Source of the DNA: a virus
IMG/VR virus record: IMGVR_UViG_3300031537_000005
Span: 1-39,200 of that record
Direction: 5' to 3' (one strand)
Length of the DNA stretch: 39,200 nt
Position 1 is the stretch's first letter. Every line of letters starts with the position of its first letter. Shown in pieces: positions 1 through 39,200 of the stretch. The notes under the pieces are model-generated. The model did not search any database. It worked only from the letters and a program-made list of their open reading frames with translations, and was not told where the DNA came from. Made by a program: the position numbers and the translations under genes.

Positions 1-2
1 AT

Positions 3-164
3 AATGTACTTTTAATAAAAGCCGTGCTTGATATTTGTGCTGTTATAATATTAACTTTTGCACACACTATTGCTGTAGTGTCGTCTGTTGCCTTTGGTTA
101 TTTGTTTATTAGTATAATAGCATCATACATGTTTTGTTTAGACAGGAGTAACAAAAATGCTTGA
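3..164 (+). CDS. Truncated small membrane protein (holin candidate)
   Basis: Reading frame open from the window edge to a TGA at 162-164, so the N-terminus lies outside the window. The 53 visible residues are strongly hydrophobic and form two membrane-spanning stretches, followed by a short polar tail ending in DRSNKNA. The end overlaps the start of the lytic transglycosylase gene by 8 bases, suggesting coupled translation. A small two-helix membrane protein directly before a muralytic enzyme is the classic position of a holin. That role is inferred only from position and hydrophobicity; any small inner-membrane protein would look the same. Confidence 0.5.
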   Translation, partial: NVLLIKAVLDICAVIILTFAHTIAVVSSVAFGYLFISIIASYMFCLDRSNKNA

Positions 165-618
165 GGTATTAAAAGCCACTATACTTTTTATTGTAACATT
201 AGAGCCAAATCATTACGTGCATAAAGATGATGTAAAGCTTACTTTGTTGGCAAAAAGTTACATTGAAGCTAGCGATAAATACGATATAGATCCTTTTCTG
301 GTTATTTCAAATACATTTTTTGAAAGCGATTTCAAACCTGAAGCAATTGGCGCAGCTGGCGAAGTAGGCGTTGCACAAGTTCATGGTGAAGCGAAACGTT
401 TGTGTCGTCAACAAGGTTATAATGAGAACACTATTCGAGGAGGCGTTTTGTGTAGTGCGTATTTATTGAGACGTGGAAAAAATATGTGCGGTAGTTGGTT
501 AGTCAGTTTAGTTAAATATAGATCTGGGCAGTGTTTGAAACATAATGCTTTCTATTTGCGAAAGGCGCGTATGCGATATAGATTTGCGCAACGTCTTAAG
601 AGGAGCTTTGTAAAATGA
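157..618 (+). CDS. Lytic transglycosylase (SLT fold), probable endolysin
   Basis: 153 residues. It should cleave peptidoglycan between MurNAc and GlcNAc. Residues 33-80 match the soluble lytic transglycosylase motif: a helix ending in FFESDF, with Glu56 as likely catalytic acid, followed by GAAGEVGVAQVH, equivalent to the SxxGxxGLMQ segment. A later VKYRSG at about 118 stands where the family usually has AYNAG, so the enzyme is divergent. The N-terminus (residues 5-14) is hydrophobic and might be a signal-anchor. The start is supported by AGGAG eight bases upstream. It sits between a holin-like membrane protein and small genes before the terminase, which favours host lysis. A virion-associated entry enzyme is the alternative. 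Confidence 0.75.
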   Translation: MLEVLKATILFIVTLEPNHYVHKDDVKLTLLAKSYIEASDKYDIDPFLVISNTFFESDFKPEAIGAAGEVGVAQVHGEAKRLCRQQGYNENTIRGGVLCSAYLLRRGKNMCGSWLVSLVKYRSGQCLKHNAFYLRKARMRYRFAQRLKRSFVK

Positions 619-905
619 ATAGGCTACAAAATAATTGCCTTTTGCGAACAGACGGTGAGCAAGTATATTATATTTGTTCTGGGTCACGAAAAAATCATGG
701 CTGTTACTTTCATGACAATACAAAAACTTTTGGAAATCATTGCGCGAAGTCACAGTATTTAATTGAAGTTGAAGAAATGCAGTGCACATCTAATAGAGCT
801 ATAAAGCACCTAAAAGATAGTTTTTGTGATTTTTATAATTTAAAACAAGCCCATTTTTTAGATAGCTTTGTACATGAAACATACAAAGATTTAGAAGATA
901 AATAA
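615..905 (+). CDS. Hypothetical Cys/His-containing small protein
   Basis: 96 residues, starting in an ATGA overlap with the transglycosylase stop and preceded by AAGAGGAG, so expression is well supported. Cysteines fall at about residues 8, 21, 30, 43, 57 and 71, with several nearby histidines (NHGCYFHD, NHCAK). This could be a small zinc- or disulfide-stabilised domain, but the spacing matches no zinc finger I recognise. The C-terminal third is polar and helical in character. The position in the lysis cluster suggests, without proof, a lysis or accessory role. The opposite-strand frame over the same DNA has no support and was left out. Confidence 0.6.
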   Translation: MNRLQNNCLLRTDGEQVYYICSGSRKNHGCYFHDNTKTFGNHCAKSQYLIEVEEMQCTSNRAIKHLKDSFCDFYNLKQAHFLDSFVHETYKDLEDK

Positions 906-1009
906 TGTGTACTAAACTATTTCCGCTATCATCAGCAGGTTGCAATCGTTATCATTTGTGTGTATTTTGTAAATGGGAAATATACATAGTAATATTTTTA
1001 TTGGAGTAA
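905..1009 (+). CDS. Very small ORF (34 aa) with hydrophobic C-terminus
   Basis: Starts in a TAATG overlap with the previous stop. It encodes 34 residues: a polar N-terminal half containing three cysteines, then a hydrophobic end (IYIVIFLLE). There is no clear Shine-Dalgarno of its own, so translation would depend on re-initiation. Its last codons carry the GGAG that serves the next small gene. It may be a real tiny membrane peptide or simply a spacer. Function unknown. Confidence 0.35.
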   Translation: MCTKLFPLSSAGCNRYHLCVFCKWEIYIVIFLLE

Positions 1010-1012
1010 TAA

Positions 1013-1096
1013 ATGAGACTATACAATAAAAACTTATTACTTGTCATTGTTATTACTGCTTGGATTACATGGATAGTACTTAGTATATTGTTCTAA
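1013..1096 (+). CDS. 27-residue single-pass membrane peptide
   Basis: ATG at 1013 lies seven bases after a GGAG. The peptide begins MRLYNKN (positive, cytoplasmic) and then has about 20 consecutive hydrophobic residues with two tryptophans, ending LSILF. The stop overlaps the terminase start as TAATG. The positive-inside charge and single helix fit a mini membrane protein such as a pinholin-like or antiholin-like regulator in the lysis cluster; this is inferred from topology and position. It is too short to assign by homology. Confidence 0.5.
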   Translation: MRLYNKNLLLVIVITAWITWIVLSILF

Positions 1097-3060
1097 TGCC
1101 TCGCGGAAGACCGACACAAACAGGACTGCCTCAAGATCTGCCAGTAGTATCAGATAGTGAGAAAATAGCAGTTATTGTTTCTGCTTTTTATACGGCACTT
1201 GCTCTATCAGAAGATCTTGATCTTGAGACTTGGGGTCAACTTTATAGAAAATTACCGCGTGAATCATCAGCCGAGTATGGTGACTGGTCTTTACGTCGAT
1301 TTCCTTTTTTGCGGAAAATAGCGCGCGCGCTAAATCCAAAATCAAACGCCGTTGAAATCGTAGTAATGAAAGGCGCGCAACTTGGTTTTACTGAATTGTT
1401 AATTACTTGGCTGTTATACATTGCTGATGTGTATCCTAGTCCATGTATCTATACACAAAACACGGATGACGCTGTTAAGGATTTCGTAAAGCAAAAATGG
1501 AAACCAAGTGTCAAAGCTTGTGAAAAATTGTTATACATACTTGGCGAGAATAAACCAAATTATCTTTCTCGGTCATGGGACAATCACGGTTATCCTGGCG
1601 GCTTTGTCGCAATGGGCGGCGCTAGTGGATCATCTGATTTTATTAGATCAAAATCAGTTCGTTATGCTGGCGTGGATGAAGAAGATACATATAAATTAAA
1701 TGTAAGTGAACAAGGCTCACCAATTGGAATGATTAGAAAAAGACAACAGACATTTTCGGATAAGAAAATGTTTCGCTTGTCGACACCCGTGTTAGAAGAG
1801 ACTAGCACAATAAAACCAGCTTTTCTTGCTGGGTCACAAGAGTACTTTTATGTACCGTGTCCTTATTGTGGAGAGTTTTTTGTTATTAAATGGGAACAAA
1901 TAAAATATTCAAAGAAACTAGATACAAGTGGACTACCGACAGAAATATTTCTTGAGTGTCCTAGTTGTGCCGATAAGATAATAGAGCTTGAGCATAAAGA
2001 TTACATGCTTGATAATGGTGATTGGTTTTCTACAAAAAACACTGAAAATTCAGAGGAACCATTAAATAGATACAAAGTAGGCGATATTGAATTTCCATCT
2101 TTTCATCTGTCGTCATTCTATTCTCCTGTTGGCCAATTCTCTTGGCGAGATGCTATTAGAGAATGGTTTGAGTATACCGCGACAAATGATATAGAAAAAT
2201 TGAAAGTCATTATTAATCAGACTTGGGGCGAAACTTTTTCGGATGAAGGTCGTGAAATATCCACTAATTATTTGGTACAACGTCGTGAGCAATATACTAA
2301 TGAAGTGCCAGAAGGTTGTCTTGTGCTGACAGCTGGCGCTGATATTCAAGATGACCGAATTGAAATTGAGGTAGTTGGCTGGGGTATGTTCGAAGAAAAT
2401 TGGTCAATTGATTATGTTGTTATTTATGGTGATACTAGTCAATTAGGTGACTTACAAGGTTTATTACCCGATGGTCAACCGACTGTTTGGAAATTATTAG
2501 ATGATTATTTATTGACAAAATTTGAGCATCCATCGGGTTATAAAATGCCTATTGAATGCGCAATGATTGACTCACATTATAAAACAGAGGAAGTCAACAT
2601 CTTTTGCAAGCAAAGAGAGACAAGACGAGTGTATCCTATTTGTGGTATTGAGGGCTGGAGTAAAGGACTTTGGTCTTGTAATAAATCACGTCATGAAAGA
2701 TATGGTACCTTACAATATAGAGCGCATGGTTATGAGCTGAAAAATAAGATCTATGCGATGCTTAAAATAGATAATATCGGACCAGCTTATTGTCACTTTC
2801 CTATTAGAGATATTTATAATGAAGCACATTTTTATGGCCTTACTTGTGAGTATAAAGAAAGTCGAATAACAGGAGGAAGACTCAAGCTTGTGTGGGTTAA
2901 TAAGACTGGCGCACGTAATGAGCCTTTGGATTGTAGACAATATGCCTATTGTGCATTTCTAGCATATCCTGTTAATTTATCCCACAGATTGAAGAATGGT
3001 TTTGTTGAACAGAAAACACGCAAGGTGCGTGTCAAAAAATACGGGAGTGATGGATTATGA
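1096..3060 (+). CDS. Terminase large subunit, GpA family
   Basis: 654 residues, close to lambda gpA (about 641). It is the DNA-packaging motor: the N-terminal ATPase threads DNA into the prohead and the C-terminal nuclease cuts concatemers. Seen: a Walker A-like segment KGAQLGFTE at 92-100 (the deviant form typical of GpA proteins), Walker B AGVDEED at 191-197, a zinc-ribbon-like insert with C255/C258 and C288/C291, and acidic nuclease residues in GADIQDD and MIDSH. The start overlaps the preceding stop (TAATG) and the stop overlaps the next ATG. No small terminase subunit is recognisable nearby; it probably lies outside the window or is one of the small unknown genes. GpA-type terminases usually cut at a cos site, which was not located. 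Confidence 0.95.
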   Translation: MPRGRPTQTGLPQDLPVVSDSEKIAVIVSAFYTALALSEDLDLETWGQLYRKLPRESSAEYGDWSLRRFPFLRKIARALNPKSNAVEIVVMKGAQLGFTELLITWLLYIADVYPSPCIYTQNTDDAVKDFVKQKWKPSVKACEKLLYILGENKPNYLSRSWDNHGYPGGFVAMGGASGSSDFIRSKSVRYAGVDEEDTYKLNVSEQGSPIGMIRKRQQTFSDKKMFRLSTPVLEETSTIKPAFLAGSQEYFYVPCPYCGEFFVIKWEQIKYSKKLDTSGLPTEIFLECPSCADKIIELEHKDYMLDNGDWFSTKNTENSEEPLNRYKVGDIEFPSFHLSSFYSPVGQFSWRDAIREWFEYTATNDIEKLKVIINQTWGETFSDEGREISTNYLVQRREQYTNEVPEGCLVLTAGADIQDDRIEIEVVGWGMFEENWSIDYVVIYGDTSQLGDLQGLLPDGQPTVWKLLDDYLLTKFEHPSGYKMPIECAMIDSHYKTEEVNIFCKQRETRRVYPICGIEGWSKGLWSCNKSRHERYGTLQYRAHGYELKNKIYAMLKIDNIGPAYCHFPIRDIYNEAHFYGLTCEYKESRITGGRLKLVWVNKTGARNEPLDCRQYAYCAFLAYPVNLSHRLKNGFVEQKTRKVRVKKYGSDGL

Positions 3061-3668
3061 TTAAAAGGATTGCAGCATTATATATACATCCGAAAGGACC
3101 TTATTATGGACACGAACAAATAGATCCTTGGGGACTTCCTTATTTAGATGCTCGTGAGTATATTGGTCCATATCCTGTTATAGTACATCCTCCTTGTAAA
3201 CGATGGGGTAAATATTGGTTTGGTGGACCAACTAGTAAAATTAAATATAAAGTAGGCGATGATGATGGTTGCTTTAAACATGCCCTTTGGGCTGTACGTA
3301 GCTTTGGCGGTATTCTAGAGCATCCGGAAGGCTCAAAAGCTTGGGAATATTTTGGTCTAATAAAACCAAAACGGTATTCTTCTTGGATTAAGTCGGATGC
3401 TTTTGGCTATAGTTGCTATGTTGAACAATGCAACTATGGCCATAAAGCAAGAAAACCTACTTGGTTATACGCTGTAAACACTACACTATTTTCTGTAAAT
3501 AATAGTAAAGGTACTTTTACACATGCTATTGACAATTACTATTATAAAAAATATGGCCTACAAAAACTTGAATATTTGTCTAAATTTGATCGCGAGGCCA
3601 CACCTAATTTATTTTTTAATCTTTTATTGAGCCTGGCTCAATCCTGTTATGAAAGTGAGGGATTATGA
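3057..3668 (+). CDS. Divergent methyltransferase-like phage protein (PPC/EHP motifs)
   Basis: 203 residues, overlapping the terminase end by 4 bases (ATGA). The most telling features are VIVHPPCKRWG at 41-51 and GGILEHPEGS at 84-93. In cytosine-5 methyltransferases a catalytic Pro-Cys and a downstream Glu-Asn-Val occupy comparable positions; here Cys47 and Glu88 would correspond. A Gly-rich SAM-binding loop is not evident, so catalytic activity is uncertain. I recall phage proteins of this general type (IDPWGLPYLDAREYIGPYPV followed by PPC) near packaging genes, usually annotated as hypothetical. It could modify phage DNA or pool nucleotides, or be a degenerate methyltransferase fold. Family resemblance moderate, function inferred. 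Confidence 0.55.
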   Translation: MIKRIAALYIHPKGPYYGHEQIDPWGLPYLDAREYIGPYPVIVHPPCKRWGKYWFGGPTSKIKYKVGDDDGCFKHALWAVRSFGGILEHPEGSKAWEYFGLIKPKRYSSWIKSDAFGYSCYVEQCNYGHKARKPTWLYAVNTTLFSVNNSKGTFTHAIDNYYYKKYGLQKLEYLSKFDREATPNLFFNLLLSLAQSCYESEGL

Positions 3669-4018
3669 GAGTTACAAATAAAGATAGAGTTGCCCACGTA
3701 GTAAGCTGTTTATTTAATTGTGATGAAATTATTACTGAAGACTATAGTAATTTGACTACAGAACAATATGTAGTGTATTGTAGGTGGTATAAAAAATGTC
3801 CTAATACTAGTAGCCATAAAGAGGACCATATTACAATTATTAAAATGCAAACACTATTTACTAGATTAGAATCAAATAATATACAGCTTATGAGATTAGG
3901 TTTAAGTACTATAGATGTAAAAGCCTATATGAAGATGCATGGTATGTTATCTTTAGAAGAACAATCTAAAATAGCTCAAACAGAATGCTTTGATTTCTGT
4001 TTTAGAGTAGTCTACTAG
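3665..4018 (+). CDS. Hypothetical protein, 117 aa
   Basis: Starts in a 4-base ATGA overlap with the methyltransferase-like gene, preceded by GTGAGGG. The sequence is soluble and mostly helical in character, with a repeated-cysteine pattern (C15, C19, C39, C45 and two near the C-terminus in ECFDFC). No motif is recognised. It belongs to the accessory group of small genes between the large terminase and the head genes. The overlap and good ribosome binding site make it a likely real gene. Confidence 0.6.
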   Translation: MRVTNKDRVAHVVSCLFNCDEIITEDYSNLTTEQYVVYCRWYKKCPNTSSHKEDHITIIKMQTLFTRLESNNIQLMRLGLSTIDVKAYMKMHGMLSLEEQSKIAQTECFDFCFRVVY

Positions 4019-4034
4019 AAAGGATTGTGTGGTT

Positions 4035-4205
4035 ATGGAATTTGAATTTTGTGACAATAAACCTTGCTATATAAACGAAAAAGGTATCAAGGTACACATA
4101 TTTGAGCATGGCGCTTACGTGTGTAATTGTGGTGAGAAGAAAGGTGAGCCAATGTATATTGGCTTTTTGAAACGAGATAGAAAGAAGAAAAAGAAAAATG
4201 CTTGA
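4035..4205 (+). CDS. Small Cys-rich protein (56 aa), zinc-knuckle-like
   Basis: 56 residues. Two cysteine pairs (C6 with C11 in CDNKPC; C30 with C32 in CNC) flank a short beta-type core, which could bind one zinc ion. The C-terminus is a run of basic residues (KRDRKKKKKN), suggesting nucleic-acid contact. AGGATTG precedes the ATG. Short ORFs like this are easily missed; overlap with neighbouring starts and the sensible composition support it. Function unknown. Confidence 0.5.
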   Translation: MEFEFCDNKPCYINEKGIKVHIFEHGAYVCNCGEKKGEPMYIGFLKRDRKKKKKNA

Positions 4206-4305
4206 CGTTATATTTAATATTTTTATGCCTTGGCTTGGCGCAACTAACGCAATTAGTTTGTACAATTGTTACATACTACAAAGCAGGAAAATATGCAAAA
4301 TATAA
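4198..4305 (+). CDS. Possible 35-residue membrane peptide
   Basis: The ATG lies inside the last codons of the Cys-rich gene, and the frame continues 35 residues before overlapping the next gene's start. The first two thirds are hydrophobic (MLDVIFNIFMPWLGATNAIS), ending in a basic tail. The upstream sequence is A/G-rich but has no strong Shine-Dalgarno. It would keep the unbroken gene-to-gene overlap chain, which is the main argument for it. It may be non-coding. Confidence 0.3.
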   Translation: MLDVIFNIFMPWLGATNAISLYNCYILQSRKICKI

Positions 4306-4511
4306 AAAGAGTAAATAAAGGGGATAGAATAAATATTATAATTAAACCTATTAATCATAGAGAAACTGGCTATTGTCCTAAAGCAATAGCTCCTGAAAAC
4401 GGTATACTTATTGAAAGTACAGCAAGAAATTTAGATTCTGTATTTATTGGAGAGTCTCTTTTAAAGAAGCTTGGCTTTTTTACTTGTAGTAATTGGCCAA
4501 GTGTTATATAG
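4293..4511 (+). CDS. Hypothetical protein, 72 aa
   Basis: The ATG at 4293 follows AGGAAAAT and is preferred to an in-frame TTG at 4266 that has no ribosome binding site. The product begins MQNIKRVNKGDRINIIIKP and has alternating hydrophobic residues consistent with a small beta-barrel or SH3-like fold, but no family is recognised. It is the last gene before the terminator at 4558, closing the terminase-accessory transcription unit. Confidence 0.55.
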   Translation: MQNIKRVNKGDRINIIIKPINHRETGYCPKAIAPENGILIESTARNLDSVFIGESLLKKLGFFTCSNWPSVI

Positions 4512-4557
4512 TCAAGGTTGTGTTGTTCGCTTCTTGTCTCCTTTCTGTTGTGGGGTT

Positions 4558-4605
4558 GCCCCCTAGCCAATAACGACCACAAATCAGGCTAGGGGGCGCT
4601 TTTAT
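4558..4605 (+). terminator. Strong intrinsic terminator-like hairpin
   Basis: A perfect 11-bp stem, GCCCCCTAGCC (4558-4568) pairing with GGCTAGGGGGC (4587-4597), closes an 18-base loop. It is followed by a short T-rich stretch (GCTTTTATC). It is by far the most GC-rich hairpin in this AT-rich sequence and lies 47 bases after the last stop codon. It should end, or attenuate, transcription coming from the terminase genes. The T-tract is short, so partial read-through is plausible. Confidence 0.75.
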
Positions 4606-4640
4606 CTTGTCTTTTTATATCCAATAGTTTAGCATTATTA

Positions 4641-4696
4641 GTGAACGGGCGAGCCGTCACAGTCTATAGGCATCCCGTTCGCCTGACTGTGATGGC
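4641..4696 (+). ncRNA. Interleaved inverted repeats: candidate RNA pseudoknot or switch
   Basis: Two inverted repeats interlock in the order A-B-A'-B'. A is 4641-4649 pairing with 4674-4682 (9 pairs, one G-T wobble). B is GCCGTCACAGTC (4653-4664) pairing with GACTGTGATGGC (4685-4696) (12 pairs, one wobble). B alone makes a hairpin whose 20-base loop carries the partner of A. As RNA this gives either a pseudoknot or two mutually exclusive hairpins. It lies in the 243-base gap before the lipoprotein gene. A DNA role (packaging or replication site) is an alternative. Pairing is directly visible; function is inferred. Confidence 0.5.
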
Positions 4697-4713
4697 AGCT
4701 TCTAACCTATAAT
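4683..4713 (+). promoter_or_regulatory. Weak sigma-70-like promoter candidate
   Basis: A perfect TATAAT at 4708-4713 is preceded, 19 bases upstream, by CTGACT (4683-4688), matching four of six bases of TTGACA. It lies just after the terminator and the interleaved repeats and 42 bases before the lipoprotein ATG, so it could restart transcription for the head genes or drive a moron-like lipoprotein gene. In an AT-rich genome a single TATAAT is weak evidence. Confidence 0.35.
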
Positions 4714-4754
4714 TCTAAATTTTCTAATTATATATTTTGTAAGGCAAAAAGAAT

Positions 4755-5057
4755 ATGAAATATTTTTTTGTCGCATGTGTTACACTGATGTGTCTTTTTG
4801 GTTGTTCAACAATTCAACAGCCGTTGCCAAGTACAACTGATAACTCACGTGATTGTGCAATTGTATGTGCTACAGTTGAGTATTTGAATTGTTGGGATGA
4901 CTCAACCGTGAAAAAAGTGTTTTATAATACATTTGATTTTGTCGCATGCTTTTCAAAATGCAATGCGGAAAAAAATATTCTTTTGTCTATTGATGTTAGC
5001 TGCATTCAATCAGCGCCATTATGCGATAAGATAAAAAGCTGTATCAATATTAATTGA
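4755..5057 (+). CDS. Small lipoprotein, Cys-rich
   Basis: 100 residues with a signal peptide (MKYFFVACVTLMCLF) and a lipobox ending LFGC, so Cys17 would be lipidated by Lgt and the signal removed by LspA. The mature part has about ten more cysteines, suggesting a disulfide-rich periplasmic domain. It stands alone after a terminator and a candidate promoter at the head-gene boundary, the typical setting of a moron gene expressed in the infected or lysogenic host, for example for superinfection exclusion. That role is inferred; no family is recognised. Its stop overlaps the next gene's TTG start. Confidence 0.7.
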   Translation: MKYFFVACVTLMCLFGCSTIQQPLPSTTDNSRDCAIVCATVEYLNCWDDSTVKKVFYNTFDFVACFSKCNAEKNILLSIDVSCIQSAPLCDKIKSCININ

Positions 5058-5275
5058 CAGATACCGATCGTATAGCTGAGACACGTACTAGATTATCTCG
5101 ATATATTGCCGCTGAAACTGCTGTTTTACAAGGTCAAGCTTACTCTATAGGTCCGCGATCTTTGACGCGTGCCGATCTTTCTGAAATACGAAAAGCGATT
5201 ATTGATTTGTATGCTGAGTTAAATACTCTTGAGGGTGGATCTATTCGTTTACAAAGGGTTGTTCCGATAGAATGA
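5054..5275 (+). CDS. gpW-like head-tail joining protein
   Basis: 73 residues, near lambda gpW (68). gpW-type proteins sit under the portal and are needed for tail attachment. Seen: a helical N-terminus, then GQAYSIGPRSLTRADLSEIRKAIIDLYAELNTLE, which matches the general form of gpW/DUF6148 proteins (a short beta turn followed by a long helix). The start is TTG in a TTGA overlap with the lipoprotein stop; no good Shine-Dalgarno is present and no ATG exists near the expected N-terminus, so translational coupling is likely. The position directly before the portal fits the lambda order (A, W, B). Confidence 0.75.
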   Translation: MTDTDRIAETRTRLSRYIAAETAVLQGQAYSIGPRSLTRADLSEIRKAIIDLYAELNTLEGGSIRLQRVVPIE

Positions 5276-6873
5276 ATTTTTTAGATAAAATAGCTTTGGC
5301 TGTATCTCCAAAGTGGGGCGCTAATAGATTGAAGTATCGTGCTTTTGCCAATGCTGTTGGTGGATATGTAACACCCTATACTGATAAAAAATCTATGCGC
5401 GGTTTGAGATCTATTGGTCTCAAATCACCAAAAGCCGATATATCAGATAAATTGGATGGAATTAGAGCGCTATCCCGAGACGTCTATATGACTAGCGCGC
5501 TTGGCGCAGCTATTATTAAACGTCATAAGACGCAAACTATTTGTTCAGGTTTAAAGTTTCAGTCAACACCAGATCGAGACTTTCTTGGTATGACAACTGA
5601 TCAATCTCGTGCTTTTGGTAAAGAGTATGAACGTTACTTTGATTTATGGGCCGAGTCAACTTTTTGTGACATAAAAGGAAATCTTACATTTGGTCAATTA
5701 CAAGGGCTTGTGTATTTGTCGTTGTTAATGAATGGTGACTTTTTCTGGATGCCTATTTGGAGAAAACCAAAAAACTCAGAATTTCCCTTTGAATTGACGG
5801 TAAGAATAATTGACGCTGATTTAGTTCGAAATCCTTATAACGTACCGTTAGATAGGATTCAGAATGGTGTAGAAACAGATGATAATGGTGAAGTGGTAGC
5901 TTTTCATGTTTGGAATAGTTACAGTGACGGCACTGACATAACTGGTGCAGTATCTAGAAGAATATTTTCAACGCGTATACCTGTGTACACAGAACGTGGA
6001 AGAAAACAAATTTACCACGTTTTTAATCCTGAACGTTTTGATCAATCTCGAGGTTTACCAGCATTATCGAATGTTGCCGAAACGCTTAAACAATTAACGC
6101 GTTTGAATGAGGCGACAGTTATGGGGCAATTGGTGTCGTCTTTCTTTACTGTATTTGTTAAAGACGCCACTAATTTAGGTGGTGCGATTAATCCTGCTTA
6201 TACCTCTATTGATAGATATAATGAAAATCAAACTGACCCAGATAGCTTTGATCAAGATCTTGAAATGGGCTATGGAAATATTGCATATATTGGTGGCGGA
6301 AAAGACATTTCAATAGCCAATCCAAATAAGACTGACGCTGATTATCACCAGTTTTTTGATAACCAAGCAATACAAGCTTGTGGAGGTGCGAATATGCCTT
6401 ATGAACAAGCTGTAATGCATTATACAAGTTCTTATACTGCTGCGCGCGCGGCGGATAACGCTGTTTGGAAGCATAGAATTGAAGATAGGGCAATTATTTC
6501 AAACGGCTTTTGCCAACCGTTAGCTGATGAAATTCTTTTTGAATCTGTGTTAAAGCGATATATAAGTGCGCCAAAATACTTTGTGTCTTATTTGAATAAA
6601 AAATCTTACTCCAAGGGTTATTGGGTAGGTGTAGGACGTGGCTATGTTGATCCTTGGAAAGAGATAAAGGCTTCGGCCGAAGGTGTGAAAAATAAATTGT
6701 CTACAAGAGAAGATGAATACACAACGCTTTTTGGCGGTCGTTGGGATAGTATGATCGAACGGTACGCTGATGAAGAAAAACGCATAAATGAATTATTAGG
6801 TGAACAAACATTGCCGCAACAAAAGCAATTTACTGAACAGTCACAAACAGAGGATGAGACAAATGTTGATTAG
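5272..6873 (+). CDS. Portal protein, lambda family
   Basis: 533 residues, the same size as lambda gpB. The portal dodecamer occupies one capsid vertex and is the channel for DNA packaging and ejection. Recognised by the N-terminal region (ALGAAIIKRHKTQTICSGLKFQ), the FDLWAES and GDFFWMP segments, the RIIDADLVRNP block, and the C-terminal stretch with YTSSYTAARAADNAVWKHR, all characteristic of lambda-type portals. It starts in an ATGA overlap with the gpW-like gene. The tail is Gln/Glu/Thr-rich and overlaps the start of the protease gene by 11 bases. Confidence 0.92.
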   Translation: MNFLDKIALAVSPKWGANRLKYRAFANAVGGYVTPYTDKKSMRGLRSIGLKSPKADISDKLDGIRALSRDVYMTSALGAAIIKRHKTQTICSGLKFQSTPDRDFLGMTTDQSRAFGKEYERYFDLWAESTFCDIKGNLTFGQLQGLVYLSLLMNGDFFWMPIWRKPKNSEFPFELTVRIIDADLVRNPYNVPLDRIQNGVETDDNGEVVAFHVWNSYSDGTDITGAVSRRIFSTRIPVYTERGRKQIYHVFNPERFDQSRGLPALSNVAETLKQLTRLNEATVMGQLVSSFFTVFVKDATNLGGAINPAYTSIDRYNENQTDPDSFDQDLEMGYGNIAYIGGGKDISIANPNKTDADYHQFFDNQAIQACGGANMPYEQAVMHYTSSYTAARAADNAVWKHRIEDRAIISNGFCQPLADEILFESVLKRYISAPKYFVSYLNKKSYSKGYWVGVGRGYVDPWKEIKASAEGVKNKLSTREDEYTTLFGGRWDSMIERYADEEKRINELLGEQTLPQQKQFTEQSQTEDETNVD

Positions 6874-8059
6874 TGATTTTCAATGGGCAATGTCGAATGA
6901 ATATTTTGACGCTTTATGCGCTCAGTATAATAGAAATTCTGTTCAAATAGTGACTGAGCGCTACAAAGGATTGTCCACAACAATTCTTAACGGTGTAGGG
7001 TATATTCATGTTTATGGCACTATTTTACCGCGCGAAACATTTATGACTTATTTTGGCTATGGTACTGCAATTGAAAGTATAACAAATGATATTGTTGCTT
7101 TGCGTAATGATAGTCAAGTAAAAGCTATTGTATTAAATATCGACAGTCCTGGTGGTGTTCTTAGTGGTGTAGCTGATTTTGCGGCGCTGGTGAAAAGTAT
7201 TGATAAACCAGTTTATGCTTTTGCTCAAAAAGCATTGTCGGCGGCGTATTGGATCGCTGCAAGTACTAATAAAATAATTTTAACGCCTACTGGTGTTTCT
7301 GGGTCTATTGGGGTTATTCTTTCAGTTATTAAACAAACCGGTGACTCAAATGTTATTGATATTGTATCGTCTCAATCTGAAAATAAAAACATAGATCCCA
7401 CTTCTGACGCAGGAAAAGCTCAATTACAAAAACTTGTAGATGATCAGGCAAATGTTTTTGTGTCTACTATGGCTGAGTACAGAGATACAACTATTGAAAA
7501 GGTTCTTTCGGATTTTGGTCGTGGGGCTGTATTTGCAGCTGATGAATCGAAAAATAGAGGGATGGTTGATAACGTTCAGCCGTTACCAACATTTTTGAGT
7601 AGTTTGGAAACTCAAAACAATAGGAGAGTATTTGCAATGGCAGATCAAAATGAAAAGACAGTTGCCAATGCTGTTGACGCAACGGCTGAGGTAGAGAAAG
7701 AATTATCACGAATTAAAGCTATTGAAGGTTTGTCGAGTATGTTTTCTGCTTATCCTTCAAATGTTCGTGAAAAAATCAGTGATGCTATTAATCGTCTTAA
7801 GTATGACAAAGATCAGACTAAGGCGACAGTTTCGGAACATTTGTTGAAAGTTGTAGCAGAGTCACAAAAAGAAATCTTTACAGCTGAGTCAAAAGATAGA
7901 GAGGAATCTTTGAGCTTGTCAAAACAAACGACACCTCCAAAAATGCCAGAATCAAACGTTGAGAATAAAGACAAGTCCAAAGTTGATTTGGGTGAAGCAT
8001 TGGTTAATGCGCGTAAACAGCGTCTTGCTGCGATGAATGGAGGATATAATGTCAACTGA
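6863..8059 (+). CDS. S49-family prohead protease with C-terminal scaffold domain
   Basis: 398 residues. SppA/ClpP-fold serine peptidase equivalent to lambda gpC; it processes the prohead. Seen: KAIVLNIDSPGG (88-98), then ALSAAYWIAAS (124-134) with Ser126 as probable nucleophile, SGSIGVI (146-152), and Lys175 in ENKNID as candidate general base of the Ser-Lys dyad. Residues 259-398 are charged and helical, the scaffold part. The ATG at 6863 is chosen over an in-frame upstream ATG (6800) because GAGGA precedes it and the overlap with the portal is then only 11 bases. It overlaps the decoration gene by 11 bases. Confidence 0.9.
   Translation: MLISDFQWAMSNEYFDALCAQYNRNSVQIVTERYKGLSTTILNGVGYIHVYGTILPRETFMTYFGYGTAIESITNDIVALRNDSQVKAIVLNIDSPGGVLSGVADFAALVKSIDKPVYAFAQKALSAAYWIAASTNKIILTPTGVSGSIGVILSVIKQTGDSNVIDIVSSQSENKNIDPTSDAGKAQLQKLVDDQANVFVSTMAEYRDTTIEKVLSDFGRGAVFAADESKNRGMVDNVQPLPTFLSSLETQNNRRVFAMADQNEKTVANAVDATAEVEKELSRIKAIEGLSSMFSAYPSNVREKISDAINRLKYDKDQTKATVSEHLLKVVAESQKEIFTAESKDREESLSLSKQTTPPKMPESNVENKDKSKVDLGEALVNARKQRLAAMNGGYNVN
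7637..8059 (+). CDS. Nested scaffolding protein (internal in-frame start)
   Basis: Inside the protease gene, the ATG at codon 259 is preceded by AGGAGAG with an eight-base gap, a strong ribosome binding site in the middle of a coding frame. The internal product would be 140 residues (MADQNEKTVANAVDATAEV...), charged and helical with no globular motif, as expected for an assembly scaffold. Lambda makes gpNu3 in the same way from within gene C. Established precedent plus visible start signal; expression here is inferred. Confidence 0.7.
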   Translation: MADQNEKTVANAVDATAEVEKELSRIKAIEGLSSMFSAYPSNVREKISDAINRLKYDKDQTKATVSEHLLKVVAESQKEIFTAESKDREESLSLSKQTTPPKMPESNVENKDKSKVDLGEALVNARKQRLAAMNGGYNVN

Positions 8060-8717
8060 TATTACAAGAGACAATCTCTATTCACCAAATCAATTTCCAG
8101 TTGTTTCGGGAGAAACAGAAATTGCAGCGTCGCAAACTTTGGCGCGTGGCTGTTTGATTGGAAAACAGACTTTGGATGATGCGGTTACTGTTACGCCTAC
8201 TGGCTTTACACCAGCCACAACTGCTACAGCTGCGCTTGACACAACTGTTCTTGCCAAAGTCGGAACGTATACAGCAACTTGTGTTGCTGTTGTTGCTACA
8301 ACTGGAGGTGTTTTCCAAGTTACTGATCCTGATGGTTTGAATATAGGCGTTGCTTATACAACTGTCGAATTTAATTCTGGTGGATTGGTTTTTACGTTGC
8401 CTGTTTCCAATGGTTCCGATGATTACGCCGTTGGGGATACGTATGAATTTATTGTTGCGGCAGGGAACGGATACGGATACGCTCTTGATACAACAAATGG
8501 AGACGGAACAAATAAAATTTTTGGCGTGTTGCTGCGATCTTCAACAACCGGTATTGGCGAAACTGACGTGTGCCCAGTTGCAAGAACGGGTCGCTTTATG
8601 TCTCAAGCGTTAACCGCAGCTGACGGTGTAACAATAACTGATTTGATTGAAGCGCTTGAAGCTAAACACATTTATATCGATTTGTCTGATTCAGACAATG
8701 ATCTTATTGGAGGTTAA
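8049..8717 (+). CDS. Head decoration protein, gpD-like with insertion
   Basis: 222 residues, about twice lambda gpD. Decoration proteins bind as trimers on the expanded capsid and stabilise it. The N-terminus (FPVVSGETEIAASQTLARGCLIGK) and the C-terminus (YALDTTNGDGTNKIFGVLLRSSTTG to the end) look like the two halves of the gpD family. Between them, about residues 60-140, sits an extra beta-rich domain (GTYTATCVAVVATTGGVF, VTDPDG, GGLVFTLPVSNGSDDYAVGD). ATG 8049 is preferred to ATG 8037 because GGAGG precedes it. It overlaps the protease stop. Confidence 0.85.
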   Translation: MSTDITRDNLYSPNQFPVVSGETEIAASQTLARGCLIGKQTLDDAVTVTPTGFTPATTATAALDTTVLAKVGTYTATCVAVVATTGGVFQVTDPDGLNIGVAYTTVEFNSGGLVFTLPVSNGSDDYAVGDTYEFIVAAGNGYGYALDTTNGDGTNKIFGVLLRSSTTGIGETDVCPVARTGRFMSQALTAADGVTITDLIEALEAKHIYIDLSDSDNDLIGG

Positions 8718-8722
8718 CAGCT

Positions 8723-9772
8723 ATGGGACATTTCACTATTACCGATTTCACGCCACGCGACATGCTCCGATTATTGGAACAAATGCCGCGTCCTACAAAT
8801 TTTCTGCAATCAATGTTTGTGAAAGAGCGCAACACAACCAATAAAACTGTATTGGATATTGACAAGATCTTCGGTCGTCAGTTGGTTGCGAGATACTCTT
8901 CTCGAGAAGGGGACATGAACGTTGTTGGCAAAGGTGGATTTTCGACAAATCACTTTGTAGCGCCTTATGTGACAGAAAAATTCTGTTATAAGCCTAGCGA
9001 CGTTGACGTTCGTGGCGCTGGTCTTACTGTGTATGACGATCAAGTTGCTTATTTGTCTCGTTTTGTTGAGCGCGCCATGAACGATTTGGAAGATCGTTTT
9101 GATCGCCTTGAGGAGTTGCAACTTGCTGAGGCATTGCAGGAAGGCACTGTCACTGTTGACGGAAAAGAGACGAATTACACGATTGATTTTGAGCAAAAAG
9201 ACACACATCTTGTCGACTCTGTTGATACAGATTGGAGTGACCCAACTGCTGATATGCTTGGCGATATTGCTACATATTCACAATTGATCGCCGATACAGG
9301 CGCGTCTCCACCTAATATCGCAGTTTGTGGTGGAAAAGCGGGTGGGTGTATTCCAAAAAATACTGCTTTTGTCAATTCTCTTGATAATCGTAGAATTTTG
9401 ACGGGGGAAATTAATTATCAACAGTTGAATAGACAACGTGCAACATATATCGGTCGAGTAATGGGAATTGGCTTTGATGTTGCTGTGTATGTTTATTCAG
9501 GTATTTATGAGAAAATGGTCGATGGGACGCGCACAGCCTACAATTATATTGATCCTTGGAACGTGATTCTTGGTTCGACAAATGCTGATGTGAGGTTTCA
9601 CTACGCGAAAATTGAAAACTTCAAAACTGGTGATTTTATTGGTACTCGTTTTCCGAATCAAACTGAAGATGATGACGGTCGTCAACGGGCTATTTCGCTT
9701 GAGTCTTCTCCTCTTGTCGGCTTTCACGATACTGACGCGTTTGTTCGTCTTACCGTAGGATCGGATGATTGA
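8723..9772 (+). CDS. Major capsid protein, lambda gpE family
   Basis: 349 residues (lambda gpE 341). HK97-fold shell subunit. The start (ITDFTPRDMLRLLEQM followed by LQSMFVKE) and the motif VAPYVTEKFCYKPSDVDVRG are typical of the gpE family, where the segment APxIxEKxxI precedes the spine helix; the later WSDPTADMLGDIATYSQLI is also characteristic. GGAGG lies ten bases before the ATG, and the gene lies directly after the decoration gene. It should be among the most abundant proteins of the virion. Confidence 0.93.
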   Translation: MGHFTITDFTPRDMLRLLEQMPRPTNFLQSMFVKERNTTNKTVLDIDKIFGRQLVARYSSREGDMNVVGKGGFSTNHFVAPYVTEKFCYKPSDVDVRGAGLTVYDDQVAYLSRFVERAMNDLEDRFDRLEELQLAEALQEGTVTVDGKETNYTIDFEQKDTHLVDSVDTDWSDPTADMLGDIATYSQLIADTGASPPNIAVCGGKAGGCIPKNTAFVNSLDNRRILTGEINYQQLNRQRATYIGRVMGIGFDVAVYVYSGIYEKMVDGTRTAYNYIDPWNVILGSTNADVRFHYAKIENFKTGDFIGTRFPNQTEDDDGRQRAISLESSPLVGFHDTDAFVRLTVGSDD

Positions 9773-10103
9773 TATGTGCGATCAAATAAAAGTGAAAGTA
9801 ACAAAAAACTCTATTCTGTATCGAGGAAAACCACGAACTAGTGCAAGCGATCCTTTTTATATGCCGCGTGAACTTGCACTAAAAATGCTTCATAATGGTG
9901 CGCATATTGAAATAGTCACTGATGAGATAATTGATGATGAAGAAATTATTGATAAGGAAGAAAGTACTGATAACGAAGAAATAATTGATGATGAAGAAAT
10001 TATTGATAAGGAAGAAAGTACTGATGACGAAGAAATAATTGATGATGAAGAAATTATTGATAAGGAAGAAAAACCGAAAAAGAAAAGACGAAAAAAGAAG
10101 TAG
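9765..10103 (+). CDS. Small head-associated protein with acidic repeat tail
   Basis: 112 residues. The N-terminal half (IKVKVTKNSILYRGKPRTSASDPFYMPRELALKMLHNGAHIEIV) resembles small phage proteins that commonly follow the capsid gene, where lambda has FI. The C-terminal half is an acidic repeat of an 18-residue unit built on IIDDEEIIDKEEST, ending in a basic block KPKKKRRKKK. The start is ambiguous: ATG 9765 overlaps the capsid stop, and ATG 9774 lies just after. The acidic tail could contact the terminase or portal by charge, as proposed for gpFI, but that is inference. Confidence 0.65.
   Translation: MIDMCDQIKVKVTKNSILYRGKPRTSASDPFYMPRELALKMLHNGAHIEIVTDEIIDDEEIIDKEESTDNEEIIDDEEIIDKEESTDDEEIIDDEEIIDKEEKPKKKRRKKK
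9927..10075 (+). repeat. 54-bp coding tandem repeat, about 2.8 copies
   Basis: Copies at 9927-9980 and 9981-10034 differ at only a single base (AAC versus GAC in the STDNEE/STDDEE codon), and a partial third copy runs from 10035 to about 10075. Each unit encodes 18 residues of the IIDDEEIIDKEESTDxEE type. Near-identity at DNA level indicates recent expansion by slippage or recombination, and copy number may vary between isolates. Confidence 0.9.
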
Positions 10104-10108
10104 ATTAA

Positions 10109-10504
10109 ATGGCAGTTTCCGGAATATTTGAGTGTTTTAAATATGCTCGTTCAATAAAAAAGATAGATTTATTGAATGATAGTATTGTTGTTTGTTTGAT
10201 GCTTGAAAGCTACGAACCCAATTTTGACAACGATACTTTTTACTCAGATATTCCGGAAACTTTGCTTTTATCAGAAACACTTCTACTTGGTAAGTATATT
10301 GATAATAATATTTTTAAGGCTGCACAACCAATATTTGAAAATATCAGCGTTGGCGAAATAGTACAAGGAATTATATTATATAGAGACGCTGATTATATAG
10401 AAGATACTTTACTAATTGCCTATTTTAATTTTGTTGATTTAGTTGTAACACAAGGTGAACTTGTGACTATAGTTTGGAATGAACAAGGTATAATTACCTT
10501 GTGA
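10109..10504 (+). CDS. Probable virion protein, 131 aa
   Basis: The sequence has the form seen in many phage structural proteins of this position: IDLLNDSIVVCLMLESYEPNFDNDTFYSDIPETLL, then a beta-rich second half with YIEDTLLIAYFNFVDLVVTQGELVTIVWNEQGII. The next gene has the same general plan, so the two may be distant paralogues. There is only a weak ribosome binding site (AGTAGATTAA). Function unknown; a minor head or head-tail surface protein is likely from context. Confidence 0.6.
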   Translation: MAVSGIFECFKYARSIKKIDLLNDSIVVCLMLESYEPNFDNDTFYSDIPETLLLSETLLLGKYIDNNIFKAAQPIFENISVGEIVQGIILYRDADYIEDTLLIAYFNFVDLVVTQGELVTIVWNEQGIITL

Positions 10505-10517
10505 GGAGTGAGATAAA

Positions 10518-10952
10518 ATGGCATTAACAGCTGTTAAATTTTACGCTGCAATAACGCGGCAAGCGTCAGGGGCAATTGATTGGACTTCTGGGTCACTTGT
10601 AGTAAAAGCGTCTTTATCAAATGTTGAACCAACACAAGCGACTGATAGTGTATGGGCTGATATTTCAGCTGATGAGCTTGCTGATGGTAATGGTTATACA
10701 ACTGGTGGGGAGACTCTGACTATTGGTACAAAAGAATTATCGGGAGGTATTTTTATAGTTCCAGTTGTTGCAGACGTTGTCTGGACGGCAACGGGTGCTA
10801 TGGGGCCATTTCGTTTTATTGCTTTACGCGTAACAAATGTTTCTGGAGAACCTTTGTTGTCGTATTATGATTATGGGTCTTCTTTGAATTATATAGGTGG
10901 CGAGAAATTCACGCTACCCTTGAATGGTAATAATATCGTTGAAATTAATTGA
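10518..10952 (+). CDS. Probable virion protein, 144 aa (paralogue-like of preceding gene)
   Basis: 144 residues with TSGSLVVKASLSNVEP followed by DSVWADISADELADGNGYTTGGETL and a beta-rich C-terminus ending SYYDYGSSLNYIGGEKFTLPLNGNNIVEIN. This layout (a strand pair, a short DxxWxDI-like segment, GNGYTTGG, further strands) is typical of small virion proteins in phages with lambda-like heads. GAGGAGTGAG precedes the ATG. Exact role is unknown; it may decorate the head, or be a component of the long neighbouring fusion protein's complex. Confidence 0.65.
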   Translation: MALTAVKFYAAITRQASGAIDWTSGSLVVKASLSNVEPTQATDSVWADISADELADGNGYTTGGETLTIGTKELSGGIFIVPVVADVVWTATGAMGPFRFIALRVTNVSGEPLLSYYDYGSSLNYIGGEKFTLPLNGNNIVEIN

Positions 10953-10962
10953 TAGGTGATCT

Positions 10963-13923
10963 GTGGCGACAATAACGTCAGCACAAAGCGGTAATTGGTC
11001 AAGTGGATCTACGTGGATCGGTGGAACGTCTCCTGGAGATGGGGACATTGCCGTTAGAACTGTAAATCACGTTATAACAATTGACCAGTCTATTACTGTC
11101 GGCATAAATGGTGGGCCATATAGTGACGCTATACGTGGGCCATCATCTACAAGTGCCGATAGTGGAGGTTTTGTTATTGCCGACAACGTTGTTGTTACGT
11201 TAAAAGGATCATTTATTTCTGGCGGGGATGGCTCTTATATAACACTTGGAGTTAGTGCTGGTGGTGCTAAGATTGTTTTCTCATCTTCTTTATCAAGTGA
11301 TCAAAAGTTATCTGTCGGAAATGGCGACGGTGTAAAAGGAACGTTTACAGTTAATGGCGCTGTAAGTAATTTTTGCGAGATAGAGAATCAAGGCTCGCAT
11401 AATGTATATTTTCAAGCCGGTAATCCTGGCGCTTGGTGGTATTATTGTGAGTCTTGGTACGGTTCTTATTTGTATTTAAAGAATATCGCTGGCGCTGTTA
11501 TTGGTGGTGAATGTCAAATAGATCATTGGATTTTTGACGCTGATAGTATCAGTGATTCTTTTTGGCCGTTGCCACAAATACAAGGCGATAAAGATTTTAT
11601 AATGAATAATTGTTCTTTTTTAAATCCTAGCGCTACAGTTTGTTGGTTCTTTGATGACGTGACTACGGGTAGTAGAACATTACAAAATAATGTATTTGTC
11701 AGTGAATTATACTGGAGTGGTGCTGCTACGTGGGATGGTCTTGTATTATTAGGTGGTACAAATGGAGACGGTGTAAATAAAGGCACAATACAAAATAGTT
11801 TTGTAGATCCTGCAGCTGGTAGCGGTTTAAATGGCTTTGTGTTTTCTGTCGTAAAAGATAATTTTGTGTATTATCCGACTGGTGATAATCCACATTTTTT
11901 ATTTGCTACTCCTGACGAGTCTACAGAATTCGACGGTAACGTTTTTGAATTTGGATCGGATTGGTCTAGTGACCCAGGAGATTGTATATTGTGTACTGGT
12001 GGCGGGTCTGTTAGCCACACAACTATAATTAAAAATAATATCGAATTACCTAACGCGAGTGGTAGACAATCCGGAACAATGGTTTCTTTATGGGCCGATA
12101 CTTATAATGATATACAAATTTATAATAATACATTTTATACTGGTGTTAATGTTGAAGATAACGGTAGCGTAAGTTTAGTATCGGCTTTTTATAATAATTT
12201 ATCATACGGTCCAAATGGTCAAAACCTTACCAGTTTTAGCGGTGGCGGTATTGTCGAGGATGTGTATGATGATGCAGACTATAACAGCGCTCAAAATTTA
12301 TCCGACCCATATGTTGATAATTCAAAATTCGCTATTTCGCCTGGAACAAATGATTTTAATGCCGACCCTTCGTTTGTTGATAGTACAAGAGATTTAGCTA
12401 AGTGGGCAGTTGAGGAACTTGGGTCAAGCTCGGGTACTGAGGCTTTGAGGCGTATTGATGCAATAAACGCATTGATTGCTCAAAACGATCCTAATGATTC
12501 TAATTATAATGTTAATGGAACGGTGAACAATTTATTAACTTATATAAAGACAGGTTTTTCGCCCACAAATTCTGACTATAGCACAGCTGGAAAAGGTGGT
12601 AGCTATCCAAGTTATATTGGTGCAAAAGATGTTCAAGTACCCATTGAAAATGACGCTTATTTAGATCCTACTATTTTGTCATTGGTTAACTATTCATTTC
12701 TTCCACTTCGATCATTGATTGGAAGTATTGATAACACGTTTCTTATTTTGAGTGTGCATGATACTCAACCATTGAGACAATTACAGCCATTATTGGACAC
12801 TGTGTACTTAAGCACGTCACTCTATCAGTTTGACGGCTTGCGACAATTAATTAGTGATTTGAGTACAGTTAGTAATGTTTTAACTGTATCATCTATTCAA
12901 CCAATTAGGGCACTAAACGCAGATCTGAGCAAATATATTTTTTCATTATTAGTGTCTGATATTTCCCCAATAAGTGAAGAACTTATCAATAATATAGCTG
13001 ATATTGATACAATAAATTTTATTCTTACATTATTTGGAATACAGCCTATTAGAGCGTATTCTCCAGAAATTGACGCGTGTATTTTTAATTTTTCAAATTA
13101 CAGCTTTCAACCTACGCGAGAACTTATTGCGGAATTAAATTCCGTAACACTTGAACATTATATGATTGTGTTTGATGCCTTGCGTTCTTTGAATGCTTCT
13201 TTAAGCAGCATATCATTTGCTCTATCAGTTATAGACACTAGCGCACTAAGATCTTTAGTTGGTTCGCTTAATACTTTGATCAATACTTTTTCGTTATATC
13301 AAGTTGCTCCTTTACGAGAATTATTGGTTGACCTTTCAACATTATTACTTGGAACAAATATACTAAATATTGATGCTTATAGAGAGGATATTGCACCAAT
13401 ATTACCTTACACAGTTAGTCTGTCTGTTAAATCGATTGCGGCTTTGCGAGCGCTTCAAAGTGCATTAAATGCAGTGATCTTTAGTTATAACTTTATTGAC
13501 TTAGACCCTTTGGCGTTTAGATCTTATGTCGTCGATACAATATTATCAGCTGTAGCAGAAAGTTTTTCAATTGGTTCGGGTGAAATTGCGTATACTGATT
13601 TTGAAAAGCAGTTGCAGACAGACCTAGAGAATGTGTTCTTTTCTGACTTCAAAAAGAAAGTGCCTTGTTATTATTATCACGCAAATGGAAAAATAATAGA
13701 AAGTTACCCGTGTATATTTGACGATCCTTCGGTAAATGTAACTATAGATAAAGCTATTGTGAATGGCATACAGCCGACAATTCAAATACCATCACATTTA
13801 TTAGTACATCCAGTACAGCCAAGAAAAGACTACTTAACAATAGGTGGTGTGAAGTATACAGTTGAGAAATGTGATCAAGACGGTTTCGGCGTCACAGATT
13901 TAACGCTAAGTGTATCAAAATGA
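10963..13923 (+). CDS. Giant composite virion protein: beta-rich region, 22-aa repeats, head-closure-like C-terminus
   Basis: 986 residues starting at GTG after AGGTGA. Residues 1 to about 470 are rich in Gly/Asn/Ser with alternating hydrophobics and begin ITSAQSGNWSSGSTWIGG, the form of G8/parallel beta-helix proteins such as tailspikes. Residues 572-862 contain about 13 repeats of about 22 residues with consensus close to LSVxxIxPLRxLxxxLxxx. Residues 875-986 (DFEKQLQTDLENVFFSDFKKKVPCYYYHANG to TIGGVKYTVEKCDQDGFGVTDLTLSV) resemble head-closure/FII-type joining proteins, which normally stand alone before the tail terminator. So it may anchor a fibre-like domain at the neck. The stop overlaps the next gene (ATGA). 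Domain borders are approximate; function is inferred. Confidence 0.6.
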   Translation: MATITSAQSGNWSSGSTWIGGTSPGDGDIAVRTVNHVITIDQSITVGINGGPYSDAIRGPSSTSADSGGFVIADNVVVTLKGSFISGGDGSYITLGVSAGGAKIVFSSSLSSDQKLSVGNGDGVKGTFTVNGAVSNFCEIENQGSHNVYFQAGNPGAWWYYCESWYGSYLYLKNIAGAVIGGECQIDHWIFDADSISDSFWPLPQIQGDKDFIMNNCSFLNPSATVCWFFDDVTTGSRTLQNNVFVSELYWSGAATWDGLVLLGGTNGDGVNKGTIQNSFVDPAAGSGLNGFVFSVVKDNFVYYPTGDNPHFLFATPDESTEFDGNVFEFGSDWSSDPGDCILCTGGGSVSHTTIIKNNIELPNASGRQSGTMVSLWADTYNDIQIYNNTFYTGVNVEDNGSVSLVSAFYNNLSYGPNGQNLTSFSGGGIVEDVYDDADYNSAQNLSDPYVDNSKFAISPGTNDFNADPSFVDSTRDLAKWAVEELGSSSGTEALRRIDAINALIAQNDPNDSNYNVNGTVNNLLTYIKTGFSPTNSDYSTAGKGGSYPSYIGAKDVQVPIENDAYLDPTILSLVNYSFLPLRSLIGSIDNTFLILSVHDTQPLRQLQPLLDTVYLSTSLYQFDGLRQLISDLSTVSNVLTVSSIQPIRALNADLSKYIFSLLVSDISPISEELINNIADIDTINFILTLFGIQPIRAYSPEIDACIFNFSNYSFQPTRELIAELNSVTLEHYMIVFDALRSLNASLSSISFALSVIDTSALRSLVGSLNTLINTFSLYQVAPLRELLVDLSTLLLGTNILNIDAYREDIAPILPYTVSLSVKSIAALRALQSALNAVIFSYNFIDLDPLAFRSYVVDTILSAVAESFSIGSGEIAYTDFEKQLQTDLENVFFSDFKKKVPCYYYHANGKIIESYPCIFDDPSVNVTIDKAIVNGIQPTIQIPSHLLVHPVQPRKDYLTIGGVKYTVEKCDQDGFGVTDLTLSVSK
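12676..13548 (+). repeat. About 13 diverged ~22-residue repeats within the 986-aa protein
   Basis: Repeats are visible at protein level only: for example YSFLPLRSLIGSIDN, HDTQPLRQLQPLLDT, YQFDGLRQLISDLST, SSIQPIRALNADLSK, FGIQPIRAYSPEIDA, YSFQPTRELIAELNS, VIDTSALRSLVGSLN, YQVAPLRELLVDLST, KSIAALRALQSALNA. The invariant core is (P/A)LRxL followed about six residues later by a second Leu/Ile. Spacing is 21 to 24 residues. The DNA has diverged, so the array is old. A strand-helix solenoid is the simplest reading. Confidence 0.75.
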
Positions 13924-14471
13924 AAAACACACAAAGATCACTTATTCGACAGTATTTAGAACTTTTGATAAAAACAAAAGTTGCTGTAGGTGATCGTGTT
14001 TTTATAAATAGAGACCTAGAGACGTCACCATTGGTTTACATTGATTTGCCTTGTGTATTGATTGTATTTAATGATGATTCGTTCAATCCTATTGTTGGGT
14101 CTAATAATAAAGTTGATGAATACGAAAATATTCTAGATATTTTTATTATTCCAGTTGTGAGTATACCTGACAGTGAAAACGCACAAGATACTATAGATAA
14201 TTTAGAACATGATATTATTCGAGCACTATATGACGATTATAAATTTTCTAAATTATTGGCGAATTATGATCCACTAAAAGAATTTAATGCTGGGTTAACA
14301 ATGGGTCATTGTGTAAAATCAGTAACACCTTATGTCTTGACGTCGAAAACTGATATTGCAACAATAGCAAATTCAATAAATATAAATATAAAATATAATC
14401 TTCAGTCTTGGAGCAATGAAAAACTTGTTGATTTTCTATCCTTTGGGATAGACGAAAAAAATGGAGGATAG
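13920..14471 (+). CDS. Tail terminator/completion protein
   Basis: 183 residues. It begins RSLIRQYLELLIKTKVAVGDRVFINR followed by DLPCVLIVFNDD, which is the usual opening of tail terminator proteins (gpU/Mu gp37-like) that cap the tail tube and join it to the head. The middle (NILDIFIIPVV, DTIDNLEHDIIRALYDD) also fits the alpha/beta fold. It overlaps the preceding stop by 4 bases (ATGA) and lies directly before the sheath gene, the expected place. Assignment rests on form and order rather than a diagnostic motif. Confidence 0.7.
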   Translation: MKNTQRSLIRQYLELLIKTKVAVGDRVFINRDLETSPLVYIDLPCVLIVFNDDSFNPIVGSNNKVDEYENILDIFIIPVVSIPDSENAQDTIDNLEHDIIRALYDDYKFSKLLANYDPLKEFNAGLTMGHCVKSVTPYVLTSKTDIATIANSININIKYNLQSWSNEKLVDFLSFGIDEKNGG

Positions 14472-14474
14472 AAT

Positions 14475-15938
14475 ATGTCCGGAATTCCTAGTAATGTAGT
14501 TGAACCAATTTTTGCTATTGATTTTGATTCGTCAAGATCTGGCGCTGGTAATTTTGAATTCCCAGTTCAACTTTTGTGTATTGGACAAAAGTTGTCAACT
14601 GGTGAACAAGATAGCGAAATTCCGCTTGTACTTCGCAATGAGTATGAGGTAGGCAAAGCTTTTGGTTATGGTTCACAAATTCATTTGATGGCCAAAAAGA
14701 TATTTCTTAATTCAACAACTATTCCAATCGTGTTTATTGCTTTGGATGATTTACCTTCTGGTAATACCGCCGCAACAAACGTGATAACTTTTTCAGGAGC
14801 CGCCGAAGAAAATGGGTATCTTGTGATTTATATTGGCGGGAGAAGATATTCAGTTGCTGTTTCTGTGGATGACACGGCAGCTAGTGTATGTACAGCGTTG
14901 TACAATTTGCTATATCTTGATCGTGCTAATCTTCCTTGTACATTGGCAGACAATACAACTGGTGTTTTGACGCTAACTGCAAAAAATAAAGGCTTGTCGG
15001 CAGGAGATCTTAATGTTCGTTTTAATTATAATATTGGTGAGGCAACGCCTACAGGGCTATCTCACGCTATTGTGTACACTCCTGGCGCTGGTGACCCAGA
15101 TATTGACGACGCTCTAGCTGTGTTAGATGATGATTGGTATCCAGTAATTGTGTCTGCGTATGACGACGCAACAAATATGGGTAAAGTTGAAACGGTAATG
15201 CGCACCCGAGCGCACATATTGACGCGAAAAGAAGGGGTTTGTTTTTACGCGAAACGAGACACTACAGCTAATATGGTTACTTTTGCGACTAACGCTAGCA
15301 GAAATAGTCAGTATTCTTCTTTGTTTCCTGCTTATAATAGATGCGAGTCAACTTTTGAATTATCCGCTGGTATTGCAGCGGCAGTTGCGCAATCTGTTGT
15401 ATCAGATTCAGCGCAGCCATTGAAATCAATTAAGTTGAATGGCTTTTTGACGCTCGAAAAATTAGACCGCGTTATATTTAGTGATCGAAATTATCTTGCT
15501 CAAAATGGAGTGTCTACTCTTACAGATTATAATGGTGTTCAGACTTCATCAATGATCACAATGTATCGTTTGAATGAATCAGGCGCGCCTGATAATTCGT
15601 ATAAACAATTGAATACAATGTTTACATTGCTAGATACTCGCTATCAACTAGAAGTACAGATTACTACAAAATATTCTCGCGCAAAACTAGGCACAACTGC
15701 TGAGGGAGTGGATCCTGGTCAACAGATAATGACTCCTGCTATAGGTAGAGCGGAAGCGATTATGTGGTTTCGGCGAATGGTTCGACAGGGTAAGTTTGAA
15801 AATTTGCTCGATAGGTTTATCGAGTTACTTGAAGTAACTCGAGATGAAACAAATGTAAACAGACTTAATTTTTCATTGCCGCCAAATTTGATGAATCAAT
15901 TTCTAGTTGGTTCGGGCACAATGTTTTTTGAGCAATAA
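14475..15938 (+). CDS. Contractile tail sheath protein, Mu gpL-like
   Basis: 487 residues, close to Mu gpL (about 495). Sheath subunits surround the tube and contract on infection. Recognised by the N-terminus (IPSNVVEPIFAIDFDSSRSGAGNFEFPVQLLCIGQK), the block of loading residues YEVGKAFGYGSQIHLMAKKIF, the central YTPGAGDPDIDDALAVLDDDWYPVIVSAY, and the C-terminus RLNFSLPPNLMNQFLVGSGTMFF, which is the strand-exchanging end typical of sheaths. GGAGG precedes the ATG. It shows that the virion has a contractile tail. Confidence 0.92.
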   Translation: MSGIPSNVVEPIFAIDFDSSRSGAGNFEFPVQLLCIGQKLSTGEQDSEIPLVLRNEYEVGKAFGYGSQIHLMAKKIFLNSTTIPIVFIALDDLPSGNTAATNVITFSGAAEENGYLVIYIGGRRYSVAVSVDDTAASVCTALYNLLYLDRANLPCTLADNTTGVLTLTAKNKGLSAGDLNVRFNYNIGEATPTGLSHAIVYTPGAGDPDIDDALAVLDDDWYPVIVSAYDDATNMGKVETVMRTRAHILTRKEGVCFYAKRDTTANMVTFATNASRNSQYSSLFPAYNRCESTFELSAGIAAAVAQSVVSDSAQPLKSIKLNGFLTLEKLDRVIFSDRNYLAQNGVSTLTDYNGVQTSSMITMYRLNESGAPDNSYKQLNTMFTLLDTRYQLEVQITTKYSRAKLGTTAEGVDPGQQIMTPAIGRAEAIMWFRRMVRQGKFENLLDRFIELLEVTRDETNVNRLNFSLPPNLMNQFLVGSGTMFFEQ

Positions 15939-15949
15939 GAGGTACTAAA

Positions 15950-16324
15950 ATGGGATCAACAGATTTAATTGCAGGACGAATGGAAATAACAGCAAATGGC
16001 AGTAGGCTGCAGGTTGCGGGCGCTTTTAAGATTCGCACAGGAACACCAAAGCGCGAGGAACTTGTGGGACCTGACGGATTGCATGGTGTTAAAGAGATGC
16101 CTACTGCGCCAGGCGCCAGTGGCACGATTAGAAATAATCGAAATCTCAATGTGACTGAGACCGTTGGAAATATGCAAAATGCGACAATTGTCATCTCGCT
16201 TTGTATTGGTAAACAGTATCTTTTAGAGGATTGTGTATACAAAGGAGATCTTGAAATTGACACTGAAAATGCCGAAATTCCATTTGATTGTGTGGCAAGT
16301 AGCTGTACGGAAATAAAGGTGTGA
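15950..16324 (+). CDS. Tail tube protein, Mu gpM-like
   Basis: 124 residues, close to Mu gpM. Forms the inner tube through which DNA passes. The sequence opens with DLIAGRMEITANGSRLQVAGAFKIRTGTPKREELVGPDGLHGVKEMP, a very typical Mu-type tube N-terminus, and ends with beta strands (DLEIDTENAEIPFDCVASSCTEI). GAGG precedes the ATG, and it follows the sheath gene immediately, as in Mu. Confidence 0.92.
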   Translation: MGSTDLIAGRMEITANGSRLQVAGAFKIRTGTPKREELVGPDGLHGVKEMPTAPGASGTIRNNRNLNVTETVGNMQNATIVISLCIGKQYLLEDCVYKGDLEIDTENAEIPFDCVASSCTEIKV

Positions 16325-16325
16325 C

Positions 16326-16667
16326 ATGAATGATTTTTCAGAAGAAATTATCAATACTAACTTTGATGAGAAAAAAGAAAACTCATTAAATGACAATGGT
16401 TTGCCTATTACTTTTGACTTGAGCAGACCAATTTCATTTGGAAAAAAAGTTTTTGAGAAGCTTATTTTTACAAATGAAATCACTTTCGGTATGCGTCAAC
16501 ATTTGCCGATTGATCCTAATGATTACAAACAAGGTCATTTTGATCCTATAATTGCAGGCATGTGTGGTGTATCTATTGAGGTTATTCATAAGTTGACACC
16601 TCCTGACGCGCTCAAATGTTACTTAATCGCGTATGATTTTTTAGTGAATGGCCGCAAAACACTTTAG
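16326..16667 (+). CDS. Tail assembly chaperone, short form (Mu gp41-like)
   Basis: 113 residues. Tail assembly chaperones bind the tape measure protein during tail formation and are made in a short and a frameshifted long form. The sequence contains FDLSRPISFGKKVFEKLIFTNEITFGMRQHLP, then GHFDPIIAGMCGVSIEVIHKLTPPDALKCYLIAYDFL, the layout of Mu gp41-like proteins. AAGG precedes the ATG. It lies between the tube and tape measure genes, the invariant place for this chaperone. Near its end is the slippery heptamer used for the long form. Confidence 0.8.
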   Translation: MNDFSEEIINTNFDEKKENSLNDNGLPITFDLSRPISFGKKVFEKLIFTNEITFGMRQHLPIDPNDYKQGHFDPIIAGMCGVSIEVIHKLTPPDALKCYLIAYDFLVNGRKTL

Positions 16668-16795
16668 AGCTTTTGGCTATTATTGCAAGGGTTTTGCGCT
16701 GGTCACCAACTGAGCTTAAGAAAATGACTTTGTCTGAAATACTCAGATGGGTTGATTTGTCTATTGATGTCTATAAACGTGAGCATGGGAGATAA
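16326..16795 (+). CDS. Tail assembly chaperone, -1 frameshift product
   Basis: A -1 shift on the T_TTT_TTA heptamer at 16637-16643 fuses about 106 residues of the short form to 50 more read from 16643 to the TAA at 16793-16795, about 156 residues in total. The added part (SEWPQNTLELLAIIARVLRW, SPTELKKMTLSEILRWVDL) is the kind of short C-terminal extension seen in phages with this arrangement. That frame has no ATG start until well inside, so independent expression is unlikely. Frameshifting here is established for many tailed phages; the site and length are read from the sequence. Confidence 0.75.
16637..16643 (+). promoter_or_regulatory. Slippery heptamer TTTTTTA (programmed -1 frameshift site)
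   Basis: In the zero frame the codons are GAT TTT TTA, giving X_XXY_YYZ = T_TTT_TTA, the same heptamer used by HIV-1. It lies 24 bases before the zero-frame stop TAG (16665-16667). I see no strong downstream hairpin, so the shift would depend on the heptamer itself or on weak structure. Confidence 0.75.
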
Positions 16796-18738
16796 TGCCT
16801 ACAACTGCGCCAATTAAAGTACCAATTTTATCACAAGATAAATGGACAAAAGACTTTAATAGATTGCATCAAAGTTTTGCTGCAATGGGCGTAACTGTAA
16901 CAAAAGCCGGCTCAGTTCTCACTAGATCTATAACACTTCCCGTTGCTGTTGCTGGTTTTGCAAGCTTAAAAATGGCAAAAGATTTTAACGCTGCGATGGC
17001 CAATGTTGGAACACTTATTCCTGGTCAAACACAACGTTTACAAGATCTAAAGTCTGAATTACTGGATTTATCAAAAGTAACAGCAACAAATGAACGCGAA
17101 CTTGCTGAGGGAGGTTTATATCAAACTATATCAGCTTTTGAAGACTCTACAGAAACAATGGGTAGGCTTGCTGTTGTAGCAAAAGCCGCACGTGCTGGTG
17201 TGTCCACAACTGCTGAGTCACTAAATCTTTTGTCCGCAGTTACAAAAGGGTACGGTGATACTAGTGAAAAAGCTGTGCAAAAAGCAGCTGATTTGTCTTT
17301 TGAAACTGTTCGATTAGGCCAAACAACATTCCCAGAATTGGCCGCGACAATGGGATCGGTCATTCCACTTGCCGATAAATTAGGCTTATCACAAGAAAAA
17401 TTATTTGGTCAATTTGCTACATTAACAGGCGTGACTGGTAATACTGCCGAAGTAGCTACACAAATAAAATCATTATTGGGCGCTTTTATCAAGCCTACTT
17501 CTGATATGGAGAAACTTGCCAAGAAATATGGCTCGGCTGTTGCTATGGTTCAAAAACTTGGCTTTGAGAAAACATTAGCTGAGTTACAAAAAGCTACTGG
17601 CGGGCAAGCTGAAAAATTTGGCGAATTGATTCATAGGAAAGAAGCTTTGATTGCCTTGTTTGCTTTAACCGGTAAACAATCCGATACATTAAAACAAAAA
17701 ACTGAAGCGATGACTCGCGCTAGTGGCGCATTGGATAGAGCTTTCAAAGCTCAGACGGAAGGTATTAATAAAACCGGATTTGCTTTTGATCAAAGTGTAC
17801 AGCAAGTTCGAGTAATGTTTATCGAAATCGGCGACAAATTAATGCCTGTATTGGCAAAATTATTGCCTCATGTTAGTAATTTGATTGATAAATTTAATAA
17901 TCTATCTGATGAACAATTAGAGACACGATTAAAGATTATTGGCTTGATTGCTACTGTTGGTCCACTTGTATTGATTCTTGGTAAAACAATGAGCGCTATT
18001 AGTGGCATAATTACTGTATTCGGCAAATTAAAAGATTTACAAAGAGCTTATTTATTAATTACAAATAAAGCTGTGTTAGCACAAAAAGCACAAGCTGTTT
18101 CAATGGCTGAAACCAGCGTTCAAGCTGAAATCGCAAGTGCTAAATTATCAGTAGTAAATAAAGAGATGAGCGCCGCTAAATGGGGCGCTGGTGTTTTTGG
18201 TTCTGTATTAGTTGGCGGTTTACTTGGCTGGGAAATTGGGACATTAATTCATGATAATTTTATAGAGCCAATTGCAAAGTCAAGAGATGAATTAGCAAAA
18301 TTGAAATTAGAAATAGCTGACTCTATGCAGAAACTTGATACCAAAAAGGATAAAGTAGAATCTGTATTAGCTAATGATTTAAAAATTTATAAAGAAGAAC
18401 TTGCTAGATTACAGAGTACAACAACAGAGCTAGAAAAAAATACGCCTTTTTTCAAACAACAAATTGAAAAATTAGAATCTTATATTAAAAAAACTGAGGC
18501 ATTATATAAACCAAAATATTTGAAACGTATTGATAAAGAAATAGAGACTAGCTACGGGCAGTCCACATATATGCCTGACATAATAGATAAATTGTGGAGT
18601 GAGGATAGATCTATTGATTCAAATGTTACTGTAGTTCTTGAAGGTTTGCCTGGCGTACGCGCAAAAGTAAAGAGCGGCAAAAACGTAAAATCTGTAGATA
18701 TTGAACATAAGGGTAGTGTTATGGAAGGCGCTCTGTAA
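16795..18738 (+). CDS. Tail tape measure protein
   Basis: 647 residues, setting tail length; at roughly 0.15 nm per residue the tail would be near 100 nm. The first 380 residues match TP901-type tape measure cores (KMAKDFNAAMANVGTLIPGQTQRLQ, LLDLSKVTATNERELAEGGLYQTISAF, AKAARAGVSTTAESLNLLSAVTKGYG). Two hydrophobic segments, 380-412 and 464-486, could enter the host membrane during ejection. Residues 490-600 form a coiled coil. The start overlaps the frameshift product's stop (TAATG) and the stop overlaps the next gene, as expected in a tail operon. Confidence 0.9.
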   Translation: MPTTAPIKVPILSQDKWTKDFNRLHQSFAAMGVTVTKAGSVLTRSITLPVAVAGFASLKMAKDFNAAMANVGTLIPGQTQRLQDLKSELLDLSKVTATNERELAEGGLYQTISAFEDSTETMGRLAVVAKAARAGVSTTAESLNLLSAVTKGYGDTSEKAVQKAADLSFETVRLGQTTFPELAATMGSVIPLADKLGLSQEKLFGQFATLTGVTGNTAEVATQIKSLLGAFIKPTSDMEKLAKKYGSAVAMVQKLGFEKTLAELQKATGGQAEKFGELIHRKEALIALFALTGKQSDTLKQKTEAMTRASGALDRAFKAQTEGINKTGFAFDQSVQQVRVMFIEIGDKLMPVLAKLLPHVSNLIDKFNNLSDEQLETRLKIIGLIATVGPLVLILGKTMSAISGIITVFGKLKDLQRAYLLITNKAVLAQKAQAVSMAETSVQAEIASAKLSVVNKEMSAAKWGAGVFGSVLVGGLLGWEIGTLIHDNFIEPIAKSRDELAKLKLEIADSMQKLDTKKDKVESVLANDLKIYKEELARLQSTTTELEKNTPFFKQQIEKLESYIKKTEALYKPKYLKRIDKEIETSYGQSTYMPDIIDKLWSEDRSIDSNVTVVLEGLPGVRAKVKSGKNVKSVDIEHKGSVMEGAL

Positions 18739-19910
18739 TGCAGTATTTGAAGGCTAGTTATAAAGGAGTACCTTTTTATATACCTGACGAGACCAAGACC
18801 AGTGGTACTAGAGTTAATATACATGTGTATCCTGGTATCGATAGATCTGATAAAGAGAAAATGGGCCTAGTTGATTACACATTTGTTATCAATAATGCAT
18901 ATATTTTGGGTGACAATATTGAAGATCAACGCGATAAATTTGAGCGTATATTAGAAGATGGCCAAAGCGGATTTTTGATTAGCCCTTGGAGAGGACCAAT
19001 TTATTGTAGTGTAGACAGATATACGGCTCATACTGCAATAAAAGATTTTGGTGTAATTTATTACACAATAACTTTTAATGGAGAAGAGACAGATCAACTT
19101 GCGCCAAGTGTAAAAGATACTCGAAAAGAGCTGAGAGAAGCGAGGGCGCTATTTACAGAACAAGCAAAGAACGCTTTTGTTCAAAATTATTCTTTGTTTG
19201 ATAAAGCCAAAGCACAGTTTGACGCGGTAGACTCTGTTATTGAAGAGTGTCTTGACGCTGTTGCACGTATTCGTCAAGCGGCGGTTTCAACTGCGTTAGT
19301 GCGACGAGTGCTTGAAAATGCAAGAGGAAAAATTGTTGAGTTGAGCTTGACTCCCAGTGTACTTGTAAATGCTTTTGATGATCTTGTATCTTTAGGAACA
19401 GAAATTGCAACCGGAGAGTTTTTTGTTATTGATGATGGCAGAAATCAATTGTATGAGCAACGTTCTTTAATGACTGAAATGGCACAATTAAAAGAACAAA
19501 ATAGCAATAATGATTCTGCTGTTCAGATAGCACAACTTATTTATTATTTGTCGCTTGCTTCTTTTAGTGTTTTGATTGGCGAAACAGATTTTGAGACTTC
19601 AAATGAAGCTGATGAGAACGCACAATTTGTATTTAATGAGATTAATTCTTTTTCTGTAGCGCTTAGTTCTGACACTTTGTTTTCTGCTACACGAAATTTG
19701 AGACAAGCTTTATACTTTGATCTAAATCAACGCTTTTTATCACTACCAACTAATAAAACTATTAGCTTGCTACAACAACAAACTAGTCTAGAGTTATGTT
19801 ATAGTATCAATGGTGACCTTGACTATGAAGAAGTGATCTTAGCTGCAAATAATATTGAGCACCCTTTGTTTATTCCAGCTGCTATAGAGTTGAGCGTCAA
19901 AACAAAATGA
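18738..19910 (+). CDS. DNA circularization/baseplate protein, Mu gp43 (gpN)-like
   Basis: 390 residues. The N-terminal 120 residues (ASYKGVPFYIPDETKTSGTRVNIHVYPGIDRSDKEKMG, then FVINNAYILGD and GFLISPWRGPIYCSVDRYTAH) match the N-terminal domain of Mu N, called a DNA circularization protein but in fact a tail/baseplate component. The rest is helical (LREARALFTEQAKNAFVQNYSLFDKAKAQF). It overlaps the tape measure stop by a single base and the next gene by 4 bases. Identity good, exact structural role taken from Mu. Confidence 0.85.
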   Translation: MQYLKASYKGVPFYIPDETKTSGTRVNIHVYPGIDRSDKEKMGLVDYTFVINNAYILGDNIEDQRDKFERILEDGQSGFLISPWRGPIYCSVDRYTAHTAIKDFGVIYYTITFNGEETDQLAPSVKDTRKELREARALFTEQAKNAFVQNYSLFDKAKAQFDAVDSVIEECLDAVARIRQAAVSTALVRRVLENARGKIVELSLTPSVLVNAFDDLVSLGTEIATGEFFVIDDGRNQLYEQRSLMTEMAQLKEQNSNNDSAVQIAQLIYYLSLASFSVLIGETDFETSNEADENAQFVFNEINSFSVALSSDTLFSATRNLRQALYFDLNQRFLSLPTNKTISLLQQQTSLELCYSINGDLDYEEVILAANNIEHPLFIPAAIELSVKTK

Positions 19911-20935
19911 AAGCTATCTTCGAATTATTAATAGATAATACTAAAATATTCCGAAAAGAATTTATTTCTTTTTATAGTTCACTTGATTCAATTGTTCATG
20001 AATTATCTGTTGATATATACGACAAAGATTCTGTGTGTCAACTAGGATCTACTTGTGAAGCACGCATTGATTATAAAGGTAGTAAAGTACAATTTTTTTC
20101 TGGTTATATCACGACACTTAAAAGAAGCTATTCTGACAGTGGTACATTGACAAGTATAACTTGTGAATCAAAATGTGTTGATCTTGTAGAGAGCAGTGCG
20201 TTACTTAAACGATCTTTTGTTAGAAAAACATTTGTCGATTTATTGAAAGCAATACTAGATCCTTTTGGAATTCAACTTGAAAGTAGTATAAGCAATAATC
20301 CTGTTATTGAGAAATTTAATTTTCAAACAAATGAAACTGCATTTGAAGCTATAGAACGTCTGTGTCGTTTTTATGCTGTTCTACCTAAGCAATTACCAAA
20401 TGGTAGTATAGCAATAGAAAATTCAAGTGAGTCTAGTGTCTCAGTATATAATTTCTATATTGGTCAAAAGGGTGTCTTATCCATAGAAACTACTGAAACA
20501 AGTAGTGATATAAATTCAGAATATATTGGACTATCTCAATATTCCGGTCAGGGTAAAGCTTGGACAGATTCTGTTGTGTCAACTGAAGCAAAAGCCTATG
20601 ATGTTTCTTTAAATAGATACAGACCGAGACTCTTTATAGCTGAGGGAAGGCTCACTAGAAAAACACTTAGAGAGCGGGTGTACTGGGAAGCACAAGTAAG
20701 AAGTGGTCGCGGTAAATCTTTGCAAATTGTTACAACAATTATATTTAATAATATTTCTTTTTGGAAATTGGGTGATTTAGTTACTTTTACAGACCAACAA
20801 AATCGAAGTAGTCTATGGGTATTATCCGAGTTAGATTTATCTCAAGGAGATCAAGGAACACAAACTAGATTGACGCTTGTTCCTCCCGGAACTTATTCAG
20901 CAAATCCAAGTGAGCAAGTGAGTTTAACTAAATGA
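19907..20935 (+). CDS. Baseplate hub protein, Mu gp44 (gpP)-like
   Basis: 342 residues. Mu gp44-like proteins are trimeric hub components between tube and spike, structurally related to T4 gp27. Seen: an N-terminal strand pair, GSTCEARIDYKGSKVQFFSGYI, the SYSDSGTLTSITCESKCVDLVESSAL stretch typical of this family, NETAFEAIERLCRFYAVLP (a hub helix), and a C-terminal domain ending FWKLGDLVTFTDQQNRSSLWVLSELDLSQGDQGTQTRLTLVPP. 4-base ATGA overlaps on both sides place it firmly in the baseplate operon. Equivalent to lambda-like gpD proteins of P2-type phages. Confidence 0.88.
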   Translation: MKAIFELLIDNTKIFRKEFISFYSSLDSIVHELSVDIYDKDSVCQLGSTCEARIDYKGSKVQFFSGYITTLKRSYSDSGTLTSITCESKCVDLVESSALLKRSFVRKTFVDLLKAILDPFGIQLESSISNNPVIEKFNFQTNETAFEAIERLCRFYAVLPKQLPNGSIAIENSSESSVSVYNFYIGQKGVLSIETTETSSDINSEYIGLSQYSGQGKAWTDSVVSTEAKAYDVSLNRYRPRLFIAEGRLTRKTLRERVYWEAQVRSGRGKSLQIVTTIIFNNISFWKLGDLVTFTDQQNRSSLWVLSELDLSQGDQGTQTRLTLVPPGTYSANPSEQVSLTK

Positions 20936-21489
20936 GTATGCTTAATAAAATAACACGTAGAATGCAGAATATTGTTACAAAAGTTCTTATAAAAGCTGTA
21001 TATGATTCTAATCAAATACAGCTTGTTAAATTATCTGGAATATATAATGAGGTAACTGATAAAGTTGAGCGCATACAAAATTATGGTTTAACAAGTAATC
21101 CTCCTCAGAATAGTGAAGGAATATCTCTTTGTTTGTCTGGAGATAAAGATCATCAAATAGTTATTGCTTGCGATAGTGGAGCGTACAGAGTACAAGTTGA
21201 GAATGGCGAGGTAGCAATTTATTCTCAGTATGGTCAAAAAATATTACTAGCTAAAAACGGAAATATTGAGACCACACAAAATATTTTTTCTGTTGGCACT
21301 GGCACATCTGCTGTGACTATTGCTAATAAGAATGACTTATTATGGCAGAAATTATATACTGTGTTTTCAACTTGGGTGCCGCCAATTTCGCCCACAATTG
21401 ATAACGGTGCTTCTTTAAAGACTGCTTTTCAAGCTGCTTTTGGAAGTGGTCCAGGCTCAACGGGTAGTAGTAATTTAAAGGCTGATTAA
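20932..21489 (+). CDS. Baseplate spike protein, Mu gp45-like
   Basis: 185 residues. It would form the trimeric membrane-piercing spike. The sequence shows an N-terminal helix, an OB-fold-type middle (EGISLCLSGDKDHQIVIACDSGAYRVQVENGEVAIYSQYGQKILLAKNGNIETT), the latter part being the strand repeats of the family, and a Gly/Ser-rich tail (FGSGPGSTGSSN). No HxH iron-binding tip motif is visible at the C-terminus. It overlaps the hub gene by 4 bases and the next gene by one base. The order hub, spike, gp46, gp47, gp48 is the same as in Mu. Confidence 0.85.
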   Translation: MSMLNKITRRMQNIVTKVLIKAVYDSNQIQLVKLSGIYNEVTDKVERIQNYGLTSNPPQNSEGISLCLSGDKDHQIVIACDSGAYRVQVENGEVAIYSQYGQKILLAKNGNIETTQNIFSVGTGTSAVTIANKNDLLWQKLYTVFSTWVPPISPTIDNGASLKTAFQAAFGSGPGSTGSSNLKAD

Positions 21490-21869
21490 TGGCAATATTT
21501 GATGTAAAACTTTTTTACTTTACTGCTGACGGAACATTACCTGGAACAGGACGTTTACGAGTTGATAATAGTGATCTAATTGCAGATAATACAATAGCTA
21601 CAGCTGTTGTAAATTCATTGCTTATTGATAAACGTTATAATAATGAGCAAGGTTTTTGGGGCGATGTTTTATTGGGTCGCAGTATAGGATCCCTATTGTG
21701 GACACTTGAGCGATCAACGATAAACGAAACAACATTAGCGCTAATTAAACAGTATAGTAAGGAAGCCTTGCAATGGTTACTTGATAAAAAAATAGTTTCC
21801 TCTATCGATATTTCTGTGTATCGACAATCAACTAATCGAATAAATTTGGAGATACACTACACGGAATAA
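21489..21869 (+). CDS. Baseplate wedge protein, Mu gp46-like
   Basis: 126 residues. Related to T4 gp25; it links sheath to baseplate. Diagnostic parts are NEQGFWGDVLLGRSIGSLLWTLERSTINETTLALIKQYSKEALQWLLDKKIVSSIDISV, in which the G-D and G-S-xLW and the DKK turn are typical of gp46. The start overlaps the spike gene's stop by one base. GAGTTG is not a clear Shine-Dalgarno, so coupling is likely. Confidence 0.85.
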   Translation: MAIFDVKLFYFTADGTLPGTGRLRVDNSDLIADNTIATAVVNSLLIDKRYNNEQGFWGDVLLGRSIGSLLWTLERSTINETTLALIKQYSKEALQWLLDKKIVSSIDISVYRQSTNRINLEIHYTE

Positions 21870-21871
21870 AA

Positions 21872-22933
21872 ATGTCAAGAAAAACACTTTTACAAATTTA
21901 TAATGATATAATTGCGGATATGAAGTCACGCATTACGAAAAAAAATGTCCCAGACATTTCAACACTTGGCCTTTTAGCAATTGTGTTTTCTGGCGCAGTG
22001 CATGGAATGAATGGCTATTTAGATTATTTATGGCGACAATATTTACCAGATCTATGTGATGAAAAAGGCTTAAAGCGTTGGGGAACAATTTTCAATTTAC
22101 CGCGCAAAGGAGCAACTTACACAAGTGGATTTGTTGCTTTTACTGGAACAACTGATTACACTGTTACTTCTGGCACATTGATTGTTAGTCCAGCTGGTAA
22201 AGAATACAAAACAGAAAGCGATTTTGTAATTGGGACAGACATCAGTGTATCTGTTATAGCATTAGATACAGGTAAAGATTATAACACTATTGAGGCAACA
22301 TTTTCACTATCTGAAATCAATGTTGATATTGACTCTGATGTTTCTGTAATTTCTGGTTTTGATAATGGTGAAGATATTGAAGGTATTGAAGCTTGGCGCG
22401 CGCGTATACTTGATCGTTTTCGTAATCCACCGCACTCTGGAAATCAAGCGGATTACGAGCGCTGGGGAAAAGCGGTTACCGGTATTGGATATTGTTGGTG
22501 TATACCAGGAAAATTTTGGCTTGGAGCCGGAACAGTTGCTTGTGTTTTTGCTTCGAGTACATTGACTCCAGTCAGTACAGATGTATATAATGCAGCAAAA
22601 GCATATATAGAAACTGTTAGACCAGTGCCAGCTAACGTAAGCTATGTAAATTGTGCACCAATAGATGTCGATATTGAAATGGCTTTGGATCCAAATACAT
22701 CAGCACAACAGGCCTTGATTGAAAGTGCGCTTGAGGATTTGTTTATTTTGAGTGCTAGATCTGGTGGTACGTTATATTTATGGGAAATTCAACGCGCAAT
22801 ATCGAGTACGTTCCCAACTGATTATGAAATAATTGATATTGTAAAAGATAGTGTGTCTATTGGTGTAGATAATGTTACCAGTGCTCCACCGCAATTGTTG
22901 AAATTAGGAGATTTGACATACAATGACTTTTAG
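21872..22933 (+). CDS. Baseplate J-like protein, Mu gp47-like
   Basis: 353 residues, close to Mu gp47. The J-like protein forms the baseplate wedge with gp46 and gp48. Seen: MNGYLDYLWRQYLPDLCDEKGLKRWGTIFNLPRKGATYTSGFVAFTG (start of the J fold), a beta domain with SPAGKEYKTESDF, then EGIEAWRARILDRFRNPPHSGNQADYERWGKAVTGIGYCWCIPG, which is strongly conserved in the J family, and a C-terminal LYLWEIQRAISS. The stop overlaps the next ATG by 11 bases. Wholly consistent with a contractile-tail baseplate. Confidence 0.9.
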   Translation: MSRKTLLQIYNDIIADMKSRITKKNVPDISTLGLLAIVFSGAVHGMNGYLDYLWRQYLPDLCDEKGLKRWGTIFNLPRKGATYTSGFVAFTGTTDYTVTSGTLIVSPAGKEYKTESDFVIGTDISVSVIALDTGKDYNTIEATFSLSEINVDIDSDVSVISGFDNGEDIEGIEAWRARILDRFRNPPHSGNQADYERWGKAVTGIGYCWCIPGKFWLGAGTVACVFASSTLTPVSTDVYNAAKAYIETVRPVPANVSYVNCAPIDVDIEMALDPNTSAQQALIESALEDLFILSARSGGTLYLWEIQRAISSTFPTDYEIIDIVKDSVSIGVDNVTSAPPQLLKLGDLTYNDF

Positions 22934-23606
22934 TCTTACTCGAACAACTTATGACTATACTGAGGCATTGTGTAGACTATTGCCAAAAGGTATACTATAT
23001 CGATTAGAAAAATTGTTCTTATCATATATTGTTCAAGACTCCATAACTTCTGACACAATATATAATGATTCAATTGATTCTGATACTGTTTACTACGACT
23101 CGATTTCAAGTGGTGATTCAAACGGAGATTTATTTAAACGATTGCTGTCTTGTTTTGCGTCAAAGCTGGTTGAAATTGAAGGTACGGCACTTAGTTATCT
23201 TAATGATACCGATCCAATAAATTGCAGTGGAGAGCACCTACTCGATTTTTTACGCGTCTTAGGAATACCTGACGAATGCATGTCTCAATTGACTTTGACT
23301 GAAAGTGACTTGCAAAAAATTGCACATGTAAAATTTTTATTTGGCGCACAAACAACTAATAAGCAATTTTATTTAGATGTTGCTGAGAGTCTTGAATACG
23401 ATATAACAGTTGAGGAAAATATTGTTGACTTAAATGCTCGAATCATGGGTATTGCTAGAATGAATGTTGAGCGTATGGGTGGTAGATCTGGAAATTCACG
23501 CTTTCAAATAACAATTAATAGTGGTATATTAGACAATGAAATATTAAAATGTATTTTAGAAAAAGCTACACAGGCTCACGCTGTTATTTACTGGATTGAG
23601 GTTTAA
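22923..23606 (+). CDS. Baseplate/tail protein, Mu gp48-like (DUF2313 type)
   Basis: 227 residues. Completes the Mu-type baseplate set and connects to the fibres. Seen: YTEALCRLLPKGILYRLE (the LLPxG motif of the family), FASKLVEIEGTALSYLND, and a C-terminal RMGGRSGNSRFQITIN. Between residues 38 and 68 is a Ser/Asp repeat insertion (QDSITSDTIYNDSIDSD and so on), which may vary between strains. The gene overlaps the J-like stop by 11 bases; the start is an ATG after AGGAG with long spacing. Confidence 0.8.
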   Translation: MTFSLTRTTYDYTEALCRLLPKGILYRLEKLFLSYIVQDSITSDTIYNDSIDSDTVYYDSISSGDSNGDLFKRLLSCFASKLVEIEGTALSYLNDTDPINCSGEHLLDFLRVLGIPDECMSQLTLTESDLQKIAHVKFLFGAQTTNKQFYLDVAESLEYDITVEENIVDLNARIMGIARMNVERMGGRSGNSRFQITINSGILDNEILKCILEKATQAHAVIYWIEV

Positions 23607-23607
23607 A

Positions 23608-25452
23608 ATGGTAGAAGAATACCCAAGAATACAAAGAATTGAAGCGCTAGTGTCAGCTATTAATCCTGGACAAGTGTGCATTGAGCCAAGTGATGATGTT
23701 GACTTAGGCTACAGAATGTTTTGTTACAAGGATCTAGCCGATCCACCAGTTTCTTATAAACTGCTGTCCAAAGGGAAGCCTGGCCTTTTATTGTCACTTG
23801 TATTAAGTGGTTTGGCTGGTGATATAGGACTAGTTAGACACACAACTACTGGCTTGCTTATTGGTGGTAAAATATCGGTAGATACTTTTAATACATATTT
23901 GACCGATGGTCCTTTGATCAAAGATTGTGTAACATCTTTAGCTAAAGACGGTGAATCAGAATTACAAGGTGACCTTGTTTTATATGAAGGTGCAAATGTA
24001 ACGATCACTCAAGAAGTGGATGGTTTTACAATTGCGTCAACTGGTGGCGACGGTGTTTCTGGTTTGACTCCAGGAGCTATTCTGTTTGGTAAATCAGATG
24101 GTACGATTGCGGAAGACTATACTAATTTACATTATACAGCGTCAGAACTACTTTTGCAACATAAATCAAATACAATAGCTACCTCAGCTACGCTTGAAGC
24201 GTTTACCACTGGCGCGGGCAACATAAATAATGCGACGGCGAGATTACTTGCTGTAAAAGACGATAATTTTGTTAGTGGACGGGCGGAAGCTTTTGTTTAT
24301 TCGCAGCACGCTAAGGTGGGTTTACAAGGACCAAGATCTTATGTGCAAGCGTATAATACAAGTCATGAGTCTAATATATCTTCTAGCGCTTTTGTAGAAG
24401 CTTTGACAAGTGGCAACGGTTCTCCAATAGCACATTTAGGTATACAAATTACTGACGTTGGGGAATATTTAAGGGTTGCTGTTCAAAAAGATCGTGTGTC
24501 AATAGTTTCGACAGGAACTGAATTGTTTTTTATTAGACCAGGAATAACACCAGCTGTAGTTGATTTTGTCTTTTCTGACGCCCATGGTAGCGTGTCTACT
24601 AAATCTATAAATTGCTTGAATGACCAAACTAATAATAGCGCTAGTTTCAGCCTTAGAGTTTTTTCAGCTGTTGACACAGAAATAATTGATACAACAAGCA
24701 GTAATTTAACTCTTGAGTCATCAATAAATAATAGTGCTTACCCTGCAAGCAGTGTCGCTACTGAAGCATTATTTGGATCGCATGCGCTCAATACTGGCGA
24801 AGCAAAAACAATAATTCGATCTTGTGTTGGAAGTGATTTGACGTATGCTCCAAAAATTGAACTTGACGGCTCTGATACGATAAAATTCGCTGACCAAAAC
24901 AGGTATACAACTAATTCGTCTTATCGTTGGAATACTGCCGGTATCGCTTTATCTAGAGAGACTACTAGCTATAATCAATGGTTAGCGATGAAACTATTAG
25001 GAAATAATTATGAAAATTCTTTATTTGATTTATTTCTAGAAGGTTGCGGTTATATTGTCAGTACTCAAACTGTTGGGGCAGAAATAAAAGATTTAAAAAT
25101 TTCTCCTGACGACGTGTATTCTCCTTTTGCATTAAATAATGGTCGCATAATGTTTTTTGAAGTGATTGTATTAGCCGCGTCAGTTGGTAGTATTGGCGTA
25201 CAGGCTTGGAAATATGACTGGCTCATTGGAAGACTAGATCCTATAAGTGGAGGTCCAAGATCGCCCGTTTCTAATGCACCTTATTTTTCTAGGGGCGCTG
25301 ATGTCGCAGCATATTGTCATTTTTTTATAAACGAAGATACAAATTACAAATTAACTATACGAGTATCAGGCATTAGTGGCATAACTACTAATTATAGTGC
25401 TCGAATGATTAGAAAATGTGAAGTCACTGGTGGTTATGGAATGACAAGTTGA
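23608..25452 (+). CDS. Tail fibre protein (receptor binding candidate)
   Basis: 614 residues. ATG 23608 follows GAGG, so the in-frame TTG at 23596 is not used. The first 140 residues form a unique connector (EEYPRIQRIEALVSAINPGQ). The remainder is beta-rich with Gly/Ser/Asn, typical of trimeric fibres, and includes GDLVLYEGANVTITQEVDGFTIASTGGDGVSGLTPGAILFGKSDG, a segment common in fibre shafts. The end (ADVAAYCHFFINEDTNYKLTIRVSGI) resembles C-terminal tips of phage fibres. Position after the gp48-like baseplate gene supports attachment there. Receptor unknown. Confidence 0.75.
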   Translation: MVEEYPRIQRIEALVSAINPGQVCIEPSDDVDLGYRMFCYKDLADPPVSYKLLSKGKPGLLLSLVLSGLAGDIGLVRHTTTGLLIGGKISVDTFNTYLTDGPLIKDCVTSLAKDGESELQGDLVLYEGANVTITQEVDGFTIASTGGDGVSGLTPGAILFGKSDGTIAEDYTNLHYTASELLLQHKSNTIATSATLEAFTTGAGNINNATARLLAVKDDNFVSGRAEAFVYSQHAKVGLQGPRSYVQAYNTSHESNISSSAFVEALTSGNGSPIAHLGIQITDVGEYLRVAVQKDRVSIVSTGTELFFIRPGITPAVVDFVFSDAHGSVSTKSINCLNDQTNNSASFSLRVFSAVDTEIIDTTSSNLTLESSINNSAYPASSVATEALFGSHALNTGEAKTIIRSCVGSDLTYAPKIELDGSDTIKFADQNRYTTNSSYRWNTAGIALSRETTSYNQWLAMKLLGNNYENSLFDLFLEGCGYIVSTQTVGAEIKDLKISPDDVYSPFALNNGRIMFFEVIVLAASVGSIGVQAWKYDWLIGRLDPISGGPRSPVSNAPYFSRGADVAAYCHFFINEDTNYKLTIRVSGISGITTNYSARMIRKCEVTGGYGMTS

Positions 25453-26198
25453 TACCAATTTATTACATAAATATGGATAAATCGATAGATCGACGTCATT
25501 ATATAGAGCAAGTATTTTCAAATGAAAATATAATACGTGTAAGTGCGCTTGATGGCCTGCTTTTTTCTAACGGTGCTTTTGATAAAGCTAGTAGACCTAT
25601 TTGGGATCAATGCGTCTATAACGCATTAGTAGCTTATAAAATTATTGGGTATGACGCAAAAAATTATTACTCGCTATATCCAACAGAATTTGCGTGTAAC
25701 TTTAGCCACAGAAAAGCTTGGGTTAAATTTATCAAATCCGGGTGTCGATGGGGAATTTTTCTTGAAGATGATGTTGAATTTGCTGATATAAAGACGTTTA
25801 AAAACATACTTAACTATATACCAAACGATTGTGATTTTTTTTACTTATGCAATGAAAGTCACCCTGGTAATAGATTAATGCTATACAATGACGGTCAAGT
25901 GAAATGGTCACGAACATTAATGGCTTATATGATTTCTAATAGATTTGCCACACAAGCAATTGAAGCAATGCTACCTGTGTATTATCAAACTGATTGGCAA
26001 ATACCTTTTCGATTATTCAAAAGCTTTGAGAATACTTGGCGTGAACAACAACCAAATTGGCGTGAATTTCCACGATTTAAAGCGTATGGCTTGAAAACTA
26101 ATGACGTCAGTATTATTAAGCATTCTCATTTTGCAAATACAACAACGTTTACACAAAACGGTCGTAAAGATTGGCTAGATAATGATTCTTGGATGTGA
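25449..26198 (+). CDS. Glycosyltransferase family 25 (LPS-type)
   Basis: 249 residues. Family 25 enzymes transfer hexoses to lipooligosaccharide. Visible marks: N-terminal IPIYYINMDKSIDRR (the IxxINLDxxxxR start), TEFACNFSHRKAWVKFIKSG (79-97), and LEDDVE (105-110), the acidic metal/donor site. The start is TTG in a TTGA overlap with the fibre stop; an in-frame ATG at codon 9 would delete the conserved opening, so TTG is preferred. Being placed amid tail fibre genes, it could glycosylate the fibres, or modify host LPS to block superinfection. Enzyme class confident, substrate inferred. Confidence 0.85.
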   Translation: MIPIYYINMDKSIDRRHYIEQVFSNENIIRVSALDGLLFSNGAFDKASRPIWDQCVYNALVAYKIIGYDAKNYYSLYPTEFACNFSHRKAWVKFIKSGCRWGIFLEDDVEFADIKTFKNILNYIPNDCDFFYLCNESHPGNRLMLYNDGQVKWSRTLMAYMISNRFATQAIEAMLPVYYQTDWQIPFRLFKSFENTWREQQPNWREFPRFKAYGLKTNDVSIIKHSHFANTTTFTQNGRKDWLDNDSWM

Positions 26199-26206
26199 GG
26201 TTACAA

Positions 26207-26539
26207 ATGGACGTCGAAAAGTGTATATCCGATTTATATGATCGTGGAAATGAATTAAAAACAACTATTGTCAGAATTGAGACAAAAGTTGACAGCTTAA
26301 TATCAATGGTTCCAAATGCTGTGACTAGACATACTGAGCAATGCCTATTTTATACTGAATTGGATAAGCAAAAAAGAATTGATATACTAAAAAGTATGCT
26401 GAAAAAAGAAGAAAATAACGATAATATATCTATAAAAATGTCTAGCAATACAGCCCGAAAATTGCTAAAGATAGTTGTAACGCTAATAGGTAGCGCTATA
26501 TTGACACTTGCAGGTTACTATATACCAAAAGTGTTATAA
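26207..26539 (+). CDS. Tail-anchored coiled-coil membrane protein (XhlA-like)
   Basis: 110 residues. Residues 1-80 are a charged helical segment (heptad-like VRIETKVDSLISM, then LDKQKRIDILKSMLKKEE) and residues 86-110 one hydrophobic helix (LLKIVVTLIGSAILTLAGYYIPKVL). ATG 26207 follows GAGG at the right distance, so an upstream in-frame TTG is not needed. A coiled coil with a C-terminal membrane anchor is the layout of XhlA/hemolysin-type holin-associated proteins, but lysis genes also lie at the start of the window, so this may have another membrane role. Confidence 0.6.
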   Translation: MDVEKCISDLYDRGNELKTTIVRIETKVDSLISMVPNAVTRHTEQCLFYTELDKQKRIDILKSMLKKEENNDNISIKMSSNTARKLLKIVVTLIGSAILTLAGYYIPKVL

Positions 26540-26552
26540 AGGAGATGCGCAA

Positions 26553-26957
26553 ATGACACTAAAACTGACTTATGCGACTATTGATAAAATGTACGTTTTG
26601 TTTAATAGTATTTTAGATAAAGGAAACATACCAACAAATTTGACTACACGTAGAATAATTAGAATTTTGAAGGCACATGTTGAGGACTTCACATCGCAGC
26701 TACAAAATGAACCTATCGCAAAATTTTTGAAAGAAAATATGAACGATAAAGGCTTCGTTCAATACAATACTGAAAATCCATCACAGGGTGAGAGATCGTT
26801 TAAAGAATTGATGGCAACTATTGTGAATATTGATCTACCTAAATACAATCAAAACTCATTGTGCATGTCTTTTGGTAATAGCGATCTTGACAGTAACTTT
26901 GCTGATATACTAATTGAGTTAGATTTACTAGAGGATAAACAAAATGCATCGAATTGA
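26553..26957 (+). CDS. Hypothetical protein, 134 aa
   Basis: ATG 26553 follows AAAGGAGA, a very strong ribosome binding site; the upstream in-frame start at 26508 is rejected. The product is soluble, helical at the N-terminus (ATIDKMYVLFNSILDKGNIPTNLTTRRIIRILKAHVEDFTSQLQ), without recognised motifs. It overlaps the start of the second fibre-like gene by 14 bases. It lies between the membrane protein and a fibre gene, so an adaptor or chaperone for the fibre is possible; this is only positional inference. Confidence 0.6.
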   Translation: MTLKLTYATIDKMYVLFNSILDKGNIPTNLTTRRIIRILKAHVEDFTSQLQNEPIAKFLKENMNDKGFVQYNTENPSQGERSFKELMATIVNIDLPKYNQNSLCMSFGNSDLDSNFADILIELDLLEDKQNASN

Positions 26958-27795
26958 CTCTGATGGTTATGTTGAAATAAGCGGTAAAAGATATTTTCAA
27001 AATCAAGCTGACGGTCCTCCACCAATAGTTGGAACGATTGACCACGCGTCTTGGAATAACGCAATTCAAGAGGAATTTTGCTTGTTTCTCGAAGCAATCG
27101 GCGTAACACTAGCAGCTGATAGCGCAGCTGATTCAAGCGGTGGCTGGCACCAATTACGCGATAAATTGGTATTGAGTGGCGGTTTAAATGCCGCAAATTT
27201 AACTGGCTCAATTGTAATAGGTGACTTCACTGGGTCTGGCGAGTGGCAACAAAGTTCCAGTTTATTGCTTTATTGGAAGCGATTAATAGAGACACCCTTA
27301 AAGCTTCAAAGATCTGATATAAGCTCTGACTATATACAATGTAGAATTATAGATGACTCTATAACAACTAGTTCAGCAAAAATACATTCGGCAGGCTATT
27401 TAGAGATAACTAAAAATGGCGCAAACACAACTGTTACCGGCGAGGGTGTTTCTTTTCCTAACGGTCCTGGAACGTCAGTTATCCAAGGAGCACATTTACG
27501 AAAAACAAGTATTGTAATAACTGGCGCGTCTTGGTCTGCTGTTGGTAGCGATGGAATTTACACAAACACTGTTGATCAAGATCTTGGCTTGCCTTCTTTA
27601 TCTACAGATCAAGTTTTTTCAGCTTTTATAAATTATACTGCTTTTGGAGTGACTTATTGTATCCCAGCTGCAATAGCTTTTAATACAACGTCAGGAGACC
27701 TTCAAGATATAACAGTTGTGTCTTGGGACGGTAACACACCTCCGGCAACTTTTAATTTAATTATTGAGTGGGATGCTACTGGATTGACGGTTTAG
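26944..27795 (+). CDS. Second tail fibre-like protein
   Basis: 283 residues. The N-terminal 55 residues (HRIDSDGYVEISGKRYFQN, PPIVGTIDHASWNNAIQEEFCLFLEAIG) match a common phage fibre opening, in which a short loop is followed by TxxDxxWxNxxQEE and a helix. The remainder is beta-rich, including ITKNGANTTVTGEGVSFPNGPGTSVIQGA. It has a C-terminal strand set (ATFNLIIEWDATG). It ends the late plus-strand block; its stop overlaps that of the convergent regulator. A role as secondary receptor binding protein is likely. Confidence 0.7.
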   Translation: MHRIDSDGYVEISGKRYFQNQADGPPPIVGTIDHASWNNAIQEEFCLFLEAIGVTLAADSAADSSGGWHQLRDKLVLSGGLNAANLTGSIVIGDFTGSGEWQQSSSLLLYWKRLIETPLKLQRSDISSDYIQCRIIDDSITTSSAKIHSAGYLEITKNGANTTVTGEGVSFPNGPGTSVIQGAHLRKTSIVITGASWSAVGSDGIYTNTVDQDLGLPSLSTDQVFSAFINYTAFGVTYCIPAAIAFNTTSGDLQDITVVSWDGNTPPATFNLIIEWDATGLTV

Positions 27796-28394
27796 TCGTT
27801 TCGGTGCCGCCAATCGTGGAGATACTTCCGGATAGTGTTATCTGAGATTCTACCGTCAAACTTCTCAATCAAATGTCGAGAAATTTTGTGCGGTAGAAGC
27901 GAACGATCTTTTTCACAGTCCGCGAATTGAGCGTAAAGAAAATCACGCATTTGACCGTCGCGTGCGCTTGCGTCAGGAATAATCAACTTTTTTTGCTTTT
28001 TGACTTTTTTCACTTTTTCTTTTTTTGGTTTTTCTTCTTTTACCTTTTTTGACTTTTTCACCTTGGTACTTGTGCTCTTGATTTTTTCGTCAAGATCTTT
28101 TTTTACCTTTTTTGACTTTTTGATCTTTGTCGCGATTTCTTTTTCCTTCTTTTTGTTTTTTTTCATTTTTTTCCATCCTTTTTTTGTAACGTGATACAAA
28201 TCACGTCCATTGTGTTTTGCTGTCTCAATAAATCCACGTATCTCAAGAGATCTCAGCACGGCCATTACGAGACTAGGTGTGTATCCAGTGTCATTTACGA
28301 GCTGAGAGTGGTCCAGGGGAGCGCAGTTATCGCGCTGATAGTACCTATGCGGCCGGCACAGTACGCCGAGCAAGCCTGTGTCGAGTGGCCCCAC
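27792..28394 (-). CDS. Two-headed HTH protein with long lysine-rich linker
   Basis: 200 residues, starting at GTG in a TAGTG overlap with the upstream gene. Residues 28-78 form a winged helix (LDHSQLVNDTGYTPSLVMAVLRSLEIRGFIETAKHNGRDLYHVTKKG), similar in layout to MarR/PadR-like regulators. Residues 78-137 are a lysine-rich linker (repeats of KKSKKVK and similar). Residues 140-200 form another helical domain (RDFLYAQFADCEKDRSLLPHKISRHLIEKF, ISDNTIRKYL), also HTH-like. Both ends could contact DNA, so it may be a regulator of the divergent control region or a DNA-packing protein. Family not identified. Confidence 0.6.
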   Translation of the reverse strand: MGPLDTGLLGVLCRPHRYYQRDNCAPLDHSQLVNDTGYTPSLVMAVLRSLEIRGFIETAKHNGRDLYHVTKKGWKKMKKNKKKEKEIATKIKKSKKVKKDLDEKIKSTSTKVKKSKKVKEEKPKKEKVKKVKKQKKLIIPDASARDGQMRDFLYAQFADCEKDRSLLPHKISRHLIEKFDGRISDNTIRKYLHDWRHRND

Positions 28395-28708
28395 TACTCG
28401 CCGGTTTTGGGGACGATACGGAATTTATCACCGTATTTGGCGCGTAGAGCGGCCAATTCGGCACGCATTGCCTCGTGCTCGGAGCGCGACGCAAAAGCCT
28501 TGTCAACAGCGTCGCGAACCCGCTGCGACGCTTGCTCGCCGCTGAGTTTTTTCTCGCGCACATACACGTCCGTACAGTCGTAGAGCGCGCGTCGCAATCT
28601 CCGGATAGCTACGCCAAGAGAGAGTTCACGTCTCTTTTCATCGGTACTCTCCTTTTGTTCTTTTGTTTGCTCTTTTGTCTGATTTTTTGTTGCGTCTTGT
28701 TTTGCCAT
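28394..28708 (-). CDS. Small charged helical protein, 104 aa
   Basis: ATG 28708 lies five bases after AGGTGG on the minus strand, so an in-frame upstream start at 28780 is not used. The first 25 residues are Lys/Gln/Thr/Glu-rich (DATKNQTKEQTKEQKES). The rest is a basic helical domain (LGVAIRRLRRALYDCTDVYVREKKLSGEQASQRVRDAVDKAFASRSEHEAMRAELAALRAKYG) that could be a coiled coil. It is translationally coupled to the HTH gene downstream (TAGTG). Base composition here is clearly richer in GC than in the rest of the window, which suggests recent acquisition or host origin. Confidence 0.65.
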   Translation of the reverse strand: MAKQDATKNQTKEQTKEQKESTDEKRRELSLGVAIRRLRRALYDCTDVYVREKKLSGEQASQRVRDAVDKAFASRSEHEAMRAELAALRAKYGDKFRIVPKTGE

Positions 28709-28853
28709 ATTTTCCACCTTTTCATTTTTTACACGAGGCGTGATTGCTACGTGCATATTATTGTTATTGAGCCGTATCAATTTTTACACCTAACTGCAAG
28801 CGCTGTTTTAATTTTTGTGATTTGCCCTATTAATAATGTATATATTGCAATAA

Positions 28854-28867
28854 CTATACCAGTATAG
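28854..28867. promoter_or_regulatory. Palindromic operator candidate CTATAC-CA-GTATAG
   Basis: A six-base inverted repeat separated by two bases, 146 bases upstream of the minus-strand small gene. Size and symmetry suit a dimeric HTH regulator. It lies next to a minus-strand TTGCAC/TATAGT pair (19-base gap) that might be the regulator promoter. Evidence is only the symmetry. Confidence 0.4.
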
Positions 28868-28961
28868 AAAATGTACTGTGCAAAAAGTTGCAAGTGCTAC
28901 GCAAAAGTTATAGTAATATAAGTTATTGATAATGTTACTTTTTATTAAAATTACTCTTTTG

Positions 28962-28981
28962 CTATGACATTAATGTCATAG
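28962..28981. promoter_or_regulatory. Perfect 20-base palindrome, operator candidate
   Basis: CTATGACATTAATGTCATAG reads identically on both strands. It lies about 53 bases before the -24 element of the sigma-54 promoter, a distance at which enhancer-type activators can act from DNA loops, and about 254 bases before the minus-strand start. The first and last four bases (CTAT/ATAG) match those of the other palindrome. It is the best operator or activator site in the window. Confidence 0.55.
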
Positions 28982-29033
28982 TAACAGTTTATTACTGTAC
29001 ACCAAAATATAATGATATTAATAACTTATAATT

Positions 29034-29049
29034 TGGCACTTGTTTTGCA
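29034..29049 (+). promoter_or_regulatory. Sigma-54 (RpoN) -24/-12 promoter
   Basis: TGGCAC (29034-29039), five bases, then TTGCA (29045-29049): the invariant GG (29035-29036) and GC (29047-29048) are exactly ten bases apart, as sigma-54 requires, and the flanking T before TGGCAC fits too. Transcription should start about twelve bases after the GC, near 29060, 35 bases before the first early ATG at 29095 and its AAGGAGG. This is a very good match to the established consensus. Sigma-54 promoters need an ATP-using activator; none is recognisable in this window, so the host's would be used. Confidence 0.7.
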
Positions 29050-29094
29050 TTACAAGCGAGCATGAACAGCAACACACAACAAGGAGGCGAGAAA

Positions 29095-29313
29095 ATGTTA
29101 TCACTAACGCAAGAAGAACGTCGTATGGATTATCGTGGAGCGCGAAACAAGCGCGAGTATCTCAACGACGTCGTAAAAAACGCCTACGCTGCTTGGTACG
29201 CGGATACCGATACAAGTCACGAGACAAGGGTCAATCACATGAGACGGTGCCGCAAAGCTGAGCACGATCGATCGATACACGAAATGTTTATGGCCGGTAT
29301 GGGCTGGCTATAA
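29095..29313 (+). CDS. Early small protein, 72 aa
   Basis: First gene after the sigma-54 promoter, with AAGGAGG seven bases before ATG 29095, which is preferred to ATG 29062. The product is basic and helical (LTQEERRMDYRGARNKREYLNDVVKNAYAAWYADTDTSHETRVNHMRRCRKAEHDRSIHEMFMAGMGWL). No family is recognised. Early small proteins of this sort often target host functions; this is only an analogy. Confidence 0.65.
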   Translation: MLSLTQEERRMDYRGARNKREYLNDVVKNAYAAWYADTDTSHETRVNHMRRCRKAEHDRSIHEMFMAGMGWL

Positions 29314-29332
29314 CAAAAAGGAGGTTGGAGAA

Positions 29333-29542
29333 ATGGCAATAAAAACTAGATTAGGTTTGGCTTTACTGACAAAAAATGGTGTACAGTTATTTGTAACAAA
29401 ATGTGAGGATACATTGGATTTATTCGAATTGTCAACTGACAAAGAGAATGCGATTGAATTTGACGATCTTAATGTAGCATGTCTCGCGCAAGATCTTTTG
29501 CGTGACAAACTGTGTATTTTCGTCGATGTTGTAGATTTGTAG
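29333..29542 (+). CDS. Early small protein, 69 aa
   Basis: AAAAAGGAGG precedes ATG 29333. The protein is acidic with two halves of alternating hydrophobics (AIKTRLGLALLTKNGVQLFVTK, then DLFELSTDKENAIEFDDLNVACLAQDLLRDKLCIFVDVVDL), suggesting a small alpha/beta fold. No motif recognised. Twenty bases from the previous stop, it is in the same operon. Confidence 0.6.
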   Translation: MAIKTRLGLALLTKNGVQLFVTKCEDTLDLFELSTDKENAIEFDDLNVACLAQDLLRDKLCIFVDVVDL

Positions 29543-29557
29543 TTTTTGTCGCAGATT

Positions 29558-29573
29558 CGAGCATAAAAGCTCG
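29558..29573 (+). repeat. Intercistronic hairpin, copy 1
   Basis: CGAGC-ATAAAA-GCTCG, a 5-bp stem with a six-base loop, ending seven bases before the AAGGAG of the next gene. A second copy with the same stem and an almost identical loop stands before the gene at 30427. In mRNA it may protect 5' ends after processing or tune initiation. Confidence 0.6.
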
Positions 29574-29593
29574 CACAAAAAGGAGATTGAAGA

Positions 29594-30349
29594 ATGACGC
29601 CTCATGACAAAGTAGTTGAGCTGTGTGGAGATTTCGAAGCAAAATCAAAAGAGGATTTGGCGATTAGGGCGGAGCGACAACGGGTACGAGCTAATAAATG
29701 GAAAGAGCGTTGTGACCAGCTAGAGCGCGTTGCGTCAGAGCAACGCAGTGGATACGAGAAACGTATTGCTGAACTGGTTGACGAAATTCAAAAAATAAAT
29801 ACAGAAGTCAATAAAAATATTGAGAATCTTAAAAAAGATTCTTTCGAAGATCACCAAAAAATTCGTCGCCTTAATGGCGAAAAAATTGAGGCATATTCTA
29901 GGGGGTACAAAGAGGGCATAGAATATGCAGAGAACCAATATGCACGAGAAATACGTATTGGTCAAAAAGAACTCGCTCGTCGCCGAAAAGAGCTAGTTAA
30001 TGAAAAAATCCATGCATTGTTGTGGGATAGTGTAACAGGACTGGACGGTAATGACGAATTGATTGAATGGGTTAGGCGCGCAATTAAGCGTCGAATTGAT
30101 GCTCCAAATCATGTCTATGTTGTCGTTGTAGGGGGCTCGCAAAAGCGAGAAAATAGTCAGCCAAAATTAATCGGCAATCCAGGCTATCACACAACCCCCT
30201 CGGGGGGGACAATCGTGAATTATCCAGGCGCATATGGCTGGAGTACAGTGTATCATCGCTCGACAGAACGAGTAGAAGTTGGGCGTAGCTGGATTCGTAA
30301 AAATATTTATTATCTCGCAAAGTCTGAGGCGGAGATAAAGATAAAGTAA
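29594..30349 (+). CDS. Coiled-coil protein, 251 aa
   Basis: Preceded by AAAAGGAGATTGAAG. Residues 15 to about 160 are a long charged helix with heptad spacing (RAERQRVRANKWKERCDQLERVASEQRSGYEKRIAELVDEIQKINTEVNKNIENLKKDSF and on), so it is very probably a coiled coil. The C-terminal 90 residues differ: VYVVVVGGSQKRENSQPK, then a Gly/Thr/Pro segment (GYHTTPSGGTIVNYPGAYGWSTVYHRST), which may be a beta-type globular tip. The GC-rich codons CCCCCTCGGGGGGG in that part stand out. Function unknown, but a structural or filament-like protein is possible. Confidence 0.65.
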   Translation: MTPHDKVVELCGDFEAKSKEDLAIRAERQRVRANKWKERCDQLERVASEQRSGYEKRIAELVDEIQKINTEVNKNIENLKKDSFEDHQKIRRLNGEKIEAYSRGYKEGIEYAENQYAREIRIGQKELARRRKELVNEKIHALLWDSVTGLDGNDELIEWVRRAIKRRIDAPNHVYVVVVGGSQKRENSQPKLIGNPGYHTTPSGGTIVNYPGAYGWSTVYHRSTERVEVGRSWIRKNIYYLAKSEAEIKIK

Positions 30350-30364
30350 TTTTTGTTTTCGGTA

Positions 30365-30409
30365 CTACACACAAAATTATTTGTGTGTAGGATCGAGCAC
30401 AAAAGCTCG
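30365..30409 (+). repeat. Two consecutive hairpins before an SD (copy 2)
   Basis: First hairpin: CTACACACAAA (30365-30375), ATTA loop, TTTGTGTGTAG (30380-30390), a perfect 11-bp stem. Second: CGAGC-ACAAAA-GCTCG (30394-30409), a near-copy of the element at 29558. The Shine-Dalgarno AAAGGAG follows six bases later. No poly-T tract follows, so it is unlikely to be an intrinsic terminator; mRNA processing or translational control is more likely. Confidence 0.65.
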
Positions 30410-30426
30410 TATAAAAGGAGATAGAA

Positions 30427-30708
30427 ATGAATCGTAAAATCGTAACAGTAGGACGCTACGGACAAAAAATGGCGACAGTTCGTCGTGCAGGTATTCGCGT
30501 GCCAATTTGGGCAGGTAAAATATACACAATGCACATTAGGCAAGACGGTGTCAAAACGTGGCATTTTGACAAATACACGGGTATCAAAACGAGATCTGGT
30601 GATCACCCATCAACTAAATTTATTGACGAGGTAGAGCAATGGGCGCGTAAAAATGGTCTGGAATATATCGCACGCGTACGACATGGAGATATGATAACGG
30701 ACGAGTAA
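30427..30708 (+). CDS. Small basic protein, 93 aa (paralogue family)
   Basis: AAAAGGAGATAGAA precedes the ATG. The first half (RKIVTVGRYGQKMATVRRAGIRVPIWAGKIYTMHIRQDGVKTWHFDKYTG) is clearly related to the next gene (KIATVGRRGSKTQNGRPVWTGKIYRAKRRIKDGVMIWKLEGYFG), so the two arose by duplication. The fold is probably a small beta-barrel followed by a helix (STKFIDEVEQWARKNG). Basic charge suggests nucleic-acid or membrane contact. No family recognised. Ends in a short hairpin AGTAAC-AA-GTTACT (30704-30717) just before the next SD. Confidence 0.65.
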   Translation: MNRKIVTVGRYGQKMATVRRAGIRVPIWAGKIYTMHIRQDGVKTWHFDKYTGIKTRSGDHPSTKFIDEVEQWARKNGLEYIARVRHGDMITDE

Positions 30709-30731
30709 CAAGTTACTAAAGGAGGTAGGCA

Positions 30732-31085
30732 ATGAAAAAAGAAGAATATAATTTTTCATCGCGGTATCAAAAAGTAAAAATTAAAGAAGGATCAAAAATT
30801 GCGACGGTCGGTCGTCGTGGGTCAAAAACACAAAATGGTAGACCAGTATGGACGGGTAAGATCTATCGAGCAAAAAGGAGAATCAAAGACGGTGTAATGA
30901 TTTGGAAGCTAGAAGGTTATTTTGGTGCATCAATTGCGTTTGCCAATTTTCCGCCACAGTATTTTTGTGACGCTTTGCAAAAGATGGTTGCGAGTAACAC
31001 AAATATACTTTGCTGGGTACCATGGGGGTCAATGATGCGCGACAATAAACCAGTGTCAAAGCACAAATTTGACATAGAAATGTGA
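30732..31085 (+). CDS. Small basic protein, 117 aa (paralogue with shared leader)
   Basis: AAAGGAGG precedes the ATG. It has two parts: an N-terminal leader MKKEEYNFSSRYQKV, also seen in the gene at 33456, and a core related to the 93-residue protein before it (TVGRRGSKTQNGRPVWTGKIYRAKRR). After this comes an aromatic helix (FANFPPQYFCDALQKMV). So it looks like a mosaic of two small modules. No function recognised. Confidence 0.65.
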   Translation: MKKEEYNFSSRYQKVKIKEGSKIATVGRRGSKTQNGRPVWTGKIYRAKRRIKDGVMIWKLEGYFGASIAFANFPPQYFCDALQKMVASNTNILCWVPWGSMMRDNKPVSKHKFDIEM

Positions 31086-31092
31086 GGAGACT

Positions 31093-31365
31093 ATGAAAAA
31101 GAAAAAATACACAAGAAAAGAGTGTATCGCTTTTTGGGGCCGAGGTTATGATTCTAATCGTGGCTATGTTGTGGGAAAACCAAGTGAAACACCAAAAGAA
31201 TGCGCCGATCAAATGGACTTAACTGATGTTGATATAATAGACATAAAAGGATCAATAACAGGTAAAACCAAAACAGGACACATTATTGTAATATCCAAGA
31301 CACTATTAGCGAAACCTTATCTTGTTGATATTACCGAAGAAGCACAGTGGTGTGATGATTTCTGA
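31093..31365 (+). CDS. Hypothetical early protein, 90 aa
   Basis: GTGAGGAG precedes the ATG, and the gene begins 7 bases after the previous stop. The sequence has a basic N-terminus (KKKKYTRKECIAFWGRG), then a beta-type core (VDIIDIKGSITGKTKTGHIIVISKTLLAKPYLVDITEEA). No motif recognised. It overlaps the next gene by 11 bases. Confidence 0.6.
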   Translation: MKKKKYTRKECIAFWGRGYDSNRGYVVGKPSETPKECADQMDLTDVDIIDIKGSITGKTKTGHIIVISKTLLAKPYLVDITEEAQWCDDF

Positions 31366-31564
31366 GCTATCTATATTGGAAAAAATAGATAAAGCAAAGA
31401 AATATTTTGTGTGGGTGACTGATCTTAATAGTCATGTTGCGACTACGAAAAAGGAGGCAAGGAAGCTTTATATAAAATATAAAAATAATGATAGTCCCAA
31501 TGATTACCGTTGGCATTTGGAACATGTAAAGTCGGTCAATGAATATTGGCTTTACGTAAACTAA
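31355..31564 (+). CDS. Hypothetical early protein, 69 aa
   Basis: The ATG at 31355 overlaps the previous gene's stop and is chosen over the TTG at 31322. The protein is basic and aromatic (KIDKAKKYFVWVTDLNSHVATTKKEARKLYIKYKNND), with the look of a small alpha/beta domain. No SD is clear, so translation is probably coupled. Function unknown. Confidence 0.5.
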   Translation: MISELSILEKIDKAKKYFVWVTDLNSHVATTKKEARKLYIKYKNNDSPNDYRWHLEHVKSVNEYWLYVN

Positions 31565-31574
31565 AGGAGAAAAA

Positions 31575-32357
31575 ATGTTTATAAACATCCAAATTGTTCC
31601 TTTTAGTGCTGAAACGCCCAGCTGGGCGAAAAAAGTTTGGTTGCGTGCAAAGTCAAATCAAAAAGAAAATGCCGTCACACACATGTGTCATGTGTGTGAG
31701 GGCAGAGGTAAGTTAATTCATGAAGTTTGTCGAAAATGTAACGGTAAAGGCGAAGCGTCTTTCGTAGAAGCACTTCGCGCCGATATATCGACTGACGACA
31801 GAGATGTTCTACAAGAGGTAGCTTCTTTAATATCAACGTTGTCAGAAGTGCACATTCAGCGGACTATCCGTTTGACCGAGCACGGAGGGGGTCTCACCAA
31901 TAGAGGTAGCGCGCATATTGTGTGTGGCCTTAAAGGTGAGCCCTTATTGGCTATAGCGGGTAGGCCGAAATGTAACAGAGACCACGCTATATTTTATGCA
32001 CATGCAGCCATGTGCGTCGAGTACCATCACCATAGAGGTGTTGGATCGGGAGAGGTGAAATTTATAGGTATTGATCGAGAAATTGATCATAATTTGGGTT
32101 TATCCGAAAAGCTATTGTGGACCTTTTCGGATGAACAATATGGGTTTGAAGATCACAGAAAAAATGGAGAATACAGATCTTTGCAAATTCCCATTGCTGC
32201 AATAGAAGCGGCAAAACAAAAGTCAAAATGTTACCATTGCCGCTCAACTTTTTACGCTGTTAACGGCGCGCAGGGGGTAAACGGTGCATTAACTGGCGCG
32301 GGGGCAGCCTTTGGTGGCATGCCAAGCCCTTTAAAAGGGCCTGGAATAGGCTACTAG
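31575..32357 (+). CDS. DnaJ-type zinc-finger protein, 260 aa
   Basis: AAAGGAG precedes the ATG. Residues 38-59 carry CHVCEGRGKLIHEVCRKCNGKG, i.e. two CxxCxGxG motifs as in DnaJ's zinc centre (C38/C41 and C52/C55), binding one zinc ion. The central part (residues 90-210) has no recognised domain. The C-terminus adds another Cys pair (CYHC) and a Gly/Ala-rich tail (NGAQGVNGALTGAGAAFGG). The J domain is missing, so it is not a co-chaperone; single zinc centres of this kind occur in many phage regulators and assembly proteins. Function unknown. Confidence 0.65.
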   Translation: MFINIQIVPFSAETPSWAKKVWLRAKSNQKENAVTHMCHVCEGRGKLIHEVCRKCNGKGEASFVEALRADISTDDRDVLQEVASLISTLSEVHIQRTIRLTEHGGGLTNRGSAHIVCGLKGEPLLAIAGRPKCNRDHAIFYAHAAMCVEYHHHRGVGSGEVKFIGIDREIDHNLGLSEKLLWTFSDEQYGFEDHRKNGEYRSLQIPIAAIEAAKQKSKCYHCRSTFYAVNGAQGVNGALTGAGAAFGGMPSPLKGPGIGY

Positions 32358-32361
32358 TAAG

Positions 32362-32625
32362 ATGCGTCATTTTATTTTCCATGTAGCGCCACAAGACGCT
32401 ATTCAAGTCTCGAAATTTGCTGATTTTCTTGGTGTTCCGAGAGGAACATTACTCGATAGATTGGCACGAGATCTTGGTTTTTTACGTATGCGTCGTCCCG
32501 ATGGCACTAGACGTTGGGTGAGAGAGACTAAATACTGGGAGCTTGTTGAAAAAGGCGAAGTGTGTTGGTATCGACAAGGACATATAGGGCACGAAATGGC
32601 CTACAAAAAAAGAAAGGACAATTGA
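32362..32625 (+). CDS. HTH DNA-binding protein, 87 aa
   Basis: 87 residues. Residues 10-45 (PQDAIQVSKFADFLGVPRGTLLDRLARDLGFLRMRRPDGTRRWVRE) look like a helix-turn-helix with a following wing: helix, turn at GVP, recognition helix RGTLLDRLARDLG, then a basic strand pair. This is consistent with a small phage regulator. No SD is strong; GTAAGATG precedes the ATG. It overlaps the start of the lipoprotein gene (TGATG). Could regulate the early block. Assignment by helix pattern only. Confidence 0.55.
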   Translation: MRHFIFHVAPQDAIQVSKFADFLGVPRGTLLDRLARDLGFLRMRRPDGTRRWVRETKYWELVEKGEVCWYRQGHIGHEMAYKKRKDN

Positions 32626-33158
32626 TGAAAATTATTACAATTCTTTTTGCTTTGGTAGTTGGTTGTTCGCACAGTGTTGTGATAGTAATCACAGACACGG
32701 GCGAGGAGCAAGAAACAATAATAGAAACGGAGATAGAGACAGGTCAAGAAACAGAAACAATAATAGAAGCGGAGATAGAGACAGGTCAAGAAACAGAAAC
32801 AATAATAGAAACGGAGATAGAGACAGGTCAAGAAACAGAAACAATAATAGAAACTGAAATAGACACAAATACTGATATAGATACAATACATGAAGAGGAG
32901 ACTGACATCGATACAAGTGATACTGAAGCGATAATAAATAGTTATGATTACGAAGTGGTGACAGCTTGTGGACAATATGTGTCTACTGAAAAAGATTGTG
33001 TGGACTCGTGCGAATATGACGCGCATACGCTTCGTAATGACTGGTATTACAACGTTCTGGGTGTACTCGTTGACTGTGATACGTTAATTCATTGCAGTTA
33101 CACGAGTAGTGGAGCTGATTGGAATTGTACATGTTGGATACTGTGTAATGATGTGTAA
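32625..33158 (+). CDS. Lipoprotein with Thr/Glu tandem repeat
   Basis: 177 residues. The first 15 residues (KIITILFALVVGC) are a signal peptide with lipobox VVGC, so Cys15 should be lipidated and the protein exported. Residues 31-81 are a repeat of a 14-residue unit built on TIIETEIETGQETE, highly acidic. The last 70 residues contain ten cysteines (including CDTLIHCSYTSSGADWNCTCWILC), likely a disulfide-linked domain. ATG 32625 in a TGATG overlap is chosen over an upstream frame start because of the signal peptide. Surface-exposed lipoprotein; a superinfection-exclusion or host-surface role is plausible but unproven. Confidence 0.7.
   Translation: MKIITILFALVVGCSHSVVIVITDTGEEQETIIETEIETGQETETIIEAEIETGQETETIIETEIETGQETETIIETEIDTNTDIDTIHEEETDIDTSDTEAIINSYDYEVVTACGQYVSTEKDCVDSCEYDAHTLRNDWYYNVLGVLVDCDTLIHCSYTSSGADWNCTCWILCNDV
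32715..32867 (+). repeat. 42-bp coding tandem repeat, about 3.6 copies
   Basis: Units at 32715-32756, 32757-32798, 32799-32840 and a diverged partial copy to 32867. The first three copies differ by only one base (ACG versus GCG in the fifth codon). Each encodes TI-IE(T/A)EIETGQETE. Near identity suggests recent expansion; length is likely to vary. Confidence 0.9.
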
Positions 33159-33187
33159 CTAATACACACAAAGAAAGGTGAACAAAA

Positions 33188-33454
33188 ATGAATTGTGAAG
33201 ACTGCCCGATTTACAAAATATTGGTTGACGCGGCGCAAGCTTCTGGCAAGGAATTGCCAGATATAAAGCACGCGTGCGTGAACTCAGAAACAGGAAAGCC
33301 GAGCGACTGCAAGGAAGTCCTGAGATCGTTTCTAGATCGCCGACTGCCTGTGTTGACATTTGATGATATTGTCAGCCAACAAGACGCCTATAACAGAGCG
33401 TTTTTTGTCTGTGTAATGGGTGGTACAATACCACCCGACAAAAAAGGAGAGTAA
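33188..33454 (+). CDS. Hypothetical protein, 88 aa, with N-terminal CxxC
   Basis: AAAGAAAGGTG precedes the ATG. CEDC at residues 3-6 and further cysteines (C30, C41, C75) suggest a small metal-binding or redox site. The rest is soluble alpha-helical (IYKILVDAAQASGKELPDIKHACV, SDCKEVLRSFLDRRLPVLTFDDIVSQQDAYNRAF). The last 12 codons encode a perfect hairpin (33418-33436) that stands just before the next gene's SD. No family is recognised. Confidence 0.6.
   Translation: MNCEDCPIYKILVDAAQASGKELPDIKHACVNSETGKPSDCKEVLRSFLDRRLPVLTFDDIVSQQDAYNRAFFVCVMGGTIPPDKKGE
33418..33436 (+). repeat. Perfect 8-bp hairpin at gene junction
   Basis: GGGTGGTA-CAA-TACCACCC, inside the end of the 88-residue gene (codons for GGTIPP), nine bases before the AAAGGAGA of the next gene. 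It belongs to the set of hairpins that stand just upstream of SD sequences in the early block. The high GC of the stem in an AT-rich region argues against chance. Confidence 0.6.
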
Positions 33455-33455
33455 A

Positions 33456-33818
33456 ATGAAAAAAGAAGAGTACAGTTTTTCAGCTAGGTATCAGCACGTG
33501 GATTTTGTGAGAATCGTGGATGAAAATACCGATTCTTCTTTCGTCTTGGTGGAGTGGAAAAACGAAAACAAAAAGGATCAGGAGATTATACTTTTGACTG
33601 CTAAGGGAGTTGAGCGTTGCCGCGCTGTAGAGATGGATTTAGGCGTTAACAAAAAACATTGCGAGATAGAACCAAACGGTGATCTATGGCTAAATACAAA
33701 CGGACCGATCTTGGAATACGTATGGTGGCTTAATGTGGCCGAATTTGAGGCTTGGTACGCAAAACTTAGAGAAAGGGAAGAAAGAAAGCATCCAATAAAA
33801 GTTACTGTAATCGACTAG
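33456..33818 (+). CDS. Hypothetical protein, 120 aa, sharing leader with the gene at 30732
   Basis: AAAGGAGA precedes ATG 33456, which is preferred to an upstream in-frame start. The first 15 residues (MKKEEYSFSARYQHV) are nearly the same as those of the protein at 30732, while the rest is different: VEWKNENKKDQEIILLTAKGVERCRAVEMDLGVNKKHCEIEPNGDLWLN, then an aromatic helix. So the leader is a mobile or duplicated module. The stop overlaps that of the convergent DNA polymerase gene. Function unknown. Confidence 0.6.
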   Translation: MKKEEYSFSARYQHVDFVRIVDENTDSSFVLVEWKNENKKDQEIILLTAKGVERCRAVEMDLGVNKKHCEIEPNGDLWLNTNGPILEYVWWLNVAEFEAWYAKLREREERKHPIKVTVID

Positions 33819-35659
33819 CCACACAAGCCCCAATTTTCGCCTGTTTTTACATCAGCCAGTACAGGAACTTTTAGTTTGATAGCGTGCTCAAATACGTATT
33901 TAATTTCTTTGATTGCTCGCTTGTCATCTAGAGGAAAATCAAGCTCGTCATGTACCGTCAATGAAGGATAGGTATATTTGTCAAATAAACCTTGCTCGTA
34001 GCATTGCAGTGTAACTTCTTTGAGATAGTCAGCTGCGCTACCTTGCAACACTCTATTTAGTGCTGTGTATGTTCGAGCACGTTTTATCCATCCATACTTT
34101 TGGAAGGCTTGTTCATAAGACATTGGCTTGCTATCTCTAGTCGAAGCATCCTCCCAATAATCGTAACGTGCTCGCCGGCCTAGTATTGTCGACACATAGC
34201 CTTGTTTTTGTGCCAATTCGCTGTAGTAGTTGAGTGTATCACGAGCGAATGGTGCTCCCGCATGGTACGCTTCAAAAAGTATATGCCCAGTTTTTCGGCT
34301 TATTCCTAATTGTCTACACAATTTAGGCTCACCCATGCCGTAGATGCCACCAAAATTAATATTTTTTGTGTGTGGCCGCTCAATCCATTGACCCGTTACT
34401 TTTTTGATCATATTTTGTACAAGAGAATGATAGTCCGTAGAAGCATCCCTATTGTATTGTTTACGAACTAAGACACCACTTTTACCAACAGCAAAATGAG
34501 CCAAGAAACGATACTCTATTTGTGATAGATCTATTTTTACCCAAAAAGTATTTGGTTCAGGCAAAAACAAACCGCGAATAATCGGTCCCCAAATAGGGTC
34601 ACGAAAAGGAATATTTTGTAGGTTTGGATGACTCGCACTATACCTTCCATAACGTGTCCCGTATTGATCATCTTTCAAAGGATGAAAACTGCAATGAATC
34701 CTTCCATTCACATTTTTATCAATTAGATACGATTGAATGAATGTGTCTTTGATATGGTATAATTGACGAATATCAATTATACCTTGTGCTACTGGATGAG
34801 CACAACTAGATAGAAAAGTTTTATTGAAACTTGGATTTCCTTTTTTTGTAATTGGGTAGTTTACTTTGTGACGATCAAATAATGTCTTTAACTGCTTATT
34901 TGAGCGCACATTTTCATTACCAAATTTTTTTCGAAATAATTTTTCTAGATACTCAGCTCGTGCATCAATTTTTTTCTTGAGATCTTCGGCGCGTTCTAAA
35001 TCAATACGGACACCGTTTTGACGCATACGTACAAGGATCGGTATTTGTGCGTTCTCACGCAAAAATAAATCATACAAGCCTTGTTCTTGTAAAAGAGGTA
35101 TCTGTTTTCGTAATACACGGGGCGGTAATGCAACATCACCAATGGCGTATGGTGTTACTAATCTAGGGGGAGATCTGTAGATGTCTTTTCGTGGATCCTT
35201 ACTTTCACCATAATGCTTGTCTATCCATTTATAGAGCTTAGAAGTAACTTTTTTGTGACCAAGATACTTATAGGCTAGGTCATCTAAATTTACTTTGTCT
35301 CTTTCAGATAAGAGTGCTTCAGAAAATTGAACATCAAATAGATCTCCATTTATTTTCACGCCATATTCAGATAACCAACCATAGTCGTATATTAGATTTG
35401 CGCCTATTTTTGGCTTATTGGTTTTCATGACATCTTTAAGCCAATACCAAAAATTTTCCTGCTCTTTTATATTATCTTGTGTATCTACTTCGTGATTGAG
35501 TGGAAAATACCATTGTCGATCATAACCCGCACTAATAGCAACGCCAACAATGCGACCGTCATCTCTTGACCATCCAGGGCCAAGTTTTTTGAGATTAGGA
35601 TCATATGTCTCGACGTCAATTGTAAAAAATTTGGCGTCAAATATATTTGGAAATCTCAC
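33815..35659 (-). CDS. Family A DNA polymerase with 3'-5' exonuclease
   Basis: 614 residues. Replicative polymerase of the phage. Exonuclease: DVET at 15-18 (Exo I), ANLIYDYGW with Asp92 (Exo II), YAIGD at 171-175 (Exo III). Polymerase: motif A KIDLSQIEYR with Asp377 and Glu382, motif B from Arg428 through Lys432 to Tyr440 (TKNINFGGIYG), motif C TVHDELD with His570, Asp571, Glu572. All catalytic residues are present. No 5'-3' exonuclease domain is present. It starts in an ATGA overlap with the Sm-like gene. Its stop overlaps the convergent gene's stop. Confidence 0.95.
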   Translation of the reverse strand: MRFPNIFDAKFFTIDVETYDPNLKKLGPGWSRDDGRIVGVAISAGYDRQWYFPLNHEVDTQDNIKEQENFWYWLKDVMKTNKPKIGANLIYDYGWLSEYGVKINGDLFDVQFSEALLSERDKVNLDDLAYKYLGHKKVTSKLYKWIDKHYGESKDPRKDIYRSPPRLVTPYAIGDVALPPRVLRKQIPLLQEQGLYDLFLRENAQIPILVRMRQNGVRIDLERAEDLKKKIDARAEYLEKLFRKKFGNENVRSNKQLKTLFDRHKVNYPITKKGNPSFNKTFLSSCAHPVAQGIIDIRQLYHIKDTFIQSYLIDKNVNGRIHCSFHPLKDDQYGTRYGRYSASHPNLQNIPFRDPIWGPIIRGLFLPEPNTFWVKIDLSQIEYRFLAHFAVGKSGVLVRKQYNRDASTDYHSLVQNMIKKVTGQWIERPHTKNINFGGIYGMGEPKLCRQLGISRKTGHILFEAYHAGAPFARDTLNYYSELAQKQGYVSTILGRRARYDYWEDASTRDSKPMSYEQAFQKYGWIKRARTYTALNRVLQGSAADYLKEVTLQCYEQGLFDKYTYPSLTVHDELDFPLDDKRAIKEIKYVFEHAIKLKVPVLADVKTGENWGLCG

Positions 35660-35877
35660 TTTGTAATTTCAATAGAGCGTATATTTTCTCTAGAAAAATA
35701 TATATACTTTGTAGTATAGGATGACAACGCAGTCGATCTACTTTCTGTTTTTATTCCAATAAAACCATTTTCTGTACACTCAACAAATTTTCCATCGTAA
35801 TGAGAATTAGTAATTAATGTTACTGTTACAATATGATTTTTAAATTCATTGTCAATTTGTTTTTCTAATCTAGACAT
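35656..35877 (-). CDS. Sm-like small protein, 73 aa
   Basis: 73 residues with an N-terminal helix and the strand order of an Sm/LSm or similar SH3-like barrel: NHIVTVTLITNSHYDGKFVECTENGFIGIKTE, then YTTKYIYFSRENIRSIEI. The pattern VxVTLxxxxxxxGxxxxxxxxxxIxI and I-xxI at the end resembles Hfq-like proteins, but the Hfq YKHAI motif is not there. It overlaps the DNA polymerase gene (ATGA), so its product is made together with the polymerase. It could bind RNA or DNA, or be a structural partner. Fold inferred from pattern only. Confidence 0.55.
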   Translation of the reverse strand: MSRLEKQIDNEFKNHIVTVTLITNSHYDGKFVECTENGFIGIKTESRSTALSSYTTKYIYFSRENIRSIEITK

Positions 35878-35905
35878 GCTTCACCAGCTTTCTTTATCTT
35901 AAAAA

Positions 35906-36121
35906 TTATTTTTTAATTTTTTCACTATATACCTGTTTATCATTTATTTTTAGCGTAACTTTTTTACCACGCAAAATGGTCTCTATTTTTATACCATCTT
36001 TCTCTATTATTTGATGTTGTCCTATTTCTGTTGCGTTGGTATCAAAGCATTCAAAGCACTTATCTAATGTACTATTCATTTCTTTAAATAATGCTTCAGC
36101 ATGTTGAAATAATTTTTTCAT
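35906..36121 (-). CDS. Hypothetical protein, 71 aa
   Basis: 71 residues, mostly helical at the start (LFQHAEALFKEMNSTLDKCFECFDT) and beta at the end (GIKIETILRGKKVTLKINDKQVYSE). CFEC could be a metal or redox pair. It starts at the base where the helicase gene ends, so the two are coupled. A small protein between helicase and polymerase is likely to have a replication role, but that is only context. Confidence 0.55.
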   Translation of the reverse strand: MKKLFQHAEALFKEMNSTLDKCFECFDTNATEIGQHQIIEKDGIKIETILRGKKVTLKINDKQVYSEKIKK

Positions 36122-37728
36122 TATTCAAACCTCCAATCAACTATTTCTTTGTAACGCTTTCCAGTTTTCACAACTATGTACTTTGGAGAACGTAATTGTT
36201 TTCTAGAGATATATAGCAATACTTCGTCAACTGTGATTGGTACATTATTGACATCTCCACCATGCTTGAAAAACCATCGTTTGGCCATAGTTCGAGCAAA
36301 ACCTTTGTGCTCAAAACATACATATGATGTTATAAATTGTTTTCCACATTTATAAGTGATGAGTAATGTGTTCAAACCTTTTTTTGTCACATGTTTTTTA
36401 TACAACACACGATCCACGCGAAATAATTTTCTCGTTATCTCAGCATTGAAATAGTCGCCGCCCATTACAGATAGATCTGACGCTTTTGTATGTAATTTAT
36501 TATCTTTTGGAAAAATGAACTCACAATTGGGACATTTTGTAACACGCGCGTGACAGTATACTTTACATTTTGGGCATACTTTGACGGGCGCTTTGTGTGT
36601 CGCTAGATTACTTTTTTTCTTTTTCAAAAAAGGTAAATACACGTCATCAATGGGGCCGAGTCTTTTTATATTGCCAGCGAAGTCTAGTACGAGACAATCT
36701 GTTTTACCTTTTGCTGGGCGAGTACCGCGACCTAGCATTTGAACCCATAACACTGGTGACAAAGTTGGACGCAATACAACAATAAGATCAATGTTTGGAA
36801 AATCAAATCCAGTTGTCAGTATGTTCACATTGACAAGCGCTTTCAATTTACCTTTTTTATACTGTCGTATAATATGATCTCGATCTTGACTTGTCATTTT
36901 TGAGTCAAGACTTGCACAAGCGACACCATTTTCATTTAAACAAGTACAAATATTATTTGCATGATCAATACCACTAGCAAATACAAGCCAATGTTTTCTG
37001 TTATCTCCTTGCGTAGTAACTTCTTTTATTATTTGTTCAGTCAACGTTTTTTTGTCGACAGTTGCTTGTAAGTCTTTTGGTACAAATTCGCCACCGCGAA
37101 CAAGTACTTTTGATACGTCGTATTCTGTATCTGTTTGTTTTGTTGTCAATTGAGCAAGATAATTGTCTTGTATTAATTGTTTGAACCAATATGTTGTTGT
37201 CAAATCAACAGCAAGATCTGTGAAGATTGGTCCATTATGTAGATAGCCTTCTTTTGTACGAAAAGGTGTTGCGCTAAGCCCAATAACTTTCACATTTGGA
37301 TTAATTTCTCGTAACTCGTTTAAAAAAGTACCATACATTGTTTCCGCTTTTGGCGATACAAGATGACACTCGTCAATTATTACACAAGCAACTGTCCCAA
37401 AGTTTTTTGCAAGCTTGTAGACACTCCCTATTCCGGCAAAAGTTATTGGACGTATTTTTTTACAGCCGATACCAGCTGAATATATTCCAGGTTCACGGCA
37501 CTGTTTATGGTAACGAATGTAACAACTATAGTTTTGAGTTATCAACTCTTTTACATGTGTCAGAACAATTACTCGTTTTTTATTTTCGTCAAGTATCTTT
37601 AAAATCTCAGCTATTATAAGTGACTTACCTGTGCCAGTAGGCATAGCAATGACCGGGTTACCGTTGTTGTCTCCATAGTAATCCCACAAATAATCAATAG
37701 CTTTTTGTTGATAATCACGAAGTTTCAT
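36121..37728 (-). CDS. SF2 DEAD/DEAH-type helicase with zinc-ribbon insert
   Basis: 535 residues. ATP-driven DNA unwinding for replication or repair. Seen: Q-type opening LRDYQQKA, Walker A PTGTGKS (30-36), DECH (119-122), SAT (152-154), the second RecA domain with TTGFDFP and motif VI QMLGRGTRP (330-338). A four-cysteine zinc ribbon follows at 385-402 (CPKC ... CPNC). The C-terminal 120 residues have no recognised motif. ATG 37728 is used rather than the TTG before it. Spacing to the previous gene is 6 bases. Resembles UvsW/RecG-like phage helicases of the type III restriction family. Confidence 0.9.
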   Translation of the reverse strand: MKLRDYQQKAIDYLWDYYGDNNGNPVIAMPTGTGKSLIIAEILKILDENKKRVIVLTHVKELITQNYSCYIRYHKQCREPGIYSAGIGCKKIRPITFAGIGSVYKLAKNFGTVACVIIDECHLVSPKAETMYGTFLNELREINPNVKVIGLSATPFRTKEGYLHNGPIFTDLAVDLTTTYWFKQLIQDNYLAQLTTKQTDTEYDVSKVLVRGGEFVPKDLQATVDKKTLTEQIIKEVTTQGDNRKHWLVFASGIDHANNICTCLNENGVACASLDSKMTSQDRDHIIRQYKKGKLKALVNVNILTTGFDFPNIDLIVVLRPTLSPVLWVQMLGRGTRPAKGKTDCLVLDFAGNIKRLGPIDDVYLPFLKKKKSNLATHKAPVKVCPKCKVYCHARVTKCPNCEFIFPKDNKLHTKASDLSVMGGDYFNAEITRKLFRVDRVLYKKHVTKKGLNTLLITYKCGKQFITSYVCFEHKGFARTMAKRWFFKHGGDVNNVPITVDEVLLYISRKQLRSPKYIVVKTGKRYKEIVDWRFE

Positions 37729-37734
37729 CAATAA

Positions 37735-38013
37735 TTATTTTCTTTTCATAATATCTATTTTACCACGTATCCAGTGTAAATTCAATATAGGATTATTCCA
37801 AAAAATTTGTGGCTCATGTCCTAATAGACTGCTTTCTATCAAGGCATCAATTATTTCTTTACAGTCGTCATATGTCATAGCGCTTCTAATACACAATAGG
37901 TGAGCTAGTATATCTTGACCATGATCTTTCAATAAATATCCAGCAATTTTTGTGTAAAACACATGGCGCTGTTTTTCAAAAAAGTCTTGAATAATCGTCA
38001 CACAATTCTCCAT
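37735..38013 (-). CDS. Small protein, 92 aa
   Basis: ATG 38013 is taken as start because the long form from 38142 would overlap the nuclease gene by 167 bases; this start overlaps it by 38. The protein is helical (MENCVTIIQDFFEKQRHVFYTKIAGYLLKDHGQDILAHLLCIRSAMTYDDCKEIIDALIESSLLGHEPQIFWNNPILNLHWI), resembling a small winged-helix domain. No clear SD is found, so coupling is likely. Located between nuclease and helicase, it is likely part of the replication operon. Confidence 0.55.
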   Translation of the reverse strand: MENCVTIIQDFFEKQRHVFYTKIAGYLLKDHGQDILAHLLCIRSAMTYDDCKEIIDALIESSLLGHEPQIFWNNPILNLHWIRGKIDIMKRK

Positions 38014-38860
38014 ATTTTCTAAATTGAGACACACCAATTTTGTTTTTGCCAATTTCTTTTGTGCAACACCAAGTCCCGATAGATGTGTATCTACCCATAT
38101 AAAAAGAATTTGCCTGAACAAATTTTTCAGTGCCTTCCACAACCTTTAACGGTCGACTAAATTCACATGTACGGCAAGACTTTTTTGGAGCTTTATTATC
38201 ATGACAAATTTTATTGTAAGGACACATACGGCACTTATAAAAAGTAGGATCTAGACTAATTTTCATTGGCGCTTCTTGTGTGTATATAATATCGTATGCA
38301 CGATCAATATAATATTTTGCCATTTTTTTACTTGTCTTGTAACGTTTGATATAATACTCGGATGTATTTTTATTGTAACTTATATACACAAAACCATCGG
38401 CACCAAATAGATATGCATATATGTTTCCCTGCGACCAATGTTGTCTGTTGTAAGCTTTCAGTCCATGTTTTTTCAATTGATTAAAATAAGCTTCTTTTGA
38501 TGTTTTGCATTCAACCACATAGATCGCGTTTTTTGTAAAGAGTAATCCATCCAAAGAGCCGCCAAAATGACCATAGCAATCTGTCACCCTAAATTGATTT
38601 TCTGTATCTTTTGGACGATCATATATTTTGTAGCCTGCATTAGCAAGATCTAATAATATTAACTTTTCTGCTATTTTTCCAAAGTCAAGTATTCTGGCGA
38701 AACGTGCTTCAATTTTATAGCGGCTTGCCCACCTAAAGTTATACCAAATATACCTGGAACAATCATGTCCAATAATAGACGCACCAAGATGTGTGCGTAG
38801 TTCAGAATAGATTGAACCACTTTTTTCGACGCGCTTTTCAATTGTTTTTGATTTTATCAT
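37976..38860 (-). CDS. PD-(D/E)XK nuclease, Cas4/RecB-like
   Basis: 294 residues. Probably a DNA exonuclease for recombination or processing of DNA ends. Seen: an early GKIAEK helix (61-66), D104 in SLDG, and VVECKT with E117 and K119, i.e. the D...ExK catalytic triad, then Q140/Q144 and Y148 (QHWSQGNIYAY), the RecB motif. C-terminal cysteines at 210, 213, 219, 229 and 232 could bind an iron-sulfur cluster or zinc as in Cas4. ATG 38860 follows GGTG; the TTG at 38884 is not needed. No Cas1 or CRISPR is near, so adaptation is unlikely. Confidence 0.85.
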   Translation of the reverse strand: MIKSKTIEKRVEKSGSIYSELRTHLGASIIGHDCSRYIWYNFRWASRYKIEARFARILDFGKIAEKLILLDLANAGYKIYDRPKDTENQFRVTDCYGHFGGSLDGLLFTKNAIYVVECKTSKEAYFNQLKKHGLKAYNRQHWSQGNIYAYLFGADGFVYISYNKNTSEYYIKRYKTSKKMAKYYIDRAYDIIYTQEAPMKISLDPTFYKCRMCPYNKICHDNKAPKKSCRTCEFSRPLKVVEGTEKFVQANSFYMGRYTSIGTWCCTKEIGKNKIGVSQFRKYGELCDDYSRLF

Positions 38861-38874
38861 TTGTGCACCAAATA

Positions 38875-38904
38875 TAACACACAACCTTTAACAGTTGTGT
38901 GTTA
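38875..38904 (-). repeat. Perfect 11-bp hairpin upstream of the nuclease gene
   Basis: TAACACACAAC (38875-38885), an eight-base loop, then GTTGTGTGTTA (38894-38904). It lies in the 59-base gap before the nuclease start (minus strand). Its ACACACAA/TTGTGTGT core is the same as in the hairpin at 30365-30390. Both stand a short way before an SD. Confidence 0.65.
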
Positions 38905-38919
38905 GTTTTGTTTCACAAA

Positions 38920-39200
38920 CTATCGCGCCCAGTCAGGTATGTTACTTTTTTTCTTCTTTCCTTTTTTCGACTTCTTTTCTTCTTTTTTTGTTTTCTTTGT
39001 TTTTTTGGCCTCTTTCTTTTTGACTACTTTCTTTTTTGATGGACGTCCACGTTTTTTCTTTGGCGGCTCGTCTTCGTCTTCGTCTTCGTCTTCGTCTTCG
39101 TCTTCGTCTTCGTCTTCGTCTTCGTCTTCGTCTTCGTCTTCGTCTTCGTCTTCGTCTTCGTCTTCGTCTTCGTCTTCGTCTTCGTCTTCGTCTTCGTCTT
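38920..39200 (-). CDS. Partial protein: acidic (ED)n repeat, lysine-rich AT-hook tail
   Basis: Only the C-terminal 93 residues are in the window. From the N-terminal side: at least 44 residues of strict alternating Glu-Asp, then PPKKKRGRPSKKK (with the RGRP core of an AT-hook), more lysine-rich sequence (KKTKKTKKEEKKSKKGKKK) and a short end SNIPDWAR. The AT-hook suggests binding to the minor groove of AT-rich DNA; an acidic stretch beside it could mimic DNA or bind basic proteins. The gene precedes the nuclease by 59 bases and probably is part of the replication operon. Unknown family; the N-terminal domain outside the window will decide. Confidence 0.6.
   Translation of the reverse strand, partial: DEDEDEDEDEDEDEDEDEDEDEDEDEDEDEDEDEDEDEDEDEDEPPKKKRGRPSKKKVVKKKEAKKTKKTKKEEKKSKKGKKKKSNIPDWAR
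39069..39200 (-). repeat. Perfect hexanucleotide repeat (GAAGAC)n, 22 copies to the window edge
   Basis: On the plus strand CGTCTT is repeated without a single change from 39069 to 39200 (22 copies of 6 bases) and goes on beyond the window. It encodes Glu-Asp repeats. Such a perfect run is unstable in replication and its true length may be mis-assembled. Confidence 0.95.

Follow-up and report, generated by a model that had tools for sequence, protein, structure and literature searches.

A gpFII-type head-closure domain at the C-terminal end of a 986-residue fusion protein, a putative stopper with a built-in neck arm, in an uncultured contractile-tailed phage

Stoppers, the head-closure proteins whose ring seals a phage head once the DNA has been packaged, are normally small stand-alone proteins, and the appendages carried by phage necks are, to our knowledge, separate proteins docked on the neck. 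The gpFII-type stoppers form hexamers, and in lambda their N-terminal helices make a socket around the barrel of the adaptor (lambda/R4C stopper geometry: PMC10721106; PMC10276861). Several kinds of neck appendages have been described. For example, the neck passage structures of the lactococcal 936 and TP901-1 phages end in beta-helix or carbohydrate-binding tips and are regarded as auxiliary devices for binding; they are separate proteins whose anchor consists of a BppU-like ring at the N-terminus and a coiled coil (PMC6669499). Other examples are the fibritin whiskers of T4, the collar spikes (gp40) of XM1 and the neck fibres of A-1(L), long appendages of the head-tail joint that are likewise separate proteins docking on neck rings (PMC10491603; PMC10966104). 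Finally, the stopper of Staphylococcus phage 812 carries an extra external beta-sandwich domain, and thus shows that additions to the exterior of the ring are tolerated (PMC12886913).

The locus described here belongs to an uncultured contractile-tailed virus of bacteria, represented by an IMG/VR contig of which a stretch of 39,200 nt (hereafter the window) was analysed. In this phage, a single open frame on the plus strand (10963-13923) encodes a protein of 986 residues and about 105 kDa, with a GTG start preceded by AGGTGA. The genes on its 5' side are, in order, those for the terminase gpA, the portal, the head protease, the decoration protein and the major capsid protein, followed by two small phrog_644 genes; on the 3' side come a short gene and the genes for the tail sheath, the tube, the tape measure and the baseplate. 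Judged by these neighbours, the phage is contractile-tailed, its head being lambda-like and its tail Mu-like. The features of the region, in which L003 designates a sister phage introduced below, are as follows.

10109-10504, plus strand: gene for a 131-residue phrog_644 protein, upstream of the cassette and conserved in L003
10518-10952, plus strand: gene for a 144-residue phrog_644 protein, the first gene of the cassette, using the ribosome-binding site (RBS) that in L003 belongs to the stopper gene
10533-13527, plus strand: approximate extent of a cassette of about 3 kb, absent from the sister phage and lying at codons 5-6 of the stand-alone stopper gene
10963-12624, plus strand: N-terminal beta-rich module, residues 1-554, 74% identical to the product of L002 positions 2779-4503
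12625-12666, plus strand: linker, residues 555-568, between the end of the L002 homology and the first repeat
12667-13527, plus strand: thirteen 22-residue repeats, residues 569-855, consensus TVILSLSVYSFQPLRSLIASLD, delimited by autocorrelation and a repeat profile
13528-13923, plus strand: head-closure (stopper, gpFII-type) domain, residues 856-986, and stop codon, from PF05354, phrog_82, 8gtf and 1k0h profile matches and a model with Z 10.0
13920-14471, plus strand: next gene, tail terminator by position, 90% identical to that of L003

Two other features of this part of the genome can be mentioned. The 131- and 144-residue phrog_644 proteins, encoded side by side (10109-10952), are weakly alike, and the sister phage has the first only. 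In addition, the gene behind the capsid gene (9765-10103) encodes an acidic repeat of the EEIIDDEE type ending in KKKRRKKK, and its counterpart in the related contig L005 (10050-10402) is built of other units (DNDETI); this difference in repeat units suggests that the gene changes rapidly.

The C-terminal part of the 986-residue protein was recognised as a stopper by several profiles. When residues ~856-986 were scanned alone, PF05354 (Phage_attach) gave 28.8 bits, above the Pfam cut-off of 26 bits, whereas within the whole protein the same family scored 24.5 bits, below it; phrog_82 (head closure Hc1) matched the domain with an E-value of 4.6e-8. A profile built from seven related sequences, all seven of which matched phrog_82, retrieved among solved structures the R4C stopper (8gtf_M, E 8e-9) and lambda gpFII (1k0h, E 0.004). 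The predicted structure agrees with these matches. In a second AlphaFold run, the pLDDT was 78-86 over the last ~50 residues and 64-71 over the first strands of the stopper, with a less certain stretch (46-47) between them, and the modelled residues 895-986 formed a beta-sandwich that could be superimposed on R4C 8gtf_M and lambda 8k37_M with Z 10.0 and an rmsd of 3.3-3.7 over 85-86 residues. After these stoppers the list of structure matches consisted mainly of phage neck and stopper proteins, and the 50 best viral matches came from proteins of 91-258 residues. In front of the sandwich, where known stoppers have a helix that contacts the adaptor, a helix was predicted (residues 877-893) at low confidence, with pLDDT mostly <50. 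The gene order also fits, since the domain lies after the capsid genes and before the tail genes, as the stoppers of L003, L036 and L123 do. An earlier note, made from the letters of this DNA, had proposed that the last 110 residues are an FII-like head-closure protein in its expected place; both the identity and the place are borne out, with a domain of about 130 residues, and the match to head-closure folds that the note had set as a check was obtained. The same note had put the domain directly before the tail terminator: the position is correct, but the name of the following gene, which shares 4 bases with the end of the fusion gene, is positional only, as its sole match is phrog_6774, a family of unknown function.

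The domain resembles the lambda gpFII and R4C stoppers in its profile, its beta-sandwich, the order of genes from capsid to tail and, tentatively, the low-confidence helix predicted ahead of it. It differs from this family of roughly 90-150-residue stand-alone proteins in that 855 residues precede it, so that the small independent product usual for gpFII is not what the 986-residue frame encodes. The C-terminal domain is a member of the gpFII-type stopper family, and the protein as a whole is a fusion.

The first of the two added parts is a module that exists on its own elsewhere. In L002 (IMGVR_UViG_3300039149_000028), a stand-alone protein of 574 residues is 74% identical to residues 1-554, and its gene is located between those for a 688-residue fibre-like protein and a 200-residue protein, with a head-tail adaptor gene just downstream and, further upstream, genes that by eye are protease- and capsid-like. 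The L002 protein is thus similar to the N-terminal module and is also encoded in a head-neck gene region, but it is unfused, lacks the 22-residue repeats and belongs to a phage whose capsid and adaptor genes differ. Since the adaptor, the capsid and other virion proteins of that phage differ from those of the window phage, the module has moved between unrelated phages within the same genome region. Another neck protein with an N-terminal addition is the L002 adaptor itself (5270-6289), which has an extra N-terminal part of ~90 residues that looks fibronectin type III-like by eye. Comparison of the module with its L002 counterpart gave dN 0.21 and dS 1.3, and dN/dS values of about 0.16 for the module and 0.10 for the stopper domain indicate purifying selection on both.

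The L002 protein was the one relative of this module in the viral contigs searched; none was confirmed in genome contigs, in which a weak match of 44 residues appeared in one planctomycete genome. No Pfam family exceeded its threshold in the module, LbH_GLGC matched one of its two members (0.026), and a motif for binding or for enzymatic activity did not turn up. The ~470 residues of G8/beta-helix character announced in the earlier note do correspond to a separate module, although the stand-alone homologue carries it on to about residue 554. The G8/beta-helix reading is plausible but weakly supported: Pfam detected no G8 in the module even at E 10, and the one link is a chain of resemblance, in which the first ~50 residues are similar to the start of a 981-residue protein of Curvibacter phage PCA1 that itself has a weak G8 match below the cut-off. 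A weak match of residues 124-172 (11332-11478) to the CuA cupredoxin of nitrous-oxide reductase (E 0.001), also present in the L002 homologue, was rejected as a chance or remote resemblance because the second Cys and the His of the copper site are absent at the expected places. A full-length AlphaFold model computed with four sequences (pLDDT 31.8) was left uninterpreted, and over the module and the repeats the predictions stayed mostly at pLDDT <50, without a usable fold.

The second added part is the repeat array. Its autocorrelation peaks at 22 residues (0.337, compared with a maximum of -0.16 in 500 shuffles), and 13 copies can be laid over residues 569-858 with a step of 22 residues, apart from two steps of 24. 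Arg occupies one position in 11 of the 13 copies and Leu, two positions further on, in nine, with a mean pairwise identity among copies of 23%. These results uphold the count of about 13 proposed before, as well as the statement that the repeats match no family. Searches of Pfam, PHROGs, PDB sequences, phage records and viral contigs yielded no relatives; nor did tblastn against phages, a profile run over all fetched loci, peptide patterns, or one degenerate DNA pattern in viral contigs reveal any, and three pattern matches were judged to be due to chance. Structure prediction, which had been informative for the stopper domain, was not so here, and almost the whole array remained at pLDDT <50 in the second model. 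The last copy passes into the N-terminal segment of the stopper without a separate linker. Because stoppers are normally small and independent, the domain might be released by cleavage or be made separately from a weak internal start. A cut near residue 855 would leave a small stopper in the particle and release the N-terminal part or turn it into an independent decoration of the head or neck, which its stand-alone relative presumably is. Both end modules stand alone in relatives, and so are able to work apart, and the phage encodes a head maturation protease; however, we identified neither a cleavage signal nor a relative in which such processing occurs, and the repeats continue into the stopper with no separate linker. 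We regard this processing as unlikely.

How the fusion arose can be read from the sister phage L003 (IMGVR_UViG_3300031364_000014), whose capsid protein, sheath and gene after the stopper are 89, 92 and 90% identical, respectively, to those of the window. In L003 a stand-alone gene of 136 codons encodes the stopper; it follows immediately after the 131-residue phrog_644 gene and has the RBS GAGGAGCGAGGTAAA and an ATG at 5986. The counterpart of this RBS in the window (GAGGAGTGAGATAAA, ATG 10518) starts the 144-residue gene instead. DNA homology between both phages stops near 10535, and homology of the stopper protein resumes at residue 857 (13531); therefore about 3 kb separates two points that touch each other in L003, and no stopper residue after codon 6 has been lost. 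Stoppers are also stand-alone in the outgroups L036 (sheath 48% identical) and L123 and in three more distant contigs, with frames of about 115-152 residues, so by parsimony the fusion is the derived state; an ancestral fusion, with L003 as a deletion, was set aside because both outgroups have the stopper alone. A cassette comprising the 144-residue gene, the mobile beta-rich module and the 22-residue repeats would thus have been attached, in frame, to the stopper gene at its 5' end and would have taken over the RBS and start of that gene.

The whole fusion was found in one contig only. PF05354 matches occurred in about 90 places in 398 Pseudomonadota genomes; the long frames around some of them resembled fusions, but the six proteins examined were not, being either read-through of GC-rich DNA before the normal start or unrelated surface proteins, and the remaining long frames were judged by length alone. 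The occurrence of the full fusion in a single contig and the absence of the cassette from the sister phage would be expected of an assembly chimera or of a dead insertion allele in the metagenome. Such an artefact or relic is nevertheless very improbable, given that the frame is open through 986 codons, that both end modules are under purifying selection, that the repeats belong to neither relative and that the stopper is intact after codon 6. The take-over of the RBS is also relevant to the possibility that the 3' end of the fusion gene yields a separate stopper by internal initiation. The stretch from residue 788 to residue 891 contains six GTG or TTG codons in frame, two of them (GTG and TTG at 13474 and 13510) just ahead of the domain. 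None has a good RBS: the best pairing with the anti-RBS among the six is -3.0 kcal/mol, and that of the nearest two is -1.6 and 0 kcal/mol, while among 20 window genes that were checked, 12 reach -5 kcal/mol or stronger. Together with the loss of the original stopper RBS to the 144-residue gene, these weak candidates lower the likelihood of a separate start, although a few genes of the window likewise lack a clear RBS; we consider it quite unlikely.

The reading that we favour, and hold to be rather probable, is that of a derived fusion in which a stopper with an N-terminal arm of 855 residues takes its place as six copies in the neck ring, the arms serving as shaft and distal contact. We infer one polypeptide in the virion, with six outward arms and a binding function. 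The six copies would form the ring between the adaptor and the tail terminator, each held by its C-terminal beta-sandwich; as the N-terminal helices of the lambda stopper make a socket around the adaptor barrel, an arm joined before this helix could leave the neck sideways or outward. The repeats would act as shaft or spacer, and the distal module would make an accessory contact to the host surface or matrix, a role suggested for the lactococcal neck structures with beta-helix tips. Six repeat arms with beta-rich tips would then amount to a collar or whiskers that need no separate docking protein, and the neck probably carries six built-in appendages absent from known relatives. What this architecture would share with the lactococcal neck passage structure is an accessory borne by the neck, which in two lactococcal groups has a beta-helix tip of the pectin-/alginate-enzyme type (PMC6669499); the order is reversed here, and the anchor is the stopper itself. 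With T4 fibritin, XM1 gp40 and the A-1(L) fibres it would have in common long appendages at the head-tail joint, although here module and stopper belong to one reading frame, and the profile searches made gave no link between the fusion protein and any of the three. The phage 812 stopper also has an addition on the ring exterior, but that addition is a small domain, unlike the long, repeat-bearing N-terminal arm of the fusion. That the arms might be auxiliary surface-binding devices is a guess by analogy, because the tip of the A-1(L) neck fibre showed no binding to its host (PMC10966104). Elsewhere, the window contains a glycosyltransferase family 25 gene of the LPS type (25449-26198), between the tail-end and lysis genes. 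A more speculative idea, to which we give little credit, is that the gate retaining the genome and a neck fibre are one molecule, each of six stopper subunits bearing a repeat shaft and a distal module that binds surfaces, so that a fibre touching the cell could exert a mechanical effect on the ring that keeps the DNA in the head.

If the stopper does carry its own arm, the DNA gate, although essential, can bear some 90 kDa of added protein, and the phage neck would offer a natural site for display at six copies per particle. It would also mean that modules pass from the head-neck region of one phage to that of an unrelated one by fusing directly with an essential gene. The existence of paired states, a sister phage with a stand-alone stopper and another phage with a stand-alone module, makes this origin testable.
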